In this document: positions 1 to 64,000 of the stretch, one piece after another
Position numbering within the stretch: position 1 is the first letter of the stretch
How the letters are laid out: every line of letters starts with the position of its first letter
Assembly (NCBI RefSeq): GCF_013407595.1
Contig: NZ_JABEKX010000004.1
Span: 1-64,000, forward strand
Origin: Lacticaseibacillus absianus
Lineage (GTDB): Bacteria; Bacillota; Bacilli; Lactobacillales; Lactobacillaceae
Length of the DNA stretch: 64,000 nucleotides
Direction: 5' to 3'
Notes under the pieces: generated by a model
Seen by the model: the letters and a program-made list of their open reading frames with translations, nothing else
Database searches by the model: none
Told to the model about the DNA's origin: nothing
Translations under genes and position numbers: made by a program

Positions 1-200
1 CTCATCCAATAAAAATCACCTCACCATATTTGATGAGGCAATCATATCGCCCAGAAGCTGGCATTCATATCCGGTCTGTTATTAGGTGCTTACCTTCTAC
101 ACGCAGCGTGTCGCACCTTGCGCTTTGACGCACAGAGTAGCTCAACGAATGGGCGACACGCCACGACGGCGACATAGATGCCTGATGCGAGCATGCTAAT

Positions 201-241
201 AGGCGCTCAGCGTCTCGGTTGTGGGCGAGGGCTGAGCGCCT
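201..241 (-). terminator. Hairpin downstream of the EamA gene
   Basis: A perfect 11-bp inverted repeat (AGGCGCTCAGC at 201-211, GCTGAGCGCCT at 231-241) with a 19-nt loop lies just beyond the stop of the minus-strand EamA gene. There is no clear T-run on the far side, so termination is an inference from position and stem strength. Nothing else was recognised in bases 1-200. Confidence 0.35.
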
Positions 242-250
242 AGTGGTTGA

Positions 251-1150
251 TCAAAGCCGTTTGCGCTTGGGCACCCAGCTCATCATGAAGACGGCGCCGA
301 GCACGAGGATGATCCCAAAAAACTGCAACGGGTGAAACCCGAGGTCGAGAAAGAGGATCGACAGCAGTGTTGCGGTCATCGGTTCGAGGTTCTCGATCAT
401 GCTGGCCGTAACGGGACGCAGGGTCTTGAGGCTCGAGACATAGAAGATATACGCCAGGAAGGTTGCGCCGAAGATGATGAACGCCAGGGCGCTCCAGGTC
501 CCGGTGGTGAAGCCGGTCGGCACCTGCCAGACTGGCGCCATGACATTCATCATGACCGCGCCGATCACGAGGCCCCAGCCGACGACGACCAGTGGCGGCT
601 CGGTCTGAACAAGTGGTCGCGGCAGCATGGTGTAGGCGGCGCCGGTGACGGCGGCGAGCAGACCCCAGAGGATCGCCGCTGGGGCGACGCGAAGTTGGGT
701 GACACTGCCGTTGGTGACGAGGAGAAAGACCCCGAACAAGGCGACGGCGATCGCCAGTGTGTCGATCGGCCGCGGCAGTACGCGCTGGTGGCTACTCGTG
801 ACGACGGTGATCATTGCCGGGACCAGTGACAACATGATGGTTGCGATCGCGGCGTTGCCGTAGAAGATCGACAGCAGGTAGGTCAGCTGCGCCAGCGCCA
901 CGCCGATGACGCCGAACAGGAGCAGGCGGATGGCGCTGGCGCGATCGCGCCACACGCGCATCAAGGGCTGATGCGTGAGGCGCCCGAACGCGAGCATCGC
1001 GAGGCCCGCCCAGGTCAGGCGCATGCTGACGACCCAGGCGGGGCTGGCGGTCGTGGTGTCGAAGATGATATTGCTGAGCACGCCGCCGACACCCCACATA
1101 CAAGTACCGGTGGCGGCGAGGGCAGCTGGGGGAACAGAACGGTGTGACAT
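251..1150 (-). CDS. EamA/DMT-family membrane transporter
   Basis: A 299-residue, very hydrophobic protein with about ten predicted membrane segments arranged as two tandem EamA halves, each ending in a small-residue-rich helix, and a short basic C-terminus. This is the usual size and layout of drug/metabolite transporters, which export amino acids or other metabolites through the cytoplasmic membrane. The substrate cannot be read from the sequence. The gene is transcribed away from the thioredoxin gene with about 150 bases between their starts. Proximity to a ThrE-type exporter is suggestive of amino-acid export but no more than that. Confidence 0.85.
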   Translation of the reverse strand: MSHRSVPPAALAATGTCMWGVGGVLSNIIFDTTTASPAWVVSMRLTWAGLAMLAFGRLTHQPLMRVWRDRASAIRLLLFGVIGVALAQLTYLLSIFYGNAAIATIMLSLVPAMITVVTSSHQRVLPRPIDTLAIAVALFGVFLLVTNGSVTQLRVAPAAILWGLLAAVTGAAYTMLPRPLVQTEPPLVVVGWGLVIGAVMMNVMAPVWQVPTGFTTGTWSALAFIIFGATFLAYIFYVSSLKTLRPVTASMIENLEPMTATLLSILFLDLGFHPLQFFGIILVLGAVFMMSWVPKRKRL

Positions 1151-1298
1151 GAATGGCCTCCATTCGGTCCGTCAGGGACCAAAGCTGATAGGCTCCAGTA
1201 TAGCGATTTTGACGCGCCGCGACCAGCCGTTTTTTAATGCCGTTCACCGGGTTAAAATGCTAAAATTAAAGGCACAAGAACGATTCGGAGGGGATCAG

Positions 1299-1622
1299 AT
1301 GGCGATCAGTGTCACGAGCAAGACGATGGCAGCGCATCTCGGTGACGGGGTGACGGTCGTGGATCTGTGGGCGCCGTGGTGCGGCCCGTGTCAGATCCTG
1401 AGCCCGCTGCTCATCGAGTTAGAACAGGAGATGCCCTTCACCCTGCTGACGCTGAACGTCGACGGGGATACAGCGGTGGCAACGGAATATGGGGTGCAGA
1501 GCATCCCGACGATGCTCGTGTTCCGGGACGGGCGGCCAGTGGAGAAGATCACTGGCGCGTACCCGAAGGCAAAGCTGCAGCGGCATCTGGCCCAGCTGCT
1601 GGAGGCGCGCCATGACCAGTGA
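1299..1622 (+). CDS. trxA: Thioredoxin
   Basis: A 107-residue single-domain thioredoxin. The redox site WCGPC sits at about residues 27-31, preceded by the VVDLWAP strand, and the cis-proline loop appears as SIPTMLVF. It acts as a cytoplasmic dithiol reductant. The ATG at 1299 is chosen because CGGAGGGG lies six bases before it; an upstream in-frame extension has no homology and no ribosome site. The last 11 bases overlap the start of the ThrE gene, so the two are probably translationally coupled. It may be a secondary thioredoxin rather than the main trxA, which is normally a single gene. Confidence 0.9.
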   Translation: MAISVTSKTMAAHLGDGVTVVDLWAPWCGPCQILSPLLIELEQEMPFTLLTLNVDGDTAVATEYGVQSIPTMLVFRDGRPVEKITGAYPKAKLQRHLAQLLEARHDQ

Positions 1623-2355
1623 GGTGCTTGCGACGTGCCTGCTGGCCGGACGCATCATGATCGAGGGCGGCAGTGAGATGTACCGGGTCGATGACACGAT
1701 GACGCGCATCGCGCGCAACGCAGGGGCGCACCGGGCGATGGTCTTCACCACCCCGACCGGCCTATTCATTGCGATGGACGCCGAGCCTCTGGCGCAGCTC
1801 GAGCCGGTGCGCCGCCGGGGGATCGACATGGAAAAAGTCGCCGGCGTTAACCAACTCTCGCGTGCGTTCGCGGCGGGCCAGCTCTCACTGACCCAGCTGC
1901 GCCTCGCGCTGGTCAAGTTAGACGCGAACACGCCGTTTTTCCCTGTCTGGTTGCAGGTCGTGGCGGCCGCGCTGTGTAGCACCACGCTGATGGTGTTGTT
2001 CGCTCAGGCATATGACTGGGCCGACATGCCGCTGGCGGCAGTTGTCGGCGGCATCGGCTTTTACGCCTACCTCCGCCTTGGTCACCTGACCAACGTGCGC
2101 TTCATCTCGGAGCTAGTCGGGGCGCTTGTGGTCGGGCTATGCGCCTGGATCGGCGTGCGGCTCGGACTGGGCACGAACCTCGATAACGTGATCATTGGGG
2201 CGGTCATGCCACTGGTGCCAGGGGTGGCGATCACTAACTCCATCCGCGACATGCTGGCGGGGCACCTCCTGTCGGGCATGGCGCGCGGCATGGAGGCGAT
2301 TCTGAGCGCCTGTGCGATCGGTGTGGGCATCGCGATGATCTTCAGGTTCTTCTAA
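1612..2355 (+). CDS. ThrE-type threonine/serine exporter, N-terminal (DUF1212) subunit
   Basis: A 247-residue protein. The first 110 residues form the soluble ThrE domain (LLAGRIMIEGGSEMYRVDDT, then a TPTGLFI strand), followed by about five membrane segments. In ThrE of Corynebacterium one polypeptide carries both membrane halves; in Firmicutes the function is split in two, and the partner lies directly downstream. The ATG at 1612 inside the thioredoxin 3' end is preferred because the domain begins there and GGAGG lies upstream. Export of threonine, serine or a related amino acid is inferred from the family. Confidence 0.87.
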   Translation: MTSEVLATCLLAGRIMIEGGSEMYRVDDTMTRIARNAGAHRAMVFTTPTGLFIAMDAEPLAQLEPVRRRGIDMEKVAGVNQLSRAFAAGQLSLTQLRLALVKLDANTPFFPVWLQVVAAALCSTTLMVLFAQAYDWADMPLAAVVGGIGFYAYLRLGHLTNVRFISELVGALVVGLCAWIGVRLGLGTNLDNVIIGAVMPLVPGVAITNSIRDMLAGHLLSGMARGMEAILSACAIGVGIAMIFRFF

Positions 2356-2377
2356 CTGCACCGAAAGGAGACACGCT

Positions 2378-2839
2378 ATGCCATACTGGCTCGAACTACT
2401 GGTCCAGATCAGTTTCAGTTACCTCTCCACGGTCGCGTTTGCGATCATCATCAACGTTCCACGCCGCGCACTGAACCTGGCCGGCTGGGCCGGTGCGACC
2501 GGGTGGCTGGTGTATTGGCTCTTGATGGAGCTGCACACCGGTCGGATGCTGGCCAACCTGCTCGGCGCCTTGGCGATCGGGGTCTGCGGGATGCTCTTCG
2601 CGCGCCGCAAAAAAATGCCGGTGATCATTTTCAACATTCCCGGGTTGGTCCCACTCGTCCCGGGTGCGACCGCTTACCAGGCGGTGCGCGCGCTGGTCCT
2701 GGGGCGGATCGATGCCGCCCTGGGCTTGACGCTGCGCGTGGCGATGGTGGCCGGCGCGATCGCGGTCGGGTTCATGCTGGCGCAGCTACTTGCGGAGACG
2801 ACTTACCGAATGCGCGCGACAACGACGGACCCGAAGTGA
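2378..2839 (+). CDS. ThrE-type exporter, C-terminal (DUF3815) subunit
   Basis: A 153-residue membrane protein with about five hydrophobic helices, carrying the FNIPGLVPLVPGATAY loop typical of the ThrE C-terminal half (DUF3815). It starts 22 bases after the previous gene with AAAGGAG before the ATG, so both halves of the exporter should be made together. The stop codon lies immediately before a TATAAT box that begins the next transcription unit. Confidence 0.87.
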   Translation: MPYWLELLVQISFSYLSTVAFAIIINVPRRALNLAGWAGATGWLVYWLLMELHTGRMLANLLGALAIGVCGMLFARRKKMPVIIFNIPGLVPLVPGATAYQAVRALVLGRIDAALGLTLRVAMVAGAIAVGFMLAQLLAETTYRMRATTTDPK

Positions 2840-2845
2840 TATAAT
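2816..2845 (+). promoter_or_regulatory. Promoter for the structured RNA
   Basis: A perfect TATAAT at 2840-2845 with a poor -35 (GCGACA, 2816-2821) at 18 bp, overlapping the end of the ThrE gene. A start near 2852 is predicted. Confidence 0.45.
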
Positions 2846-2851
2846 CAAGTT

Positions 2852-3015
2852 ATGCGATGAGTCGAGTAACCAGCAATGGTGAAAGAGCAGCTGGTCATGC
2901 ATTACCCACCGGATTTGTGGGGGCCAGTGGTCCAAGGTTGTGGAGCCAGCGGGCCTTATCTGCGTCAGCAGGTACTGTGCGGCGGGGATGATCTCTGATC
3001 ATCCCCGCTATTTTT
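2852..3015 (+). ncRNA. Structured RNA of unknown class (small RNA or leader)
   Basis: About 165 bases between a TATAAT box and a strong intrinsic terminator, with no usable reading frame. It contains several local hairpins, including ACCAGC/GCTGGT (around 2872-2900) and CCCAC/GTGGG (around 2908-2925), and ends in a 12-bp GC-rich terminator stem. The opening GATGAGTCGAGTAACC resembles the 5' end of T-box leaders, but the diagnostic TGGNACCGCG box is absent. The next gene has its own promoter, so it may be a free small RNA or a first regulatory layer for the liv operon. Confidence 0.4.
2982..3015 (+). terminator. Strong intrinsic terminator
   Basis: Perfect 12-bp stem GCGGGGATGATC / GATCATCCCCGC with a 3-base loop (2982-3008), followed by TATTTTT. 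Confidence 0.9.
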
Positions 3016-3057
3016 GTGTGCAGCGCAGGCTTTGAGAATATTTTTTGCCCGGAAGTG

Positions 3058-3086
3058 TTGACATCGATTAAACCATGGTGTAAATT
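3058..3086 (+). promoter_or_regulatory. Promoter of the liv leader/operon
   Basis: Consensus TTGACA (3058-3063), 17-bp spacer, TAAATT (3081-3086). It would start transcription near 3093, about 30 bases before the leader peptide ATG. Confidence 0.8.
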
Positions 3087-3123
3087 CTAACCATTAACTA
3101 ATTCTGGGAAGGGGTAGTTGCTC

Positions 3124-3210
3124 ATGTCACAGCAAAATACGGTTCGTCGATTCACTACCCCGGCCCAAGATCTGGCCTTGTTGTTGAAGCAAAAGGACCC
3201 GACTGATTAG
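3124..3210 (+). CDS. Leucine-rich leader peptide (28 residues)
   Basis: A short frame with its own ribosome site (GGGAAGGGG, about 12 bases upstream) beginning ATG at 3124 and ending TAG at 3208. The peptide is MSQQNTVRRFTTPAQD followed by LALLLKQKDPTD: four of five consecutive codons (3172-3186) are leucine. It lies after a good promoter, before three mutually exclusive hairpins ending in a terminator, and before the branched-chain amino-acid transporter operon. This is the layout of a leucine attenuation leader. Attenuation by leader peptide is known for the leu/ilv cluster of Lactococcus; its use here is inferred. Confidence 0.65.
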   Translation: MSQQNTVRRFTTPAQDLALLLKQKDPTD

Positions 3211-3224
3211 CAATCGCTAACACG

Positions 3225-3312
3225 TTGAGCCCTGTTTTCGCTTTGGCAATGGGGCTCTCAAGACTGACCTTGAGTGGCCTCATTCCGATGGTGGATGAGG
3301 CCTTTTGTTTTT
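3225..3312 (+). promoter_or_regulatory. Transcription attenuator with alternative hairpins
   Basis: Segment 1 (3225-3232, TTGAGCCC) pairs with segment 2 (3252-3261). Segment 2 (3248-3262, AATGGGGCTCTCAAG) alternatively pairs with segment 3 (3269-3284, CTTGAGTGGCCTCATT) over 15 bp with one bulged T and a 6-base loop. Segment 3 also supplies the 5' arm of a terminator, GGCCTCAT (3276-3283) with ATGAGGCC (3295-3302), followed by TTTTGTTTTT. Thus 2:3 is an antiterminator and 1:2 an anti-antiterminator. Read with the leucine-rich leader just upstream, this should adjust liv transcription to leucine supply. Confidence 0.7.
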
Positions 3313-3372
3313 GGTCAATGACCCGGCGGCGGCGCGCACCGCGGGGGCGCAATTAGAGAAAGTGAGAAAAAC

Positions 3373-4566
3373 ATGATGAAGCAGACAATGAAAAAAGTGA
3401 TCGCGGCGGCTGCCGCTGTGATGAGTATCGGGATCATGGCCGGGTGTTCCGCCAAGTCGGCCACCGAGGGTAACGAGAGCACAGGGGACAAGGTCAAGAT
3501 CGGCATGAACATGGAACTGTCCGGTGCCGCCGCGGGTTACGGCAACCAGATGAAGCAGGGCTTTGAGCTGGCGGTCAAGCAGATCAACGCGGCCGGGGGG
3601 ATCAAGGTCGGCGACAAGAAGATGAAGATCCAGACGGTCATTCAGGACAACAAGTCGACGACGAACGGCTCCGCATCGGTCACGGCCCAGCTGACCGCGA
3701 AGGACAAGGTCAGCGCGATCGTCGGACCGGCGACGACCAACGACGGCACCGCGGCGATCCCGAACCTGACGAAGGCCAGTGTCGCATCGGTGTCACCATC
3801 GGCGACGGACCCGGACTACACGCTACAAAAAGACGGGAGCGTGCAAGATTATGTCTTCCGTGCCTGCTTCAACAACGACCTGCAAGGCGAGACCGCCGCG
3901 CACTTTGCGGACAAGACGCTGAAGGCTAAGAAAGTCGCGATCCTGCAGGATAACTCCAGTGATTACGGCACCGGGCTGGCAGCGGCCTTCAAAAAAACCT
4001 TCACCGGTCGCGTCGTGTCTGCCCAGAGCTTCCAGGAAGGCGATAAGGACTTCAACGCCCTGATCACCGCGATCAAGGCCAAAGACGTCGACGCGATCTA
4101 CGCACCGGGCTACTACTCTGAGGTCGGGCTGATCATCAAGCAAGCGCGCCAAGCTGGCGTGACGGTGCCGATCATCGGTTCTGACGGGATGGCAGATCCG
4201 AAGCTGGCGCAGATCGCCGGCGCCAGCAACACCAATGACATCTACTACACGACGCCATTTTCCACCAAGTCCGGTGAGACCAACGACGTGGCCAAGCAGT
4301 TCATGGCCGACTTCAAGGCGGAATACGGGACAGACGCCCCGACGTTCTCCGCGCTGGCTTACGACTCTGTCCTGATGATCAAGCAGGCGATCGAAGACGC
4401 GAAGTCTACTAACTCCGTGAAGATCGCCAAGGCGCTGGCTAAGATCAAGGACATGCCGGCGGTCACTGGGACCACCAGTGTGGATAAGAACCACGACCCA
4501 GAAAAGCCGATCGTCATCGAAGAGATGCAAAACGGCAAGGTCGTCGCTGCGACTGCGGTCAAGTAG
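3373..4566 (+). CDS. livJ: Branched-chain amino-acid ABC transporter, substrate-binding lipoprotein
   Basis: A 397-residue extracytoplasmic binding protein. It has a lipoprotein signal with lipobox IMAGC (Cys at about residue 25), then the type-I periplasmic-binding fold: IGMNMELSG at the mature start, the AIVGPATTNDG loop, and FRACFNNDLQG. It captures leucine/isoleucine/valine-type amino acids at the membrane surface for LivHMGF, whose genes follow. The ribosome site is modest. Control by the leader attenuator upstream is expected. Substrate assignment rests on the family and on the leucine-rich leader. Confidence 0.9.
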   Translation: MMKQTMKKVIAAAAAVMSIGIMAGCSAKSATEGNESTGDKVKIGMNMELSGAAAGYGNQMKQGFELAVKQINAAGGIKVGDKKMKIQTVIQDNKSTTNGSASVTAQLTAKDKVSAIVGPATTNDGTAAIPNLTKASVASVSPSATDPDYTLQKDGSVQDYVFRACFNNDLQGETAAHFADKTLKAKKVAILQDNSSDYGTGLAAAFKKTFTGRVVSAQSFQEGDKDFNALITAIKAKDVDAIYAPGYYSEVGLIIKQARQAGVTVPIIGSDGMADPKLAQIAGASNTNDIYYTTPFSTKSGETNDVAKQFMADFKAEYGTDAPTFSALAYDSVLMIKQAIEDAKSTNSVKIAKALAKIKDMPAVTGTTSVDKNHDPEKPIVIEEMQNGKVVAATAVK

Positions 4567-4591
4567 GCGACGTCACCACAAGCAGTGCCAC

Positions 4592-4620
4592 AGGCCGAAC
4601 GCGGAGATCGCGTCCGGCCT
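4592..4620 (+). other. Intercistronic hairpin between livJ and livH
   Basis: AGGCCG-A-ACGCG pairs with CGCGT-C-CGGCCT (11 of 12 pairs) around a 5-base loop, with no T-run after it. A stem in this position usually protects the upstream mRNA or lowers downstream expression, which would allow more binding protein than permease. Confidence 0.6.
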
Positions 4621-4651
4621 TGCGTGGCCATGAATAATGGAGGGCAAAACA

Positions 4652-5530
4652 GTGCAAACCTTTCTCCAACAGGTGATCAATGGGCTATCACTGGGGAGTA
4701 TCTACGCGCTTTTGGCGCTGGGGTACACCATGGTCTACGGGATCATCAAGCTGATCAACTTCGCGCACGGGGACATCTACATGATCGGGGCCTTCTGGGG
4801 CTACTACGTGATCAACACTTACCACGTTGACTTCTTCGTCGCGCTGCTGTCCTCGATGGTCGTGACGGCGGGGCTGGGGATGCTGATCGAGTTTCTCGCG
4901 TACCGACCGCTGCGTCACTCGCCGCGGATCACGGCGCTGATCACCGCGATCGGGGTCTCGTATTTCCTCGAGAACGGGATGTCCTTCCTGTTTGGGGCCA
5001 ACACGCGTGATTTTCCCCAAGCCGTGGCGCAGCGCAACTACCAAGTGGCGGGGATCACCGTCTCGAACATTCAGGTCCTGATCCTGGTCACCGCCGTCAT
5101 CTTGATGGTGGGCCTGCAGCTGATCGTCCAAAAAACGAAGATGGGCACGGCGATGCGCGCCGTTGCGGTCGACCCAGAAGCGGCCGCGTTAGTCGGCATC
5201 GACCCCAACCACGTGATCTCGTTCACCTTCGGTCTGGGGTCGGCACTCGCCGGTGCCGGGGGGGTGCTGATCGGGCTGTACTACAACTCGATCGACCCGC
5301 TGATGGGCATGACGCCCGGGATCAAAGCCTTCGTTGCCGCCGTAGTCGGCGGCATCGGCTCGATCCCCGGCGCGGCGATCGGAGGCTTCTTGATCGGGCT
5401 TCTGGAGACCGGGGTCCAGGCGATCGGCCTCAGCGCCTACAAGGATGCGGCGGTGTACGTTGTGCTGATCGTGATCTTGGTGATCCTGCCAAGCGGCCTG
5501 CTGGGTAAGAACGTGAAGGAGAAGGTGTGA
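4652..5530 (+). CDS. livH: Branched-chain amino-acid ABC transporter permease LivH
   Basis: A 292-residue inner-membrane permease with about eight hydrophobic segments and the family signatures LLALGYTMVYGIIKLINFAHG near the N-terminus and a GIGSIPGA stretch near residue 235. GTG at 4652 is preferred: GGAGGG lies at 4639-4644, eight bases upstream, whereas the in-frame ATG at 4637 overlaps that site and has none of its own. It pairs with LivM to form the membrane channel. Confidence 0.9.
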   Translation: MQTFLQQVINGLSLGSIYALLALGYTMVYGIIKLINFAHGDIYMIGAFWGYYVINTYHVDFFVALLSSMVVTAGLGMLIEFLAYRPLRHSPRITALITAIGVSYFLENGMSFLFGANTRDFPQAVAQRNYQVAGITVSNIQVLILVTAVILMVGLQLIVQKTKMGTAMRAVAVDPEAAALVGIDPNHVISFTFGLGSALAGAGGVLIGLYYNSIDPLMGMTPGIKAFVAAVVGGIGSIPGAAIGGFLIGLLETGVQAIGLSAYKDAAVYVVLIVILVILPSGLLGKNVKEKV

Positions 5531-6507
5531 TCATGGCGACAAAATGGAAAGCCGCACTGGCCTGGTTAGCGATCGCTGTCTTCGGGTTCGTGCTCATCAA
5601 TGTGCTGATCGTCGTTGGCGTGGTCGATGCGTTCATCGAGAACATGCTGGTAACCATCGGGATCAACATCATCCTGGCGACCGGGCTGAACCTGATCATC
5701 GGGTTCTCCGGCCAGTTCTCGCTGGGGCACGCAGGCTTCATGGCCGTGGGGGCATACGCAACGGCCATCATTACCAGTAGCATGCCGACGGTCTTCGGGT
5801 TCTACTTGTCGATGGCGGTGGGGATCTTGATCGCCATGGGGGTCGCCGTGATCATCGGCGTACCGACGCTACGTTTGCGCGGGGATTACCTCGCTATCGC
5901 GACGATGGGGGCGGCGGAGATCATCCGCGTGATCTTGAACAACCTGAAGATCACCAATGGGGCGGCGGGGATGTTCAACATCCCGGCGCTGGCCGGCTGG
6001 CCGACGGTGTACGTCCTGGTCTGCTTGACCACCCTGATGATCGTGAACTTCGCGCGCTCGCGCGCGGGGCGGGCGATCCAGGCGATCCGGGAAGACGAGA
6101 TCGCGGCGGAAGCGAGCGGGATCGACCCGACGAAGTGGAAGCTGGCGGCCTTCGTGATGGGGGGCGCGACCGCGGCGATCGGCGGTTCGCTGCACGCGGT
6201 GTACATCCAGACGATCGCGCCGAGTGATTTTGGCATCATGAACTCGATCGCGATCCTGATCATCGTTGTGCTCGGCGGGGTCGGGAGTATGACCGGGACG
6301 TTCATGGCCGCGATCGTGCTCGGCGTGCTGGACACCGTGCTGCAGAGCTTCGGGCCGCTGCGCATGGTGATCTACGCCTTGGCGCTGATCTTGATCATGG
6401 TGTTCAAACCAAGCGGCTTACTGGGCCGCTACGAGGTGTCGATCCGTGCGTGGTTCGACCGGAAAGGAGGCCAACATGCCACTTCTAACAGTGACCGGTC
6501 TGAGTAA
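5527..6507 (+). CDS. livM: Branched-chain amino-acid ABC transporter permease LivM
   Basis: A 326-residue second permease, with the conserved LGLNLIIGFSGQFSLGHAGFM-type segment near residue 60 and EDEIAAEASGID (the ATPase-coupling EAA-like loop) near residue 190. It overlaps the livH stop by four bases if GTG at 5527 is used; ATG at 5533 is an alternative, also within reach of the AAGGAGAAGG ribosome site. Its 3' end overlaps livG by 32 bases, so the four downstream genes are translated as a coupled block. Confidence 0.9.
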   Translation: MIMATKWKAALAWLAIAVFGFVLINVLIVVGVVDAFIENMLVTIGINIILATGLNLIIGFSGQFSLGHAGFMAVGAYATAIITSSMPTVFGFYLSMAVGILIAMGVAVIIGVPTLRLRGDYLAIATMGAAEIIRVILNNLKITNGAAGMFNIPALAGWPTVYVLVCLTTLMIVNFARSRAGRAIQAIREDEIAAEASGIDPTKWKLAAFVMGGATAAIGGSLHAVYIQTIAPSDFGIMNSIAILIIVVLGGVGSMTGTFMAAIVLGVLDTVLQSFGPLRMVIYALALILIMVFKPSGLLGRYEVSIRAWFDRKGGQHATSNSDRSE

Positions 6508-7258
6508 ACGCTTCGGTGGGCTAGATGCCGTCGCCGACATCGACATGCACGTTGACGAAGGGGAGCTGGTCGCGCTGATCGGGCCTAACGGGGCCGGGAA
6601 GACCACGCTGTTCAACCTGCTGACGGGGGTGACGCCGCCGACCAGTGGGACGATCACGTTGGACGTGGCTGGCCAGTCGGTCAGCCTGATCGGCAAACCG
6701 CCTTACCAAGTCGCCAAGATGGGCTTGGCGCGGACGTTCCAGAACATCCGTCTGTTTGCCCGGTTGACGGTGCGCGAGAACATCCAAGCCGCGATGACGC
6801 ATCGCTACACCGAGAATTTCTTCGCCCAGATCCTCCGGTTGCCTGCTTATTATAGGAAGGAACAACTAGTCGCGACGTGGACAGATGCGCTCCTGACCGC
6901 TTTTGACCTGACAGATGTCGCGGATCTCGATGCCGACAACCTGCCGTATGGGACCCAGCGGCGAGTGGAGATCGCCCGCGCAGTCGCGACGCAGCCGAAG
7001 ATCATTTTCCTCGATGAACCAGCGGCGGGGATGAACCCCGAAGAGACCGCGGCGCTGACGGCGCTGATCCGGCGGCTGCGCAGCGAGTTTCACCTGACGG
7101 TGGTCCTGATCGAACACGACATGAGCCTGGTGATGAACCTGGCCGAGCGCATCTACGTGCTGGAGCACGGAAAGCTGATCGCGACCGGGACCCCGGCGGC
7201 GATCCAGCAGGATGAGGCGGTCATCGCCGCATACCTGGGGGGTGGCGTCCATGCTTAA
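6476..7258 (+). CDS. livG: Branched-chain amino-acid ABC transporter ATPase LivG
   Basis: A 260-residue ABC ATPase. Walker A is GPNGAGKT at about residues 36-43, followed by the LivG-specific AKMGLARTFQNIRLF. The ABC signature region is unusual: LPYGTQRRVEIARA in place of LSGGQQ, which is a known LivG variation. Walker B reads IIFLDEPAAGMNPEE and the H-loop IEHDMSLVM. The ATG at 6476 has an AAAGGAGG site; the livM 3' end runs into it. With LivF it powers uptake. Confidence 0.92.
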   Translation: MPLLTVTGLSKRFGGLDAVADIDMHVDEGELVALIGPNGAGKTTLFNLLTGVTPPTSGTITLDVAGQSVSLIGKPPYQVAKMGLARTFQNIRLFARLTVRENIQAAMTHRYTENFFAQILRLPAYYRKEQLVATWTDALLTAFDLTDVADLDADNLPYGTQRRVEIARAVATQPKIIFLDEPAAGMNPEETAALTALIRRLRSEFHLTVVLIEHDMSLVMNLAERIYVLEHGKLIATGTPAAIQQDEAVIAAYLGGGVHA

Positions 7259-7949
7259 TGTGACCAACTTGCAAGTCAACTACGGCGCCATCAAGGCGGT
7301 CCAAGGCGTCGACTTCACCGTCAACGACGGCGAGATCGTCACGCTGATTGGGGCGAACGGGGCGGGCAAAAGCACGGTCCTCAAGACGATCAGCGGGCTG
7401 TTGCGGCCCAAAGCCGGTAGCGTCACCTATGGCAACCTGGACCTGACCAAGCTCTCAGCCTCCAAGATCGTGGCCGCTGGGATCGCGCAAGTGCCGGAAG
7501 GACGCCATGTGTTCGCCGGGCTCAGCGTGATGGAGAACCTGAAGATGGGTGCGTACCTCCAGCCCAAGCACCAGGCCGACCAGCTGGCGGTCGTCTTTGA
7601 CCAGTTTCCCGTCCTCAAGGAGCGTCGCAACCAGGACGCCGCGACGCTCTCTGGTGGCGAGCAGCAGATGCTCGCGATGGGGCGCGCGCTGATGGCACGG
7701 CCGAAGCTCCTGCTCTTAGATGAGCCATCGATGGGGCTGGCCCCGATCTACATCAACAAGATCTTCGCCATCATCAAGGCGATCAACGCAAGCGGGACCA
7801 CGGTGCTCCTGATCGAGCAAAACGCGCAGCAGGCGCTGCAGATCGCCGACCGTGGTTATGTGCTTGCCGCTGGCACGGTCAAGCTGACCGGGACTGGAAC
7901 GGACCTCCTCAACAGCGAAGCGGTTCGCGCCGCCTACCTGGGCGGCTAG
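7251..7949 (+). CDS. livF: Branched-chain amino-acid ABC transporter ATPase LivF
   Basis: A 232-residue ABC ATPase: Walker A GANGAGKS, the LivF motif QVPEGRHVFAGLSVMENL, signature LSGGEQQMLAMGRALM, Walker B LLLLDEPSMGLAP and H-loop IEQNAQQAL. It starts at ATG 7251, overlapping the livG stop by eight bases. This is the last gene of the operon; a 10-bp hairpin lies about 75 bases downstream. Confidence 0.92.
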   Translation: MLNVTNLQVNYGAIKAVQGVDFTVNDGEIVTLIGANGAGKSTVLKTISGLLRPKAGSVTYGNLDLTKLSASKIVAAGIAQVPEGRHVFAGLSVMENLKMGAYLQPKHQADQLAVVFDQFPVLKERRNQDAATLSGGEQQMLAMGRALMARPKLLLLDEPSMGLAPIYINKIFAIIKAINASGTTVLLIEQNAQQALQIADRGYVLAAGTVKLTGTGTDLLNSEAVRAAYLGG

Positions 7950-8025
7950 CGATTGCGGCCGACTGGCAGAGCCTTGACCGAGGCGGCGCCAGTTGCGATG
8001 ACCAAGAAAGTTCATCCGTATACCC

Positions 8026-8062
8026 AAGCACCAGGCGCTCGCACGCAGAGGCCCTGGTGCTT
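8026..8062 (+). terminator. Hairpin after livF
   Basis: Perfect 10-bp stem AAGCACCAGG (8026-8035) / CCTGGTGCTT (8053-8062) with a 17-base loop and only a weak T-stretch. It is the likely end of the liv transcript. The rest of 7950-8276 holds no credible gene. The last 120 bases are AT-rich and should carry the deo promoter (a TAAGAT box near 8238), but no good -35 or operator was recognised. Confidence 0.5.
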
Positions 8063-8276
8063 GTTGGCGTCCAGGCGTGAAGTTGGCGAAAGCGCCCCCA
8101 ACGGCGTAAGCTTAGGGCCAGCGGTGGGCCGCTAGGGACGGCGTGTCGCGACAATACCCAGCACTACTTTGCATATTTTTAAGCGAAAGTGCTTACATTT
8201 GCGTCGTTGCGCACTTTTTCCGGGTGCCTGAACATGGTAAGATTGGACTAGAGCCAATTATAGAGAGGGGTATTTC

Positions 8277-8939
8277 ATGGACAAGCCATTAGCAAAGTAC
8301 ATTGACCACACACTGCTCAAGCCAGAGGCCACGCAGGATCAGATCGACGCGGTGCTCGAAGAAGCCAAGCAGTATGAGTTTGCAAGTGTCTGCATCAATC
8401 CGTACTGGGTGGCGCGCGCCAAGGCCGCGCTGGCCGGAACGGACGTGACGGTCTGCACGGTGATCGGGTTCCCGCTGGGGGCGAACACGACGCAGATCAA
8501 GGTCGCTGAAGCCGACCAGGCGATCGATGCAGGGGCAACGGAAGTCGACATGGTGATTAACATCGGTGAACTCAAGGCCGGGCACGATGACCAGGTCCGT
8601 GCAGATATCCAGGCCGTGGCAGATGCGGCGCACGCCAAGCAGGCCCTGCTCAAGGTGATCATCGAGTGTGTCTTGCTGACGGATGACGAGAAAGTGCGTG
8701 CCTGCAAGCTGGCGGAAGCGGCGGGGGCTGATTTCGTGAAGACGTCGACGGGCTTCGCTGGTGGTGGCGCCACGGTCCACGATGTCGCCTTGATGCGCCA
8801 GACGGTCGGTGACCGCCTCGGTGTGAAGGCGTCCGGCGGGATCCACAGCCTAGCAGACGCGACCGCGCTAATCGAGGCGGGGGCGTCACGCCTTGGCGCC
8901 AGCGCTGGCGTCGCGATCATGAAGGAGGCGAATGCCTGA
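8277..8939 (+). CDS. deoC: Deoxyribose-phosphate aldolase
   Basis: A 220-residue class I aldolase (TIM barrel). IDHTLLKP is near the N-terminus, [14 protein letters not shown] in the middle, the Schiff-base lysine in DFVKTSTGF near residue 152, and VKASGGI with the second active-site lysine near residue 182. It cleaves 2-deoxyribose 5-phosphate to acetaldehyde and glyceraldehyde 3-phosphate. GAGAGGGG precedes the ATG. It overlaps deoB by one base, forming a deoC-deoB-deoD catabolic operon for deoxynucleosides. Confidence 0.96.
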
Positions 8940-10132
8940 TGGCTAAGTTCAAGCGTGTGATCGGGATCGTCACGGATTCCATCGGCATCGGGGCGGCGCC
9001 GGATGCCGCGAAGTATCACGACACGGGGGCGGATACGCTTGGCCACATCGGGGCGCACTTCAAGGGTGACCTGCATTTGCCGAACTGGCAGCGACTCGGC
9101 CTTGGGAACATCGCGCGCGACACGCCGATCCAGGGCGTCGAGCCAATCGACGCACCGATCGGGTACTTCGGCAAGATGTACGAGATCTCCGCGGGCAAGG
9201 ACAGCATGGATGGCCACTGGGAGATGATGGGTCTGCCGGTGACCGAGCCACTCGGCTTTTTCCCGGACGGCTTTCCCGACGCCCTGCTCAAACAGATCGA
9301 AGACTTCTCCGGACGCAAGGTGATCGTCAACAAGCCGTACTCCGGGACTGAAGTGATCGAAAAATACGGTGAGGAACAGCTGCGCACGGGGGCGCTGATC
9401 GTCTACACCAGCGGCGACTCTGTGCTGCAGATCGCGGCGAATACGGCGGTGATCCCGCTGGAAGAGCTGTACCGGATCTGCGCTTTCGCCCGCAGTATTA
9501 CCACGGATCAGCCGTATCGCATCGGTCGGGTGATCGCCCGGCCGTATGTTGGCGACTCCGCGGCGACGTTCACGCGGACTAGCGACCGACACGACTACGC
9601 CTTGCTGCCGAATGCGCCGACCGACCTTGACCGCTTGCAAGCGGCCGGGGTGGCGACGTATGGCATCGGTAAGATCAATGACATTTTCTCCGGGCAGGGT
9701 CTCGATGACGGGGTGCACACCACCAGCAACGTGGACGGGATGGATCAGACCATCTCGGCCGTCAAGAGCGACCGCGACGGGTTCATCTTCACGAACTTGG
9801 TCGACTTCGACGCGATGTACGGTCACCGGCGTAACGCGCAAGGCGATGGCGAGGCCCTGATGACCTTCGACCGCCAGTTGGGTGAGTTGCTGGACGCGAT
9901 GCGCCCAGACGACCTGCTGATGATCACCTCTGACCATGGGAACGACCCGGGCTTCACCGGGACCGACCACACGCGAGAGTATGTGCCGATGGTGGTTTAC
10001 AGCAAGTCCCTGCCGGGTAACGGCGACCTCGGGACGCTGACTCCGTTCGCCGTAATGGGTGCCACGATCCTTGATAACTTCGGGGTCGCCGGCAACGGCG
10101 TCGGTCAGAGCTTCCTCGACCAACTCAAGTAA
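8939..10132 (+). CDS. deoB: Phosphopentomutase
   Basis: A 397-residue alkaline-phosphatase-superfamily mutase of usual length. It shows the N-terminal metal-binding [13 protein letters not shown], the [11 protein letters not shown] cap motif near residue 85, and the C-terminal metal ligands in [19 protein letters not shown]. It converts (deoxy)ribose 1-phosphate to the 5-phosphate that DeoC cleaves. Its ATG shares a base with the deoC stop (TGATG), so translation is coupled. Confidence 0.96.
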
Positions 10133-10159
10133 CCGCGCACGACAACAAGGAGGGCCAAG

Positions 10160-10867
10160 ATGAGTACACACATTGATGCACCACAAGGCGCGATCGCAGA
10201 CGTTGTTTTGATGCCTGGCGATCCACTGCGCGCCCAGTACATTGCCGAGACATTCCTGGATGATCCGGTGCGCTATAACACTGTCCGCAATGCGTTCGGG
10301 TTCACCGGCACTTATCAGGGCCGGCGCGTCTCCGTGCAGGCTTCGGGCATGGGGATCCCCTCCATCAGCATCTATGCGACCGAACTGATGGTGGATTACG
10401 GCGTCAAGGTCTTGATCCGTGTCGGCACCGCTGGCGGGCTCGGGCCGGATGTGCACGTGCGCGACGTTGTGTTAGCGCAAGGGTCGAGCACCGATTCCAG
10501 CATTCTGCTGAACACATTCGGTGCGGGGCTGTATTATGCGCCGCTGGCGGATTACGGCCTGCTGACGACCGCACATGCGGCAGCAGAAGCTAAGGGCGTC
10601 ACCACCCACGTCGGCAACGTGCTCGGGGAGGATCGCTTCTATAATGATGAATTGGACCGACAGAAGCTGATCGACTACGGGATCTTGGCTAGTGAGATGG
10701 AGACCCCTGCGCTCTATCTGCTGGCGGCCAAGTATCACCGGCGGGCGCTGTCCGTCCTGACGGTGTCGAACCACATCATCACTGGGGAAGAGACCACCGC
10801 GCAGGAGCGCCAGACCAGCTTCAACGATATGATCGAGATCGCGTTGAACGTTGCCAAACGCGTGTAA
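10160..10867 (+). CDS. deoD: Purine-nucleoside phosphorylase, DeoD type
   Basis: A 235-residue hexameric-type PNP with [15 protein letters not shown] at the N-terminus, LIRVGTAGG (phosphate site) near residue 85, and [12 protein letters not shown] (nucleoside site) near residue 180. It splits purine (deoxy)nucleosides with phosphate, feeding DeoB. AAGGAGGG precedes the ATG. A strong terminator follows directly, so deoCBD is a complete three-gene operon without a transporter. Confidence 0.95.
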
Positions 10868-10883
10868 CACAAATGTCAAATAA

Positions 10884-10924
10884 CGGTCGTGGACGCTGTA
10901 AGGCGCGCCACGACCGCTTTTTTG
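10884..10924 (+). terminator. Terminator of the deo operon
   Basis: Stem CGGTCGTGG / CCACGACCG with a 15-base loop, followed by CTTTTTTG. Confidence 0.9.
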
Positions 10925-11070
10925 TAGTTAGGGGCAGCGAACTTGGACGCCCGCGAACGTGTATTCGTGTGCAAAAGGGGGGTCACCGTGGTAGGCTAAA
11001 GTTAACTCTTTAAGAATCGATAAATATATTTACGAATTATTCAAGGAAACCGATGGGAGGATTCACTCAT

Positions 11071-12531
11071 ATGGGTAAAAGCACTAAGGCAATCGCACTG
11101 ACCGCCGGGCTCGTCGGCGCTGCCGGCTTCGCGGCACTGACTGCGGCGCCAGAGCAAGTGAGCGCATCCACGGGGACGATCACCTATAAAGAAGGCGCTA
11201 CGACCGTTTGGCAGACGCCTGCCTTCAACCAGGTCAAGCGTTACGTGGTCTACAACCAACAGATCGAGATCTTGGGTCAAAAGACCGTCAATGGTGCGAT
11301 CTGGTACCAGATCGGTGCCAATGAGTGGATCCCAGCGGTGTACATGCAGATCGCCGGTAGCGCCAACGCGGCGGCCACGACCACACCGGCGCAGGCCGCT
11401 AGCCAAGCCGCAACGGCGAGCGCCAGCAGCCAGGCAGGGGCCTTCACGCTGAAGGTCACCTACACTGGTGGTGCGACCACCGTGTGGGCGGGGACCAGCT
11501 ACAGCGCCCCGACCGGCCGTTACCTGACGGCCGGCCAGACGGTCACTGCGGTCGCAAAGACCGTCAGTGCCGGTGAGACCTGGTATAAGCTGAGCACCGG
11601 GGGCTACGTTCCGGGCCGCTTCACCAGCGTTGCAGGTGCTGCAACCAGCACACAGACGACGCCAAGCACCAGCACGACGCCGAGTGCGTCGACCACCCCA
11701 GCCACTCAGGCCCCGGCAGCAACGCCGAGCCAGAACGCGACGAGCCAGAATACGGCGACGCAAGCGCCGACGACCACTGCGCCCGCAACGAGCACGCCAA
11801 GCACTAGCACGCCGGCGACGAGCAACGTCACCAGCGGGAGCTACAGCTTGACGATCAGCAATCCGGGCAGTGTCGTCACCGTCTGGGCGACGCCGGCGTA
11901 CGCTAAGGCGAACGGGACCTACCTCGCGAACGGCGCGTCGGTCACGGCTAACGGTAAGGTCGTTGTTGCCGGTGAGACCTGGTACAAGCTGACTAGCGGC
12001 GGCTACGTGCCCGCACGCTTCACGAAGACCGGGAGCACCTCTACCGGGACTTCAACGAGTACGAGCACCGGAAGCACCAGCACAGCCCCGTCGACGAGCA
12101 CGACGCCGAGCAAGCCGACGAACACGAGCAACACGAACACGTCGAGCAACCAGACCAGCACGACCAGCCGCGCCGCGAAGGTCCAGGCGATCTTGAGCCT
12201 GGCCAAGAGCCTGCAAGGCACACCGTACGTCTGGGGTGGGACCACGCTCAACGGGTTCGACTGCTCTGGCTTCACGCAGTATGTGCTTCAGCACGCTGCG
12301 GGGATCTCCCTGCTGCGGACGTCTGAGATGCAGGCGACGCAGGGGACTCGGATCTCCGTTGCGCAGGCACAGCCTGGTGACCTCTACTTCTGGTCCAGCA
12401 ATGGTGACGCCTACCACGTGGCGATCGCCTTGGGCAACGGCCAATACATTGCCGCGCCCAAGCCTGGTGATGTGGTCAAGATCGGTGCCACACAGTACTA
12501 TCAGCCATCTTTTGCCACCCGGCTGTTCTAA
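11071..12531 (+). CDS. Secreted NlpC/P60 peptidoglycan endopeptidase with three SH3-like repeats
   Basis: A 486-residue exported protein. Residues 1-32 form a signal peptide. Three related modules (about 35-94, 124-187 and 257-318) each contain a TTVW/VTVW core and end in WYKL..GGYVPxRF or, in the first, WYQIGANEWIPA; they look like cell-wall-binding SH3-type domains. Thr/Ser/Ala/Pro-rich linkers separate them. The NlpC/P60 domain spans about 370-486 with catalytic Cys398 (FDCSGF) and His449 (YHVAIALG). It probably cuts peptide cross-links during growth or separation. ATG 11071 follows a GGGAGG site; an ATG at 11053 overlaps that site and is rejected. Low-complexity linkers are a likely place for copy-number change. 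Confidence 0.93.
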   Translation: MGKSTKAIALTAGLVGAAGFAALTAAPEQVSASTGTITYKEGATTVWQTPAFNQVKRYVVYNQQIEILGQKTVNGAIWYQIGANEWIPAVYMQIAGSANAAATTTPAQAASQAATASASSQAGAFTLKVTYTGGATTVWAGTSYSAPTGRYLTAGQTVTAVAKTVSAGETWYKLSTGGYVPGRFTSVAGAATSTQTTPSTSTTPSASTTPATQAPAATPSQNATSQNTATQAPTTTAPATSTPSTSTPATSNVTSGSYSLTISNPGSVVTVWATPAYAKANGTYLANGASVTANGKVVVAGETWYKLTSGGYVPARFTKTGSTSTGTSTSTSTGSTSTAPSTSTTPSKPTNTSNTNTSSNQTSTTSRAAKVQAILSLAKSLQGTPYVWGGTTLNGFDCSGFTQYVLQHAAGISLLRTSEMQATQGTRISVAQAQPGDLYFWSSNGDAYHVAIALGNGQYIAAPKPGDVVKIGATQYYQPSFATRLF

Positions 12532-12544
12532 TTCAGACATCGCG

Positions 12545-12576
12545 AAATGCCCCACCCGGCTGGGTGAGGCATTTTT
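12545..12576 (+). terminator. Terminator after the NlpC/P60 gene
   Basis: Stem AAATGCC-CCACCC / GGGTGAGGCATTT with a short loop and a T-run on the plus side. It may also serve the minus-strand helicase operon that ends at 12615, though its T-run is short in that direction. Confidence 0.8.
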
Positions 12577-12614
12577 GTCGTCTGCGGATTTTTTCTGGTG
12601 GACGGGGTGCTCGC

Positions 12615-13439
12615 TCAGTCCAGCCAGCGGCCCATGATGGTGAGCCAGTGCTGGAGCTGAAGCTTGCGGAGCGTGCCCAGTCCCGGAAAGTGTTGCGTGG
12701 CCGCGAGGCGTTGCAGTTCGGCCGTCGCCGGCGTGGCGGCGTCAGGGTGATCGGCCAACCATGGCGTCAGTGGGGCCACGGCCTCGAAGAATTTGGTCTG
12801 TGGGTCGGTATAGTCGAGGTTGTTGACTGAAGTGAAGTGGCGAACGAACAGGGCGCCGCGATCGATGAAAAGCAGGTGGATCGCGATGGCCCGCTGGGCG
12901 TAGCCGTGGTCATCGTAGTGGTGGGTGCTCAAGGGATAATCGGCGAGCCCAACGCCAGGGAGCTGGGCGACCGGGTACTGGTAGAACTCGGTCTGCACCT
13001 GCTGATAGTCCTCGGTGCGTGCCCGCGTCGAGGTGTGGTCTTCCAGGTAGATCGCGGCCGGGTGGGCGACGGCGCGGAATCGGGCGGCAGCCGGGATGAG
13101 CGCCAGCTGGGTGGCGTCGAGCTGATGTAGCTGAGTGAGCGACTGCACCAGCGTCAGGGGACTGGCGGTCGGATCGAACCAGCGGGCGGGGCGCACCCAG
13201 TCGCTGTACGGGATCGTTGTTTTGGGCTGAGCCAGCAGGCCGTACGCCCCGACCAGTGGATTTTGGATCACGAACAGCGGGTGGTGGTGCTTCGTGAAGG
13301 CAGCGGCACAGCGCGCGAGCGCGGGGATGTCCTTGACCGGTTCGATCACTGGGATCACGTGGGGGGAGAGCATCTGCGCCATCTGGCTGAGGGCGAGCAA
13401 GTCATACTGACGCCCGCGGATCAGGGGATAGTAGTTCAC
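12615..13439 (-). CDS. sce7725/Beta-protein-family protein of unknown function
   Basis: A 274-residue protein whose N-terminus (YYPLIRGRQYDLLALSQMA, then HVIPVIEPVKD and HHPLFVIQNPLVG) matches the sce7725 / Beta_protein type as I remember it. The biochemical role of that family is unknown to me. There is no signal peptide or membrane segment. The start is a GTG at 13439 overlapping the stop of the upstream MmcB-like gene by four bases (GTGA), so it is the last gene of a tightly coupled three-gene unit with a nuclease and a nuclease-helicase. This context suggests a part in DNA processing or defence; that is inference. Confidence 0.7.
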   Translation of the reverse strand: MNYYPLIRGRQYDLLALSQMAQMLSPHVIPVIEPVKDIPALARCAAAFTKHHHPLFVIQNPLVGAYGLLAQPKTTIPYSDWVRPARWFDPTASPLTLVQSLTQLHQLDATQLALIPAAARFRAVAHPAAIYLEDHTSTRARTEDYQQVQTEFYQYPVAQLPGVGLADYPLSTHHYDDHGYAQRAIAIHLLFIDRGALFVRHFTSVNNLDYTDPQTKFFEAVAPLTPWLADHPDAATPATAELQRLAATQHFPGLGTLRKLQLQHWLTIMGRWLD

Positions 13440-14110
13440 AGGCCCGCCTCCCGCAGCTTGTACTCGGCCAGCTCCGCCGCCAGCGCGTCGACCTCGGCCT
13501 GCAGGGTCTCGATCGCGGTGGTGGTCATCTGCGCCTCGAAGCGGTCGTAGAGATTGTCCTCAGGCGCATAGACCGAGTAAGTGGCGGTGCGGCGCCGCAG
13601 CTCGCGCAGCAGTTGCTCGTCGGTAAAGCCTGTCAGGCCGCGGTCCAGGCGCTTAGCCTTGAGCACTTCACGATTCAGACTGGCCAAGAAGCGTTCCGTC
13701 AGCGCGGCCGGAGGCACCTGCAGCGCTTGGCGCCGGGCGGGCTTGGCGATGGTCAGCTGACCCGGCGTCGCGACCGGTAGGCTGCTGGCAGCGACGCGGG
13801 CGGGGTCGAAGGGCTGGTAGGTCATCACGCCGATACCCGCAGGGATCTCTTCGCGCACCTGGTCGTACAGCGCCTGTGGCAGGACGAACGAGTTGTAGTG
13901 GCCGACGAAGCTCAGCTTCGCTTTGCTGTGAAAATCGGCTTTGGTCACTTTCAGCTCAAAGCACCGCCAAGTGTCCCCCTGAAGGACCAGCGTGTCGACG
14001 ATGCCGAGGTCGTCGGGCATCGTCACCTCTTCAACGGCGATGGCACCGAGGGCCTCCCAGTAGGCGTAGAGGGTCTGCTCTAGGTCGAGCGTCAGGTCAG
14101 TTTTGGTCAT
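13436..14110 (-). CDS. MmcB-like PD-(D/E)XK nuclease-fold protein
   Basis: A 224-residue protein. The central segment IVDTLVLQGDTWRCFELKV followed by TKADFHSKAKLSFVGHYNSF has the D...ExK pattern of PD-(D/E)XK nucleases and resembles MmcB-type DNA-repair and phage nuclease proteins. A C-terminal coiled-coil-like stretch (about 190-220: TLQAEVDALAAELAEYKL) could mediate oligomerisation. ATG 14110 is chosen because the domain begins soon after; an upstream extension is only the antisense of the helicase tail. It overlaps the helicase gene by 14 bases and the following gene by four. Confidence 0.7.
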   Translation of the reverse strand: MTKTDLTLDLEQTLYAYWEALGAIAVEEVTMPDDLGIVDTLVLQGDTWRCFELKVTKADFHSKAKLSFVGHYNSFVLPQALYDQVREEIPAGIGVMTYQPFDPARVAASSLPVATPGQLTIAKPARRQALQVPPAALTERFLASLNREVLKAKRLDRGLTGFTDEQLLRELRRRTATYSVYAPEDNLYDRFEAQMTTTAIETLQAEVDALAAELAEYKLREAGL

Positions 14111-16469
14111 CTTGGGCCTCCCAAAAGTTGGTGAGCTGCGCGGCGAGGTCGTCGATCCCCCGACTGACCGTGGCGTGCGCCCAATGTGGTGGGAATAGAC
14201 TCGCATAGCGTGGGGTGGCAAAGCGGCTGTCTAAAAGCAGGAGCACGCCGTGGTCGTGCGCGCCGCGGATCACGCGGCCCCCGGCCTGCAACACGTTGTT
14301 GAACCCAGGGAGCTGATAGGCGTAGGCGAAGCCGTCTTTGCCCTGCGCATCGAAGTAGGCGCGCAGACGGTCGGTCTCGGGATTCAGGCCCGGCAAGCCG
14401 ACGGTGATCACCGCGGCGCCGACTAGGGCTGCCCCGCCGAGGTCGATGCCCTCGGCAAACAAGCCGCCGAGCACGGCGAATCCAACGACCGGGGCCGGGT
14501 CGTCGGTGAACCGGGCCAGGTAGGCGGTGCGGGCCGCGCCATCCATCTCGGGGGTCTGTGTGATCACCGCCAACTGAGGCGCAGCCGTCTGGAATGCGCT
14601 GGCGACGGTCTCCATGTAAGCGTGCGACGGTAAGAAAACCAGATAGTGACCGGGATGGGTAGTCGCCATCAGGATCAGGCTCGCGACGAGCACTGGCAGC
14701 GTGCGCTCGCGCATGCGGTAGATCGGGGTGATGTCAGTCGTCACGACGACCTTGAGCTGCTCGCGGGGAAACGGGGACTCGAGGCGGTAGGCGAGGCTGT
14801 TGGCCGCCCCACCGAGGATGTCCTGGTAGTAATCGAGCGGTGATAGGGTAGCCGAGAACAGGACCGCTCCGCGGCCTTTGGCCATACAGGCGTCCATGAA
14901 GGCGCTGGGGTCTAGGCATAGTTGCTTGAGGGTGATCGCCTCCGGGGTCAAGGCGATCTCGGTCTCGTAGGTGTCGTTGTACAGGTCGGCGATGCGCAAG
15001 AAGCTGTTGGCCTCGAAGAACACGGGCAAGACCAGGTCGACTGCTTCCTCGTCGCGGGCCTCCGGAGGCTCACCGAGCCAATCGTGCACCGCGGCGGCGA
15101 AGCGATCCAAGGCGCCGATGAAGTCGTCCAGTGGGGCCGACTGGAAGGTCAGCGGCTGATCTGAGACGGTGAGCCGGACGGTGTCAAAGGCGGTGATCGT
15201 CTGGGTCAGCGTGCGCTTGACGGTGGTCAGCGCGCTACCGCCTTTGTGCGGCCTCAGTGCCGTTTTGAGCGCCGTGAAGCTGGTGTCGGTCAGTGCGGCG
15301 CTGTACATCTCGCGCGCCCGTGAGGCGAGGTTATGGGCCTCGTCGACCAGGAAGAAGTTGGTGTCGTCGGGCTCAGCGAAAAAGCGTTGCAGGAACACCG
15401 CTGGGTCGAACAGGTAGTTGTAATCGCAGATGATCACGTCGCAGAACAGGGAGGCGTCCAGCGAGAACTCGAAGGGGTCGAGTGTGTGTTGCTGCGCGTA
15501 TCGCTCGATCACGGCACGGGTCAGTTGATCCTCGTGGGCCAGTAGGTCTTTCAGGGCCGGCTTGAGTCGATCGTAGTAACCCAGCATGTAGGGGTTTTGC
15601 GTCGGGTCGTCGGGTTCATCCGCAAAGCGGATGGTGTCTTTGGCAGTCAGGGTGATCGATTTGGCGGCCAGCCCGTGTTCGGCCATCATCGCCATCGCCT
15701 GCTCCGCGACCACCCGGGTGCTCTGCTTGGCGGTCAGGTAAAAAGCGCGCTGGATCAGGCCGGTGCCCATCGCTTGAACCGTCGGGAACAGCGTCGAGAT
15801 CGTTTTGCCCGTTCCGGTTGGCGCCTCAACGAACAGGCGCGTCTTGGCCGCGATGGTCTTGTACACCGCGACGGCAAGCTCACGCTGGCCCTTGCGGTAG
15901 GCAGGAAACGGGAAGGTTAGCCCCTTGATCGAGGCATCGCGAGCGGCGACGATGTCGCTACGCATTTTCAGCCAGTCGGCCCAATCGGCCACCAGGTCCT
16001 CAAAAAACAGGGCCAGGTCTGCGGCCGTCTGCACTTCGGTGAAGCGCGTGATCTCGTCGGTGGTGGTCTGGTAATAGATCAAGTCGAGCTCGACTTCCGG
16101 CAGGTCCCGCTCAAGGCAGAGGAAGTGGCCGTACACCCGCGCCTGCGCCCAGTAGCGGTCCTTGGTGTTCTGCGTCACGTTCGCCCAATCGCGTGCGCTG
16201 GTCTTGATCTCTTCGATCACCGTGCGGGCGTGGCTGGTGTCCACCCCGTCTGCACGGCCGTCGATCGTGTAGGACTCACCGTTGACGGTCACGGTCTGCG
16301 CGAGGTAGACCTCCTTGGCGTAGTCGGCCTCGTGCGCACCTTGCAGCCGCCGGTGGATCTGGCTGCCAAGCTGGGCGGTGTTATTCGAGTTGGTGGTGGT
16401 GGGATCGAGATCCCCCGTGCGCACGGTGAGCTCGACGAGTTCACGAATGCCGATGCGGTGGTCAGCCAT
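14097..16469 (-). CDS. DinG/XPD-type helicase with N-terminal nuclease domain, Fe-S cysteines lost
   Basis: A 790-residue protein. Residues 1-180 hold a RecB-like nuclease domain (GRADGV, then EEIKTS as the ExK motif near residue 88). An SF2 helicase of the XPD/DinG class follows: APTGTGKT (216-223), DEAH (376-379), a late VLGGLFAEGIDL motif and a GRVIRG arginine-finger motif near 750. In relatives four cysteines before the DEAH box bind a 4Fe-4S cluster; here the equivalent stretch reads KDTIRFADEPDDPTQNPYM and LDPFEFSLD, with every one replaced. ATG 16469 has AAAGGAG and gives the usual family length. It is the first gene of a three-gene operon. DNA unwinding with end processing is the likely activity. 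Confidence 0.88.
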   Translation of the reverse strand: MADHRIGIRELVELTVRTGDLDPTTTNSNNTAQLGSQIHRRLQGAHEADYAKEVYLAQTVTVNGESYTIDGRADGVDTSHARTVIEEIKTSARDWANVTQNTKDRYWAQARVYGHFLCLERDLPEVELDLIYYQTTTDEITRFTEVQTAADLALFFEDLVADWADWLKMRSDIVAARDASIKGLTFPFPAYRKGQRELAVAVYKTIAAKTRLFVEAPTGTGKTISTLFPTVQAMGTGLIQRAFYLTAKQSTRVVAEQAMAMMAEHGLAAKSITLTAKDTIRFADEPDDPTQNPYMLGYYDRLKPALKDLLAHEDQLTRAVIERYAQQHTLDPFEFSLDASLFCDVIICDYNYLFDPAVFLQRFFAEPDDTNFFLVDEAHNLASRAREMYSAALTDTSFTALKTALRPHKGGSALTTVKRTLTQTITAFDTVRLTVSDQPLTFQSAPLDDFIGALDRFAAAVHDWLGEPPEARDEEAVDLVLPVFFEANSFLRIADLYNDTYETEIALTPEAITLKQLCLDPSAFMDACMAKGRGAVLFSATLSPLDYYQDILGGAANSLAYRLESPFPREQLKVVVTTDITPIYRMRERTLPVLVASLILMATTHPGHYLVFLPSHAYMETVASAFQTAAPQLAVITQTPEMDGAARTAYLARFTDDPAPVVGFAVLGGLFAEGIDLGGAALVGAAVITVGLPGLNPETDRLRAYFDAQGKDGFAYAYQLPGFNNVLQAGGRVIRGAHDHGVLLLLDSRFATPRYASLFPPHWAHATVSRGIDDLAAQLTNFWEAQDDQN

Positions 16470-16594
16470 GTGGTCTCCTTTCAACGCGGCCCGCGCGCAG
16501 CGGCGCAGGGGCGATCCTCCTCATTATAGAGCACTGCTCGCGTGGCGGGAAGGCGCACACGGCCCCCTGTTTTGGCGGGCGGTTCCCGTCACGG

Positions 16595-16624
16595 TTGAAT
16601 CTGAGGGGGGAAGTACGGTAGAAT
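16595..16624 (+). promoter_or_regulatory. Promoter of the H1-tail protein
   Basis: TTGAAT (16595-16600), 18-bp spacer, TAGAAT (16619-16624). A minus-strand TATAAT at about 16521-16526 may serve the divergent helicase operon but has no good -35. Confidence 0.6.
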
Positions 16625-16696
16625 GAGCCGTGTTGTGGCGGTGCGCCGCCAGTCAAAATGGGCCGACCCGGCCGCGTGAACGGAGACGAATTCGAT

Positions 16697-17347
16697 ATGG
16701 AGATCAACGTACAAGCTTTTCAAGACGCCATCGCAGCGGATAACTACCAGGTCACGCAGCTGTCGGTGACCCCGACGCAGGTGGCGGACCAGGGCCTCGA
16801 TCAGTGCCTGCGCCCCGCCTTTGCGGCGCTCGACGCCGCATTGGACCAGGGCGTGTTGGCGCAGGTCGACCTCGTGATCACTAGCGCGGAGCCGACCACG
16901 CTGCGGTTGGAGACCGGGGTGATCAACCTACCACTGGCCGACAGCAAGAAGGTCAATAACTTCCTCGATGAGACGGCGATGGTCCCACTCAAGCTCAATT
17001 TGATCGTGATCTCGCCTTACGTCAATCAGTCCGGCCTGCGCATCGATACCGTGGCGTCTGCGGATGAGTATCAGCAACACCGCGCGGCGGATCAGGCTGT
17101 GGTGATCGCAGAGGCACAAGAGAAACTGGCCCTGATCGAAGCGGTGCGGACCGCACCGAAGCCGGTGGTGAAGGAAGCGCCAGCCGCCCGAGCGACGACC
17201 AAGAAGCCGGCCACGCGGCGGACGGCCGCCAAGAAGGCACCGACGACCAAGGCGACCACGCGGAAGCCGGCGGCCAAGAAGCCCGCCACCAAGCGCGCAA
17301 CGACCGCTAAGAAGGCACCGACGACCAAGGCCAAGCCGACCAAGTGA
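16697..17347 (+). CDS. Unknown protein with histone-H1-like Lys/Ala/Thr/Pro tail
   Basis: A 216-residue protein. Residues 1-150 form a globular, mildly acidic domain I do not recognise. Residues 153-216 are almost entirely K, A, T, P and R, with the repeated unit KKAPTTKA separated by KPA/RKPAA steps, like eukaryotic H1 tails or bacterial AlgP/HctB-type proteins. Such tails bind DNA or RNA without sequence specificity. It has its own promoter and terminator and is divergent from the helicase-nuclease operon, starting 228 bases away. ATG 16697 with GGAG 11 bases upstream is preferred, though ATG 16658 is possible. Confidence 0.7.
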   Translation: MEINVQAFQDAIAADNYQVTQLSVTPTQVADQGLDQCLRPAFAALDAALDQGVLAQVDLVITSAEPTTLRLETGVINLPLADSKKVNNFLDETAMVPLKLNLIVISPYVNQSGLRIDTVASADEYQQHRAADQAVVIAEAQEKLALIEAVRTAPKPVVKEAPAARATTKKPATRRTAAKKAPTTKATTRKPAAKKPATKRATTAKKAPTTKAKPTK

Positions 17348-17379
17348 CCGCAGGCGTTGCGGTCGATGTGACCGTGTTG

Positions 17380-17409
17380 CCCCTACAGGTTCAGCCTGCA
17401 GGGGTTTTT
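17380..17409 (+). terminator. Terminator of the H1-tail gene
   Basis: Stem CCCCTACAGG / CCTGCAGGGG (one A-C mismatch) with a 5-base loop, then TTTTTG. Confidence 0.85.
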
Positions 17410-17494
17410 GCTTGCACTTGCGCCCGTTTTGCGGCACGCTTACAGGGTAAGTGAAGCGCGAGCACTGGCCTGACCAAGGCGGAAAGGAGCCGAT

Positions 17495-18097
17495 ATGACG
17501 ATCATCACCGATTACCTTGATGCCTTACCTGCGGCGCAGCAGCCGCATGCGCGCCAGCTTTATGCGCAGTTGCAGCAACTGTTGCCGTCAGCGGTCGAGC
17601 AGTTCAGCTACGGGATGCCCGCGTTTGCGCAGGGGGGCGTGACGCTGGTGTACTTTGCCGCGCACCAGCGGTGGCTGGGGTTCTACCCGACGCCAGGCCC
17701 GCTTCAGGCCCTGGCGTCGCAGCTCGGCGACTGGCACCGGACTAAGGGCGCGATCCAGTTTCCGTACGCCCAGCCACTACCAGAGGCGATTGTCGCCGCA
17801 CTGGTACGCGAACGACTGGTCGAAGTGGCCGCGGGGACCCCGCGACCGGTCACCCGCAGGCCGGTGGTCACCCTGCCAGCGGCCTTGCGTGACCAGCTGA
17901 TCGCTCAGGATCTGCTGGCGGCCTACGAGGCGCGCCCGCCCTATCAGCGGACGGATTATGTGAATTGGATCATGCGTGCCAAGCAAGCGGCCACTCGGGT
18001 CCGGCGCGCGGATCAGATGCTAGAGGAACTGCGCGCCGGGGATGTCTACATGAAGATGCCTTGGCGTGCGCGGACAACGAAGGAGGACCACACATGA
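17495..18097 (+). CDS. DUF1801 plus YdeI-type protein
   Basis: A 200-residue cytoplasmic protein of two parts. Residues 1-115 match DUF1801 (the YdhG/frataxin-like iron-chaperone type: QFSYGMPAF, YFAAHQRWLGFYP, KGAIQFPYAQPLP). Residues 125-195 match the YdeI/OmdA bacteriocin-protection-type C-terminal helix bundle (YEARPPYQRTDYVNWI, RRADQMLEEL). The biochemical role of either domain is not established. Its stop codon overlaps the ATG of the lactate dehydrogenase gene by four bases, so the two are co-translated, which is an unexpected pairing. Confidence 0.8.
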   Translation: MTIITDYLDALPAAQQPHARQLYAQLQQLLPSAVEQFSYGMPAFAQGGVTLVYFAAHQRWLGFYPTPGPLQALASQLGDWHRTKGAIQFPYAQPLPEAIVAALVRERLVEVAAGTPRPVTRRPVVTLPAALRDQLIAQDLLAAYEARPPYQRTDYVNWIMRAKQAATRVRRADQMLEELRAGDVYMKMPWRARTTKEDHT

Positions 18098-19023
18098 AAT
18101 CTGCGAATATCATTCTCGTCGGCGACGGCGCGATCGGCTCCAGCTACGCCTTCAACTGCTTGACGACCGGGGTCGGCAAGAGCATCGGCATCATCGACGT
18201 CAATCGCGAACGCGTGCAAGGCGACGTCGAGGACCTCGCGGACGCACTGCCGTATGTCTCCCAAAAAAATATCTACGCGGCCAACTATGAGGACTGTCGC
18301 TACGCGGACATCGTGGTGATCACGGCCGGTGTGGCGCAAAAACCAGGCGAGACGCGCCTGCAGTTGCTGCAGAAGAACGCCGCGATCATCACCGAGATCA
18401 CTAACCAGATCATGGCCAACGACTTCGATGGCATCATCTTGGTCGCCTCCAACCCGGTCGACATCCTGACCGAGCTGGTGCTGCGGCTCTCCGGCCTACC
18501 GCGCAACCGCGTGCTCGGGTCGGGGACCGCGCTGGACACCGCGCGTCTGCGGTCCGAGATCGGGCGCCGCTACAACGTCGATGTGCGCTCGGTCCATGGC
18601 TACATCATGGGCGAGCACGGGGATTCTGAGTTCCCGGTCTGGGATTTTACCACGATCGGCGGCCAGCCGATCCGCGACTTTGTGCCGGCGAGCCGGTTGG
18701 CCGGTGACCTAGATGCGATCAGTACGCAGGTCAAGACGGCCGCTTACTCGATCATTCAGAAGAAGGGCGCGACCTTCTACGGCATCGCCGCCAGCCTGAC
18801 TCGGCTGACCGCCGCGGTGCTCAACGACGACCGGGCGGCCTTTGCGATGTCCGTCCATCTTGACGGCGAATATGGGCTGCACGACGTGTCGATCGGTGTG
18901 CCGGTGCTACTCGGTGCCAACGGGTTGGCGCGGATCATCGAGTTAGACCTCAATGCGGCGGACGCCAAGCGCCTGGCCGACTCCGCAGAGATCCTGAAGG
19001 CCAACCTGAACTCGGTGCTGTAG
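18094..19023 (+). CDS. ldh: L-lactate dehydrogenase (possibly a second paralogue)
   Basis: A 309-residue NAD-dependent dehydrogenase. VGDGAIGSSYAF is the dinucleotide loop, AQKPGETR the substrate loop with the Gln (position 102 in the usual numbering) that selects pyruvate over oxaloacetate and hydroxyisocaproate, VLGSGTALDTAR follows, and GEHGDSE carries the catalytic His. It regenerates NAD from pyruvate. It starts inside the stop of the preceding gene with AAGGAGG upstream. Because it hangs on an unrelated small protein, it may be a secondary Ldh rather than the main fermentative enzyme. Confidence 0.9.
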   Translation: MKSANIILVGDGAIGSSYAFNCLTTGVGKSIGIIDVNRERVQGDVEDLADALPYVSQKNIYAANYEDCRYADIVVITAGVAQKPGETRLQLLQKNAAIITEITNQIMANDFDGIILVASNPVDILTELVLRLSGLPRNRVLGSGTALDTARLRSEIGRRYNVDVRSVHGYIMGEHGDSEFPVWDFTTIGGQPIRDFVPASRLAGDLDAISTQVKTAAYSIIQKKGATFYGIAASLTRLTAAVLNDDRAAFAMSVHLDGEYGLHDVSIGVPVLLGANGLARIIELDLNAADAKRLADSAEILKANLNSVL

Positions 19024-19034
19024 GGCCGAGTCTG

Positions 19035-19068
19035 ACCGTCTCACCAACCTAGGTGGGACGGTTTTTTA
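19035..19068 (+). terminator. Terminator of ldh
   Basis: Stem ACCGTCTCACC / GGTGGGACGGT with a 6-base loop, then TTTTTTA. Confidence 0.9.
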
Positions 19069-19151
19069 TCGAGTACGGGGCAGTCAAGACACCTGCTTTC
19101 CCGGCCCGCGGCGGCGTGGTACACTGGAATGCAGACGAAGGGGGTACAGAC

Positions 19152-19730
19152 ATGCAGACGGCAGAGGCGATCTTTGAGGCGATCAAGGCGGATCCAGCGA
19201 ACGCGGCGTACACCGCGCAGGGGGTTGAGCCACTGTATCACATCGAACCGGAGGCGACGATCCTGCTGATCAGTCAGGCCCCGAGCAGCAAGGCGCAATC
19301 CTCGATGGTGTTTTGGAACGATCCGAGCGGGGATCGCCTGCGCGATTGGATGGGCGTGACGCCGGATGAGTTCTACCACTCCGGGAAGCTGGCCGTCATG
19401 CCGCTGGACTTCTACTATCCGGGCAAGGGCAAAAGCGGCGACCTACCGCCGCGCAAAGGGTTCGCCGCTCAGTGGCACCCGCTGTTGCGCCCGTTGATGC
19501 CCAAGGTCGAGTTGACGCTTTTGGTCGGGGCCTACGCGCAGAAGTACTATTTGGGCCGCGCCGCGCGCCCGACGCTGACCGAGACAGTCCGTCATTTTGA
19601 CGACTACCGGCCGAACTTTCCACTGGTCCACCCGTCGCCGTTGAATTATGGCTGGATCAAGCACAATCCCTGGTTCGAGGCGACGGTGTTGCCTGTTTTA
19701 CGGGCGCAAGTCCGTCACGCGTTGCGCTGA
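19152..19730 (+). CDS. Uracil-DNA glycosylase family protein
   Basis: A 192-residue single-domain protein with LLISQAPSSKA at the water-activating loop position, FYYPGKGKSGDLPPRKGFA, LTLLVGAYAQKYYLG and the DNA-intercalation loop HPSPLN near residue 160. It resembles the small UDG-superfamily proteins common in Firmicutes and proteobacteria, which lack the Fe-S cysteines of family 4/5. True uracil excision is not certain. ATG 19152 has a GAAGGGGG site; the longer upstream frame runs into the ldh terminator and is rejected. Confidence 0.8.
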   Translation: MQTAEAIFEAIKADPANAAYTAQGVEPLYHIEPEATILLISQAPSSKAQSSMVFWNDPSGDRLRDWMGVTPDEFYHSGKLAVMPLDFYYPGKGKSGDLPPRKGFAAQWHPLLRPLMPKVELTLLVGAYAQKYYLGRAARPTLTETVRHFDDYRPNFPLVHPSPLNYGWIKHNPWFEATVLPVLRAQVRHALR

Positions 19731-19861
19731 TCAGCGCGAATTGTCGTGGAAGCGGTTGTTTTTTGACCGTGAGATGGTCATGATGGAATAAGGTGAGACG
19801 CTGGCTGGACGACTGGTCAGCGTCCCTTGAGCTTGCAAAATGCGTTAAGGAAGGTGCGGCA

Positions 19862-20602
19862 ATGTTTCCGTATGACAAGCTTCAGACGCTCAATGAGATC
19901 GAAACGGTGGTGTATAACTACATCATCAAGCACGCGACGGACGTCGAGACGATGCCGATCCGCCAGCTTGCCGAGCAGGCGCATGTGTCCACGGCCACGG
20001 TCCTGCGCTTCGCGGACAAGATGGGGTACGACGGCTATTCCGAGTTGCGCTTTGCCCTGAAGCAGCAGCGCAAGAACCAGCAGGCGACCAAGGACTCCGA
20101 CCATTACGACATCGCGATCCCCCTGGTCGATTTTTTCTCCAAAGTCAACTCGACGGACTTCAATAAGCTGATCGATGCAGCGATGGCGATGATCCGCCAG
20201 GCGCCGATGGTCCTGTTCTTCGGACTGGGCTCCGGGAACTCGCTGGCGCAGTACGGGGCCCGCTTCTTCTCCAACGCGGGTAAGATGGCGCTGCCCGTGT
20301 TCGATCCGTTCCAGCCATTTCCGACGAACTCACCGCTGCCGAAGGATACGGTGGTGATCGTGATGTCCGTGTCCGGTGAGACCCGGCAGACCTTGGAGTT
20401 CGTGACCAAGATCAAGCCGGAGGACGTCAAGATCATCGCCGTGACGAATTCAGGCAACTCGACACTCGCGAAGATGGCTGATCTGTGCATCAGCTACTAC
20501 ATGCCGGAGATCCGGCACGCGGACTTGAACTTGACGACGCAGGTGCCGGTCGTCTACCTGATCGAGCTGATCGCGCACCGACTCGATGAACTGAATGGCT
20601 GA
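19862..20602 (+). CDS. RpiR/MurR-family transcriptional regulator
   Basis: A 246-residue regulator. An N-terminal HTH_6 domain (MPIRQLAEQAHVSTATVLRFADKMGYDGYSELR, about 32-65) is followed by a SIS sugar-phosphate-binding domain (FGLGSGNS near 120; VIVMSVSGETRQT near 165). It probably senses a sugar phosphate and controls the adjacent beta-glucoside PTS operon, which begins 289 bases downstream after a long hairpin. ATG 19862 with AAGGAAGG is used in place of a longer frame without domain support. Confidence 0.88.
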   Translation: MFPYDKLQTLNEIETVVYNYIIKHATDVETMPIRQLAEQAHVSTATVLRFADKMGYDGYSELRFALKQQRKNQQATKDSDHYDIAIPLVDFFSKVNSTDFNKLIDAAMAMIRQAPMVLFFGLGSGNSLAQYGARFFSNAGKMALPVFDPFQPFPTNSPLPKDTVVIVMSVSGETRQTLEFVTKIKPEDVKIIAVTNSGNSTLAKMADLCISYYMPEIRHADLNLTTQVPVVYLIELIAHRLDELNG

Positions 20603-20625
20603 CGCTAGACGGTAAGGTTGCCCCG

Positions 20626-20673
20626 AATAGACGGAGGGCTCGACGGATGATCCAATCGAGTCCTCCGTCTATT
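20626..20673 (+). terminator. Long hairpin after the RpiR gene
   Basis: AATAGACGGAGG-g-CTCGA pairs with TCGAG-t-CCTCCGTCTATT (17 pairs). The T-run is poor on both sides but the stem is very stable. Confidence 0.7.
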
Positions 20674-20716
20674 TGGCTGTGCTCACACTGGCTGGGCGGG
20701 GGTCAACCTAGACCAC

Positions 20717-20732
20717 TTGTCACCGGTGACAA
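20717..20732 (+). promoter_or_regulatory. Palindromic operator upstream of the beta-glucoside PTS operon
   Basis: A perfect 16-bp palindrome, TTGTCACCGGTGACAA, followed by CCTGTAACAGG (20734-20744). It lies about 45 bases upstream of the cre-like site and between the RpiR gene and its likely target, so it is a candidate RpiR operator. Confidence 0.5.
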
Positions 20733-20774
20733 TCCTGTAACAGGTGAGAACGCGAGAAACCGGTTTCTTTAAGT

Positions 20775-20789
20775 TGGCAAACGCTTCCA
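20775..20789 (+). promoter_or_regulatory. cre-like site of the beta-glucoside PTS operon
   Basis: TGGCAAACGCTTCCA fits WTGNAANCGNWNNCW with one mismatch and is nearly symmetric. A possible promoter (TTCCAA, 17 bp, TATGCT near 20811) overlaps its right half, as expected for CcpA repression. Confidence 0.5.
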
Positions 20790-20890
20790 AAAACAAGCTG
20801 GACCAGCTATGCTGTAATAGTGATGAGTCATCACGCTGTTCTGGCCAGAACATGTGGAAATTATTCAATGACAAACGGGGGAAGTTATCA

Positions 20891-22228
20891 ATGAACGATT
20901 TTATCAATAACAAATTGTTGCCTCCAGTGATGAAGTTCGTGAATACACGGGCGATCAGCTCGCTGCGTGACGGGATGCTCTACGTGATGCCGTTCACCAT
21001 CGTCGGGTCGATCTTCCTGATCCTCGCGAACTTCCCTGAGCAACATGTTGCGGACTGGATGACCAACACAGGGTTGTCTGCCTACTGGAACGTCGCCTTC
21101 AACGCGTCCTTTGCGATCATGGCCTTCATCGCCGTTATCGGGATCGCGTACTCCTGGGTCAAGAGTGCCGGCTACGAACCACTGCCGGCCGGCCTGCTCG
21201 CCGGGGTCTCCTTCTTGCTCGTGATGCGGCCAAGCAACGCCGTCAACGTCGGCGGCAAGGTGCTCGCGACGGCAGAACAGATGGCCCAGACCAGCTTTAT
21301 CGACCGCGATTGGCTGGGCGGCAAAGGGATGATCGCCGCCATCATCGTTGGGATGATCACCGGGCTCGTCTACACCTGGTTCATGAACAAAGACATCCGG
21401 ATCAAGTTGCCAGACCAGGTGCCGGCTAACGTTGCCAGCTCCTTCACCGCGTTGATCCCAGCTGCTGTGCTGATCACCGGCTGGCTCGGTGTCTATGTCT
21501 TCTTCGATAAGCTGCTCAACACGACCATGACCGGCTGGATCTACAGCTTCATCCAGACCCCGCTGCAAGGGCTGACCGACTCCTTCGGCGGCACGCTCGC
21601 CATCGCCTTCCTGGTGCCATTCCTCTGGTTCTTCGGGGTGCATGGTGCGACGATCGTCGGCGGGATCATGGGGCCGCTGTTGCAGGCCAACGCGCTTGAA
21701 AACCAGAAGATCCTCGATGCTGGCCAGGCGCTGACTACCGCGAATGGGGGCCACATCGTGACCCAGCAGCTGATGGACCAATTCATGACCGTGACTGGTT
21801 CTGGGATGACTATCGGGCTCGTTGTCTTCATGGTCTTCTTCGCGAAGTCCAAGCAGTGGCGTGACCTGGGTCGGCTGTCCCTGGCGCCAGCGCTGTTCAA
21901 CATCAACGAACCGATCTTGTTCGCTAGCCCGATCGTGATGAACCCGATCCTCGGGATCCCGTTCTTCCTGGCACCGCTGCTGTCTGCGACGCTGACCTAC
22001 TTCGCCCTGAAGTTCGGGTTGCTCGCCCTGTTCCCTGGGACGATGGTACCTTGGACCACCCCACCGGTGATCTCCGGTTTCCTGATCGGTGGCTGGCAAG
22101 CCGCTGCATGGCAGGCACTGATGCTCGTGATGACCTTCTTCATCTATCTGCCATTCGCCCGCAAGCAGGATAAGCTGAACGTGGCGGTCGAATCCGGTCA
22201 GAGCATGGAAGATGCGATCAAGAACTGA
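20891..22228 (+). CDS. PTS beta-glucoside/cellobiose permease IIC
   Basis: A 445-residue membrane component of the lactose/cellobiose PTS family (CelB type) with about ten membrane segments, IRDG-like AISSLRDGMLYVMPFTIVGSIF near the start, FFGVHGATIVGG in the middle and NINEPILFASPIVMNP near residue 340. It imports a beta-glucoside with phosphorylation by the IIB encoded two genes downstream; a IIA must come from elsewhere. ATG 20891 with GGGGGAAG is preferred to a longer frame that crosses the cre and promoter region. Confidence 0.93.
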   Translation: MNDFINNKLLPPVMKFVNTRAISSLRDGMLYVMPFTIVGSIFLILANFPEQHVADWMTNTGLSAYWNVAFNASFAIMAFIAVIGIAYSWVKSAGYEPLPAGLLAGVSFLLVMRPSNAVNVGGKVLATAEQMAQTSFIDRDWLGGKGMIAAIIVGMITGLVYTWFMNKDIRIKLPDQVPANVASSFTALIPAAVLITGWLGVYVFFDKLLNTTMTGWIYSFIQTPLQGLTDSFGGTLAIAFLVPFLWFFGVHGATIVGGIMGPLLQANALENQKILDAGQALTTANGGHIVTQQLMDQFMTVTGSGMTIGLVVFMVFFAKSKQWRDLGRLSLAPALFNINEPILFASPIVMNPILGIPFFLAPLLSATLTYFALKFGLLALFPGTMVPWTTPPVISGFLIGGWQAAAWQALMLVMTFFIYLPFARKQDKLNVAVESGQSMEDAIKN

Positions 22229-22259
22229 TCGACCGATAGCGACTCAATAAAGTGTTGAA

Positions 22260-22297
22260 GTGAAGCCATCTGTCCGAAAGTCGGCGGGTGGCTTTAC
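22260..22297 (+). other. Intercistronic hairpins between IIC and the glucosidase gene
   Basis: GTGAAGCCA (22260-22268) pairs with TGGCTTTAC (22289-22297) and is followed by smaller GGCCGG/CCGGCC-type stems to about 22325. No T-run, so mRNA processing or differential stability is more likely than termination. Confidence 0.45.
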
Positions 22298-22360
22298 TCG
22301 TCAAAGGCCGGAACGGCCGGCCCGTTACCCGGACGTCAAACTCGGCGTCCACTATGTTAA

Positions 22361-23827
<1,467 letters not shown>

Positions 23828-23840
23828 AGGAGGGTTCAAC

Positions 23841-24149
23841 ATGGCAGAAACGACCATTATGCTGGCCTGCGCCGCCGGTATGTCCACGAGTTTACTCGTG
23901 TCAAAGATGCAAAAAGCCGCCGAAGCCAAGGGCGTCGACGCGAAGATCTTTGCGATCCCGGCCAGCGACATCGACAACAAGATGGCCAGTGAGCACCCAG
24001 ACGTGCTGCTGCTTGGGCCTCAGGTCCGCTACATGGAAGCGCAGGTGAAGGGCCGCGTCAGCATCCCAGTTGCCGTGATCAACATGCAGGACTACGGCAT
24101 GATGAACGGGGACAAGGTGCTGACCAGTGCCTTGGACATGCTCGATTGA
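23841..24149 (+). CDS. PTS cellobiose-type IIB
   Basis: A 102-residue cytoplasmic IIB with the phosphocysteine loop LACAAGMSTSLLV near residue 10 and LLGPQVRYM near residue 56. It takes phosphate from a IIA and passes it to the sugar on IIC. AAAGGAGGG lies immediately upstream, 13 bases after the glucosidase stop, so it is co-transcribed. Confidence 0.94.
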   Translation: MAETTIMLACAAGMSTSLLVSKMQKAAEAKGVDAKIFAIPASDIDNKMASEHPDVLLLGPQVRYMEAQVKGRVSIPVAVINMQDYGMMNGDKVLTSALDMLD

Positions 24150-24274
24150 TCAGACACGGGGTCGCAGCATGCGTGTGGCCCCGGTCAGCCGGCCGACGGG
24201 GATGATCACGGTCCCCTCGGGCCAAGAATGCGCCAGCAGTCGTGAACGAACGATGGAGAAGGCAGGAAAACGTT

Positions 24275-25204
24275 ATGACAGAGTATGTGGGATTTGACAT
24301 CGGGGGCACCAATACCCAGTATGGCCTGATCAACGGTCAAGGCCAGATCTTGGATCAAGGGTCGTTCCCCACGGCGCAGCTGCGCCAGGATAACCTGAAT
24401 GCGCTGGTCAAGGCCACGGCGCGCTACCAGCAGGACCACGCCATCGCCGGGATCGGGCTTTCCGCTCCGGGGATCATCACGCGAGAAGGTTACATGATCA
24501 CTGGTGGAGCGGTCGCATGCTTCTATGAATTCGACCTCGCCGGGGTCCTGAGCGAGATGACCGGCCTGCCGGTGCGGGTCGAAAACGATGCGAACGCTGC
24601 GGCGATCGCCGAGCATTGGCTCGGTAACGCGCAAGACGTCGCAGACTACATCTGCTTGGTGCTGGGCACCGGAATCGGCGGTGGGATCGTGTTGAACAAC
24701 GCCGTTTACCGCGGCGCCCACGGTATGGCCGGAGAGATCGGCTGGAGCATCACGCACGACCTTGACTACACGCACAACTTCGAAGCGGCCTCGCTGAATT
24801 TTTCCGCCGCGGTGGTCAGCGGCCTTGTGCGGCGCTACAATGCGAGCCTGGCGCAGGTCCAGCCGACGGCCCAGCCGCTCAACGACGCGGCGGACATCCT
24901 GGCCCTGGCCCATGAGCACGATCGCATTGCCAGTCCGATCTACCGGCAGTACCTAGACGATGTGACCGTGATGCTCATGAACCTGATCGGAACGCTCGAT
25001 CCCGAGCGGATCCTGGTCGGCGGTGGGATCAGTGCGAACGACCGCTTCATGGCTGACCTGCAGGCGCACTTCGACGAGTTCATGGCTCGCCATGAGAGCC
25101 TGAACCGCGTTAACCCGCGGCTGCACTTCCGCCTCATGCCCGCCGGCCTCCGCAATAACGCCGGCTTGATCGGCGCTGTGTACCCCCTGACACAGCTCAA
25201 GTGA
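24275..25204 (+). CDS. ROK-family sugar kinase (possible beta-glucoside kinase)
   Basis: A 309-residue ROK kinase: phosphate loop DIGGTNTQYGLI at the start, ENDANAAAIAEHW near residue 105, and GTGIGGGIVLN near residue 130. The zinc motif CxCGxxGC of many ROK proteins is absent after GEIGW, as in BglK-type kinases. It may phosphorylate glucose released by the glucosidase or intact beta-glucosides. The ATG at 24275 has GGAGAAGG upstream. It is the last gene of the PTS cluster, separated by about 125 bases that hold two GC-rich hairpins without T-runs. Confidence 0.85.
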   Translation: MTEYVGFDIGGTNTQYGLINGQGQILDQGSFPTAQLRQDNLNALVKATARYQQDHAIAGIGLSAPGIITREGYMITGGAVACFYEFDLAGVLSEMTGLPVRVENDANAAAIAEHWLGNAQDVADYICLVLGTGIGGGIVLNNAVYRGAHGMAGEIGWSITHDLDYTHNFEAASLNFSAAVVSGLVRRYNASLAQVQPTAQPLNDAADILALAHEHDRIASPIYRQYLDDVTVMLMNLIGTLDPERILVGGGISANDRFMADLQAHFDEFMARHESLNRVNPRLHFRLMPAGLRNNAGLIGAVYPLTQLK

Positions 25205-25207
25205 CGC

Positions 25208-25253
25208 CCAATGCCCCGCCTGCACAAGACCTCCGTGCAAGGCGGGGCATTGG
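25208..25253 (+). terminator. Terminator of the beta-glucoside cluster
   Basis: Thirteen-base arms CCAATGCCCCGCC / GGCGGGGCATTGG enclose an inner TGCAC/GTGCA stem. The T-content after it is modest but the structure is very stable. Confidence 0.8.
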
Positions 25254-25365
25254 TGTTGGGTGGCCTGCACGATCATTCTGGTGGTTATCGATGATCAGTC
25301 CCATGATAATCGGTCGCGCAACGCTTAAGTTTCCCTTAGACCGGGTGTGGCAGAGCCTGGTTCGA

Positions 25366-25395
25366 TTGACGGTGCGCCGCGTCACCGGGTATGGT
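25366..25395 (+). promoter_or_regulatory. Promoter of the small membrane protein gene
   Basis: TTGACG (25366-25371), 18-bp spacer, TATGGT (25390-25395). Confidence 0.5.
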
Positions 25396-25427
25396 GGAGC
25401 CACCAACCACACTGAGGGGGGAGCCGA

Positions 25428-25736
25428 ATGGAATTTTTGAAGCAATGCATGATCATAGGGGTCAGCCTATTAGTTCTGATCCAGGGGATCGCGGGCGTGT
25501 TGGGCGCGACTGAACCGCACCCGACCATGCGCCGCCAATGCCTGTATATTTTGCTCCAGACCGCGGCGATGATCGGGGTCGGGGTGACGGTGAGTCAATA
25601 CGGCGGGTACCGCGACCTGGTTAGCACGGATGCGGACGGCGTGTACTTCTGGGTCGTGCTGGGGCTCAGCGTTGTACTGTGGGGCGCCGGCAGCGTGGGG
25701 GTCGGCGCCTGGACGCGCTGGCGCGCGCGCCGTTAA
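25428..25736 (+). CDS. Small membrane protein of unknown function
   Basis: A 102-residue protein with three hydrophobic segments (about 5-27, 39-58 and 70-95) and a basic C-terminus RWRARR. No family recognised. A GAGGGGGGAG site precedes the ATG and a plausible promoter lies 33 bases upstream. It stands 51 bases before a TetR-type regulator and could share its transcript. Confidence 0.65.
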   Translation: MEFLKQCMIIGVSLLVLIQGIAGVLGATEPHPTMRRQCLYILLQTAAMIGVGVTVSQYGGYRDLVSTDADGVYFWVVLGLSVVLWGAGSVGVGAWTRWRARR

Positions 25737-25787
25737 AACGGTGGGCAAGGACAGCACCGAGCAGTATACTGGGGCGGGAGGTGCATC

Positions 25788-26366
25788 ATGGCAACTAAGA
25801 CGCAACAGCGGATCATCGACGCGACGAAGCAACTGGTCGTCAGTGAGGCGTTCAGTGAGATCAATGTCACCAGCATCATGAAGGCGGCTGGCCTGCGTCG
25901 GCAGACGTTCTATGACTATTACCGAGACAAATATGATGTGCTGGGTGACATCTACCAGCACGAGATCGATGCGGCGGTCCAGTACTGCGGCAACTACCGT
26001 TACTGGACCCGGACGCTACACACCATGCTCGCGTACTTCGCGGCCAACGCCGCCTTCTACGCCGTCGTGCTACGGATCGATGAGCAAAACGCACCGGAAG
26101 ACGTGATCGTGTCGCACCTGCACCGGATGATCGGGCAGATCCTGCGCGATATGGGCGCCGCGGAGATGATCGTGGTGGACCCGGCGTATGTCGACTTCTT
26201 GCAGGGGCTCCTGAGTCACGCGTTCGTGGCCGCGCTCAAGCAGTGGCTAGCGGCCACCCCACGGCCGGCGGTCGCGACGCTCGAGGCGCAGCTCAATACT
26301 TTTGTGGCAGATGGGTTCGCCGGCACGCTGGCCCGTGCGAAGCACCCCATTGCGCTGGCGGAGTGA
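25788..26366 (+). CDS. TetR-family regulator, DhaS-like
   Basis: A 192-residue regulator. The N-terminal HTH (ATKQLVVSEAFSEINVTSIMKAAGLRRQTFYDYYRDKYDVL, residues 10-50) is followed by a helical ligand domain. The FYDYYRDKYDVLGDIYQ stretch resembles DhaS-like regulators known from dihydroxyacetone-kinase loci, but no dha genes are near, so the target is unknown. GGGAGGTGCATC precedes the ATG. Confidence 0.8.
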   Translation: MATKTQQRIIDATKQLVVSEAFSEINVTSIMKAAGLRRQTFYDYYRDKYDVLGDIYQHEIDAAVQYCGNYRYWTRTLHTMLAYFAANAAFYAVVLRIDEQNAPEDVIVSHLHRMIGQILRDMGAAEMIVVDPAYVDFLQGLLSHAFVAALKQWLAATPRPAVATLEAQLNTFVADGFAGTLARAKHPIALAE

Positions 26367-26370
26367 GGTA

Positions 26371-26399
26371 ACGGACAGTTCGGTGGAACTGTCCGTTTT
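26371..26399 (+). terminator. Terminator of the TetR gene
   Basis: Perfect 11-bp stem ACGGACAGTTC / GAACTGTCCGT with a GGTG loop, then TTT. Confidence 0.85.
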
Positions 26400-26453
26400 G
26401 CTTACGATTAGTCAGTGCTATCCTGTTCTTGTCATCGAATAGGAGGTCATCTT

Positions 26454-27095
26454 ATGGCAAATGTATTGATCCTCGGCGCCAACGGGCAGATCGCCCGGCT
26501 GGCGACACAGCAGTTACTGGATACGACCGCGCATCACCTGACGCTGTTCCTGCGGCGGGCGAAGCGGCTGGCGGTGCAGGATGCCGCTCGTGAAGTCATC
26601 ATCGATGGTGACGCGCGCAACGCCACAGACATTCAGGCGGCGCTGGGTGGGATCGACGTCGTCTACGCGAACTTAGCGGGGCACAATATCGCGGCCCAAG
26701 CCCAGGCTGTCGTTGACGCAATGGACGCTACTGGGGTCCGGCGCCTGATCTGGATCTCCACGCTTGGGATCTACGATGAGGTGCCTGGGGCGTTCGGGCA
26801 GTGGAACCACGCACAACTCGACGGGGGTTACCTCGAACCATACGCGGCTGCGGCACAGGTGATCGAGGCCAGTGACCTCGATTACACCATCATCCGGCCG
26901 GCCTGGCTGTCCAATCGGGACCTCGTCAGTTACGAGATCACGCAAAAAGGCGAGCCGTTCAAGGGGACCGAAGTCTCGCGTAAGAGTATCGCGGACTTGG
27001 TCGTTCACTTGATCAACGCCCCCACTCAGGCGATCCGTCACTCGCTGGGCGTCAACCAGCCCAATACGGCCGGCGACAAGCCTTCGTTTTATTGA
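26454..27095 (+). CDS. NAD(P)-binding (NmrA/SDR-like) protein
   Basis: A 213-residue atypical short-chain dehydrogenase. The dinucleotide loop is ILGANGQIARLA at residue 5, the D-site DGDARN follows, with NLAGHN and ISTLGIYDE in the middle and YTIIRPAWLSN near residue 145. The full catalytic YxxxK is not evident. Relatives are redox sensors or reductases of unclear substrate. AGGAGG lies before ATG 26454. It is a single-gene unit between two terminators. Confidence 0.85.
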   Translation: MANVLILGANGQIARLATQQLLDTTAHHLTLFLRRAKRLAVQDAAREVIIDGDARNATDIQAALGGIDVVYANLAGHNIAAQAQAVVDAMDATGVRRLIWISTLGIYDEVPGAFGQWNHAQLDGGYLEPYAAAAQVIEASDLDYTIIRPAWLSNRDLVSYEITQKGEPFKGTEVSRKSIADLVVHLINAPTQAIRHSLGVNQPNTAGDKPSFY

Positions 27096-27110
27096 GGGCT
27101 GAGCGATGAA

Positions 27111-27141
27111 ACAAGGCCCGCGTATGCGGGCCTTGTTTGTT
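27111..27141 (+). terminator. Bidirectional terminator
   Basis: Stem ACAAGGCCCGC / GCGGGCCTTGT with a GTAT loop. It separates two converging genes and lies three bases from the end of the minus-strand MFS gene. Confidence 0.88.
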
Positions 27142-27143
27142 GA

Positions 27144-28427
27144 TCACGCCGAATGGGTCAGCCAGCGGTGCACGAGTGGGCGGTGGGTCGCCAACACTGG
27201 GATCAGGAGCACTAGTGCGAGCAAGCCGCACGCCGGAAAGCCCCAGAGACCACCGGCGACGTCCATGATCCCGCCGACGTAGAGACTGCCGATCGGAGTG
27301 GTGCCTTGGTTGAGTAAGACATAGACGCTCATGATGCGGCCGCGCAGCTGGTGGGGGATGTCGTATTGGAAGCTGGCGTTGCTTTGGTTGAGAAACACCA
27401 TGTTGCAAAAGCCGATCGCGACCATCATCAGCATTGCCAGGGCGTAGTTGTGAACGATCAGCATCGCGCCTTGTAAGGCGGCGGTGCTGAGGGCTACAGC
27501 GAGGTAGATGTTACGCTGCAAGCCGAAGCGTGCTAGGTAGCTCATCAAAAAGGCGGCGGTAAGGCTGCCGATCCCAGTGGCTGACAGGAGGTTCGCGTAA
27601 GTCTGCGCGCCGGCGTGCAGGACCTCCTTGGCGAAAATCGGGATGATCACGTTGTTGTTGTAGTTCAATGTGCACACGACGATCATCATCTCAGCCGATA
27701 GCCGCACCTCGGCGTGCGTCCAGACATACTGCAGCCCATCCAGGACGTCACGCCACATGCGTTGCTTAGAGGGGGTGGCGACCACATGGGTCTGGTGGAT
27801 GGCGAGCAGCCCGATCAAGACGGCCACGTAGCTGATCGCATCGACCAAAAAGCAGAAGCCGACGGAGAACTGGACCATCAGAAGCCCGGCCAGTGACGGC
27901 CCGGCGATCTTGGCAAGGTTGAACACTGTGGAGTTCAGGGAGATCCCGTTCATCAAGTCCTTCTGCCCGACCAGCTCGACCACGAAGGACTGGCGCGTCG
28001 GCGTGTCGAAGCTCTGGAGCACGCCATAGCCCAGCGCGATCAGGAGCACCTGCCAATAGGCGACGACCTTGAGGTAGACGATCAGCGTCATGATCACGCC
28101 GAGCACCAAGAAGCCGGCTTGGGTGATCAGGAGGATGCGACGCTTAGGGATGCGGTCGATCAGCGTGCCAGCCATCAGCGTCAGGAGCAGGATCGGCACG
28201 AACTGACAGGCCGAGAGGATCCCGACCAAGAGGGCCGAGCCGGTCATCTGGTAGACCAGCCACGTCTGTGCGGTACGCTGGATCCAGGTGCCCATGACGG
28301 ACAGGAGCTGGCCGAACCAGAAGTAGCGAAAATTTTTGATGCGAAGGGAAGAGAAGGTGCTGCGGAGTATCGACAAGAGCCTGACCGTCCTTTTTTCTGA
28401 AATCACTTCATTCTTGGTCTTCATCAT
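27144..28427 (-). CDS. MFS transporter (MFS_3/EntS-like exporter)
   Basis: A 427-residue transporter with twelve membrane segments. An unusual N-terminal tail is followed by FRYFWFGQLLSVMGTWIQRTAQTWLVYQMTGSA, the signature of the MFS_3 group, and IPKRRILLITQ in the 2-3 loop. Relatives export siderophores, macrolides or other small compounds. The ribosome site is weak (TTTCTT before ATG), and a CIRCE-like inverted repeat lies 22 bases upstream of the start, so HrcA-type heat or stress control is likely. Confidence 0.87.
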   Translation of the reverse strand: MMKTKNEVISEKRTVRLLSILRSTFSSLRIKNFRYFWFGQLLSVMGTWIQRTAQTWLVYQMTGSALLVGILSACQFVPILLLTLMAGTLIDRIPKRRILLITQAGFLVLGVIMTLIVYLKVVAYWQVLLIALGYGVLQSFDTPTRQSFVVELVGQKDLMNGISLNSTVFNLAKIAGPSLAGLLMVQFSVGFCFLVDAISYVAVLIGLLAIHQTHVVATPSKQRMWRDVLDGLQYVWTHAEVRLSAEMMIVVCTLNYNNNVIIPIFAKEVLHAGAQTYANLLSATGIGSLTAAFLMSYLARFGLQRNIYLAVALSTAALQGAMLIVHNYALAMLMMVAIGFCNMVFLNQSNASFQYDIPHQLRGRIMSVYVLLNQGTTPIGSLYVGGIMDVAGGLWGFPACGLLALVLLIPVLATHRPLVHRWLTHSA

Positions 28428-28448
28428 AAGAAAGTCAATATCTCATAA

Positions 28449-28475
28449 TTAGCACTCTAATGTTACAAGTGCTAA
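28449..28475. promoter_or_regulatory. CIRCE-like element (HrcA operator)
   Basis: TTAGCACTC (28449-28457), nine bases, AAGTGCTAA (28467-28475). The CIRCE consensus is TTAGCACTC-N9-GAGTGCTAA, so 17 of 18 arm bases match. It lies in the intergenic region between the divergent MFS and 72-residue protein genes, 22 bases from the MFS start and just upstream of the small-protein promoter. No chaperone gene is nearby. Confidence 0.8.
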
Positions 28476-28481
28476 ATAGTT

Positions 28482-28510
28482 GTGTCATCCCCCGCTGAAC
28501 GCGTTATAAT
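28482..28510 (+). promoter_or_regulatory. Promoter of the 72-residue protein gene
   Basis: TATAAT at 28505-28510 with a -35 of GTGTCA (28482-28487) at 17 bp. The CIRCE-like element ends seven bases upstream. Confidence 0.6.
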
Positions 28511-28553
28511 AAAGACGTCTAGAAAAGTAACCAAACAATGGAGGGATTGGATC

Positions 28554-28772
28554 ATGGCAGCAGATGTTGAAAAGACGCTTGTGCTTGATGAACCGATGAA
28601 CGCGGTGTTTGACTGGAGCGACAGTGAGACCCCGGTCCGTGATGCATTGTGGAATTACTACATGGAGCAGAACAGTCGCGATACGATCAAGACTGAAGAA
28701 GAGATGAAGCCGGTGCTGGATATGTCTGATGACGAGGTCAAGGCACTGGCGGAGAAGTTGCTGAAGAAGTAA
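28554..28772 (+). CDS. Small acidic protein of unknown function
   Basis: A 72-residue, acidic, soluble protein (many D/E; ends [12 protein letters not shown]). The first half is strand-like ([17 protein letters not shown]), the second helical with [13 protein letters not shown]. No family recognised. TGGAGGG precedes the ATG at 28554. Its promoter is next to a CIRCE-like site, suggesting induction under protein-folding stress, possibly with the divergent MFS gene. Confidence 0.75.
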
Positions 28773-28804
28773 CCTCGCCATTAGCGGCTGAGACATCAAG
28801 CGGT

Positions 28805-28876
28805 TTTAGCCCAGAGTATACGCGTGGCCCTCAGCAAACCTGAACTTAGGTTTGGCTGGGGGCCACGCTTGTACAG
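28805..28876 (-). repeat. Dispersed palindromic element, copy A
   Basis: A hairpin with outer arms GCGTGGCCC (28822-28830) and GGGCCACGC (28860-28868), inner AAACCT/AGGTTT, and a tail that reads TATACTCTGGGCTAAA on the minus strand. The same layout and tail recur on the plus strand near 43.8 and 59.3 kb. It is about 30 bases past the stop of the small acidic protein gene. Confidence 0.75.
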
Positions 28877-28910
28877 GTAGACATGCGCTAGAATGCCTCG
28901 CTGTGGCCTT

Positions 28911-29264
28911 CGGCATAGCCGGAGGGAAGCAAGGGTGCTTACTGCGGAGTACGGCATAGCCGGACGGAAGCAAGGGTGCATACTGCGGAGTACGGCATAG
29001 CCGGAGGGAAGCAAGGGTGCTTACTGCGGAGTACGGCATAGCCGGAGGGAAGCAAGGGTGCTTACTGCGGAGTACGGCATAGCCGGAGGGAAGCAAGGGT
29101 ACATACTGCGGAGTACGGCATAGCCGGAGGAAAGCAAGGGTGTTTACTGCGGAGTACGGCATAGCCGGAGGAAAGCAAGGGTGTTTACTGCGGAGTACGG
29201 CATAGCCGGACGGAAGCAAGGGTGTTTACTGCGGAGTACGGCATAGCCGGACGGAAGCAAGGGA
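28911..29264. repeat. 41-bp tandem repeat array, eight full units and a partial ninth
   Basis: Units begin with CGGCATAGCCGG at 28911, 28952, 28993, 29034, 29075, 29116, 29157, 29198 and 29239, exactly 41 bp apart. Differences between units are confined to a few places (GAGGG/GACGG/GAGGA, then TGCTT/TGCAT/TACAT/TGTTT before ACTGCGGAGTA). There are no unique spacers, so it is not a CRISPR array. Period 41 is not a multiple of three, so open frames across it are by-products. From 29265 to 29492 no gene is seen. Confidence 0.93.
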
Positions 29265-29492
29265 GTCGCGTATGGCGCGTACTGTTCTGGAATAGGCGTG
29301 CGTCGATCGTGAGCCGCCGATGGGGTCTCGGCCGCTTTTTTGATGAACTGTGCCAAATACACTTTTTGGGCCGTTGCGCTGCTGGCATGATCGTGACCCA
29401 AAAAAGCGGCGTGACTTTTGTCACCGCCCTGTTTTGACGTGCATGCAGGGGTGTGGGATGATAGACGCCGAATGCAAGAAGGAGGACGACTC

Positions 29493-29903
29493 ATGATCAG
29501 ATCCATCAACCGAGATCCGCAACTACTGGCTCGCAAATCGGCCAAGGCGACGCCCAAGGATGCAGCCGTGGTCACAGACCTTGTCGAAACGCTGGCCGCC
29601 CACCGTGACGGCTGCGTCGGCATGGCCGCGAACATGATCGGCGTGGGCCGACGCATCATCGCGGTGGCGATCGGGCCACTCAACGTCCCGATGGTCAATC
29701 CGAGGATCATTGCGCGTCAGGGCGCGTACGCCACACAGGAAGGGTGTCTGTCACTTGTGGGGGAGCGACCGACCACGCGGTACGAGACGATCACCGTGCA
29801 GTACCTCGATGGGCGATTCCAACCGCAGACACAGACCTTCACAGGCTTTGTGGCCCAGATCATCCAGCATGAGGTCGATCATTGCGATGGGATCGTGATC
29901 TGA
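29493..29903 (+). CDS. def: Peptide deformylase-family protein, short form
   Basis: A 136-residue protein. Metal-site motifs EGCLS (near residue 86) and QHEVDHCDG (near residue 125) are intact. Motif 1 reads VGMAANMIG in place of the usual GLAAPQ, lacking the glutamine; as I recall, this is shared by the short deformylases of other lactic acid bacteria and Listeria. It should remove the formyl group from new proteins, but may be a secondary form. AAGGAGG precedes the ATG. The stop overlaps the next start. Confidence 0.85.
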   Translation: MIRSINRDPQLLARKSAKATPKDAAVVTDLVETLAAHRDGCVGMAANMIGVGRRIIAVAIGPLNVPMVNPRIIARQGAYATQEGCLSLVGERPTTRYETITVQYLDGRFQPQTQTFTGFVAQIIQHEVDHCDGIVI

Positions 29904-30535
29904 TGGCGGGGCCAGATGACACCCACACGCTTGTCACGACGACGGTCGCCGAGTGGCAAGCCGCCGAAGACGCGTTCTTGACCGGCGTTGACTTGCGCGG
30001 CGCCGCCACGGTGGCCGGCTTTTCGGCTCACCCAACGATTGAGGCGAGCACCGCCAGCCATGTTGAGCTGACTGGCGCTGACCTGACGCGACTGGAGGCG
30101 ATCGAGGTGGCCTGGCGCAATTGCGACTTGGCCAACGCGACGTTGGCAACCGCCGGACTGTTTCGCACGACCTTCACCGGATGCCGGCTGACGGGGTGTG
30201 AGCTGACTGGGGCCTACCTGAATCAGGTCACGTTCACGGATTGTCGATTGGATCTGACCGGGTGGCAGACGGCCAAGCTCAAGCAGGTCCGCTTCGAGCG
30301 CTGCGTGCTCACCGGCGCCGACCTGACTGACTGCCAGTTGACCCAAGTGACGTTCACGGCGTGTGACGTCGACCAGCTCGCGTTGAGCGGGACCAAGCTG
30401 CGTGGGTTAGACCTCAGTACCTGCCGCTTCAAGCAGTTGGACGTCGCGCCTCAGCAGCTGCGTGGCCTGCGGGTGACGCACGCCCAGGCTGGCCAACTTG
30501 CGACACAACTGTTAGGCCTGACTTTAGTGGACTAA
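29903..30535 (+). CDS. Pentapeptide-repeat protein
   Basis: A 210-residue protein made largely of A(D/N)LxX-type pentapeptides (VELTGADLTRLEAIEV, CRLTGCELTGAYLNQ, CVLTGADLTDCQLTQ), giving a right-handed beta-helix. Relatives include Qnr/MfpA-type DNA-gyrase protectors and many of unknown role. Its ATG shares a base with the deformylase stop, so the pair is coupled. A terminator follows. Gyrase protection is possible but untested. Confidence 0.85.
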   Translation: MAGPDDTHTLVTTTVAEWQAAEDAFLTGVDLRGAATVAGFSAHPTIEASTASHVELTGADLTRLEAIEVAWRNCDLANATLATAGLFRTTFTGCRLTGCELTGAYLNQVTFTDCRLDLTGWQTAKLKQVRFERCVLTGADLTDCQLTQVTFTACDVDQLALSGTKLRGLDLSTCRFKQLDVAPQQLRGLRVTHAQAGQLATQLLGLTLVD

Positions 30536-30537
30536 AA

Positions 30538-30575
30538 AACCACAGGCAGATTGCGTGATCTGTCTGTGGTTTTGA
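30538..30575 (+). terminator. Terminator, probably bidirectional
   Basis: AACCACAG-g-CAGAT pairs with ATCTG-t-CTGTGGTT, with a T-run on the plus side and the mirror A-run before the stem, which can serve the converging DUF554 gene. Confidence 0.88.
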
Positions 30576-30582
30576 GTCGCGA

Positions 30583-31272
30583 TCAGTTCAGACCGAACAA
30601 GTGTTGGATCGCGAAGAAAAGCGGCGGGACGACCAGGGCCGGCAACAGGTTCAGCGTGCTGATTTTTTTGAGCCCGAGGATGTTGACCCCGGAGGCGAAG
30701 ATCAGGATCCCGCCGACCACGGAGAGTTCAGTGATCAGCGCCGCAGACAGCGCGCCGCGTAGCAGGAGCGCGATCAGGTAGATACTCCCCTGCCAGACGA
30801 ACAGGACTGGGGCGGCGAGCATCATCCCAAGGCCGAACGTCGATGCAAGGACGATCGACGTGATCAGATCGAGCGTCCCGTTCGTGAAGAGGAACGTGTA
30901 GTCGTGGTGCAAGGCTGCTTCCATGGGCCCGACGATCGAGAGGGTCCCGATGCAAAACAGTAAGATCCCGGTCGATAGCCCTTCCGCCAGTGCGGACGGC
31001 CGATCACCGCGGTGGAGCAGGTGGTCGAAGCGGCCTTCCAGGTCGAGCCACTGCCCGATCAGCGCGCCGATCGCCATGCTGGCAAGAAAGAGGACCGGGT
31101 AGCGGCTCTTGGGCATATTCTGTAGTGTCGTGTTCGCGCCGAGCAGCATGACGGCCAGCCCCATCGCCTGCATCAGGCCTGCTTGGTAGCGCGCGTTGAG
31201 CCCCCGGTTGAAGCTGGCCCCGATCGCGCTCCCGATGATGATCATCGCGACGTTAAAAAGTGTTCCCCACAT
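30583..31272 (-). CDS. DUF554 membrane protein
   Basis: A 229-residue membrane protein with about seven hydrophobic segments, beginning MWGTLFNVAMIIIGSAIG, with LFCIGTLSIVGPMEAAL in the middle and ELSVVGGILIFASGVNILG near the end, the DUF554 (YdfK/YqgA) pattern. Function unknown. GGAGGCAAC precedes the start. Monocistronic between terminators. Confidence 0.88.
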   Translation of the reverse strand: MWGTLFNVAMIIIGSAIGASFNRGLNARYQAGLMQAMGLAVMLLGANTTLQNMPKSRYPVLFLASMAIGALIGQWLDLEGRFDHLLHRGDRPSALAEGLSTGILLFCIGTLSIVGPMEAALHHDYTFLFTNGTLDLITSIVLASTFGLGMMLAAPVLFVWQGSIYLIALLLRGALSAALITELSVVGGILIFASGVNILGLKKISTLNLLPALVVPPLFFAIQHLFGLN

Positions 31273-31380
31273 CTTGTTGCCTCCTGGTCCGTAATGGTCT
31301 TATTGTACGCCAAAACGGGCTGCGACGAGCAGGTGAGCGGGAAAGTCCCAAGCGCCGTGGCTTGGGCTGTGCGGGACAGC

Positions 31381-31509
31381 AAAAAAGCCCCGTGGTCGCG
31401 GGGCTCGGGTCAAACTCACGTCAGGGGCAGTCCTGACAACGTGGGATCAACACTGCGGTCGGTTGAGCGCAGCTGGGGGGTGATCCACACAGGATAGATA
31501 TGCAATGAC
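31381..31509 (-). ncRNA. Probable small RNA, rod-shaped, minus strand
   Basis: A promoter (minus-strand TTTACC and TATAAT) and an intrinsic terminator (AGCCCCG/CGGGGCT then TTTTTT, plus-strand 31381-31405) bracket about 125 bases with no credible frame. The interior folds into nested stems: TCCTG/CAGGA, GTG-t-GGATCA/TGATCCCAC, and CTGCG/CGCAG at the tip, so it would be a long hairpin. It has no SRP GGAA loop and is shorter than 6S RNA. No class assigned. The rest of 31273-31768 holds no gene I can support. Confidence 0.55.
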
Positions 31510-31515
31510 ACTGTC

Positions 31516-31544
31516 ATTATAAGGCAGACGTCGAGGTGGGTAAA
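31516..31544 (-). promoter_or_regulatory. Promoter of the minus-strand small RNA
   Basis: Minus-strand -35 TTTACC (31539-31544), 17 bp, TATAAT (31516-31521). A second dyad, ATGACA-C-TGTCAT (31505-31517), covers the start point. Confidence 0.55.
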
Positions 31545-31562
31545 GTGGTCCCGGGACCACTT
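31543..31562. promoter_or_regulatory. Perfect 20-bp palindrome over the small-RNA -35
   Basis: AAGTGGTCCC joined to GGGACCACTT with no spacer. It overlaps two bases of the -35 of the minus-strand promoter, a good place for a repressor or activator site. Confidence 0.5.
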
Positions 31563-31768
31563 AGGGTGCGCGGTTGTGACAGAAAAAACAGACGGTCGCG
31601 CACGGCCCCGCCATCGGTCGCGATAATAAGCGTGTTTGGCCGGTACTTCCATGAAAAAATCACGTTAGGGTGCGCATCGGGTGGCCGACAATGCATTCGA
31701 TCAGGTGGATCAATGGGCACGATTAGGACTGAGAAAGGAACTTGTTCCGTGAATGTTCCCAGCTAGTG

Positions 31769-32143
31769 CTAGTTGAGCTTGGCCATCGCCTTGGCAGGGA
31801 CCGCACTGGCATCGACGTAATTCGGGCCTTCGATCACGCGCTTGGCACTGATCTTGGCCTTGACGTACTTCCCAACAGTCAGCGGCTGCGGGTCTTTGCC
31901 TGTCAGTTCGTAGCTCATCTGTTGCGTGGTGCCATCTGCGAAGACGAAGGTGAAGTCGTAGTCGTAGCTGTACAACCCGGCCTGAACTTTGCCGGACGAG
32001 TCTTTGGTCTGTTCCTTGGTCGGGGTTGTCGTGACCTTAGCGTAGGCCGTTTGCCCCGTATAGGTCTCATTGTAGTATTTGAAGCCGAACCAGCCGCCAG
32101 CGACGATCGCTAAGACGAGCAAGGCACCGAGCACTTTTTTCAT
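31769..32143 (-). CDS. YxeA-family (DUF1093) small exported protein
   Basis: A 124-residue protein: an N-terminal signal or anchor (KKVLGALLVLAIVAGGWFGF), then the OB-like YxeA domain with TYTGQTAYAKV, YSYDYDFTFVFADG and VGKYVKAKI. These proteins are small and exported or membrane-anchored; function unknown. ATG 32143 with GAGGGA upstream is chosen; a longer frame is unsupported. Confidence 0.82.
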   Translation of the reverse strand: MKKVLGALLVLAIVAGGWFGFKYYNETYTGQTAYAKVTTTPTKEQTKDSSGKVQAGLYSYDYDFTFVFADGTTQQMSYELTGKDPQPLTVGKYVKAKISAKRVIEGPNYVDASAVPAKAMAKLN

Positions 32144-32294
32144 GGAAAAATCCCTCATTTCTAGATTAACTGATTCTATCATAGCCCGTTTGGGGTGACG
32201 ACGCCATCGCAATGGACTTCCAAAATTGTCACTTCACGCTGGTCAAACTCGCCACCAGCGCATACAATAGGGAAAACCAAGGGGGTTTCAGAAA

Positions 32295-33155
32295 ATGAAC
32301 GAGCGCGCAGCGGTGATCCTGAGTGAAGACTTGAGTGGCGTCGGCGGCGTCTCGATGAGCGCGGCGCTCCCGTTGCTCACGGCGATGGACCTGATGCCGT
32401 GCGCCTTGCCAACGGCGCTCTTGTCGAGTCATACCGGGGGCCTGGGGGCGAACACCGCACTGGATCTCAGTGCGGAGATGCCCAAGGTCTTGACCCATTG
32501 GCAGACGCTTGGGCTTGACTGGCAAGCCGTCGTGCTCGGCTACCTTGGTCGCTCGGCCATGGCCGTGTGGCAGGCGTGGCTACCGCAGCTGGGTTCAGTG
32601 CCTTTGCGGCTCATCGACCCGGTGATGGGGGACCATGGCAAGCTCTACCGCGGGTTTGGCGCCGCAGAGGTGGTGGGGATGCGCCGGTTGGTCACGCAGG
32701 CGACGCTGATCACACCGAATGTGACGGAGGCCCAGGCATTACTCGGCCAGCCGTTGACGGCGGCCGCCCAGACGCCGGCCGCCGCGGCGGCACTCGCGCA
32801 GGCGGTGGCGACGCGCTTCGGGGTCGATGTGGTGCTGACTGGCGTCTCGCTGGTCGATGGAGCGATCGGCGTGTTCGGCCAGACGGCGACAGGGGCCTGG
32901 GCCCAGCGTGCGCCGCGCACACCGGGGGACTATTTTGGCACTGGTGATCTGTTCACGGCACTTTTGGCGGGGGCGATCGTGCGTGGTTGGGCCATCTCAG
33001 ACGCGGCAGCGCTGGCCGCTGAGTTCATCCGGCGGGCGCTCGCGTACACCCGCACGGTGACGGCAGATCCACGCTTCGGGGTCGCCTACGCGCCGATCTT
33101 GCCGTGGCTGATCACCCAACTGGCGACAACTAAGGAGGCACAACATGACAACTGA
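32295..33155 (+). CDS. pdxK: Pyridoxal/pyridoxamine kinase
   Basis: A 286-residue ribokinase-fold kinase. ILSEDLSGVGGVSMSAALPLL near the start, HTGGL near residue 47, VPLRLIDPVMGDHG near residue 105, LITPNVTEAQALLG near 140 and the catalytic GTGDLF loop near 218. It phosphorylates B6 vitamers. The stop overlaps the next gene, which encodes a vitamin S component, supporting a salvage role for an auxotroph. Confidence 0.9.
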   Translation: MNERAAVILSEDLSGVGGVSMSAALPLLTAMDLMPCALPTALLSSHTGGLGANTALDLSAEMPKVLTHWQTLGLDWQAVVLGYLGRSAMAVWQAWLPQLGSVPLRLIDPVMGDHGKLYRGFGAAEVVGMRRLVTQATLITPNVTEAQALLGQPLTAAAQTPAAAAALAQAVATRFGVDVVLTGVSLVDGAIGVFGQTATGAWAQRAPRTPGDYFGTGDLFTALLAGAIVRGWAISDAAALAAEFIRRALAYTRTVTADPRFGVAYAPILPWLITQLATTKEAQHDN

Positions 33156-33687
33156 TCGTTCACGTCTACGACAACTGATCTTCACCGGCCTATTCGCCGC
33201 GATCATCTTCATCGGGATCTCACTACTACGGATCCCGTTGCCCGCGCTGGTGGGCCGGCCTTTCATCCACTTCGGCAACCCGCTGATGATCTTGGCGATC
33301 GTCTTTTTGGGCGGCGGGTACGGCTTCGCCGCCGGGGCGATTGGCCTCGGTGGCTTCGATCTGCTGAACGGGTACGCGGCGACCAGCTGGCTGACCGTGT
33401 TGGAGGTCGCCGTGATGGCGCTGGTGATCAGCCAAGCCATGCGTGCGCTACGCGTATCGGCGCACCCAGGTCGCATTGCCGCGATCGGGGTGATCGGCGG
33501 GCTGACGAAGCTGGTCACCTCGTATCTCGTTGGGATCGTCGAGGCCTTGATGGTGGGGACCAAGTTCGGCGTGGCGATCGTCGCGGCCTTCTTGAGCCTG
33601 CCGGCCACGGCGATCAACTCGCTGGCGACAGCGATCATCGTCCCCGTGCTTTACCTCGCCCTGCGGCCGGTCTTCACACGCCGGTGA
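33145..33687 (+). CDS. pdxU: ECF transporter S component, probably for pyridoxamine
   Basis: A 180-residue membrane protein with six hydrophobic segments and the ECF S-component pattern (HFGNPLMILAIVFLGGGYGFAAGAIG; AINSLATAIIVPV). It overlaps the pyridoxal kinase gene by 11 bases, so the substrate is probably vitamin B6. It needs the shared ECF module encoded elsewhere. A strong terminator follows. Confidence 0.85.
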   Translation: MTTDRSRLRQLIFTGLFAAIIFIGISLLRIPLPALVGRPFIHFGNPLMILAIVFLGGGYGFAAGAIGLGGFDLLNGYAATSWLTVLEVAVMALVISQAMRALRVSAHPGRIAAIGVIGGLTKLVTSYLVGIVEALMVGTKFGVAIVAAFLSLPATAINSLATAIIVPVLYLALRPVFTRR

Positions 33688-33705
33688 GGTGGGCGAGACG
33701 ACCGC

Positions 33706-33735
33706 GACGGTCCGGCCCAGCCGGACCGTCTTTTT
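33706..33735 (+). terminator. Terminator of the B6 salvage pair
   Basis: Stem GACGGTCCGGC / GCCGGACCGTC with a CCA loop, then TTTTT. Confidence 0.92.
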
Positions 33736-33828
33736 GCGCCTAATCCGGTAAAAAAATTGGCGCGTCATGAGGACAAAATGAGAATGCTGTGATAGGGTGG
33801 TAGGCGATCACACTTTGGAGGTGAAGGC

Positions 33829-35298
33829 ATGTCATCGACAACCAAGCACACCGGCGCCCGCCACCCACCCGCATTCGCCACCTTGGCGTTGGGGTCACTG
33901 GGGACCGGGTTTGCGACATATGGCGTCTCGGCCATTCTGATCTTATATCTCTACACGCCGCTTACGCAGGCGGGACTTGGGCTGGATAAGGTCACGGCCA
34001 CGCAGATCCTGGCGGTGTTCACCTCGATCAGCTTTATCGCGGGGATGATCGGGAGCTATGCGGCGGATCGACTGGTCGGGACTCGTCGGCCCTTTGCGAT
34101 AGGCAACGGGATCAAGGCGATCGGGATCGCCTTGCTCGCTGTTCCCCACGGCGGGATGCCCGCCTTAGTCGCAAGCCTTGTCCTGCAAGTGTTCGGCGCA
34201 GGAGTGGCCGGCCAGAGTCTGAATGCGCTGGCGGGCGCCTTGTACAGCCAGGTCAGCCCGCTGCGGGATTCGGCCTTCGCGCTGCTGTACATCACCGCGA
34301 ATATCGGGGCAGCCGCGCCAGTGATCACCGGGAGCATCGCCTTACACTTCGGTTACGCCATGGGTTTCTTGACCGCGGCGATCGTATTGGCGCTTAGCCT
34401 CTTGCCGTATGTCTTCTTGCAGCGTCGACTGTTCGGATCGATCGGACTGACGGCACCGGACCCATTGACGCCGACGGCCCGGCGGCGCATGCTGTGGCTA
34501 GGTGGTGGCGCGGTGCTGGTGGTCACGGCGCTGCTCGGTGCGAGTTTTGCCTGGCACTGGCTGACGGCAACGGGGTTTGTCAACGGCGTCGGCTGGCTGA
34601 GTCTCGCCCTACCGCTGGTGTACGGCGGCGCGATGCTGCGCAGCCCCAAGACCACAGCGATAGAGGGGCGGCGGATCCGGTACTTTGGGGTCTACCTGCT
34701 GGGCAACAGCATCTGCATGATGGTCTACGGCCAGTCGACCGGGATCCTTGCGCTATACGCCGCCGACTCGGTCCAGCTGAACGCGTGGGGGTTGCACCTG
34801 ACGCCCGCGGCGTTTCAGACGGTGCCGGCGGTCCTCGCGATCGTGTTCGGGACGGTGATGAGCTACGCCTGGGCCCACCTTGGGGCGCGTCAGCCCAGCG
34901 AAAGTCTGAAGTTCGGGCTCGGGATCGTGCTGTGGGGTGCCGGACCGCTGTTCATGGCGGTGCCACTGACGTGGTATGCGCCTGGGGTGAAGGTCTCACC
35001 GCTGTGGTTACTCGCATTCTACGGGTTGATCGTTCTCGGCGAATCGTTGACGGCGCCGATCGGCACGGCGCTGTCGACGCGGATCGCGCCCGTGGCGTTT
35101 GCGTCACAGCTAGTCACCGTGTACGCACTGTCGCAATCGGCGGGTGCGGGCCTGTCCGCGTTGCTGGCGAATTTTTACGTGCGGGAGCATGAAGCCGCAT
35201 ATTTTGAAGTGATCGGTACGCTGACCGTGGCTTACGGCATCGCGATGTGCGTCTGGCATCGGCAGATCGAGGCTGGGACACTCAGCGGGTTACAGTAA
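33829..35298 (+). CDS. dtpT: POT-family di-/tripeptide:proton symporter
   Basis: A 489-residue transporter with about fourteen membrane segments. GSLGTGFATYGVSAILILYLY near the start, SYAADRLVGTRRPFAIGN in loop 2-3 and FALLYITANIGAAAPVITG near residue 155 match DtpT/POT. It imports di- and tripeptides for nitrogen supply. GGAGGTGAAGG precedes the ATG. The adjacent oligopeptidase would act on similar peptides. Confidence 0.9.
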   Translation: MSSTTKHTGARHPPAFATLALGSLGTGFATYGVSAILILYLYTPLTQAGLGLDKVTATQILAVFTSISFIAGMIGSYAADRLVGTRRPFAIGNGIKAIGIALLAVPHGGMPALVASLVLQVFGAGVAGQSLNALAGALYSQVSPLRDSAFALLYITANIGAAAPVITGSIALHFGYAMGFLTAAIVLALSLLPYVFLQRRLFGSIGLTAPDPLTPTARRRMLWLGGGAVLVVTALLGASFAWHWLTATGFVNGVGWLSLALPLVYGGAMLRSPKTTAIEGRRIRYFGVYLLGNSICMMVYGQSTGILALYAADSVQLNAWGLHLTPAAFQTVPAVLAIVFGTVMSYAWAHLGARQPSESLKFGLGIVLWGAGPLFMAVPLTWYAPGVKVSPLWLLAFYGLIVLGESLTAPIGTALSTRIAPVAFASQLVTVYALSQSAGAGLSALLANFYVREHEAAYFEVIGTLTVAYGIAMCVWHRQIEAGTLSGLQ

Positions 35299-35337
35299 CG
35301 ATGTCGCGGCAGGACCGCTGACGAAGGAGGAATACAG

Positions 35338-37137
35338 ATGGTAGCACAATTGGCACGACAAGACGCCCCGGTGGCGTTGACTTGGAATTTGACGGATCTG
35401 TTCGCGGATGCGGCGGCCTTTGAAGCGGGGATCGCAGACCTTGCCCGCCAAGACGCGGCGCTCGTGGCCGCGCAGGACGAGTTCACGACGGACGCGGCGC
35501 ATTTTTACGCGGTCGTGCGCGATCGCTATGTGGCGGAGAATCTGCTGGAGCGGCTCTATGTTTATGCCGAGCTATCGACTAGCCAGGATCAGACCGACGC
35601 GGCGGCGCAGCAACTACAGGCACATGTACAGCAAGCGCTGAGCGACCACGAGGCGGCCCTGGCCTGGCTGGATCCGGCGATCATCGCGTTGCCTGACGCG
35701 CAGCTTGCGGCGTTCAAGTCGGCCATGCCCGAGTTGACCCCTTACGCGCATCAGCTAGACGTGATCCGGGCGCAGCGCGGCCACGTCTTGGCCCCCGATC
35801 AAGAAGCCTTGTTGGCCCAGTTAGGGCAGAGCCTGAACGCGGCTGGTACGATCCAAGCGACGCTGGATGATGCGGATCTGACGTTCGGCCAAATCGATTG
35901 GCAGGGGCAACAGACGCTGACCAAGGGGTTGCTGGGCCAGGTCTACACGCGTGCGCCACGCCCGGTTCGCGCGCAGGCCGCAGAACAGTTCAGCACGAGT
36001 TACGTCGATCATCGCTACACGTTCGCCCAAACGCTCAATGCGCACGTGCACACCCAAAACGCGCTGGCGCAGCTGCGCCACTATTCGTCGGCTCGGGAGA
36101 TGGATCTGAGTCAAAACCAGCTGCCAGAGGCGGTCTACGACACGTTACTGGCGCGCACGCACGCCCACCTGGACCTTCTGCACCGCTTCTACGGGCTGTA
36201 CAAGCGGGTGCTCAAGGTCGATCCGATGTACAGTTACGACACCAAGATGCCGCTGAGTGGGGCAGAGCCACCGCTAGCACCGGATTACGAGGCATCTAAG
36301 GCAATTGCATTGCAAGCCTTGGCCCCGCTGGGCGCTGATTACCTGGCGCACCTGCAAGACGAGTTCGATCACCGGTGGATCGATGTGCTCGAAACGCGCG
36401 GGAAGACTTCCGGCGGTTTTCAGACCGGTGCGTACGGGACACATCCGTACATCCTCCTCAATTGGGCGGATACCTACCGCGACATGAGCACGCTGGTCCA
36501 CGAGTCTGGGCATGCAATGCAGACCGTATACAGCGATGCGCACCAGGACTACTGGAATGCCGGTTACCCGATCTTCACCGCGGAGGTCGCCTCGACAACC
36601 AACGAGAGCCTGCTGAACGCCTACTTGCTCGAACAATATAAGGATGACCGGGAAAAGACGATCTTCCTGCTGACCGAAAGCGTTGCGGATTTTGTCGGGA
36701 CGGTGTACCGTCAGGCGCAATTCGCCGAGTTCGAGCAGTACATGTACGAGACCGAGGCTGGTGGAACCCCGCTGACCCCAGATACGCTGACGCCGAAGTG
36801 GACCGAGCTTGCGCACACCTACCTCGGCCCGGACGTGGCCGACTCACCCTGGCCGAGCGCCGGCTGGGCGCAGCTCCCACACTTCTTCTATAACTACTAC
36901 ATGTACCAGTACGCGACAAGCAAGGCGATCGCGACGAGCTTCGCCCACCGGATCCTGACGGAAGGGGCGCCAGCCGTGGCGGCGTACAAGACCTTCTTGA
37001 GCGCCGGGGCCAGCGACACACCGGTCAACATCCTGAAGGCTGCCGGCGTCGATGTGACCGGGCCGGATTATCTGGATGAAGCCTTCGCCCAGTTCGAGAC
37101 GCAACTCAATGCGCTGGCCGCGTTGCTGACGGTTTGA
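35338..37137 (+). CDS. pepF: Oligoendopeptidase F, M3B
   Basis: A 599-residue cytoplasmic zinc metallopeptidase of usual length. The zinc motif HESGH lies near residue 388 (LVHESGHAMQT) and the third ligand in FTAEVASTTNE near 415; YYMYQYATSKAIA near 525 is typical. It degrades peptides of 7-17 residues. AAGGAGG is upstream. Forty bases separate it from the peptide symporter, so the two may be one operon. Confidence 0.95.
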   Translation: MVAQLARQDAPVALTWNLTDLFADAAAFEAGIADLARQDAALVAAQDEFTTDAAHFYAVVRDRYVAENLLERLYVYAELSTSQDQTDAAAQQLQAHVQQALSDHEAALAWLDPAIIALPDAQLAAFKSAMPELTPYAHQLDVIRAQRGHVLAPDQEALLAQLGQSLNAAGTIQATLDDADLTFGQIDWQGQQTLTKGLLGQVYTRAPRPVRAQAAEQFSTSYVDHRYTFAQTLNAHVHTQNALAQLRHYSSAREMDLSQNQLPEAVYDTLLARTHAHLDLLHRFYGLYKRVLKVDPMYSYDTKMPLSGAEPPLAPDYEASKAIALQALAPLGADYLAHLQDEFDHRWIDVLETRGKTSGGFQTGAYGTHPYILLNWADTYRDMSTLVHESGHAMQTVYSDAHQDYWNAGYPIFTAEVASTTNESLLNAYLLEQYKDDREKTIFLLTESVADFVGTVYRQAQFAEFEQYMYETEAGGTPLTPDTLTPKWTELAHTYLGPDVADSPWPSAGWAQLPHFFYNYYMYQYATSKAIATSFAHRILTEGAPAVAAYKTFLSAGASDTPVNILKAAGVDVTGPDYLDEAFAQFETQLNALAALLTV

Positions 37138-37182
37138 GGCGACCGGACGTACAATCGGAACCAAATAAACACAAAATCGAAC

Positions 37183-37220
37183 AAAAAAGCGTTTACAAAT
37201 CCATTGACGGTTGGTACACT
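37183..37220 (+). promoter_or_regulatory. lac promoter with overlapping cre site
   Basis: -35 TTTACA (37192-37197), 17 bp, -10 TACACT (37215-37220). AAAAAAGCGTTTACA (37183-37197) matches the cre consensus with two mismatches in its left half and lies on the -35, so CcpA would block the promoter. Confidence 0.7.
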
Positions 37221-37247
37221 ACAAGTGTCGAAAGAAATATCGAATGT

Positions 37248-37321
37248 GGATTGTGACTATTGAATTAGGCAAGACCGCAGGCTGCGACGCCATCACTGGC
37301 GCGTGGTTTGTGGTTTTTTTA
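37248..37321 (+). promoter_or_regulatory. RAT antiterminator and terminator of the lac operon
   Basis: The stretch 37248-37276 begins GGATTGTGACTATTG and ends GGCAAGACC, the classic ribonucleic antiterminator of BglG/LicT proteins. It overlaps the 5' arm of a terminator (CGCCA/TGGCG core, then TTTTTTT at 37314-37320). The first gene downstream encodes a LicT-type protein, so lactose induction by antitermination is expected as in L. casei. Confidence 0.88.
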
Positions 37322-37342
37322 TTTCCCTAGGAGGTGGATCGA

Positions 37343-38206
37343 ATGCTCAAAATCGCCCAAGTCTTCAACAACAACGTGGCGCTGGTTGATCTGGACAATC
37401 ACCGACAGGCTGTTGCGAAGGGGAAGGGGATCGCTTTCCAGAAGCAACGTGGCGATTCGATCGTACCGCAGCAGGTCGAGAAGCTCTTTTACCTTGAGAC
37501 GGAGACCTCGCGGAAGAACTTGTATTTCCTCTTGAAAGATATTCCGATCGACGTGGTGACGACCACATACGAGATCATCGACATTGCGCAGCGCAAGTAC
37601 CACCTCAGTGTGCTGGATTATATCTACATCACACTGGGCGACCACCTTTACGGTGCCTATCAGCGCCTTCGGGACGGTGATTATGTCGACAGCATGGTCC
37701 CGGATTTTCACACGCAGTACCCGGCGGAATACGCCGTCGCCCGCGAGGCACTGACGGTCATTGAACACGACCTCGGTGTGCGCTTCCCGGATTCCGAGGT
37801 CAAAAACATCGCGCTGCACTTCATCAACGCGACCGGCCAAAGTGCCGCGGAGCAGCCGTTCGATGCGCCTAGCTCGGCCACGATCAGTCGACTGGTCCAA
37901 ACCGTGTTGCACCGCCACGGGATCCTGCGTTCCACGAGTAACAGCAATTATTATGACCGCTTCATGATCCATCTGCAGTATCTGATCGACCGGTTGCAGC
38001 GCGCCGACCAGGCTGCGGTGACGATCACCCCGACCGTCGCGATGGAGCTGGGCGAGACCTATCCGCGCTCTTACGCGATCGCATCGGAGATCTTCAACGA
38101 GATCAAGGACAATCTATATCCAGAACTGAGTGCAGACGAGCGCCTGTATTTCATCATTCACATCCAGCGGCTGATCAACGAAGCACCGGCTGCGGATGGG
38201 CACTGA
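37343..38206 (+). CDS. lacT: BglG/LicT-type antiterminator LacT
   Basis: A 287-residue RNA-binding antiterminator. Residues 1-56 form the CAT domain (IAQVFNNNVALVDL, KGIAFQKQRGD), followed by two PTS-regulated PRD domains (about 65-170 and 172-287) with conserved histidines (LGDHLY; VKNIALHFINATG; RLYFIIHIQRL). It binds the RAT just upstream when dephosphorylated by the lactose PTS. ATG 37343 is eight bases after AGGAGG. Confidence 0.93.
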   Translation: MLKIAQVFNNNVALVDLDNHRQAVAKGKGIAFQKQRGDSIVPQQVEKLFYLETETSRKNLYFLLKDIPIDVVTTTYEIIDIAQRKYHLSVLDYIYITLGDHLYGAYQRLRDGDYVDSMVPDFHTQYPAEYAVAREALTVIEHDLGVRFPDSEVKNIALHFINATGQSAAEQPFDAPSSATISRLVQTVLHRHGILRSTSNSNYYDRFMIHLQYLIDRLQRADQAAVTITPTVAMELGETYPRSYAIASEIFNEIKDNLYPELSADERLYFIIHIQRLINEAPAADGH

Positions 38207-38261
38207 GCCTGCATCCCCTCGACCGCTTGGCCGAAGGATAACCAATTAGGAGGATCGATCA

Positions 38262-39956
38262 ATGAACAAAGTGTTTGATAAGCTCAAGCCGGCGTTCGAA
38301 GCCATTGCCGCTAACAAGTATGTGTCGGCGGTGCGTGACGGCTTCATCGCCTGCATGCCGATCATCATCTTCTCCAGTCTCTTCATGATGGTCGCTTATG
38401 TGCCGAATGCGTGGGGCTTCTACTGGCCGGACAATGTCACCAACACGCTGATGGTGGCCTATAACTACTCGATGGGGCTGCTCGCCCTGTTCGTGGCCGG
38501 CACGACCGCCAAGAACCTGACCGACAGCAAGAACCTTGACCTGCCGAAAACGAACCAGATCAACCCGGTCGCGGTGATCATCGCGTCCGAGATCGCCTTC
38601 ATCATTTTGTCGATCTTACCACTGAAGACCGGCGTCGACCTGACTTACCTCGGGACGCAGGGGTTGATCTGCGCCTACATCGTCGGGTTGATCGTTCCAA
38701 ACATCTACTATCTCTGCATCAAGAACAACGTGACGATCAAGTTACCGCCACAGGTGCCCGGTAACATCGCGCAGTCGTTCAAGGACCTGATCCCGCTGGG
38801 GCTGTCGGTCACCGTTTTCTGGCTGTTCGGCTTCCTGTTCAAGGCCGCGACCGGCACCGTCGTTCCGGCCTGGATCATTCAGGTCCTGTCGCCGGTCTTC
38901 AGTGCCAGCGACTCTTACGTCGGACTGTGTCTCATCGCGGGTGCGATGGCGTTCTTCTGGTTCTGCGGGGTACAGGGCCCATCGATCGTTTCGCCTGCCG
39001 TGATGCCGATCATGATCGCCAACACGGCGGCTAACCTGGCGCAGTACCAAGCCGGTGAGCACGTCTCTCACGTGCTGGCCCAAAACGCGATGGACTATGT
39101 CATGAACTTCGGCGGCACCGGGTCGACTTTCGTCATCGCCTACGTGCTGGTAATGGCGGCGAAGTCCGCGCAGCTCAAGGCGATCGGGAAGGCGGCTATT
39201 GTCCCGGCGTCCTTCTCCGTCAATGAGCCGGTCCTCTTCGGGCTACCGATCATCATGAACCCGATCTTCTTCGTGCCGTTCCTGCTCACCCCGATGGTCA
39301 ACATTGCGTTGTTCAAGTTCTTCGTGACCACGCTGGGCATGAACAGTATGATGTATTACCTGCCGTGGACCGTTCCAGCACCGATCGGGATCATCGCGTC
39401 TACCGGCTTCGCCCCACTGTCGTTCGTGTTTGTCGGGGCCATCATCGTCCTCGATGTCTTGATCTTCCTGCCATTCTTCCACCAGTACGATAAGCAGCTG
39501 GTCGCGGAAGAGCGTGCTAAGGAAGCAGCGCTGATCGCCGATGGCGCGGTGGTCGGCGGAGTCACGTCTGAGGCCGAAGCGACCCCTGACGCCCCAGCGG
39601 CTCCAGTCGCTGACGGTGTGCACGGGGAAGACTACTTCAAGCAAAACGAGGTGGCCGTGCTGGTCCTGTGCGCCGGCGGCGGAACCTCGGGGATCTTGGC
39701 GAACGCGCTGAACAAACTAGCGAAGGCGCGCGGGTTGAAGTTGTCTGCGACCGCCCGAGCGTACGGCCAGGACATGGACCTGATCCAGAACATGGATATG
39801 GTCATTCTGGCCCCGCAGATGGAAAGTATGAAGGGCAACCTGGAAAAGATCACCGCGAAGTACGGAGTCAAGCTCGTCACGACGACTGGCCGGCAGTATA
39901 TTGAGCTGACCAACAACGGGGATATGGCCCTGAACTTCGTCGAATCGAATCTGTAA
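38262..39956 (+). CDS. lacE: Lactose-specific PTS IICB
   Basis: A 564-residue fusion. IIC (1-430) has VSAVRDGFIACMPIIIFSSLF, FCGVQGPSIVSPAVMP and VNEPVLFGLPIIMNP; an acidic Ala-rich linker (about 430-460) joins IIB (465-564), whose phosphocysteine lies in VLVLCAGGGTSG. It imports and phosphorylates lactose or another beta-galactoside. AGGAGG precedes the ATG. The operon order lacT-lacE-lacG-lacF is that of the L. casei group. Confidence 0.94.
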   Translation: MNKVFDKLKPAFEAIAANKYVSAVRDGFIACMPIIIFSSLFMMVAYVPNAWGFYWPDNVTNTLMVAYNYSMGLLALFVAGTTAKNLTDSKNLDLPKTNQINPVAVIIASEIAFIILSILPLKTGVDLTYLGTQGLICAYIVGLIVPNIYYLCIKNNVTIKLPPQVPGNIAQSFKDLIPLGLSVTVFWLFGFLFKAATGTVVPAWIIQVLSPVFSASDSYVGLCLIAGAMAFFWFCGVQGPSIVSPAVMPIMIANTAANLAQYQAGEHVSHVLAQNAMDYVMNFGGTGSTFVIAYVLVMAAKSAQLKAIGKAAIVPASFSVNEPVLFGLPIIMNPIFFVPFLLTPMVNIALFKFFVTTLGMNSMMYYLPWTVPAPIGIIASTGFAPLSFVFVGAIIVLDVLIFLPFFHQYDKQLVAEERAKEAALIADGAVVGGVTSEAEATPDAPAAPVADGVHGEDYFKQNEVAVLVLCAGGGTSGILANALNKLAKARGLKLSATARAYGQDMDLIQNMDMVILAPQMESMKGNLEKITAKYGVKLVTTTGRQYIELTNNGDMALNFVESNL

Positions 39957-39979
39957 CAAGCATTGAGGAGGGAACAAAC

Positions 39980-41404
39980 GTGAGTCATAGATTACCGAAG
40001 GACTTCATCATGGGTGGCGCAACGGCGGCCTATCAGGTCGAAGGCGCCACGCAAGTCGATGGCAAGGGCCAGGTGCTCTGGGATCCATACCTGGCCGCAC
40101 AAGGGCGCTTCAGTCCGGATCCGGCGGCGGATTTTTATCACCGTTACGAGACGGACCTGGCGCTGTCGGAGCAGTACGGGGTGCAGGCGGTGCGGCTCTC
40201 GATCGCCTGGTCGCGGCTTTTTCCGACCGGCGACGGGCCAGTTGAGCCACGCGGCGTCGACTATTACCACCAGGTGTTTGCGGCATGCCGCAAACACCAC
40301 GTCGAGCCGTTCGTCACGCTGCATCACTTCGACACGCCGCTGACCCTGCAGGCCGCAGGCGGCTGGCTCAGCCAACGGATGCTTGATGCCTTCGTCAAGT
40401 ACGCTGAGTTCTGCTTCAAGGAGTTCCCGGAGGTCAAGTACTGGATCACGATCAACGAGCCGACATCTATGGCGATCCAGCAGTACAGCAGAGGGACGTT
40501 CCCGCCCGGTGAGACAGGCCGCTTCGATAAGACGTTCCAGGCTGAACACAACCAGAACGTTGTGCATGCACGCATCGTCAACGCCTATAAGCGGCTGCAC
40601 CTCGGCGGCCAGATCGGGGTCGTTCACGCGTTGCAGACCGTCTACCCGTACAGTGATGATCCGGCTGACGTGCACGCAGCGGCGCTGCAGGACGCGTACG
40701 AGAACCGGCTTTACCTGGATGGCACGCTTGCTGGTGCTTACGCGCCGGAGACACTCGCTTTGGTGCAAGAGATCTTGGCGGCTAACGGTCAGCCGATGTT
40801 CAAGACGACCCCTGAAGAGCTCGACGCCCTCGACTTGGCGGCACACCAGCAGGACTTCGTCGGCGTGAACAACTACTTCAGCAAGTGGTTGCGCGCGTAC
40901 GACGGGGCGAGTGAGATGCACCACAACGGGACCGGTGCGAAGGGGACTTCAGTTGCACGGCTGCACGGGATCGGCGAGGAGAAGCTGCCGGCAGGGATCG
41001 AGACGACGGATTGGGATTGGCCGATCTACCCGCAGGGGATGCATGATATCCTGATGCGCATCCACGACCAGTACCCGCTGGTGCCGGCGATCTACGTGAC
41101 GGAAAACGGCATCGGGCTGAAGGAGACACTGCCGGATGGTGCAACACCGGCGACAGTGATCGCGGATCCGAAGCGGATCGATTACCTCAAGCAGTACCTG
41201 GATGCGGTCGCCACGGCGATCGATGACGGTGCCAATGTGCGCGGGTACTTCGTCTGGTCCCTGCAGGATCAATTCTCATGGACCAACGGCTACAGCAAAC
41301 GGTACGGCTTGTTCTTTATCGACTTCGCGACTCAGGCGCGTTACGTGAAGCAAAGCGCGCACTGGTTCAAGCAAGTCAGTGACACACATGTGATCCCGGA
41401 CTGA
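39980..41404 (+). CDS. lacG: 6-phospho-beta-galactosidase, GH1
   Basis: A 474-residue GH1 enzyme. The start is a GTG with GAGGAGGG upstream. DFIMGGATAAYQVEG at the N-terminus, acid/base ITINEPTSM near residue 160 and nucleophile YVTENGIG near 375 are as in LacG, and the neighbouring lacE supports the galacto-specificity. It splits lactose 6-phosphate to glucose and galactose 6-phosphate. Genes of the tagatose pathway are not in this window. Confidence 0.94.
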   Translation: MSHRLPKDFIMGGATAAYQVEGATQVDGKGQVLWDPYLAAQGRFSPDPAADFYHRYETDLALSEQYGVQAVRLSIAWSRLFPTGDGPVEPRGVDYYHQVFAACRKHHVEPFVTLHHFDTPLTLQAAGGWLSQRMLDAFVKYAEFCFKEFPEVKYWITINEPTSMAIQQYSRGTFPPGETGRFDKTFQAEHNQNVVHARIVNAYKRLHLGGQIGVVHALQTVYPYSDDPADVHAAALQDAYENRLYLDGTLAGAYAPETLALVQEILAANGQPMFKTTPEELDALDLAAHQQDFVGVNNYFSKWLRAYDGASEMHHNGTGAKGTSVARLHGIGEEKLPAGIETTDWDWPIYPQGMHDILMRIHDQYPLVPAIYVTENGIGLKETLPDGATPATVIADPKRIDYLKQYLDAVATAIDDGANVRGYFVWSLQDQFSWTNGYSKRYGLFFIDFATQARYVKQSAHWFKQVSDTHVIPD

Positions 41405-41511
41405 ACCGGCATTTGGCGCCGAACAGCACCGGTAGCGCGAGTTGACCGTGTCAGCATGAGGACCGGGCGACCCGTTCGCAGCATCGCACCACAATAATCG
41501 GAGGTATACGG

Positions 41512-41844
41512 ATGGCAACTAAAGAAGAGATTTCGATGGTCGGGTTTGCACTGGTGGCATACGCGGGCGATGCCCGCACCGCCGCCTTGCACGCCCTCGA
41601 TGCAGCGGAGGCCGGTGAGTTCGAGAAGGCCGCAGCTTTGCTGGAGGAAGCGCAACGCGATATCAACGACGCGCACAACCAGCAGACCAAGATCCTCAGC
41701 GAGGAGGCCGGTGGCGCTAACATGGACGTGACGTTCATCATGGTGCACGGGCAAGACACGTTGATGACCACGATGCTCTTGATCGATGAGACCCGCTATC
41801 TGATCCGCCTGCTCAAGCGGGTCAAGGCACTCGAAGACAAGTGA
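41512..41844 (+). CDS. lacF: Lactose-specific PTS IIA
   Basis: A 110-residue helical IIA of usual length. ISMVGFALVAYAGDARTAALHALDAAEAGEF at the start and the phosphohistidine in MVHGQDTLMT near residue 82 identify it. It passes phosphate from HPr to LacE. CGGAGG precedes the ATG, 107 bases after lacG. It may also serve the IIC proteins at 20.9 and 49.8 kb, which lack their own IIA. Confidence 0.95.
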   Translation: MATKEEISMVGFALVAYAGDARTAALHALDAAEAGEFEKAAALLEEAQRDINDAHNQQTKILSEEAGGANMDVTFIMVHGQDTLMTTMLLIDETRYLIRLLKRVKALEDK

Positions 41845-41860
41845 CCGAAGGAGGCCTGCG

Positions 41861-42037
41861 ATGTCAAAGCTACTGATGCTGTTCGGGGCGCTGTGCTTGA
41901 TCGGAGTCAGCCTCGCTGTGATCCGGCCGCGTGGGGTGCGTCGGGCTAAACAACGGCCCTATTCCGGCGGGGACTTGGCCTCGCTGGCTGCGGCTGCGGT
42001 CATCACGACCGCAATCTTGCTCTATAAGTTTGGCTGA
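41861..42037 (+). CDS. Small two-helix membrane protein
   Basis: A 58-residue protein, starting at an ATG with AAGGAGG only 16 bases after lacF. Two hydrophobic segments (LLMLFGALCLIGVSLAVI; LASLAAAAVITTAILLY) flank a basic loop RGVRRAKQR. No family recognised. It ends just before the operon terminator, so it is co-transcribed with lacTEGF. Confidence 0.7.
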   Translation: MSKLLMLFGALCLIGVSLAVIRPRGVRRAKQRPYSGGDLASLAAAAVITTAILLYKFG

Positions 42038-42048
42038 AATACGTAAGT

Positions 42049-42080
42049 GGGGGCCGTGACGATCGTCACGGCCCCCTGTT
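42049..42080 (+). terminator. Terminator of the lac operon
   Basis: Perfect 12-bp stem GGGGGCCGTGAC / GTCACGGCCCCC with a GATC loop, then TGTTTGTG. The following 235 bases up to the first Zur-like site hold no supported gene. Confidence 0.85.
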
Positions 42081-42315
42081 TGTGTGCTCGGTGAAGCCCA
42101 GTTGCGTGGCAGGCCCAAGACCGGCGCGGACCGCTTGCGACGCACGAGCCTACGGGCCAAGTGTGATGGCGCGCTGAGCACCGCGGCCTGATCAGTGGGG
42201 AAGGGCGACTGGTCAGCGTCCAAAGCACCCTTGGTCGCAGCGCCGCTGATCAGGCCGCTGTTTCGGGGCACGCCTTGACCCCAAGGGGCGCGCGTGCTAT
42301 TCTTGAACATTATTT

Positions 42316-42334
42316 AACCGAAATGATTACGATT
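42316..42334. promoter_or_regulatory. Zur-like box 1
   Basis: On the minus strand AATCGTAATCATTTCGGTT: a perfect left half-site and a right half with two mismatches to AATCGTAA-N3-TTACGATT. It ends nine bases upstream of the -35. Confidence 0.6.
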
Positions 42335-42343
42335 AAGTTGGGC

Positions 42344-42371
42344 TTGACAGCGGGGCCAAAGCTGGTAAGAT
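42344..42371 (+). promoter_or_regulatory. Promoter of the zinc operon
   Basis: TTGACA (42344-42349), 16-bp spacer, TAAGAT (42366-42371), flanked on both sides by Zur-like boxes. Confidence 0.75.
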
Positions 42372-42381
42372 ATTAATTGTT

Positions 42382-42400
42382 AATCGTAATGGTTACGATT
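42382..42400. promoter_or_regulatory. Zur-like box 2
   Basis: AATCGTAATGGTTACGATT, a perfect palindrome with a three-base centre, in the region of the transcription start. It closely matches the Zur box known from Bacillus. Confidence 0.85.
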
Positions 42401-42424
42401 TAATCCAAAACATGGGGGAACATT

Positions 42425-43312
42425 ATGAAGTTGACACATTGGCTTGCTGGGGCCGTGCTAGCGCTTGGGGCCGCGCTAACCCTAAGTGGCTGTTCGACGC
42501 ATGCGGCATCAAACAAACTGACCGTCGTCTCGAGCGTGGATTTTTACGGGGAAGTCGCCAAGGCGGTCGTCGGGGACTACGGGACGGTGACCAGCGTCAT
42601 CGATAACCCGGACATCGACCCGCACGACTATGAGCCGACCACGGCGGTCGCCAAGACCGTCGCCCGGGCGAATGTCGTGATCGTCAATGGTGGCGGCTAC
42701 GATTCTTGGATGGATAAGCTGGTCGGGGCCGATAGCGGCACAGTCAAGGTGGTATCGGCGGCCAAGGTGGTCGGGATCCGTGACGGGGAGAACGAGCACG
42801 TCTGGTATAAGCCCGAAGTGATGCCCAAGATGGCGCGCGCGCTGGCGAAGCAGTTCGGGGCGCTGGACCCCAAGCACCGCGCAGCCTACACCGCTAACGC
42901 AACGGCGTACATCAAGAAGTTACAGCCGCTGACGGCGCAGATCGCGCGCCTCAAGGCGAAGGCCGCGGGACAAGCGGTGGCGGTATCCGAGCCGGTCTTC
43001 AGCAACGCCCTGAGTGCGCTGGGTTACCGGATCATCAACCCGCATTTCGCCGCTGCGGTCGAGGAGAGCACGGACCCGAGCCCTAAGGATATCCGTGAGC
43101 TGACGGCCGCGATCAAGCACAAGCAGATCGCCTTTTTCGTCCAAAATGTCCAGGTCGAAAGCAAGGTCGTCAGCAACATCGTCGCGCAAGTCCGCGCCGC
43201 CGGGATCCCGGTCCTGAAGGTGACCGAGACCATGCCGGCCAAGCAGACGTACACGAGTTGGATGATGAGCCAGTACGCCCAACTCGAGAAGATCCAGAAC
43301 ACCCAAAAGTAA
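42425..43312 (+). CDS. Zinc (metal) ABC transporter binding lipoprotein
   Basis: A 295-residue cluster-9 binding protein. The lipobox LSGC is near residue 23. Ligand histidines are seen in DIDPHDYEP and NEHVWYKP; the third position reads [16 protein letters not shown], with Glu where many ZnuA proteins have His. There is no His-rich loop. It has no permease or ATPase partner in the operon, so it must use one elsewhere. Zur-like boxes frame its promoter, so it should be made when zinc is scarce. GGGGGAAC precedes the ATG. Confidence 0.87.
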
Positions 43313-43323
43313 AGGAGAAACAG

Positions 43324-43593
43324 ATGGCAAAAACCGCTAAGATCGAAAAAGCCAAGCGCCAGCAGGCCTTGGTCCTCAAATACGCCGCCAAGCGCGCCGC
43401 GCTCAAGGCGGCGGGTGACTACGCTGGTCTCGCACAGCTGCCTCGCGATTCCAGTCCGGTGCGCTTGCACCATCGCGACCAGCTGGATGGCCGGCCGCAC
43501 GCCTATATGCGCAAGTTCGGCCTGTCGCGCTTGAACTTCCGCCAGCTCGCCCACGCCGGCCAGATCCCCGGCGTCAAAAAGGCCAGCTGGTGA
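43324..43593 (+). CDS. rpsN: 30S ribosomal protein S14, zinc-independent form
   Basis: An 89-residue S14 ([19 protein letters not shown] at the start; [31 protein letters not shown]; ending [18 protein letters not shown]). It contains no cysteine, so it is the C-minus paralogue that replaces the zinc-ribbon S14 during zinc starvation, freeing zinc. It lies 11 bases after the zinc-binding protein gene with AAAGGAG, under the same Zur-like control. Confidence 0.95.
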
Positions 43594-43614
43594 TCCCCGA
43601 AGGAGGAGACTCAG

Positions 43615-43737
43615 ATGACCCAGACCAAGACTGTGACCGTCGCGACAGCGCGGCGTGAGATGAAGAGCCCGAACATCAAGACCCGCAAACGCGCCTTGCG
43701 AACGATCAAGGCCGCTAAGCGGCAGGGCAAAGCTTAG
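43615..43737 (+). CDS. Small basic protein, putative metal-homeostasis family
   Basis: A 40-residue, strongly basic protein (ATARREMKSPNIKTRKRAL, ending AAKRQGKA) with AAGGAGGAG before its ATG, 21 bases after S14. I recall very similar small proteins with the SPNIKTRKRA core in lactic acid bacteria annotated as putative metal homeostasis proteins; no function has been shown to my knowledge. As the third gene of a zinc-starvation operon it may act on the ribosome or RNA. Confidence 0.7.
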   Translation: MTQTKTVTVATARREMKSPNIKTRKRALRTIKAAKRQGKA

Positions 43738-43803
43738 GCAATGACTGATCAGCTGGCTTTTTGGCCCGGCGCGCACTGCGCCCGACCGGGGTAACACAAG
43801 CCG

Positions 43804-43872
43804 GACAAGCGTGGCCCCTAGCAAAACTTGAATGAAGGTTTTGCTAGGGGCTACGCGTATATTCTGGGCTAG
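43804..43872 (+). repeat. Dispersed palindromic element, copy B
   Basis: GCGTGGCCCCTAGCAAAAC (from 43809) pairs with GTTTTGCTAGGGGCTACGC (to 43856) apart from one mismatch, followed by the family tail TATATTCTGGGCTAG. It shares arm, loop and tail with copies near 28.8 and 59.3 kb and lies between the zinc operon and the cardiolipin synthase gene. Confidence 0.75.
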
Positions 43873-43979
43873 TCCCACGTCTATCTCAGCCCCTTCGGCG
43901 TCTCGGCGCCTATTGTTGCGACGCGCCCACTGCGGTACATTAGACGGGGGGAACTGGGTAGTAGAAGGAGACCAACAGG

Positions 43980-45431
43980 ATGGACTGGACAACGATCAAG
44001 ACCGTGATCACCGTGATCTACACGCTCAACGTGATCGGTGCGGTGATTACCGTATTCCGCGAGAAGCGCGACATTGCCGCGACCTGGGCGTGGCTGCTCG
44101 TGTTGAACTTTGCCCCGCTGATCGGTTTCATTGCGTATTACTTCTTCGGCCGCAAGCTGTCGCGCCGGCAGTTAGACAAGATCCGGGTGCAGCCGCACGC
44201 TGAGCTCAGCGCCGTGTTGGCCGAGCAGCAGGCGCGCCTGCCCAAGCCTGATCCGGCTGACACGCATGTGCAATCGACGGTCAAGAGCATGATCCGGGAG
44301 TTCCAGAATACGGATCAGAGCTTCGTCACACTGAACAACCAGACTGCGATCTTCACCGATGGGACGACGCTGTTTCGCGATATGCAAAAAGAGATCGCGC
44401 TGGCACAGCACAACGTGTTCGTCGAGTTCTACACGTTCTACGATGATCAGCTGGGCAACACGATCCGTGACACCTTGATCGCCAAGGCGCAAGAAGGGGT
44501 CACCGTGCGGGTGCTGTATGATGCCTGGGGGTCGCTGGGGACCAAAGGCACGTTCTTCGATCCGCTACGCGAAGCTGGGGCGATCGTCGAGCCGTTCCTC
44601 GGGATCCGTTCGCGGTTCGATTTTCGTCTGAACTTCCGCAACCACCGCAAGATCGTCGCGATCGATGGCTGGACCGGCTACATCGGTGGCTTCAACATCG
44701 GGGACCAGTACGTTGGGCGCAGCCAAAAATTCGGTCCGTGGCGGGACACGCACCTGAAGGTCGAAGGCGACGCGGTCCTGGCGCTGCAGCAGCAGTTTAT
44801 CTGCGACTGGGACGCGACGGTGCCCAACCACCCGTTGGACATCAATCAGACGCATTTTCCCAAAACGGTCGGCGGTCTGGGCACCACGATGATGCAGGTC
44901 GTCACCAGTGGGCCACACGACGACCTGGAGCAGATCAAGCTGGGCTACCTCAAGATGATCAACGCCGCGCGGGAGACCTTGTACATCCAGACGCCGTATC
45001 TGATCCCTGACGACGCGGTGCTGACAGCGCTGCGAGGGGCGATCCACTCTGGGGTCGATGTGCGCGTGATGATCCCGCACATGCCAGACCATGCCTTCGT
45101 CTACCGCGCCAGCCAGTACTACGCACGCGGTTTGGCGCAAGATGGCGCCAAAGTTTACTTCTACGAGGCCGGGTTCCTGCACGCCAAGGTCGTGGTCGCA
45201 GATGGGGCGATCGCCTCGGTCGGTTCGGCCAATATGGACTTTCGCAGCTTCAAGCTGAACTTCGAGGCCAACGCCTTCGTTTACGACCGGGTCGTCGCGA
45301 CACGGCTGAACAAGCGGTTCTTGGCTGACATCACGCACAGTCGGTTGGTGACCGCGGCAGATTTTGCCCACATGTCACGCTGGTTGCGCTTTAAGCAGAC
45401 CTTCTCACGGCTGATCTCGCCGATCCTGTAG
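43980..45431 (+). CDS. cls: Cardiolipin synthase
   Basis: A 483-residue membrane phospholipase-D-type enzyme. Two N-terminal membrane helices (residues 5-60) precede two HKD sites: NHRKIVAIDGWTGYIGG near residue 220 and HAKVVVADGAIASVGSANMDFRS near 400. It makes cardiolipin from two phosphatidylglycerols. AAGGAG precedes the ATG. Monocistronic, with a strong terminator. Confidence 0.95.
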   Translation: MDWTTIKTVITVIYTLNVIGAVITVFREKRDIAATWAWLLVLNFAPLIGFIAYYFFGRKLSRRQLDKIRVQPHAELSAVLAEQQARLPKPDPADTHVQSTVKSMIREFQNTDQSFVTLNNQTAIFTDGTTLFRDMQKEIALAQHNVFVEFYTFYDDQLGNTIRDTLIAKAQEGVTVRVLYDAWGSLGTKGTFFDPLREAGAIVEPFLGIRSRFDFRLNFRNHRKIVAIDGWTGYIGGFNIGDQYVGRSQKFGPWRDTHLKVEGDAVLALQQQFICDWDATVPNHPLDINQTHFPKTVGGLGTTMMQVVTSGPHDDLEQIKLGYLKMINAARETLYIQTPYLIPDDAVLTALRGAIHSGVDVRVMIPHMPDHAFVYRASQYYARGLAQDGAKVYFYEAGFLHAKVVVADGAIASVGSANMDFRSFKLNFEANAFVYDRVVATRLNKRFLADITHSRLVTAADFAHMSRWLRFKQTFSRLISPIL

Positions 45432-45448
45432 CGGGGGCGACCGGCCGC

Positions 45449-45484
45449 AAACACGCCTTGCAGCGCTGCAGGGCGTGTTTTTGG
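45449..45484 (+). terminator. Terminator of cls
   Basis: Stem AACACGCC-tt-GCAG / CTGC-ag-GGCGTGTT with a short loop, then TTTTT. Confidence 0.9.
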
Positions 45485-45518
45485 TACGCGCCAAGCGCAG
45501 GCTGCCATGGCGCGCGCG

Positions 45519-46817
45519 TCAGTCGCCGTCGCTGACGCGCTCAGGCGCTGCGGTGACCGCATCGTCGTCCGGTAGCGCCGGCTCAGCCACGCGCTGGTCG
45601 ACGAGCAGGGTGGCGGCGAGCAGTACCGCCGCACCGCCGCCAAAGGCCCACCAACCGGCGCTAGGCGTTAGCAGGTTGGCCAGACCGAGGAAGACGAACT
45701 GGCCGATAGGGGCGCCGATCAGGGCGAGCATGTCGATGACGCCGGAGACCTTGGCCAGCTGGTCCTCAGGTACCAGACGCATCATCATCGCGGAGATGCG
45801 CGGATTGATCTTGCCCATCATGTAACCGAACGCCGGCATCAGGATGAGGATCAGCACCCGCGAACCGCCCCAGATGAAGGCGGCACTGGCGGCCACGAGC
45901 AGCGCCGAGCTGATCGCCATCAGCTTCATCAGCGGGCGCTTGGCGAACAGGTCGTGGGCCAGTAACGACCCGGCGATCAGACCCAGCGAGGTAGCGATGT
46001 TGAGCAGTGCGACGGTGGTCCCGTAGTTGCCCCAGTATAGGTGCGGTGCGCTGAGCAGGGTGACGTTCATCAGGGCCCCGGTGGAGGCGCCGAAGAGGTT
46101 GAAGGCCGTCGCAATTAGGATCACCGCGAACAGGAAGTGCTGGGTGACCAAAAACCGCAGAGCGGCCGGGATGCTACGACGCATTGGCACGCGCGGTGCG
46201 GCGACTGCGGCGATCGGCGGTTGAGCGGCCAGTAGCACGCGGCGCTGGTTGAGCAGCACGGCGGCCGCGGCGACGAAGGTGAGCGCGTTGATCAGACCGA
46301 ACACGCTGTAGTTGTGGTGCAGTAGCACGATGGCCGTTGCGCCGAGACCTTGGAAAATAATCTGGACGGTGGTGTGGCTCGCCGTGGTGAAACCCATCGC
46401 GGCGTTCAGCTCGTTGCCGGGGATCAGCCGGCGCAGCAGCGGCATGCCCAGGCCGTTAGCGTACTGGCCGCACAGGTCGGACATAATGTTGATCGCCAGC
46501 AGACCGATGAACAGCGGTAGGCTGTGCGGTAGCGCGATCGCCACTGCCAGCAGGCCGAACAAGGCGGCCTGAGCCAGGCGCGCGGTGATCATCCAGCGAA
46601 CCTTGCGCCGGGTCTCGTCTGCCAGGTAGCCGGTGATGATCGCCAGTAGGCTGGGTAGCAGCCCGGCCATGGACGCCAGCGACACGGCGAGGGTGCGAAA
46701 CGGCATCTGGCTGGCGTAGACGATGAAGACGATGTTGTACAGTGAATCGCCGATGCCGCTGAGAACATTGGCGTTGAGGGAGGCACGGTAGCCGCGGTTG
46801 GTGAGGTATTCGTGCAT
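45519..46817 (-). CDS. MFS transporter next to an Rgg regulator
   Basis: A 432-residue transporter with about twelve membrane segments (NANVLSGIGDSLYNIVFIVYAS, then GYLADETRRKVRWMITARL in loop 2-3). It resembles MFS drug/peptide exporters often found beside Rgg regulators. ATG 46817 with AGGAAG is used; a GTG three codons upstream is possible. It is divergent from the rgg gene and shares a 112-base intergenic region with a strong palindrome, so it is the probable target. Confidence 0.85.
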   Translation of the reverse strand: MHEYLTNRGYRASLNANVLSGIGDSLYNIVFIVYASQMPFRTLAVSLASMAGLLPSLLAIITGYLADETRRKVRWMITARLAQAALFGLLAVAIALPHSLPLFIGLLAINIMSDLCGQYANGLGMPLLRRLIPGNELNAAMGFTTASHTTVQIIFQGLGATAIVLLHHNYSVFGLINALTFVAAAAVLLNQRRVLLAAQPPIAAVAAPRVPMRRSIPAALRFLVTQHFLFAVILIATAFNLFGASTGALMNVTLLSAPHLYWGNYGTTVALLNIATSLGLIAGSLLAHDLFAKRPLMKLMAISSALLVAASAAFIWGGSRVLILILMPAFGYMMGKINPRISAMMMRLVPEDQLAKVSGVIDMLALIGAPIGQFVFLGLANLLTPSAGWWAFGGGAAVLLAATLLVDQRVAEPALPDDDAVTAAPERVSDGD

Positions 46818-46882
46818 AGAAGCCACTTCCTAACTTGTGATTGTGTCTTCAGTCTAGCGGGCGTATTATCCAAGTTGAGCGA

Positions 46883-46902
46883 TTTTTAACTATAGTCAAA
46901 AA
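46883..46902. promoter_or_regulatory. Palindrome between the MFS and Rgg genes
   Basis: TTTTT-A-ACTATAGT-C-AAAAA: 18 of 20 positions symmetric, in the shared promoter region. It is the obvious candidate for the Rgg operator. Confidence 0.6.
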
Positions 46903-46929
46903 AACGTAGGCGACGCCCAGGAGGGTCAG

Positions 46930-47943
46930 ATGGACGACGGGACATTATTTCGCGAGCTGCGGCGCAACCGACACTTGACGCTACAGCAGGTGGCCGACGC
47001 GACGAACTCGGTGGCGGCGATCAGCAAGTTCGAGCGGGGGCTACTGGCCATCGGCTTCGCGCGCTTCGAGCACCTGCTCGGGCGCATCGAGGTGTCGCTG
47101 GAGGAGTTCGTGTTCCTGCGCGCCCAGCGCACCGTCCAGCTGCCGGCGCCGGATGAGGCCAACCGCTACCGGGAGGGGGCCTTCAACAGCCAGGATGACC
47201 CGGTGTTCGAGGCGCTGATCCAGCGCATGGGTGCGCTGACCTCGACCGGGGTGGACGACCCGGCGATGATCGCCGACTTCGACACCGACGTCGCGCGCTA
47301 CCTGCAGCCGGCGGACGGCCACGTGCCGACGCGCCGTGAGCGGTTCTCCGCCTTGATGATCCAGGTGATGCAGGCCGTTCTGCGGGGCAATGAGCTGGGC
47401 CGCCGCGCCGATCAGCACCCAAGAATTGGGGTGCTGATGGCGAAGCTTAACGAGATGGTGCGGCCGCTGGTCAGCTACCTATACTCCGTTGAAACTTGGG
47501 GGTACTTCGAGCTCTACTGGTTCTCGGTGTTTCACATCTTCATCGCTAACGATACGAGCCATCAGCTGTTGCGCGTGGCGCTCACTCGATCCGAGCAGTA
47601 CGCGCTATTTCCCAGCGTCCAGCATATGCGGGTCGACCTGTTATTCGGCGTGTTCACCGACTTCATCAACGCGCGCCAGCTGCAGTGGGCGCAGGCCGCG
47701 TTAGCCGAAGCGGACCGCCAGATCCAGCGCACTGGCGACCTCGGACACGCCAACAACCTGCTGTTCTGCCGCGGTTGGTTCCAGATCATCGCCGGGGACG
47801 TCGCCGGCGGGACCCAGACCTGCCAGCAGGCCATCAGCATCGAGCGCATCCTGGGCGTGCGCTCCGATCACGGCTATGCTGACGTCCTGCGCATCATCTT
47901 GCGCAACCAGGAAGACGGGAGCAGCGCGGCGTTCTATATGTAA
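46930..47943 (+). CDS. Rgg/GadR/MutR-family transcriptional regulator
   Basis: A 337-residue regulator. The N-terminal HTH (FRELRRNRHLTLQQVADATNSVAAISKFERG, residues 7-38) is followed by the helical TPR-like Rgg peptide-binding domain (about 80-330). Members sense short peptides or metabolites. AGGAGG precedes the ATG. No short hydrophobic peptide gene was found in the 112-base divergent region or directly downstream, so the signal is unknown. Confidence 0.87.
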   Translation: MDDGTLFRELRRNRHLTLQQVADATNSVAAISKFERGLLAIGFARFEHLLGRIEVSLEEFVFLRAQRTVQLPAPDEANRYREGAFNSQDDPVFEALIQRMGALTSTGVDDPAMIADFDTDVARYLQPADGHVPTRRERFSALMIQVMQAVLRGNELGRRADQHPRIGVLMAKLNEMVRPLVSYLYSVETWGYFELYWFSVFHIFIANDTSHQLLRVALTRSEQYALFPSVQHMRVDLLFGVFTDFINARQLQWAQAALAEADRQIQRTGDLGHANNLLFCRGWFQIIAGDVAGGTQTCQQAISIERILGVRSDHGYADVLRIILRNQEDGSSAAFYM

Positions 47944-47948
47944 AAACA

Positions 47949-47976
47949 TTGTCTACAACCATTTTTGTGGTATGCT
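47949..47976 (+). promoter_or_regulatory. Promoter of the aquaporin gene
   Basis: TTGTCT (47949-47954), 16-bp spacer, TATGCT (47971-47976). Confidence 0.6.
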
Positions 47977-48026
47977 TAGGAGGTTCACGCAATGCAATTA
48001 TCACGAAACTTATTGGAGGCACTCAC

Positions 48027-48680
48027 ATGCAAAAATTAGTTGCTGAATTTATGGGGACGTTCCTGCTGGTCTTTCTCGGTAGCGGGGCGGTCCTGTTCGC
48101 GAAAGGTGACGCACTGACCATTGCGATCGGCTTCGGGCTGGCGATCACGATCTCGGCGTACGCGTTCGGCGGGATCTCTGGCGGTCACTTCAACCCGGCG
48201 GTCACCACCGCAATGGTGATCAACGGGCGGACGCCGCTGATGGATGGTGTCGGCTATGTGATCGCACAGATCATCGGTGCGATCGCGGCTAGCGGCGCAG
48301 TGCGCGTGATCGTTGATGCCCTGAAGCTGCCAACGACGCAGATGGCGCAGACGGACTTCCCCAAGCTCAGCGTCGGGGTCGCGTTTTTCGTTGAAGCCCT
48401 CGCAACGTTCTTGTTCCTGATGGTGATCTTGGCGGTCACGGCCGACCGGTTCGGCAACGCCGAGTTCGCAGGCTTAGCGATCGGGGTCGCCTTAATGCTC
48501 CTGATCATCTTCTCCGTCAACTTGACGGGGGCGTCCCTGAACCCGGCGCGGTCCATCGGGCCAGCGTTGTTTGCTGGCGGCACTGGGTTGAACCACTTGT
48601 GGCTCTACATCGCCGCACCTGAAGTCGGCGCGATCTTGGCCGCATTCGCCGGGCGCTTCCTGCTGGGCACTGAAGATTAG
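48027..48680 (+). CDS. Aquaporin (MIP family, AqpZ-like)
   Basis: A 217-residue channel with six membrane segments and the two pore motifs, GGHFNPAVT near residue 60 and SLNPARSIGPAL near residue 172. The selectivity-filter arginine follows the second NPA. The short loops favour a water channel over a glycerol facilitator. ATG 48027 has TTGGAGG upstream; a longer frame would start inside the promoter and is rejected. Confidence 0.93.
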   Translation: MQKLVAEFMGTFLLVFLGSGAVLFAKGDALTIAIGFGLAITISAYAFGGISGGHFNPAVTTAMVINGRTPLMDGVGYVIAQIIGAIAASGAVRVIVDALKLPTTQMAQTDFPKLSVGVAFFVEALATFLFLMVILAVTADRFGNAEFAGLAIGVALMLLIIFSVNLTGASLNPARSIGPALFAGGTGLNHLWLYIAAPEVGAILAAFAGRFLLGTED

Positions 48681-48690
48681 ACGAACCACG

Positions 48691-48718
48691 AGCCGAGGCT
48701 AAGTCCTCGGCTTTTTTT
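48691..48718 (+). terminator. Terminator of the aquaporin gene
   Basis: Perfect 8-bp stem AGCCGAGG / CCTCGGCT with a CTAAGT loop, then TTTTTT. Confidence 0.92.
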
Positions 48719-48794
48719 GTCGGGTGCTTGGTCTGGGCAAGCCTCGGTCGTCAACCAACAGATGATCACTTGTGACCTGATGCACATAAAAACG

Positions 48795-48824
48795 TTAACA
48801 CGACTGTAGTATTAGACGTATAAT
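48795..48824 (+). promoter_or_regulatory. Promoter and operator copy 1 of the HTH-protein gene
   Basis: TTAACA (48795-48800), 18 bp, TATAAT (48819-48824). The spacer holds TAACACGACTGTAGTATTA (48796-48814), copy 1 of a 19-bp imperfect palindrome with core ACGACTGT, so the protein probably represses itself. Confidence 0.7.
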
Positions 48825-48845
48825 ATAACCGGTGAGGTGAATGAC

Positions 48846-49436
48846 ATGAAGGTCGAACAGGCAGTGGCCGTATTACAGGCACGGGGGTTGGTGAGCAACG
48901 CGGAGACGGTCCGGCGCTGGATCAGAGCGGGCAAACTGCAAGCGACGTTGTGCAGTCGTAAGGCGGGATATGACATTGATGAGGCTGATCTGGCGGCATT
49001 CGTCGATGCGCGAGACTGGCATCAAGTCAAGCAGGTGAAGGCCCGTGAGGCGGACCGTTACCAACAAGGGGTCCAAGCAGGTCAGGCGGAGATGAGGCGC
49101 GCCTACGAGCAGCGCCTGAAGCAGCTGATCATTGCAGGCGCAGCCGAGGCCGAGTTTGCGATCGGACGACTGGAGTTACAACGGGCGGTCTTGGCGGATC
49201 CGGCGACCACCCGTAGTCAGGCGATCTTGATCGGTTTGAACCGCGACTTCTTCGGGCCATACGCGAGCAAGCCTTGGTCGAAGATTGTGGTCCGGGTGAC
49301 TGGCGAGTGGCTGACCTGGCAGCAAGGGCAGATCGTGATTCACTGGCCGGAGCTCGTCGCAGCAGGTCCGCACCCCGATGCCGGGTGGGTGCTTCGAGTG
49401 ATCGTGATCTGGGCGCAACGGCGGTTTCAGGCCTGA
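48846..49436 (+). CDS. HTH (excisionase/MerR-like) DNA-binding protein of unknown type
   Basis: A 196-residue protein. Residues 1-55 look like an HTH_17-type winged helix (VEQAVAVLQARGLVSNAETVRRWIRAGKL, then DIDEADLAAFVDAR). A basic coiled region (60-105) leads to a C-terminal domain I do not recognise. It starts at ATG 48846 after GGTGAGGTG. It stands alone before a PTS operon, with copies of one palindrome at its own promoter and three more before the PTS gene, so it is the probable local regulator. Confidence 0.7.
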   Translation: MKVEQAVAVLQARGLVSNAETVRRWIRAGKLQATLCSRKAGYDIDEADLAAFVDARDWHQVKQVKAREADRYQQGVQAGQAEMRRAYEQRLKQLIIAGAAEAEFAIGRLELQRAVLADPATTRSQAILIGLNRDFFGPYASKPWSKIVVRVTGEWLTWQQGQIVIHWPELVAAGPHPDAGWVLRVIVIWAQRRFQA

Positions 49437-49464
49437 AGGCTAGGCTCGTTAAGGGCCTTTTTTT
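49436..49464 (+). terminator. Weak terminator after the HTH-protein gene
   Basis: Short stem AAGGC / GCCTT with a 14-base loop, then a run of seven T. Confidence 0.55.
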
Positions 49465-49475
49465 GTGCCTGCGTT

Positions 49476-49494
49476 TATCACGACAGTTATATTA
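49476..49494 (+). promoter_or_regulatory. Operator-like palindrome, copy 2
   Basis: TATCACGACAGTTATATTA, matching TAWCACGACWGTNRTAWTA. It is just after the terminator of the HTH-protein gene. The interval 49437-49797 has no gene; it is AT-rich and holds copies 2-4. Confidence 0.6.
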
Positions 49495-49611
49495 GGCAAA
49501 AAACGGGGCGATTAAATAACGAAATTCAAAGTGGCACGAACGCGACGAACAAATTGGTGATACGCGTGCTGTGGATCGCTAAAGGCGTCGCGATAGACTC
49601 GAATCGTCGCT

Positions 49612-49630
49612 TATCACGACTGTTGTAATA
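49612..49630 (+). promoter_or_regulatory. Operator-like palindrome, copy 3
   Basis: TATCACGACTGTTGTAATA, the most symmetric copy (TATnACnACnGTnGTnATA). It lies about 55 bases upstream of the PTS -35. Confidence 0.7.
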
Positions 49631-49682
49631 TCGAATCGAAAACTATTTAACAAAAACGGCTTAAAAAAGAACAAAAAACCCG

Positions 49683-49728
49683 TTGACACGAAATTGTGAA
49701 ACTGTTTACAATTACGACTGTGTTCAAG
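49683..49728 (+). promoter_or_regulatory. PTS promoter with cre-like site and operator copy 4
   Basis: -35 TTGACA (49683-49688), 17 bp, -10 TTACAA (49706-49711). TGAAACTGTTTACA (49697-49710) matches the cre consensus with one mismatch and lies between the boxes. Copy 4 of the palindrome (49710-49728, core ACGACTGT, degenerate right half) covers the start point. Both CcpA and the local regulator could act here. Confidence 0.65.
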
Positions 49729-49797
49729 GCCTGACACCGATCATTATGACCAATACGGCCAATGCAGCCGTGTGTGACCACGAAGGAGGATGGTTTT

Positions 49798-51090
49798 ATG
49801 AGTAGTACGGGTTCTAAAGTGCAATCATTCATGCAAGAGAAGTTATTACCGATCGGGACGAAGATCGGGGGCGAACGGCACCTTGTTGCGATCCGTGATG
49901 GGTTAGTGACCACGATGCCACTGATCATCGTGGGCTCTGTGTTCGTGATCTTGTCGAGTTTTCCGTGGCCGGCTTTCAACCAATTCATTGCGGGTATGTT
50001 CGGGGATCAGTGGCAGGCGAACATGAACTTCGTCGTTGATGCGACGTTCAGTGTGATGGCCCTGCTCGATGCCTTCACCATCGCTTACAGCCTGGCGAAT
50101 TCATACAAGGTCAGTGGCGTCTCAGCCGGCCTGCTGTCCCTATCGACGTTCATTCTCGTGACACCGATGTCTAAAACTGGGCTGGATCTCGCTTATCTAG
50201 GGAGCAAGGGCCTGTTTGTGGCGATCCTGGTCGCGCTGGTCTCAGCCGAAGTGTTCCGGTTCTTCGTGCAGAAAAACATCGTGATCAAGTTGCCAGACAA
50301 CGTGCCGCCTGCAGTCAGTCGCTCCTTTGTTGCCCTGATCCCATCGGGGGTGACCTTGACGCTGTTCTGGGTCGTTCGCTTGCTGATCTCAACGATCGGG
50401 CACACGAACATCCACGATATGATCTACACGTTCGTCGGTCAGCCGCTGTCGGCGATCGGGGACGGCTATGCGGGTGGGGTCTTTGCCATCCTGGTGACGT
50501 CCGTCTTCTGGATGGTCGGGATCCACGGCTGGGACCTGGTGCTCAGTGTGATGCAGCCGACTTGGCTGCAGTTCGTGGATGAGAACCGTGTGGCCTTTCA
50601 GGCGGGCAAAACGATCCCGCATATCCTCAACTACACGTTCATGAACGTGTTTGTCTGGGTTGGCGGGTCTGGTGTGTTGCTCGGGTTGGCCCTACTGTTG
50701 TTCTTCAAGAGTAAGAGTCAGTACATGCGACAGATGGGGCACCTCGGCCTGCCACCGACCGTCTTTGCGGTCAACGAGCCGCTGATGTTCGGGCTCCCGG
50801 TCGTCATGAACCCGCTGATCCTTGTGCCGTATGTGATCTCTCCGTTGGTCTGCTTCACGCTGTCGTATGTGTCGATGGCGATCGGGTTAGTGGCTCCGGC
50901 GGTCGTCTTAGTGCCGTGGTCGATGCCGCCGATCATCGGCGGCTACTTAGCCACCGGTGGTCATATTTCAGGGGCGATCTTGCAGGTCGTGATCATCGCG
51001 GTATCGACGATCATCTACTACCCGTTCTTCAAGATGATCGATAACAAGGCGTTGCGTGAAGAGCAGGGCGACGAAACCGTCGCAGATTAG
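49798..51090 (+). CDS. PTS cellobiose-family IIC without its own IIA/IIB
   Basis: A 430-residue IIC of the lactose/cellobiose family: LVAIRDGLVTTMPLIIVGSVFVILSSFP near the start, GIHGWDLVLSVMQP in the middle, AVNEPLMFGLPVVMNPL near residue 325. No IIA, IIB or phospho-glycosidase gene is adjacent; the partner genes are a barrel-like protein and two cupins. AAGGAGG lies eight bases before ATG 49798; an in-frame ATG at 49762 has no support. The substrate is unknown. Confidence 0.9.
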   Translation: MSSTGSKVQSFMQEKLLPIGTKIGGERHLVAIRDGLVTTMPLIIVGSVFVILSSFPWPAFNQFIAGMFGDQWQANMNFVVDATFSVMALLDAFTIAYSLANSYKVSGVSAGLLSLSTFILVTPMSKTGLDLAYLGSKGLFVAILVALVSAEVFRFFVQKNIVIKLPDNVPPAVSRSFVALIPSGVTLTLFWVVRLLISTIGHTNIHDMIYTFVGQPLSAIGDGYAGGVFAILVTSVFWMVGIHGWDLVLSVMQPTWLQFVDENRVAFQAGKTIPHILNYTFMNVFVWVGGSGVLLGLALLLFFKSKSQYMRQMGHLGLPPTVFAVNEPLMFGLPVVMNPLILVPYVISPLVCFTLSYVSMAIGLVAPAVVLVPWSMPPIIGGYLATGGHISGAILQVVIIAVSTIIYYPFFKMIDNKALREEQGDETVAD

Positions 51091-51104
51091 AGGAGAAAGC
51101 TGAT

Positions 51105-52004
51105 ATGGTTGTGAAGCGATTATTGAATTGTACGGCGAGTGACTTTGCGCAATTCGGGCGTGCGGAATTGGTCGCGAGTATCGCGGCAAGTGCGGGGCGC
51201 ACGATCCTCGCGGAGAATGATGTGGCGCTGGATCCGATGACGAAGAACATTACGAATGCGGAGTATGTGGCGGCTTTTGGGACGGACCTGATCCTGCTGA
51301 ACTTGTTCGACTTCGGTACTCGGGCGATCAAAGGCCTGCCGGCCAGCGACGATCCGATCCGGCTGCTGAAGAAGCTGACCGGTCGGCCGATCGGCGTGAA
51401 CTTAGAACCGGTTGACCCAGACGCGACGCTGAGTGAGACGACCAAGGCGATCTCGTCCGGTCGAATCGCGAGTGCCACTAACCTGAAGCTCGCATCGACG
51501 CTCGGGTTCGACTTCATCTGCCTGACGGGAAACCCTTCGACAGGGGTGTCTAACCGTGAGATCACGGCGGCAGTGCGGCTGGCCAAGCGTCATTTCAACG
51601 GGATGATCATTGCGGGTAAGATGCACGGCGCGGGAGTCTCCGAGCCGGTGATCGATCATCAGATCGCCAGTGATTACATCGCGGCGGGGGCGGATGTGAT
51701 CCTGATCCCGGTCGCCGGGACGATCCCGGGGTTGAGTGAGCTGGAAATGAGCGAGATGGTGCATTTTGTGCATGAACAAGACCGGCTCGTCATGGGGGCG
51801 ATCGGCACGACGCAAGAAGGGGCGGACGTCGGGACGATCCGGGCGCTGGCACTGACGAGTAAGCGTGCGGGTTGCGACATCCACCACATCGGGGACGGCG
51901 GGTTCTCCGGTCATGCGGACCCCGAGAATATCCTGCAGTTGTCCATCGCAGTCCGCGGCAAGCGGCACACGTTCCACCGGATGGCCTTGTCTGTCGAACG
52001 CTAA
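51105..52004 (+). CDS. PTS-associated TIM-barrel-like protein of unknown function
   Basis: A 299-residue soluble protein with alternating strands and helices: LLNLFDFGTRAIKGLP, RPIGVNLEP, GFDFICLTGNPSTGVS, GMIIAGKMHGAG, GADVILIPVAGTIPG, VMGAIGTTQEGAD and a C-terminal DIHHIGDGGFSG. It resembles an uncharacterised barrel family (DUF7916 as I recall) that accompanies PTS genes in Firmicutes. The glycine-rich loops suggest a phosphate-binding (beta/alpha)8 enzyme acting on the imported sugar phosphate; that is inference. It starts 15 bases after the IIC stop. Confidence 0.7.
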   Translation: MVVKRLLNCTASDFAQFGRAELVASIAASAGRTILAENDVALDPMTKNITNAEYVAAFGTDLILLNLFDFGTRAIKGLPASDDPIRLLKKLTGRPIGVNLEPVDPDATLSETTKAISSGRIASATNLKLASTLGFDFICLTGNPSTGVSNREITAAVRLAKRHFNGMIIAGKMHGAGVSEPVIDHQIASDYIAAGADVILIPVAGTIPGLSELEMSEMVHFVHEQDRLVMGAIGTTQEGADVGTIRALALTSKRAGCDIHHIGDGGFSGHADPENILQLSIAVRGKRHTFHRMALSVER

Positions 52005-52057
52005 GACGTGGCTTGCAGCGGTGGCGTACCAACATTGCTGCAAGCAATACCCCCGAG

Positions 52058-52087
52058 CACGCTGATCGTAGATCGGCGTGTTTTTTT
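52058..52087 (+). terminator. Terminator of the PTS/barrel pair
   Basis: CACGCTGATC / GATCGGCGTG (one T-G pair) with a GTA loop and seven T. Just before it, CTTGCAGC (52012-52019) and GCTGCAAG (52037-52044) form another perfect 8-bp stem. Confidence 0.85.
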
Positions 52088-52137
52088 GACTCGTGACGAG
52101 ACCGGTGAGGAGACTCGGCCAGTCCCGTCGACTGTGG

Positions 52138-52166
52138 TTGCAAAACATGTGCGAACGGGGTACAAC
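52138..52166 (+). promoter_or_regulatory. Promoter of the cupin pair
   Basis: TTGCAA (52138-52143), 17-bp spacer, TACAAC (52161-52166). Confidence 0.65.
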
Positions 52167-52195
52167 AGAAAGAGCGATACCGAGGAGGGCCACAC

Positions 52196-52501
52196 ATGAC
52201 CGTTTTAGACTTAGCGAATTTGATCCAGTACCGGGAGCACGCGATCGCCAGTCGGTCGTTCGGGCGCAAGCTTGGCATCGACTTACCATTCGTCGCCTAT
52301 GCCTTTGATGCTGGCGAGTGCATCAGTAACGAACGATCGGTGCTGACGCGACTGATCCAGGTGATCGATGGCACACTGATGGTGGTGGCCGCAACGACCA
52401 CGGCGGTCACAGCCGGCCAGATGATCGTGATCCCAGCCGACACGCCACACATGCTGCGTGCAGACGAACGGTGTCGGTTCATTCAGATCGAGACGAAATG
52501 A
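52196..52501 (+). CDS. Small cupin protein 1
   Basis: A 101-residue single cupin. The second cupin motif is clear (VTAGQMIVIPADTPHML); the first lacks the usual HxH cluster (DAGECISNERS), so metal binding is doubtful. GAGGAGGG precedes the ATG. It is paired with a second cupin and follows the IIC/barrel genes, possibly acting on the same sugar or sensing it. Confidence 0.75.
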   Translation: MTVLDLANLIQYREHAIASRSFGRKLGIDLPFVAYAFDAGECISNERSVLTRLIQVIDGTLMVVAATTTAVTAGQMIVIPADTPHMLRADERCRFIQIETK

Positions 52502-52511
52502 GGAGGGCCCC

Positions 52512-52850
52512 ATGGCATATATTGAAAAGATCGCCCAGGCGCAAGTCCTGGACCTTAAGGCGCAGATCCCGCTAGACGAAGATCAGGTCAACAGCCGGAC
52601 CTTGGTCCAGCGGCCAGACCTCGGCATGACCCTGTTTTCGGTCGCGACTGACCAGGAGATCGGCGGCCATTCGGCGACCGGAGATGCGCTGGTCAACATC
52701 CTGAGCGGCGTGGCCGAAGTCAGGATCGAGGCGGCGACGTTCACCGTTCACGCAGGGGAGTCGATCGTGATCCCCGCTAACGCGCGCCATTCCCTGTACG
52801 CAGTCGAGGGCTTCCAGATGCTACTAGTCGTCGTTAAGCCGCAAGTCTGA
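52512..52850 (+). CDS. Small cupin protein 2
   Basis: A 112-residue cupin with EIGGHSATGDALVNILSGVAEV as motif 1 (one His) and HAGESIVIPANARHSLYA as motif 2, typical of small stand-alone cupins with sugar-isomerase, dioxygenase or sensor roles. GAGGAGGG at 52499-52506 serves ATG 52512, 11 bases after cupin 1. The two cupins are similar in length and order but not close copies. Confidence 0.82.
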   Translation: MAYIEKIAQAQVLDLKAQIPLDEDQVNSRTLVQRPDLGMTLFSVATDQEIGGHSATGDALVNILSGVAEVRIEAATFTVHAGESIVIPANARHSLYAVEGFQMLLVVVKPQV

Positions 52851-52861
52851 TACACTCGCCA

Positions 52862-52897
52862 AAAATGCCCGTCCAGCGATCGCTGGACGGGCATTTT
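52862..52897. terminator. Bidirectional terminator
   Basis: Seventeen-base perfect arms AAAATGCCCGTCCAGCG / CGCTGGACGGGCATTTT with a two-base loop, between the converging cupin and treP genes; A- and T-runs suit both directions. Confidence 0.95.
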
Positions 52898-52905
52898 GTG
52901 TGGGG

Positions 52906-54879
52906 CTACGCCTTGACGGCGACGACTTCCTCGCCGGCCTTGTGGGTCCCGGCCTTGAGGAGTTTGTATTCAGATACTTTTTCTGTGTTCGTGATCACGA
53001 CGACGATGTCGGTGTCTTTGCCGCTGGCCACGACTTGGTCGAGGTCCATGTCGGCGAGTAACGTCTCAGGGGTCACGTGATCGCCGGCTTCGACGTGGAC
53101 GGTGAACGGATCGCCGTGCAAGGCCACAGTGTCGAGTCCCATGTGCACCAGGATCTCCAGGCCGTTATCCATCTTGATCCCAATCGCATGCTTGGTTTCA
53201 AAGACGGACAGGACCGTGCCGACGACGGGTGAGTGGATCTGGCCGTCCGCAGGGTGAACGGCGAAGCCTTGGCCCATCATTTTAGTTGAAAAGACGGGGT
53301 CGTGCACCGCCTCGATCGGCATCACGTCACCGTTGACCGGGGCGTAGAGGTAATCGAAGTGCACTGAGGTGGTGTCAAGGGTCACCGCGTCAGGAGCTGC
53401 AACTGGCGCAGCAGGCTGAGCGTCTACGTCGGTCGCTGGCGCGGTGGCGGCAGCTTCATCAACGAATTCGACTTTGTTGAGGAACTTGACTTTCCGCAGG
53501 ACGAAGGTCAAGACGAACGGAACGGCGATCGCGATCAACATCCCGATGGCAAAGGCTGGGATGAATTGGCCGACGATGGAGAGGATCCCCGGTAGCCCAC
53601 CGACCCCGATGCTGTAGGCACGTACGCCCATGATGGTGACGAACATCCCGGCTAGCCCGGAGCCGATCATCGCGGCGACGAATGGGTAGACGTACTTCAG
53701 GTTGATCCCGAACATCGCGGGTTCGGTGACGCCGAGGTAAGCGGAAATGGTGGACGGCACGGAGATCTGCTCTTCCTTCTTGTTTCCGCGGTGCGCGATC
53801 GCGACAGCAAGGGTCGCGGAACCCTGGGCAATGTTCGACAGTGCGATCATCGGCCAGAGGTTCGTGCTCTTATAGGTGGAGATCAGTTGGGCGTCGATCG
53901 CCAGGGTGGTGTGGTGCAACCCAGTGATCACGACTGGTGCGTACAGGGCACCGAAGGCAAGCCCGAAGAGCCAGTTGAACTGGCTGGTCAACCCGGCGTT
54001 CACAGCAGCGGAGATCGCATCCCCGATCTTCCAGCCGATCGGGCCGAGGATCGTGTGTGCGGCCAGGATGGTCGGGATCAGCGAGAAGAATGGCACGAAG
54101 ATCATGGAGACGGATTGTGGGATGTATTTCCGGAAGAAGCGCTCGAGGTAGACGAGCATGAAGCCGGCTAGCATCGCTGGGATGACTTGTGCCTGGTAGC
54201 CGATCATGTTGACATGGGCAAACCCAAAGTCCCAAAACGGGATCTTGCTCGCTGGCGTGCTCGCGACCGCGTAAGCGTTGAGCAGTTGTGGGGAGACTAA
54301 TGTGATCCCCAAGACGATCCCGAGGATCTGCGTGGTCTTCATCTTCTTGGTGATGGACCAGGTGATCCCAACTGGGAGGAAGTGGAAGATCGCTTCACCA
54401 GGCAGCCAGAGGAAGGCGTTGACGCCGCTCCAGAACTGGGACTGCTGAACGATGGTGGAGCCGCCGAACTGCACGCCTTCCAAGATGTTGCGGAAGCCGA
54501 GGATCAGACCACCGACGATGATGGCAGGCAACAGCGGCGTGAAGATCTCAGCTAACGTGGCGATCGCTTTTTGGACCGGGTTCTGGTGGGCCTTCGCCGC
54601 GGCCTTGGCGTCTTCCTTCGAGCCGCCGACCATGCCGGCGACGTCCACGAAGTCATTATAAAAATCCGGGACTTCGTTCCCAATGATCACTTGGAACTGA
54701 CCGGCGTTGGTGAACATACCGCGAACGGACGGGATGTCCTCGATCGCTTTTTTGTTCGCCTTATCGTCGTCGTTCAACACGAAACGCATACGTGTGGCGC
54801 AGTGGGTAAAGCTAGAAATATTGGCGCTGCCCCCGATCTCGTCGAGCAGCTTTTTGGCGTCTGATTGGTACTTACCCAT
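52906..54879 (-). CDS. treP: Trehalose PTS IIBCA
   Basis: A 657-residue three-domain permease. IIB (1-90) carries the phosphocysteine in SSFTHCATRMRF; IIC (105-470) has FTPLLPAIIVGGLILGFRN and VITGLHHTTLAIDAQL; after a Pro/Ala linker, IIA (510-657) has the phosphohistidine in EILVHMGLDTVALHG. Genes for trehalose-6-phosphate phosphorylase, GntR regulator and beta-PGM lie divergent, so the substrate is trehalose. AAGGAGG precedes the ATG. Confidence 0.93.
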   Translation of the reverse strand: MGKYQSDAKKLLDEIGGSANISSFTHCATRMRFVLNDDDKANKKAIEDIPSVRGMFTNAGQFQVIIGNEVPDFYNDFVDVAGMVGGSKEDAKAAAKAHQNPVQKAIATLAEIFTPLLPAIIVGGLILGFRNILEGVQFGGSTIVQQSQFWSGVNAFLWLPGEAIFHFLPVGITWSITKKMKTTQILGIVLGITLVSPQLLNAYAVASTPASKIPFWDFGFAHVNMIGYQAQVIPAMLAGFMLVYLERFFRKYIPQSVSMIFVPFFSLIPTILAAHTILGPIGWKIGDAISAAVNAGLTSQFNWLFGLAFGALYAPVVITGLHHTTLAIDAQLISTYKSTNLWPMIALSNIAQGSATLAVAIAHRGNKKEEQISVPSTISAYLGVTEPAMFGINLKYVYPFVAAMIGSGLAGMFVTIMGVRAYSIGVGGLPGILSIVGQFIPAFAIGMLIAIAVPFVLTFVLRKVKFLNKVEFVDEAAATAPATDVDAQPAAPVAAPDAVTLDTTSVHFDYLYAPVNGDVMPIEAVHDPVFSTKMMGQGFAVHPADGQIHSPVVGTVLSVFETKHAIGIKMDNGLEILVHMGLDTVALHGDPFTVHVEAGDHVTPETLLADMDLDQVVASGKDTDIVVVITNTEKVSEYKLLKAGTHKAGEEVVAVKA

Positions 54880-54904
54880 GAGCGATTCCTCCTTAGTGGA
54901 TAAC

Positions 54905-54916
54905 TTGTATAGATGA
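54905..54916. promoter_or_regulatory. TreR-like operator at treP
   Basis: TTGTATAGATGA, in the leader of treP, resembling the TTGTATATACAA-type TreR site and the second copy at 55053. Confidence 0.6.
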
Positions 54917-55011
54917 GTTCGTAGGTTAAGCGTAACCCCTTACATTTCGAAATGCAAGTTTTTTGTCTCGAAATACAAATCCTTGATTTTGGGCATCGTG
55001 AGCGCTTTCTG

Positions 55012-55040
55012 TTTGCAAAACGGTGATGGCCTGTTATGAT
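55012..55040 (+). promoter_or_regulatory. Promoter of the trehalose-6-phosphate phosphorylase operon
   Basis: TTTGCA (55012-55017), 17-bp spacer, TATGAT (55035-55040). The second TreR-like site follows the start point. Confidence 0.65.
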
Positions 55041-55052
55041 GGGTTCATAAAC

Positions 55053-55064
55053 CTGTATAGACAA
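55053..55064. promoter_or_regulatory. TreR-like operator at the phosphorylase gene
   Basis: CTGTATAGACAA, just after the predicted start, sharing TGTATAGA with the treP-side site. Paired sites at divergent promoters fit TreR repression of both sides. Confidence 0.65.
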
Positions 55065-55079
55065 GAAGGGGTGCTGACG

Positions 55080-57701
55080 ATGACGAAAGTGTACTTCACC
55101 AAGCGCAACGACCAGGTGATGGTGGCAACGGCGACGGCGCAGGCCGAGTTTGGGCCGCTGAACGCCACAACGCTGGCGACGGCGTGCGCGTGGGCCGAGG
55201 CCCACGGCCCGCTGACCGGCGGGATCCTGGTCGATTATCCACCGGTTCAGGCCGATCTGGCCGTGCAGCAATTCATCGAAGAACGCCTGAACATCCCGGT
55301 CGTGGCGGGCACAGGTGATGAAGACGCAGCGCTCGCGGCGCGGGCACAGGAATTAGCGTGGACGATCGAGTACTGGGGTTATCAGCCAGGCAAGCCTGAA
55401 TACGCGGCGGAGTCACTCCTGACTGTGGGGAATGGCTTCATGGGGTTGCGTGGGACGCTGCCGGGGATGACGTGCAGTGATGACACGTATCCAGCGACTT
55501 ACTTGGCCGGGCTGTATGATGAGGCGGCGTCGCAGGTCGCTGGGGAACGCGTGGTCAACGAAGACTTCGTGAACGCCCCGGACGCCCAGGGGTTGCGTCT
55601 CGAAGTCGCTTCGGCGCACTTCACCTTTACGCCAGAGACGGTCCAGGACCTATACCGCCGATTGGATCTGCGCACTGGGGAGCTGACCGCCACCGCGACG
55701 ATCACGGTGGGCTTGACGCACTGGCAGGTCGTCTGGCGCAAAAGCGCGAGCCTGAGCGACTGGCACCGTTATGGGTTGCAGATGACCCTGACGCCGCTGG
55801 ACTACACCGGCCCGGTAACGATCACGGCCGGGATCGACGGTGACGTGGAGAACTACAACGTCGCGCGGTACCGCGATCTGAACCGGCGGCACATGCGAGT
55901 GGTCGCGCAGCGCGACGCAGACGGTCAGATCGCCCAGTGGGCGACCACGCGCCAGGCGGGGGATCAGGTCATGCAGACCGCTAGTCTGCGCGGGCCCTTC
56001 ACCGCTGCACCGACCGTGACACAGACGGCGACTGCGATCACGCAGCATGCGACGCTGACGGTCCAGGTCGGTCAGCCTGTTACCGTTGAGAAACTCGTCT
56101 ACGTCGCTCGCGTGCTGCCAGACGGGGATCCCGATGCCGCGTGGGCGGCGCCGGTGACCTTCACCTCTTACGCCGAGCAGCAGCAGGCCTCTGCAGCGGC
56201 GTGGGCTGAACTGTGGCCGACGATGGGCCTGATGGTGGGCGGCGACCTTTGGAGTCAAAAGCTGCTGAATCTTCACACTTACCACCTAGTGGTCTCGGCG
56301 AGCCCGCTGGCCAACCCGACGCTGGATGCGTCGGTGACGGCGCGCGGCCTGCACGGAGAGGCATACCGTGGTCACATTTTCTGGGATGAGCTGTTCGTCC
56401 TGCCGTTTTACATCACGCATTTTCCGGCCACGGCCAAGGCGCTCTTGATGTACCGCTACCGCCGGCTGACGGCCGCGATCACCGCTGCGGAAGCGGTGGG
56501 CGAGGCCGGGGCGATGTACCCGTGGCAATCCGGGCGCGACGGCAGCGAGCAGTCACAGCGCTTGCACTTGAACCCGTTGACCGGGGAGTGGGGAGAGGAC
56601 CACAGCCGCCTACAGCGGCACGTGAACCTTGCGATCGCCTACAATGTCTGGTCATACTGCCACGTCAGCGGTGATGAGGCATTCATGGTCGATCACGGGG
56701 CGGAGATGCTGCTCGCGATCGCCAAGTTCTGGGTGCACAAGGCCGAGCTCGACCCGGCCACGGGGCGCGAGACGATCCGTGGTGTGATGGGGCCGGATGA
56801 ATTTCACGAAGCCTATCCTGGTGCGACGACCGGCGGGATGCAGGACAACGCCTACACGAACGTGATGGTTGCTTGGCTGTTGGGCCAGCTGACCGATCTG
56901 CAGACTCAGCTGACCCCCACCCAGTATGCGGCTGCGGCGGCTAAGGCTGGCTTCACGGCGGCCGATCACACGCGGGCGATCGCGCTACAGCACCGCTTGC
57001 AGCTGACGATCGCGCCAGATGGTGTGATCGCGCAGTACGCTGGGTATTTTGACCTGAAGACGCTGGACCTGGACGCCTATCGCGCTAAGTACGGGGACAT
57101 TCACCGCATGGACCGGATCCTGGCGGCGGAAGGCCAAAGCGCGGATGACTACCAAGTCGCCAAGCAGGCGGACACGCTGATGCTGTTCTACGTGCTCGCC
57201 AAACCCCAGGTCGACGCCTTGCTCGCAGATCTGGGGTATCAGCTACCGACGGATTACGTCGCCCGCAACTTGCGCTACTACCTGGCGCGCACGGTGCACG
57301 GGTCGACGTTGTCGCGGGTGGTGCATGCGCATCTGGCTGAGCTGATCGGGGAGCGCGCGCTGGCCGACGAGTTGTATCAGGCTGCGCTGAGCTCGGATTA
57401 TCACGACATCCAAGGCGGGACCACCGCCGAGGGGATCCACGCTGGGGTGATGGGCGCCACGCTTTGGGTCGCACAAAGTGCCTTTGCCGGGTTAGACCTG
57501 ACTGGCGAGCAACCGGCGTTGGCCCCACGCCTACCGGATCGATGGCAGTCGCTGGGCTTCCAATTCACCTGGCGCGGGGTGGTCTTCCGGGTGCAGCTGA
57601 CCCCGACACAGCTGACAGTGAGCGCCGATCAGCCCGCTGAGTTGACCGTGAACGGGGAGCCCGTCACCGTCGGCCCGATCAGCCAGACCATCCCAGTCTG
57701 A
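55080..57701 (+). CDS. trePP: GH65 trehalose-6-phosphate phosphorylase
   Basis: An 873-residue GH65 phosphorylase. SLLTVGNGFMGLRGTLPG marks the start of the GH65 N-domain near residue 117, WDELFVLPFYITHFP lies near 435, and the general acid in GVMGPDEFHEAYPG near 575. It splits trehalose 6-phosphate with phosphate to glucose 6-phosphate and beta-glucose 1-phosphate, the latter used by PgmB downstream. About 100 N-terminal residues precede the conserved part, an extra region relative to maltose phosphorylase. ATG 55080 with AAGAAGGGG is used. Confidence 0.88.
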   Translation: MTKVYFTKRNDQVMVATATAQAEFGPLNATTLATACAWAEAHGPLTGGILVDYPPVQADLAVQQFIEERLNIPVVAGTGDEDAALAARAQELAWTIEYWGYQPGKPEYAAESLLTVGNGFMGLRGTLPGMTCSDDTYPATYLAGLYDEAASQVAGERVVNEDFVNAPDAQGLRLEVASAHFTFTPETVQDLYRRLDLRTGELTATATITVGLTHWQVVWRKSASLSDWHRYGLQMTLTPLDYTGPVTITAGIDGDVENYNVARYRDLNRRHMRVVAQRDADGQIAQWATTRQAGDQVMQTASLRGPFTAAPTVTQTATAITQHATLTVQVGQPVTVEKLVYVARVLPDGDPDAAWAAPVTFTSYAEQQQASAAAWAELWPTMGLMVGGDLWSQKLLNLHTYHLVVSASPLANPTLDASVTARGLHGEAYRGHIFWDELFVLPFYITHFPATAKALLMYRYRRLTAAITAAEAVGEAGAMYPWQSGRDGSEQSQRLHLNPLTGEWGEDHSRLQRHVNLAIAYNVWSYCHVSGDEAFMVDHGAEMLLAIAKFWVHKAELDPATGRETIRGVMGPDEFHEAYPGATTGGMQDNAYTNVMVAWLLGQLTDLQTQLTPTQYAAAAAKAGFTAADHTRAIALQHRLQLTIAPDGVIAQYAGYFDLKTLDLDAYRAKYGDIHRMDRILAAEGQSADDYQVAKQADTLMLFYVLAKPQVDALLADLGYQLPTDYVARNLRYYLARTVHGSTLSRVVHAHLAELIGERALADELYQAALSSDYHDIQGGTTAEGIHAGVMGATLWVAQSAFAGLDLTGEQPALAPRLPDRWQSLGFQFTWRGVVFRVQLTPTQLTVSADQPAELTVNGEPVTVGPISQTIPV

Positions 57702-57759
57702 CGCCATGAAAACCCTTGCGCGCCATGCTATAATGGCTGGGAACGAAAGGGGCACGCTG

Positions 57760-58476
57760 ATGAATAACAAGTTCAAGGAGATCGCCGCTGATCTCGAGCA
57801 GAAGATCCGCTCCGGGCAATACCCGCCGGAGACGCTGCTGCCAAGCGAACCACACCTGATGCGGCTGTACAACGTGTCGCGCGAGACCATTCGTAAGGCC
57901 CTAGGGGAGCTCCAAGTGCAGGGGCTGATCCAGAAAAAGCAGGGCAAAGGGTCGATCGTGATCGACCCGAATCGCTTTGCCTTTCCTGTCTCCGGGCTGA
58001 CCAGTTACCGTGAGTTGCAGCAGAACCTCGGCCTCAACAGTGAGACCGTGGTCCTGACGCTCGCTGAACAGCAAGCGCCCGCGGAACTGCAGACGCTGAC
58101 TCAGTGGCCAGCCGGCACCGACGTTTGGCACGTTGAACGCTTGCGCAAGGTCGACGGGCGCGGTGCGATCCTCGATATCGATGATTTTCGCGCCGACATC
58201 GTCCCACAGCTGACCAAGAAGATCGCGCAGGACTCAACGTATGCCTACATTGAGGGCAAGCTGAAGCTGGAGGTCGCCTACGCGCAAAAAGCGATCACCG
58301 TTGAGCCGGCAACGCGGCGCGACCGTGAGCTGCTCGACCTCGGACAGGAAAACAAGGTCGTGGTGATCCGCAGTCTGGTGTACCTCGAGGACAACACCTG
58401 CTTCCAATACACGCAGTCGCGCCACATCCTCGATAAGTTTCGGTTCGTCGACATTGCGCGGCGGCGGCACATCTAG
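57760..58476 (+). CDS. treR: GntR-family trehalose operon regulator
   Basis: A 238-residue HutC-type GntR regulator. The winged helix (LPSEPHLMRLYNVSRETIRKALGELQVQGLIQKKQGKGS, about 29-67) precedes a UTRA ligand domain (SYRELQQNLGLNSETVVL, ending YTQSRHILDKFRF). It probably binds trehalose 6-phosphate and represses the divergent tre promoters. GAAAGGGG precedes the ATG. A TATAAT at 57729-57734 with a weak -35 could give an internal promoter. Confidence 0.92.
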   Translation: MNNKFKEIAADLEQKIRSGQYPPETLLPSEPHLMRLYNVSRETIRKALGELQVQGLIQKKQGKGSIVIDPNRFAFPVSGLTSYRELQQNLGLNSETVVLTLAEQQAPAELQTLTQWPAGTDVWHVERLRKVDGRGAILDIDDFRADIVPQLTKKIAQDSTYAYIEGKLKLEVAYAQKAITVEPATRRDRELLDLGQENKVVVIRSLVYLEDNTCFQYTQSRHILDKFRFVDIARRRHI

Positions 58477-58506
58477 CGCGGGATCGGCGGCACCACAGGA
58501 GGAAAT

Positions 58507-59181
58507 ATGATCACTGGATATGTCTTCGACCTCGATGGGGTCATCACAGATACCGCCAAGTTTCATTACCAAGCCTGGGCGCAACTTGCGCAAGACAGGC
58601 TAGGCATCACCATCACCCCGGCGGTCAATGAGTTGCTCAAAGGGCGCTCGCGCATGGATTCGCTGCACGCGATCTTGCAGTTCGGCGGCCAAGAGGGCCG
58701 CTACACCGATGCCGAGCTGACCGCGTTGGCCGACGTCAAAAACGCGCAGTACCGCGAGCTGATCGAGACGATCACGCCAGCTGACTTGCTGCCAGGCATC
58801 CCGCAGTTGCTGGCCGACATCACGGCGCTCGGTGCGCCGATGGCGATCGCCTCGGCCTCCTTCAACGCACCGGCGATCATCGCCCGGTTGGGGCTGGGCG
58901 ACGTGCTGACACAGATCGTCGACCCCGGTAGCGTCGCGCACGGCAAACCGGCGCCGGACCTGTTCGAAGCGGCCGCGGCGATGATCGCATCACCGGCCGC
59001 CACGACCGTCGCCTTTGAAGACGCCAGCGCTGGCGTTGCGGCGATCCGGGCGGCAGGGATGTTCGCTGTCGGAATCGGGGCGGCTGACCTCTTGGCTGGA
59101 GCCGATCTGATCGTGCCGGACACCGCCGCCCTCACGCTTTCGCGGGTCCAAGCTGCCTTTGCCGCCGCACACGCGGGGTGA
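58507..59181 (+). CDS. pgmB: Beta-phosphoglucomutase
   Basis: A 224-residue HAD enzyme. Motif I FDLDGVITDTAKFHYQAW with the nucleophile and acid aspartates, the RMDSL cap contact near residue 55, IASASFNA motif II near 115, GKPAPDLF motif III near 145 and FEDASAGV motif IV near 170. It turns beta-glucose 1-phosphate from the phosphorylase into glucose 6-phosphate. AGGAGG precedes the ATG; last gene of the trehalose operon. Confidence 0.95.
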   Translation: MITGYVFDLDGVITDTAKFHYQAWAQLAQDRLGITITPAVNELLKGRSRMDSLHAILQFGGQEGRYTDAELTALADVKNAQYRELIETITPADLLPGIPQLLADITALGAPMAIASASFNAPAIIARLGLGDVLTQIVDPGSVAHGKPAPDLFEAAAAMIASPAATTVAFEDASAGVAAIRAAGMFAVGIGAADLLAGADLIVPDTAALTLSRVQAAFAAAHAG

Positions 59182-59259
59182 CGTGGGCGCCGTTGCGGGG
59201 GCGTACACAGAGGGCGCTGCGCCATAACCTCTGGTGGCACGACTACTCCAGAACGTTAC

Positions 59260-59418
59260 GTGCCATAACGCAACGCCCTTTCTAACGCATGTCTGCCTGT
59301 AACTCACTGCGTTCGAACGGGCAGCGCAAGTCGTATAAGAGCGCTCCCCTGCAAAACCTAAGTTCGGGTTTTTCAGGGGAGCGCTCTTATACTCTGGGCT
59401 AAAACCGCGTTATGGCAC
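59260..59418. repeat. Perfect 12-bp inverted repeats flanking palindromic copy C
   Basis: GTGCCATAACGC at 59260-59271 and GCGTTATGGCAC at 59407-59418 enclose 135 bases with the palindromic element. A shorter TGGCACG/CGTGCCA dyad lies at 59235-59265. This could be a MITE-like unit. Between 59182 and 59532 no gene is supported. Confidence 0.55.
59334..59404 (+). repeat. Dispersed palindromic element, copy C
   Basis: TATAAGAGCGCTCCCCTG (from 59334) pairs perfectly with CAGGGGAGCGCTCTTATA (to 59391); the loop keeps the family core AACCTAAGTTC and the 3' flank the tail TATACTCTGGGCTAAAA. The outer arms differ from copies A and B on both sides at once, so pairing is preserved. Confidence 0.8.
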
Positions 59419-59489
59419 AGCCACTTATTCGTGTGGTCAGAGCTGGGCACGTTTGGGGGGCCTGTTACTCGGCTAGAACAGGCGTGCAC

Positions 59490-59520
59490 AAAAATAGGGC
59501 CGTGACTGTTGTCACGGCCC
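59490..59520 (-). terminator. Terminator of the dipeptidase gene
   Basis: Stem GGGCCGTGAC / GTCACGGCCC (59498-59520), followed on the minus strand by TATTTTT. Confidence 0.9.
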
Positions 59521-59532
59521 CGAGGCACACGC

Positions 59533-60951
59533 TTAGTCGTGCAGGGTGAACTGCAACGCCATGCGCGGCGCAGCGAGCTCGACCATCTGGCCGAGCAACT
59601 TGTTGCTGTTCTTGAAGGCGATGTCGGCCATCTGCGCGTTGATCTGCGTCAAGTAGGCCGGCAGATCGGGCTGGGCCGCACTGGCGGTATCGGCCTGACG
59701 CTGTAGGTAGCGGCATTCGGCGACAGTGTTTTCTTCGAAGACGTTCTCCTGGTCTTCGAATAAGGTGAAGTCGGTGTCACCGAAGACAGCCATCAGGTTG
59801 GATAGCCAGTACATCTTGGTCGGATCGAAGTCGCCGGTCGTGTCGCGGTAGGTCGCCGGTGTGTCGGTGACATTGGCGTAGAACGGGATCACCGCGTTGA
59901 AAGTGTTCGGCCCGAATGCTAGCCAGTGTACCCCGGCGATGGCGGCCGGGACGTTGTTGCGGATCTGCAGGATGTGCAGCTCCTGGTTGCGGTTGATACC
60001 GATCGGTCGAAACTGCTTTTTTTCCTCAGGCGTGCCGAGGCTACCGTAGACGTCGTATGGTGTGTTCTGATAGTGCGAGGACAGCACGAGCTTGACGTCT
60101 TCGATCGAGATCTTGTGCGGGGTGCGGCAGATGAACGGGAGGTCTTGATCGATCGGGGTGGTGTCGAATTCGGGGTTGAAGAACTTTTGACCATACCACG
60201 CGCGCGGGTTGTTGTAGCGCGTGTCCTTGAACGAGGCCGACCCGAAGATGTGCCGTAGGTTGTAGCCGACCGGGTCGGGGTTGAGCTGGTTGTCTTCGAT
60301 CAGGGCCTTCAGGTCTGCGCTGCACAGGGTGTCGGCGGCGTCGAAGTCAAAATCGGTGATGTTGAAGCGGTTCGGGGCGATCACGTAGGCGTCGTCTGGG
60401 ATGCGCACGGCGGCCCAGTGGTGGCCAGCGATCGACTCGAAGTACCAGACCTCATCCTTATCGGCAAAGCAGATGCCGTTGGTCTCGTAGGTTCCATACT
60501 CGGTCAGCAAAGCGCCGAGGCGCGTCACGCCTTCGCGTGCAGAGTGGATGTAGGGGAGCACGATGGTCGGCATGTCTTCTTCACCGAGGCCGGCGGCGAC
60601 AAGCGGATCAATACCGAGGATCCGGCTATTGGTGGTGATCGTCTCGGTGGACGTCATCGCGACATTAGCGGCATTGATGCCAGCCGCGGCCCAGAGCCCA
60701 TGGTCATCCACTGCTTCCGGGGTAGCGGTATAACTCATCGGGTCGTCGGGCAGGTCAAGGTTGAAGCTGCTCAGCACGCTTTGGTAGTGCCGCGGCTGGT
60801 CAGCCGGCTTGACGAACACGAACTTCTGCGGGTGCAGCGGGGCGTTGCCGTCTTCGTTGCGCGCGATGATGGTGCTGCCATCGAGGCTGGCGTTCTTGCC
60901 GACTAGGATCGTGGTGCAGGAACCTTTAAGGCGTTGGGTCAAAATGGTCAT
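59533..60951 (-). CDS. pepD: C69-family dipeptidase
   Basis: A 472-residue Ntn-type cysteine dipeptidase of usual length. The nucleophile is probably the Cys at residue 12 (KGSCTTILVGKNASLDGST), exposed by loss of a short propeptide. ARNEDGNAPLHPQKF and GLWAAAGINAANVAMTSTET are typical of LAB PepD. It hydrolyses a range of dipeptides in the cytoplasm. AAAGAG precedes the ATG; a much longer frame overlaps the next gene and is rejected. Confidence 0.92.
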   Translation of the reverse strand: MTILTQRLKGSCTTILVGKNASLDGSTIIARNEDGNAPLHPQKFVFVKPADQPRHYQSVLSSFNLDLPDDPMSYTATPEAVDDHGLWAAAGINAANVAMTSTETITTNSRILGIDPLVAAGLGEEDMPTIVLPYIHSAREGVTRLGALLTEYGTYETNGICFADKDEVWYFESIAGHHWAAVRIPDDAYVIAPNRFNITDFDFDAADTLCSADLKALIEDNQLNPDPVGYNLRHIFGSASFKDTRYNNPRAWYGQKFFNPEFDTTPIDQDLPFICRTPHKISIEDVKLVLSSHYQNTPYDVYGSLGTPEEKKQFRPIGINRNQELHILQIRNNVPAAIAGVHWLAFGPNTFNAVIPFYANVTDTPATYRDTTGDFDPTKMYWLSNLMAVFGDTDFTLFEDQENVFEENTVAECRYLQRQADTASAAQPDLPAYLTQINAQMADIAFKNSNKLLGQMVELAAPRMALQFTLHD

Positions 60952-60970
60952 CTCTTTCTTGGTTGATAGT

Positions 60971-61930
60971 CTAATTGTAACGCGATGTGTGGTGGGCGAC
61001 CAGTGCGTCCAGTTCGGCGGTGATCGTCGCCACTGCCGCACGATCCGGCGCGACACACCCGCTAGCCAGTGGGTGGCCACCGCCGCCGTGCGCGACGGCC
61101 AGTGCGTTGATCGCGACAGTCTTGCCGCGCAGCTCGACGCGATACTGGCCGTCGGTGCGCTCGGTGAACACCGCCCAAGCCTGGACTGAAGCGAGTCGTC
61201 CGACGATGCCGACCACGAGTTGGGCGGTGTTGGCGTCCACGCCGAAGTCAGCCAGCTGCGCTTGTGTGAGCACAAGGTGACCCGCCCCGGCTGTGGTGAC
61301 CTGTACGCGGCACAAGGCGTCGCCAATCAGGCGGGCGACGGCCGGGGACCACTCGTCTTCGCGCCGGCCGATCGCGGGTGCGTCGATGCCCTGGGCCAAC
61401 AGTCGGGCGGCCACAGTGTGGGTGTGCGCATGGGTCAAGTCGTACAGGAAGCGGCCGGTGTCGCCGATGATACCGGCGTAGAGTTGCGCGGCACTGGCCG
61501 GCGTTAGGCGCAACTTGTCGCTGGCGGCGACCAGATCCGCGACGATCTCGCTGGAACTGGACGCCGTGGTATCCACGTAGCTGAGGTCGCCGAAGGGCTC
61601 GCGGTCGGGGTGGTGGTCGATCTTCATCAAGAGGGCCCCTGTCGCCCAGTGCTCACCGGCGATACGTGGGATGTTCGCGGTGTCGATCACGACGACGAGT
61701 GCACCGGCGTAAGCGCTGGCGGCGACCTGCTGCTGTGCGCCGATCCACTCGAGTGCCGGTGCGGGTTCGCCGGCGGCCAGCACCGTTTTGGTCGGGTAAG
61801 CGGTCTGCAGGATCGTCTGCAGGCCGGTCTGTGCCCCGATGGCATCCGGGTCGGGCTCACGGTGGCGGTGGATGATGATGGTGTCGTACTGACTGAATGC
61901 GGCCAGTAGCTGTGCAAGCGTTGCGGACAT
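60971..61930 (-). CDS. nrnA: DHH-family NrnA-like oligoribonuclease/pAp phosphatase
   Basis: A 319-residue DHH/DHHA1 phosphoesterase. Metal motifs HRHREPDPDAIG (near 21), VVIDTAN (near 80) and KIDHHPDREPFG (near 103), and the C-terminal HGGGGHPLASG substrate loop (near 285). It degrades short RNA oligomers and dephosphorylates pAp. It precedes the dipeptidase by 19 bases on the same strand, so the two may be co-transcribed. GGAGGCTTC precedes the start. Confidence 0.92.
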   Translation of the reverse strand: MSATLAQLLAAFSQYDTIIIHRHREPDPDAIGAQTGLQTILQTAYPTKTVLAAGEPAPALEWIGAQQQVAASAYAGALVVVIDTANIPRIAGEHWATGALLMKIDHHPDREPFGDLSYVDTTASSSSEIVADLVAASDKLRLTPASAAQLYAGIIGDTGRFLYDLTHAHTHTVAARLLAQGIDAPAIGRREDEWSPAVARLIGDALCRVQVTTAGAGHLVLTQAQLADFGVDANTAQLVVGIVGRLASVQAWAVFTERTDGQYRVELRGKTVAINALAVAHGGGGHPLASGCVAPDRAAVATITAELDALVAHHTSRYN

Positions 61931-61994
61931 ATTGAAGCCTCCATTCTGCCTCTAAGTTTAGTAGAATGGGGGGAGAATACAAGGAGGGATCGAG

Positions 61995-62705
61995 ATGAAA
62001 AAATGGCAACGCCGCGCGCTTGCTGCTGGCCTGACGCTGATCGCGCTACTGGGCATCGGGCACGCGGCTTTGCGGCTGCAGGTCCACCATCCAGCGGCGC
62101 GCGCCTGGGCGGCGGCCGAGACCGCTACTCTGGCTGGCAGTACCCTGCTGTTCGGCGCGCCGACCGCGCGCCTGACCGTGGTGGTCTACCCGGGGGCCTT
62201 CGTCGAGCCAGCGGCCTACGCGGACTGGGCCGCCTCGGTAGCGGCCGCAGGCTACCGCGTCGCGATCGTCCGCTTTCCTTACGACTTGGCCGTGCTGGCG
62301 GGCGGGCAGGCGTCGACGGTCTTGACGCAGGGGCAGCGGTATGTGATCGGTGGGCACTCACTCGGTGGCGTGATGGCGAGTCGCTACGCGGCCGCACACG
62401 CCGCGACCTGTGCAGGGGTCTTCTTCCTGGCCAGCTACCCGGATGCCCAGGGCCAACTGCCGGCGACGATGCCGGTGTTGTCCCTGACAGCCAGCCGAGA
62501 CGGTGTCTTGAATCGTCCCGCTTACCGCAAGGCCCAGGCACTGTTACCCGAGACGACCGAGACGCGGCAGCTCGCCGGGGGCAACCACGCGGGTTTCGGT
62601 GCATATGGGCATCAGCGTGGGGACCACCCGGCGACGGTCAGCGTGGCGGCGCAGAACCGCTGGGTCGCGGCGCAGTTGATCGGGTGGTTGGATGGGCTGC
62701 AGTAG
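61995..62705 (+). CDS. Membrane-anchored alpha/beta hydrolase
   Basis: A 236-residue protein with an N-terminal basic stretch and membrane anchor (residues 8-27), then a small alpha/beta hydrolase. The nucleophile serine is in IGGHSLGG near residue 121, the aspartate probably in TASRDGVLN near 168, and the histidine in GGNHAGFGAYG near 197. It should face the outside. The substrate is unknown. AAGGAGGG precedes the ATG. Confidence 0.85.
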   Translation: MKKWQRRALAAGLTLIALLGIGHAALRLQVHHPAARAWAAAETATLAGSTLLFGAPTARLTVVVYPGAFVEPAAYADWAASVAAAGYRVAIVRFPYDLAVLAGGQASTVLTQGQRYVIGGHSLGGVMASRYAAAHAATCAGVFFLASYPDAQGQLPATMPVLSLTASRDGVLNRPAYRKAQALLPETTETRQLAGGNHAGFGAYGHQRGDHPATVSVAAQNRWVAAQLIGWLDGLQ

Positions 62706-62771
62706 CGTGTGCATTTGCCCGTCAGTCGGCTATAATGTGAGGGACCACACGTTCGCGTCAGGAGGCCAGAC

Positions 62772-63629
62772 ATGTTATACCTTGAGGACTTCACCCTCGC
62801 CAGTGAGGATCAGGAATGGGCGTTTTTTATTGATCAGAAAAGTCGGGCGTACTCGGACTACTATCCGTTTCAGCTGTTTCCCGCTAAACAGATGCCGACG
62901 CTGCGGTTCGAGCCGATCACGATCCTGTACGGCGATAACGGGTCGGGCAAGTCGAGCCTGCTGAACGTGATCGCGGAGAAGCTGGGGCTGGCGCGCGGCG
63001 CATTGTACAACCGGTCGAGCTTCTTTGAAGACTACCTGGCGCTGTGCGATTACACGATGCATGTGCCGCTGCCCCGCGGTTCGGCGATCATCACTTCTGA
63101 TGAGATCTTCAACTATATGCTGGACCTTCGTGCGCTGAATCAGGGCATCGATGCTAAGCGCGAAGAGGTCTTCAAGGATTACCTCGACCACAAGTTCGGC
63201 AACTTTCAGTACCACGACTTGGCGGACTACGATGAGTTGCAAAAAACGCTAGAGACTCGCCGTAAAACCCAGTCGCGCTATGTGCGCGAGCACTTGCACA
63301 AAAACGTGACTGAGCAGTCCAACGGGGAAAGTGCGATGCACTTTTTTGCCACCCGGATCCAGGGTGACCACCTGTACCTGCTGGACGAACCGGAGAACTC
63401 ATTGTCCCCCTCGCGTCAGCAGGAGTTGGTGCGACTGTTGGCGGACAGTGCCCGCTTCTTCGGCTGTCAGTTCGTCATCGCAACGCATTCGCCGTTCGTG
63501 CTGGCGCTACCCGGGGCTAAGGTGTATGACCTTGACGCGGTCCCGGTCGGCGCCAAGCCCTGGACGGCGTTGCCGGAGGTGCGGGTGTACGCCGAGTTCT
63601 TCAACGCGCACCGCACGGCTTTCGAGTGA
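62772..63629 (+). CDS. AAA-family ATPase (SMC/RecF-like)
   Basis: A 285-residue ATPase. Walker A GDNGSGKS lies near residue 55, preceded by FEPITILY; a helical insert (about 75-180) follows, then the ABC-type signature SNGESAMHFF near 190, Walker B LYLLDEPENSLSPSRQQEL near 210 and the switch ATHSPF near 240. Such stand-alone AAA_21 proteins are often of unknown role; some belong to defence systems, but no nuclease partner is adjacent. CAGGAGG precedes the ATG. Confidence 0.85.
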   Translation: MLYLEDFTLASEDQEWAFFIDQKSRAYSDYYPFQLFPAKQMPTLRFEPITILYGDNGSGKSSLLNVIAEKLGLARGALYNRSSFFEDYLALCDYTMHVPLPRGSAIITSDEIFNYMLDLRALNQGIDAKREEVFKDYLDHKFGNFQYHDLADYDELQKTLETRRKTQSRYVREHLHKNVTEQSNGESAMHFFATRIQGDHLYLLDEPENSLSPSRQQELVRLLADSARFFGCQFVIATHSPFVLALPGAKVYDLDAVPVGAKPWTALPEVRVYAEFFNAHRTAFE

Positions 63630-63742
63630 GTGTGGCACAGGCGCGCGATACGCGATAATGGGCGCAGGAGACACCGCGACTGTGGCCTGCGTGAGGAGTG
63701 CCACTGTGAGTGCGCGTCGGGTCGAGCAAAGAGGGAGATAGG

Positions 63743-64000
63743 ATGAAACACATCGTCACTGGGATCGTCGCACATGTCGACGCCGGTAAAACCACGCTGT
63801 CAGAAGCGCTGCTCTACCGCGCCGGGGCCGTTCGCGCACTGGGACGGGTGGATAACGGATCGGCGTTCTTGGATACGGATGCGCTTGAAAAACAGCGCGG
63901 CATCACGATCTTTTCGCACCAGGCGCAGCTTCAGACACCGACGTTAGCCGTGACGTTGTTGGATACACCTGGACACGTCGACTTTGCCAGCCAGACGGAA
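63743..64000 (+). CDS. TetM/TetO-like ribosomal-protection GTPase, 5' part
   Basis: The first 86 codons of an EF-G-like GTPase, cut by the window end. G1 is AHVDAGKTT (residues 10-18), the switch region reads EKQRGITIFSHQAQL, and G3 is DTPGHVDF. The short N-terminus without the extra EF-G segment is like TetM/TetW and their chromosomal relatives. Whether it confers tetracycline resistance cannot be judged from this part. GAGGGAGA precedes the ATG. Confidence 0.85.
   Translation, partial: MKHIVTGIVAHVDAGKTTLSEALLYRAGAVRALGRVDNGSAFLDTDALEKQRGITIFSHQAQLQTPTLAVTLLDTPGHVDFASQTE

Follow-up and report, generated by a model that had tools for sequence, protein, structure and literature searches.

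Among described systems, those closest to the locus analyzed here contain a helicase-nuclease, a small nuclease or a defence component. EndoDinG, a subgroup of DinG-like helicases, is described in the accessible part of its report as combining an N-terminal PD-(D/E)XK nuclease, with the residues H, E, D, E and K, and a DinG/XPD core (PMC11981726). MmcB of Caulobacter, according to the portion of that account available to us, is an SOS-regulated PD-(D/E)XK endonuclease that protects from mitomycin C and cisplatin (PMC9578287). Component C of the E. coli PD-lambda-2 system, in the part of the study consulted, shows kinship with a P4 phage protein and is needed for defence (PMC9519451). Here we describe a three-gene locus of Lacticaseibacillus absianus and its relatives, which, judging from sequence comparison, is likely to represent an undescribed SOS-type DNA-damage-response module that combines a helicase with two nucleases and an accessory protein.

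Organization of the locus

The window, i.e., the whole 64,000-nucleotide stretch of DNA that was analyzed, carries three genes on the minus strand: HEL (14097-16469; ATG start, 790 aa), encoding an EndoDinG-like XPD/DinG-type helicase with an N-terminal PD-(D/E)XK nuclease; NUC (13436-14110; ATG start, 224 aa), encoding an MmcB-like PD-(D/E)XK nuclease with a long C-terminal helix; and SCE (12615-13439; GTG start, 274 aa), encoding an sce7725-family protein with a TIM-barrel-like model. The overlaps, 14 bases between HEL and NUC and 4 bases between NUC and SCE, were found just as the initial annotation had read them. SCE is flanked by NUC on one side and by a converging NlpC/P60 gene on the other, and a hairpin between SCE and this NlpC/P60 gene (12549-12570, unstranded) may act as a shared terminator; the scan marked a terminator-like element on the plus strand at 12553-12566. 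On the upstream side, a possible -10 element of the operon promoter, TATAAT (16523-16528, minus strand), was recognized by direct reading, while the consensus scan returned no minus-strand promoter.

The junctions were then compared in 63 of the 64 genomes containing the NUC-SCE pair, leaving out G159, where the trio is cut at contig ends and HEL lies in two pieces. The NUC/SCE overlap is exactly 4 bases in 55 of these 63, whereas the HEL-NUC junction varies between an overlap of 32 bases and a gap of 870 (56 genomes). Short gene overlaps are common in bacterial operons, and this, together with the variable HEL-NUC junction, is what could be said for the view that the genes are chance neighbours in an ordinary compact operon without a common function. 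However, the order HEL-NUC-SCE is kept across 7 genera of the Lactobacillaceae sample, with HEL proteins 45-76% identical to that of the window (11-row alignment), and co-occurrence holds even where the genes are not adjacent. The chance-neighbour view is therefore exceedingly improbable and already largely refuted; the gene arrangement is more than chance, and its sole conserved junction is that of NUC and SCE.

Sequence and structure of the three proteins

In the profile search, HEL matched Pfam Helicase_C_2, DEAD_2 and HBB, and its residues 5-763 are homologous to the solved chain 9kqh_A, named DNA 5'-3' helicase (E 8.2e-154). The PD-(D/E)XK nuclease domain occupies about residues 1-180 (15930-16469, minus strand), and this domain, along with the Helicase_C_2 and DEAD_2 matches, bears out the initial annotation of a nuclease fused to an XPD/DinG helicase. 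Of the 138 genomes with HEL in the Lactobacillaceae sample, 97 were covered by trees and residue checks; HEL shorter than 700 aa (G003) was excluded from trees and box counts, and G003 and G159, in which HEL is split, were scored as having it. The nuclease residues H39, E53, D74, E87, K89, Q109 and Y113, a motif assignment that is our own, are identical in 97/97 HEL proteins examined, and all 97 also contain the helicase motifs GGKT (Walker A), DEAH or DEVH, and RR (motif VI). In the region of the XPD/DinG Fe-S cluster (residues 281-331; 15477-15629, minus strand), the window protein lacks all four cluster cysteines. They are gone in most Lactobacillaceae HEL examined, the complete CCCC set being found only in genus g12 (4/4) and in 2/8 genomes of genus g14. 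Since these cysteines are missing, HEL is classed as EndoDinG-like and not as a strict EndoDinG member. The long helicases of G134 and G181 were also inspected for an intein, which was ruled out, the insert being of low complexity.

NUC had no informative Pfam match, no NCBIfam match at E<=1 and no PADLOC match. Its best structural match was 3dnx (SPO1766; Z 15.1, rmsd 3.3, 142 aligned), which we take to be an MmcB-family protein; the next row scored Z 8.0, and Bax1 was among the weak matches (PDB 6p4o and 6p4w; Z 4.8 and 4.5). The MmcB profile PF06319 did not match the window NUC and matched weakly (E 0.0031) in 1 of 17 aligned members. On the predicted fold, the kinship behind the MmcB-like label is thus structural. 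The predicted structure ends in a long helix (residues 187-221), where the block-mean pLDDT is only 52-77. An earlier description of NUC as an MmcB-type protein with a C-terminal coiled coil is compatible with this resemblance in fold and with the modelled helix. Residues E28, D39, E52 and K54 make up a putative active site, and the tested residues were intact in 63/63 NUC. Kinship of NUC to sce7726 was also considered and rejected, as the profile comparison was not significant (probability 0.7%).

SCE scored 201.7 bits against NCBIfam sce7725_fam (NF033831), well over the curated cut-off of 60, which confirms its initial family assignment. Foldseek gave no match for its fold at E<=0.001; in a second structural comparison the best match was TenI (Z 9.3), and the matches, presumably TIM barrels of many functions, were taken as an indication of fold only. 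Outside the trio, clustering placed sce7725 relatives in a sporadic sce7726-sce7725-RES cluster in 10/10 loci, the families being confirmed in three of the 10; a partial sce7725 match in G406 lies outside the examined set. The same cluster is also present on the Shinella plasmid NZ_OZ000540.1. In the full-text literature search, the terms sce7725 and sce7726 were absent from the titles and abstracts of the papers listed.

Co-occurrence and linkage

In the Lactobacillaceae sample, the NUC-SCE pair was found in 64/251 genomes and HEL in 138/251, and every one of the 64 pair genomes also had HEL. In the Lactobacillales sample, NUC was found in 51/295 genomes and HEL in 92/295, again with HEL in 51/51 NUC genomes. 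Conversely, the pair was detected in 0/113 and 0/203 HEL-negative genomes of the two samples, respectively. It is to be noted that genomes of one genus are not independent and that the two samples overlap; the genus-level Fisher p values for co-occurrence were 0.0018 and 5e-8. Weak NUC matches were dropped before counting (G114 and G207 in the Lactobacillaceae sample, G731 and G790 in the Lactobacillales sample), and the HEL counts do not extend to the bacteria that harbour the plasmids and phages with the pair, or to G505 (NUC match 5.9e-25). By the terms of the initial annotation, rare co-occurrence of the three families would have refuted it; they do co-occur.

Linkage is a separate matter. 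Among the named loci, the pair is kept in 80/80, and in 75/80 HEL is found upstream at a distance of at most 1.5 kb; the genomes of the other 5 all have a full-length HEL elsewhere. HEL is apart from the pair in 7/64 pair genomes of the Lactobacillaceae sample and adjacent to it in 0/38 loci outside Lactobacillaceae, which gives no support to the fixed stoichiometry of three that had been read from the overlaps. The second family with a free-standing pair is probably Enterococcaceae; in 8 of its 38 loci, about 15 kb or less separates HEL from the pair, and hence not all these cases are independent of linkage. The basic unit is the NUC-SCE pair plus HEL, and not the trio.

LexA-type boxes

Boxes of the pattern CGAACnnnnGTTY were sought within 110 bases upstream, and the counts leave out L302 (NUC in two frames) and locus L096 (too short). 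Linked HEL had an exact box in 33/55 cases and one with at most one mismatch in 40/55, as compared with 8/813 and 74/813 of control ORFs; among named loci, the exact box was found in 47/72. Upstream of the free-standing pair the corresponding numbers were 17/37 and 32/37 loci (control, 0/343 and 39/343), including 9/37 in which a one-mismatch site at -25 to -29 does not precede a -10 element. In G175, HEL and the pair lie apart; an exact box precedes the former and a one-mismatch box the latter. Thus, in most relatives examined, a predicted LexA/DinR-type box is located at the helicase promoter, or at the pair's own promoter where the pair stands alone. Other counts weigh against an SOS link: at the HEL promoter of second-family pair genomes the box was exact in only 3/26, or 14/26 when one mismatch is allowed, and exact boxes also occur at HEL without a linked pair (6/41 and 5/14 in two counts). 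By genus, boxes with at most one mismatch numbered 1/8 in g20 and 0/4 in g12. Genome-wide, the pattern was not enriched (100 matches versus 252 for the reversed control).

In the relatives the box often lies directly before the -10. In the window, the segment beside the possible -10, CGAGCAGTGCTC (16529-16540, minus strand), occupies the spot of the LexA-type box of several relatives, but no acceptable box was found at the HEL promoter; the best candidate in the 110 bases searched, at -103, departs from the pattern at 2 positions and is no better than background. The best-matching named relative, Lacticaseibacillus daqingensis (L163), likewise had no acceptable box. The window genome does contain lexA and recA, with boxes of the CGAACnnnnGTTY type upstream. 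Our literature search on the lactobacillar SOS transcriptome, lmo0157, and the enterococcal and listerial LexA regulons gave nothing on these genes among the papers listed; the listerial helicase may be SOS-induced, for which the search offered no confirmation.

Selection and apparent exchange between genera

HEL, NUC and SCE are all under purifying selection, dN/dS being <=0.184 wherever computable (13 close pairs). Among the 55 genomes with the genes linked, tree distances of the three proteins agree (Pearson 0.88 to 0.96), but tree comparison also showed that in G134/G181 and G209 NUC and SCE travel together, separate from HEL, and the pair appears to have been exchanged between genera. NUC homologues occur in 53 of 50,697 phage records. 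Among the matches listed, both NUC and SCE are found on the E. faecium plasmid NZ_CP019972.1 and OR848224.1; these plasmid and phage searches covered all SCE rows and the best 15 of 27 and 15 of 53 NUC rows.

Such movement without HEL, the phage homologues, the pair standing alone in the second family, and the presence of HEL without the pair in 74/138 HEL genomes could all be accommodated if HEL alone served in repair and NUC-SCE were an independent unit, e.g., toxin-antitoxin-like or selfish, often adjoining HEL and sharing only LexA control. An independent pair, nonetheless, would have to explain why it is absent from all HEL-negative genomes of both samples, and why the named loci that retain it so regularly have HEL alongside. 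We consider this view very unlikely.

The apparent transfer of the pair also bears on anti-phage defence, in which HEL and NUC would destroy invading DNA and SCE would be a sensor or an antitoxin-like control protein. Consistent with such a role, HEL matches PADLOC typeIV_DinG at 357.8 bits, SCE weakly matches PD-Lambda-2_C (E 0.0013), and the sporadic cluster of the sce7725 relatives looks like defence, its sce7726 matching the PADLOC model cll. On the other hand, the trio was found, among the matches listed, in 12/12 genomes of the window genus (g1), with the same divergent neighbour within 2 genes of HEL in 9/11 g1 loci, and dN/dS is low. The relatives have LexA-type boxes, although SOS control alone is compatible with defence. 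A PADLOC scan of the 10 flanking proteins gave no match at E<=1e-5, and the reading of the locus as a defence island was rejected on this result. With broad presence within several genera, the boxes, the lack of flanking matches and the low dN/dS, the defence option of the initial annotation has become less likely, and we regard it as unlikely overall.

Proposed role of the module

We favor the SOS-type damage-response module. A joint task in DNA repair had been suggested initially, and the co-occurrence of the families and the LexA-type boxes in relatives point the same way. DNA damage would lead to cleavage of LexA and induction of the module genes, the pair being mostly in one operon with the helicase gene in Lactobacillaceae. 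HEL would load on single-stranded DNA and unwind it; the HEL nuclease and NUC would incise near the blocking lesion (interstrand crosslink, bulky adduct or blocked fork); and SCE might bind NUC and set when or where it cuts. The target is perhaps crosslinks or blocked forks. As the window lineage has no LexA box, its genes may be expressed constitutively or under some other control.

More tentatively, and doubtful at present, sce7725/beta-type TIM-barrel proteins could be dedicated control subunits of PD-(D/E)XK nucleases, paired with sce7726 in an abortive RES module and with an MmcB-like nuclease in a repair machine of SOS type; in the latter, NUC-SCE and the EndoDinG-like helicase would be the bacterial equivalent of excision complexes built from a helicase and a nuclease, unhooking crosslinks without UvrABC. 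If the module is what we propose, lactobacilli and probably enterococci have an undescribed SOS-type repair module, sce7725 and the MmcB-like nuclease, families of no assigned function, gain a first testable role, and a single protein family is at work in both repair and a defence-like cluster.

Comparison with known systems

HEL shares with EndoDinG the nuclease-helicase architecture and the long match to 9kqh_A, but the conserved four-cysteine Fe-S motif is missing in the window protein, and the accessible part of that report makes no mention of an operon with NUC and SCE (PMC11981726). Like MmcB, as far as the available portion of its account goes, NUC is a small stand-alone PD-(D/E)XK protein with SOS-type boxes in its relatives (PMC9578287); it differs in its extra C-terminal helix, the lack of a PF06319 match in the window, its sce7725 partner, and HEL being found in all sampled pair genomes. 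XPB-Bax1 of archaea (PDB 6p4o, 6p4w) also joins a helicase to a separate PD-(D/E)XK nuclease, but the helicase is XPB-type, not XPD/DinG-type, sce7725 is lacking, and the structural match to NUC is weak.

Type IV CRISPR systems with CasDinG have cas genes beside the helicase, whereas no PADLOC match (E<=1e-5) was found in the 10 proteins flanking the trio. PD-lambda-2 resembles the locus through the weak match of SCE to its component C; in comparison with the part of its description consulted, no HigB-like or Xre-peptidase genes stand beside the trio, and the HigB-like, Xre-peptidase and beta-like components are not together at the window locus (PMC9519451). In the sce7726-sce7725-RES cluster, as in the trio, the gene directly before sce7725 encodes a PD-(D/E)XK-like motif. 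The window trio, however, has no adjacent sce7726 or RES genes, and NUC does not match NF033832; the cluster contains another nuclease family, has a RES-domain protein in place of the helicase, and is sporadic in distribution.

Gene arrangement and predicted products

The initial annotation had described three overlapping minus-strand genes at 12615-16469, and this arrangement was recovered exactly, adjacent genes sharing 14 and 4 bases. The first product, here called HEL (14097-16469, minus strand; 790 amino acids), was found by domain profile search to carry XPD/DinG helicase domains, and its residues 5-763 matched the solved chain 9kqh_A (E 8.2e-154). Section 3.7 of PMC11981726 gives the PD-(D/E)XK set of the EndoDinG subgroup as H, E, D, E, K, to which we assigned residues of the N-terminal domain of HEL. 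The second, NUC (13436-14110, minus strand; 224 amino acids), gave nothing informative against Pfam or NCBIfam at E<=1; its predicted structure, with a mean pLDDT of 80.1, matched 3dnx over 142 residues with a Z of 15.1, the next row scoring 8.0, and the MmcB-like family PF06319 was matched weakly by one of 17 alignment members (E 0.0031). The third, SCE (12615-13439, minus strand; 274 amino acids), belongs to the sce7725 family by profile search and was modeled confidently as a barrel-like fold (mean pLDDT 91.7), its best structural matches being what we take to be TIM barrels of mixed functions.

The tested residues were intact in all HEL (97/97) and NUC (63/63) proteins and in 40/40 further NUC proteins, and dN/dS, where computable in 13 close pairs, did not exceed 0.184 and was mostly below 0.1. 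All four DinG/XPD Fe-S cluster positions of HEL were cysteine in genus g12 (4/4) and in two of eight g14 genomes; three were kept in two more g14 genomes and one in the three g21 genomes, and all remaining HEL of the 97 examined had none. Since the cysteines were absent with or without the NUC-SCE pair, their loss is a trend across the whole family rather than something particular to the trio. The window also holds a uracil-DNA glycosylase superfamily protein (19053-19730, plus strand), about 2.6 kb past the HEL start, and the Rfam family Ref68 (Enterococcus sRNA 68, Lacto-3 RNA) at 2853-2948 (plus strand; 46.1 bits, gathering threshold 44).

Distribution and linkage

In the family sample of 251 Lactobacillaceae genomes from 40 genera (NUC counted at E<1e-80, with the weak matches in G114 and G207 left out), sce7725 was found in 67, NUC in 64 and HEL in 138, and every NUC genome (64/64) also had SCE and HEL. 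The three genomes with SCE but no NUC (G009, G171, G178) had sce7725 in another context, the sce7726 cluster. All three genes were present in 12/12 genomes of g1, the genus of the window (Lacticaseibacillus), among the matches listed; other genera were patchier, the pair occurring in 8/10, 4/8 and 2/8 of the HEL genomes of g20, g33 and g14, respectively. The pair lay away from HEL in seven of the 64 (G123, G134, G170, G175, G181, G191, G209). When named genomes were scanned and the best 80 of 194 NUC relatives kept, SCE followed NUC in 80/80 of these loci and HEL lay within 1.5 kb upstream in 75/80; the five genomes with HEL not beside the pair all had a full-length HEL elsewhere, and in both of two further genomes HEL, interrupted by contig ends, was found in pieces. 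The named genera included Lacticaseibacillus, Levilactobacillus, Lactiplantibacillus, Secundilactobacillus, Companilactobacillus, Schleiferilactobacillus and Loigolactobacillus.

In the order sample of 295 genomes (NUC at E<1e-50), NUC occurred in 51 (13 Lactobacillaceae, 37 of family f125 and one of f2) and HEL in 92, including all 51 NUC genomes; HEL without a strong pair was common (41/244). Outside Lactobacillaceae, SCE followed NUC in 38/38 loci and HEL was adjacent in none; by coordinates, it lay within about 15 kb of the pair in 8/38 genomes and farther off or on a different contig in the other 30. Family f125 is probably Enterococcaceae, judging from the NUC of the E. faecium plasmid NZ_CP019972.1, which shares between 184 and 205 identical positions out of 229 with those of six f125 loci. 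The unverified 'Listeria phage' record OR848224.1 encodes a NUC identical to that of the plasmid at 228/229 positions, and is possibly not phage DNA. In a phylum sample of 299 genomes, sce7725 occurred in seven and NUC in two, the window genome being among both. In the samples, the pair is restricted to HEL genomes, an association that at genus level gave Fisher p values of 0.0018 in the family sample (9/22 HEL genera vs 0/18) and 5e-8 in the order sample (13/25 vs 0/49). The two samples have some Lactobacillaceae in common, and genomes within one genus are non-independent.

NUC and SCE are paired genes. They overlap by exactly 4 bases in 55/63 Lactobacillaceae genomes, whereas the HEL-NUC junction varied across 56 genomes. 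In f125, NUC and SCE either overlap, by up to 4 bases, or are separated by as many as 7, and the f2 locus has 10 bases between them. Across 55 linked genomes, tree distances correlated (Pearson) at 0.88 for HEL-NUC, 0.96 for HEL-SCE and 0.88 for NUC-SCE, SCE evolving at about twice the rate of HEL and NUC, and in unlinked pairs NUC and SCE distances were still concordant (Spearman 0.84 to 0.94). In two g14 genomes, G134 and G181, the pair is closest to g38 and HEL groups with g14, and in G209, a g33 genome, the pair is closest to g1 and HEL groups with g33; thus, the pair apparently moved between lineages without HEL. Placing the pair on the HEL tree required nine changes of the pair label, at least five by starred branches. 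A low-complexity insert of about 120-165 amino acids enlarges HEL in G134 and G181 (L138, L139), where the pair is elsewhere. Separately, HEL is in two frames in L103 (G003) and NUC is split in L302 (G630).

LexA-type promoter sites

The 110 bases upstream were scanned on both strands for the LexA-type box GAACnnnnGTTY. HEL linked to the pair had an exact box in 33/55 loci and one with at most one mismatch in 40/55, compared with 8/813 and 74/813 control ORFs of the same loci. Exact boxes were found in g38 (10/10), g4 (8/8), g15 (10/10), g21 (1/3), g20 (0/8) and g12 (0/4), while g1 had 4/12 exact and 9/12 with at most one mismatch. The named loci had exact boxes in 47/72, and HEL without a linked pair in 6/41. 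The free-standing pair of f125 and f2 had its own boxes (17/37 exact, 32/37 with at most one mismatch; controls 0/343 and 39/343), and HEL promoters in the same genomes had 3/26 and 14/26; in genomes without a strong pair, HEL had an exact box in 5/14. G175 had an exact box at its separate HEL and a one-mismatch box at its separate pair. When 250 bases were scanned in the five named genomes whose pair stands apart from HEL, L181 had an exact box and L166, L175 and L179 one mismatch, and L192 had no box near the gene. In many loci the box continues directly into the -10 element (GTTTTATAnT); it does not in the g15 genomes and in nine f125 loci whose one-mismatch site lies between -25 and -29.

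The window genome contains lexA and recA, both preceded by GAACnnnnGTTY-type boxes, and genome-wide the motif was not enriched (100 matches; reversed control 252). The trio promoter of the window lacks a box, its best site having two mismatches at -103, as does that of L163, the best-matching named relative. Thus, the SOS inference comes from relatives and fails for the window copy. It is to be noted that 36 of the 100 matches listed in this genome read GAACTTAGGTTT, a dispersed hairpin; the two copies in the window are found at the tips of long hairpins (28800-28875, plus strand; 59330-59410, minus strand) that are predicted to be stable, with z of -7.7 and -9.8, and that share a preceding GCGGTTTTAGCCCAGAGTATA; neither had an Rfam match.

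A separate sce7725 context and the question of defence

Clustering revealed the gene order sce7726, sce7725, RES-domain protein in 10 loci (L063-L072), the RES gene being broken into two frames in L064. Profiles confirmed the three families in L063, L068 and L070, where sce7726 also matched PADLOC cll, and the Shinella plasmid NZ_OZ000540.1 is annotated with the identical order. This sporadic cluster looks like defence and is possibly an undescribed defence module. NUC and sce7726 had no significant profile similarity. Considering that in both contexts the gene immediately 5' of sce7725 encodes a PD-(D/E)XK-like motif, sce7725 proteins may be partners of PD-(D/E)XK-type nucleases.

That the trio is itself a defence system would agree with this defence-like setting of its sce7725 relatives, with the weak match of SCE to PADLOC PD-lambda-2C (cf. 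PMC9519451), with the match of HEL to PADLOC typeIV_DinG, and with the apparent transfer of the pair. However, the flanking genes encode members of the DeoC, metalloenzyme and nucleoside phosphorylase families, an NlpC/P60 protein, lactate dehydrogenase and a PTS permease, ten flanking proteins had no PADLOC hit at E<=1e-5, and the locus is widespread within the genus of the window. On balance, we regard a defence role as improbable.

Proposed function and comparison with known systems

We favor an undescribed SOS-type DNA-damage module, in which the genes would be induced after DNA damage, HEL would unwind DNA as its helicase class suggests, the two nucleases would incise it, and SCE may control NUC. 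Known MmcB is SOS-regulated and protective against mitomycin C and cisplatin (PMC9578287), and crosslinks are therefore the foremost candidate substrate. Although Bax1 matches the NUC structure only weakly, archaeal XPB-Bax1 likewise combines a helicase with a PD-(D/E)XK nuclease.
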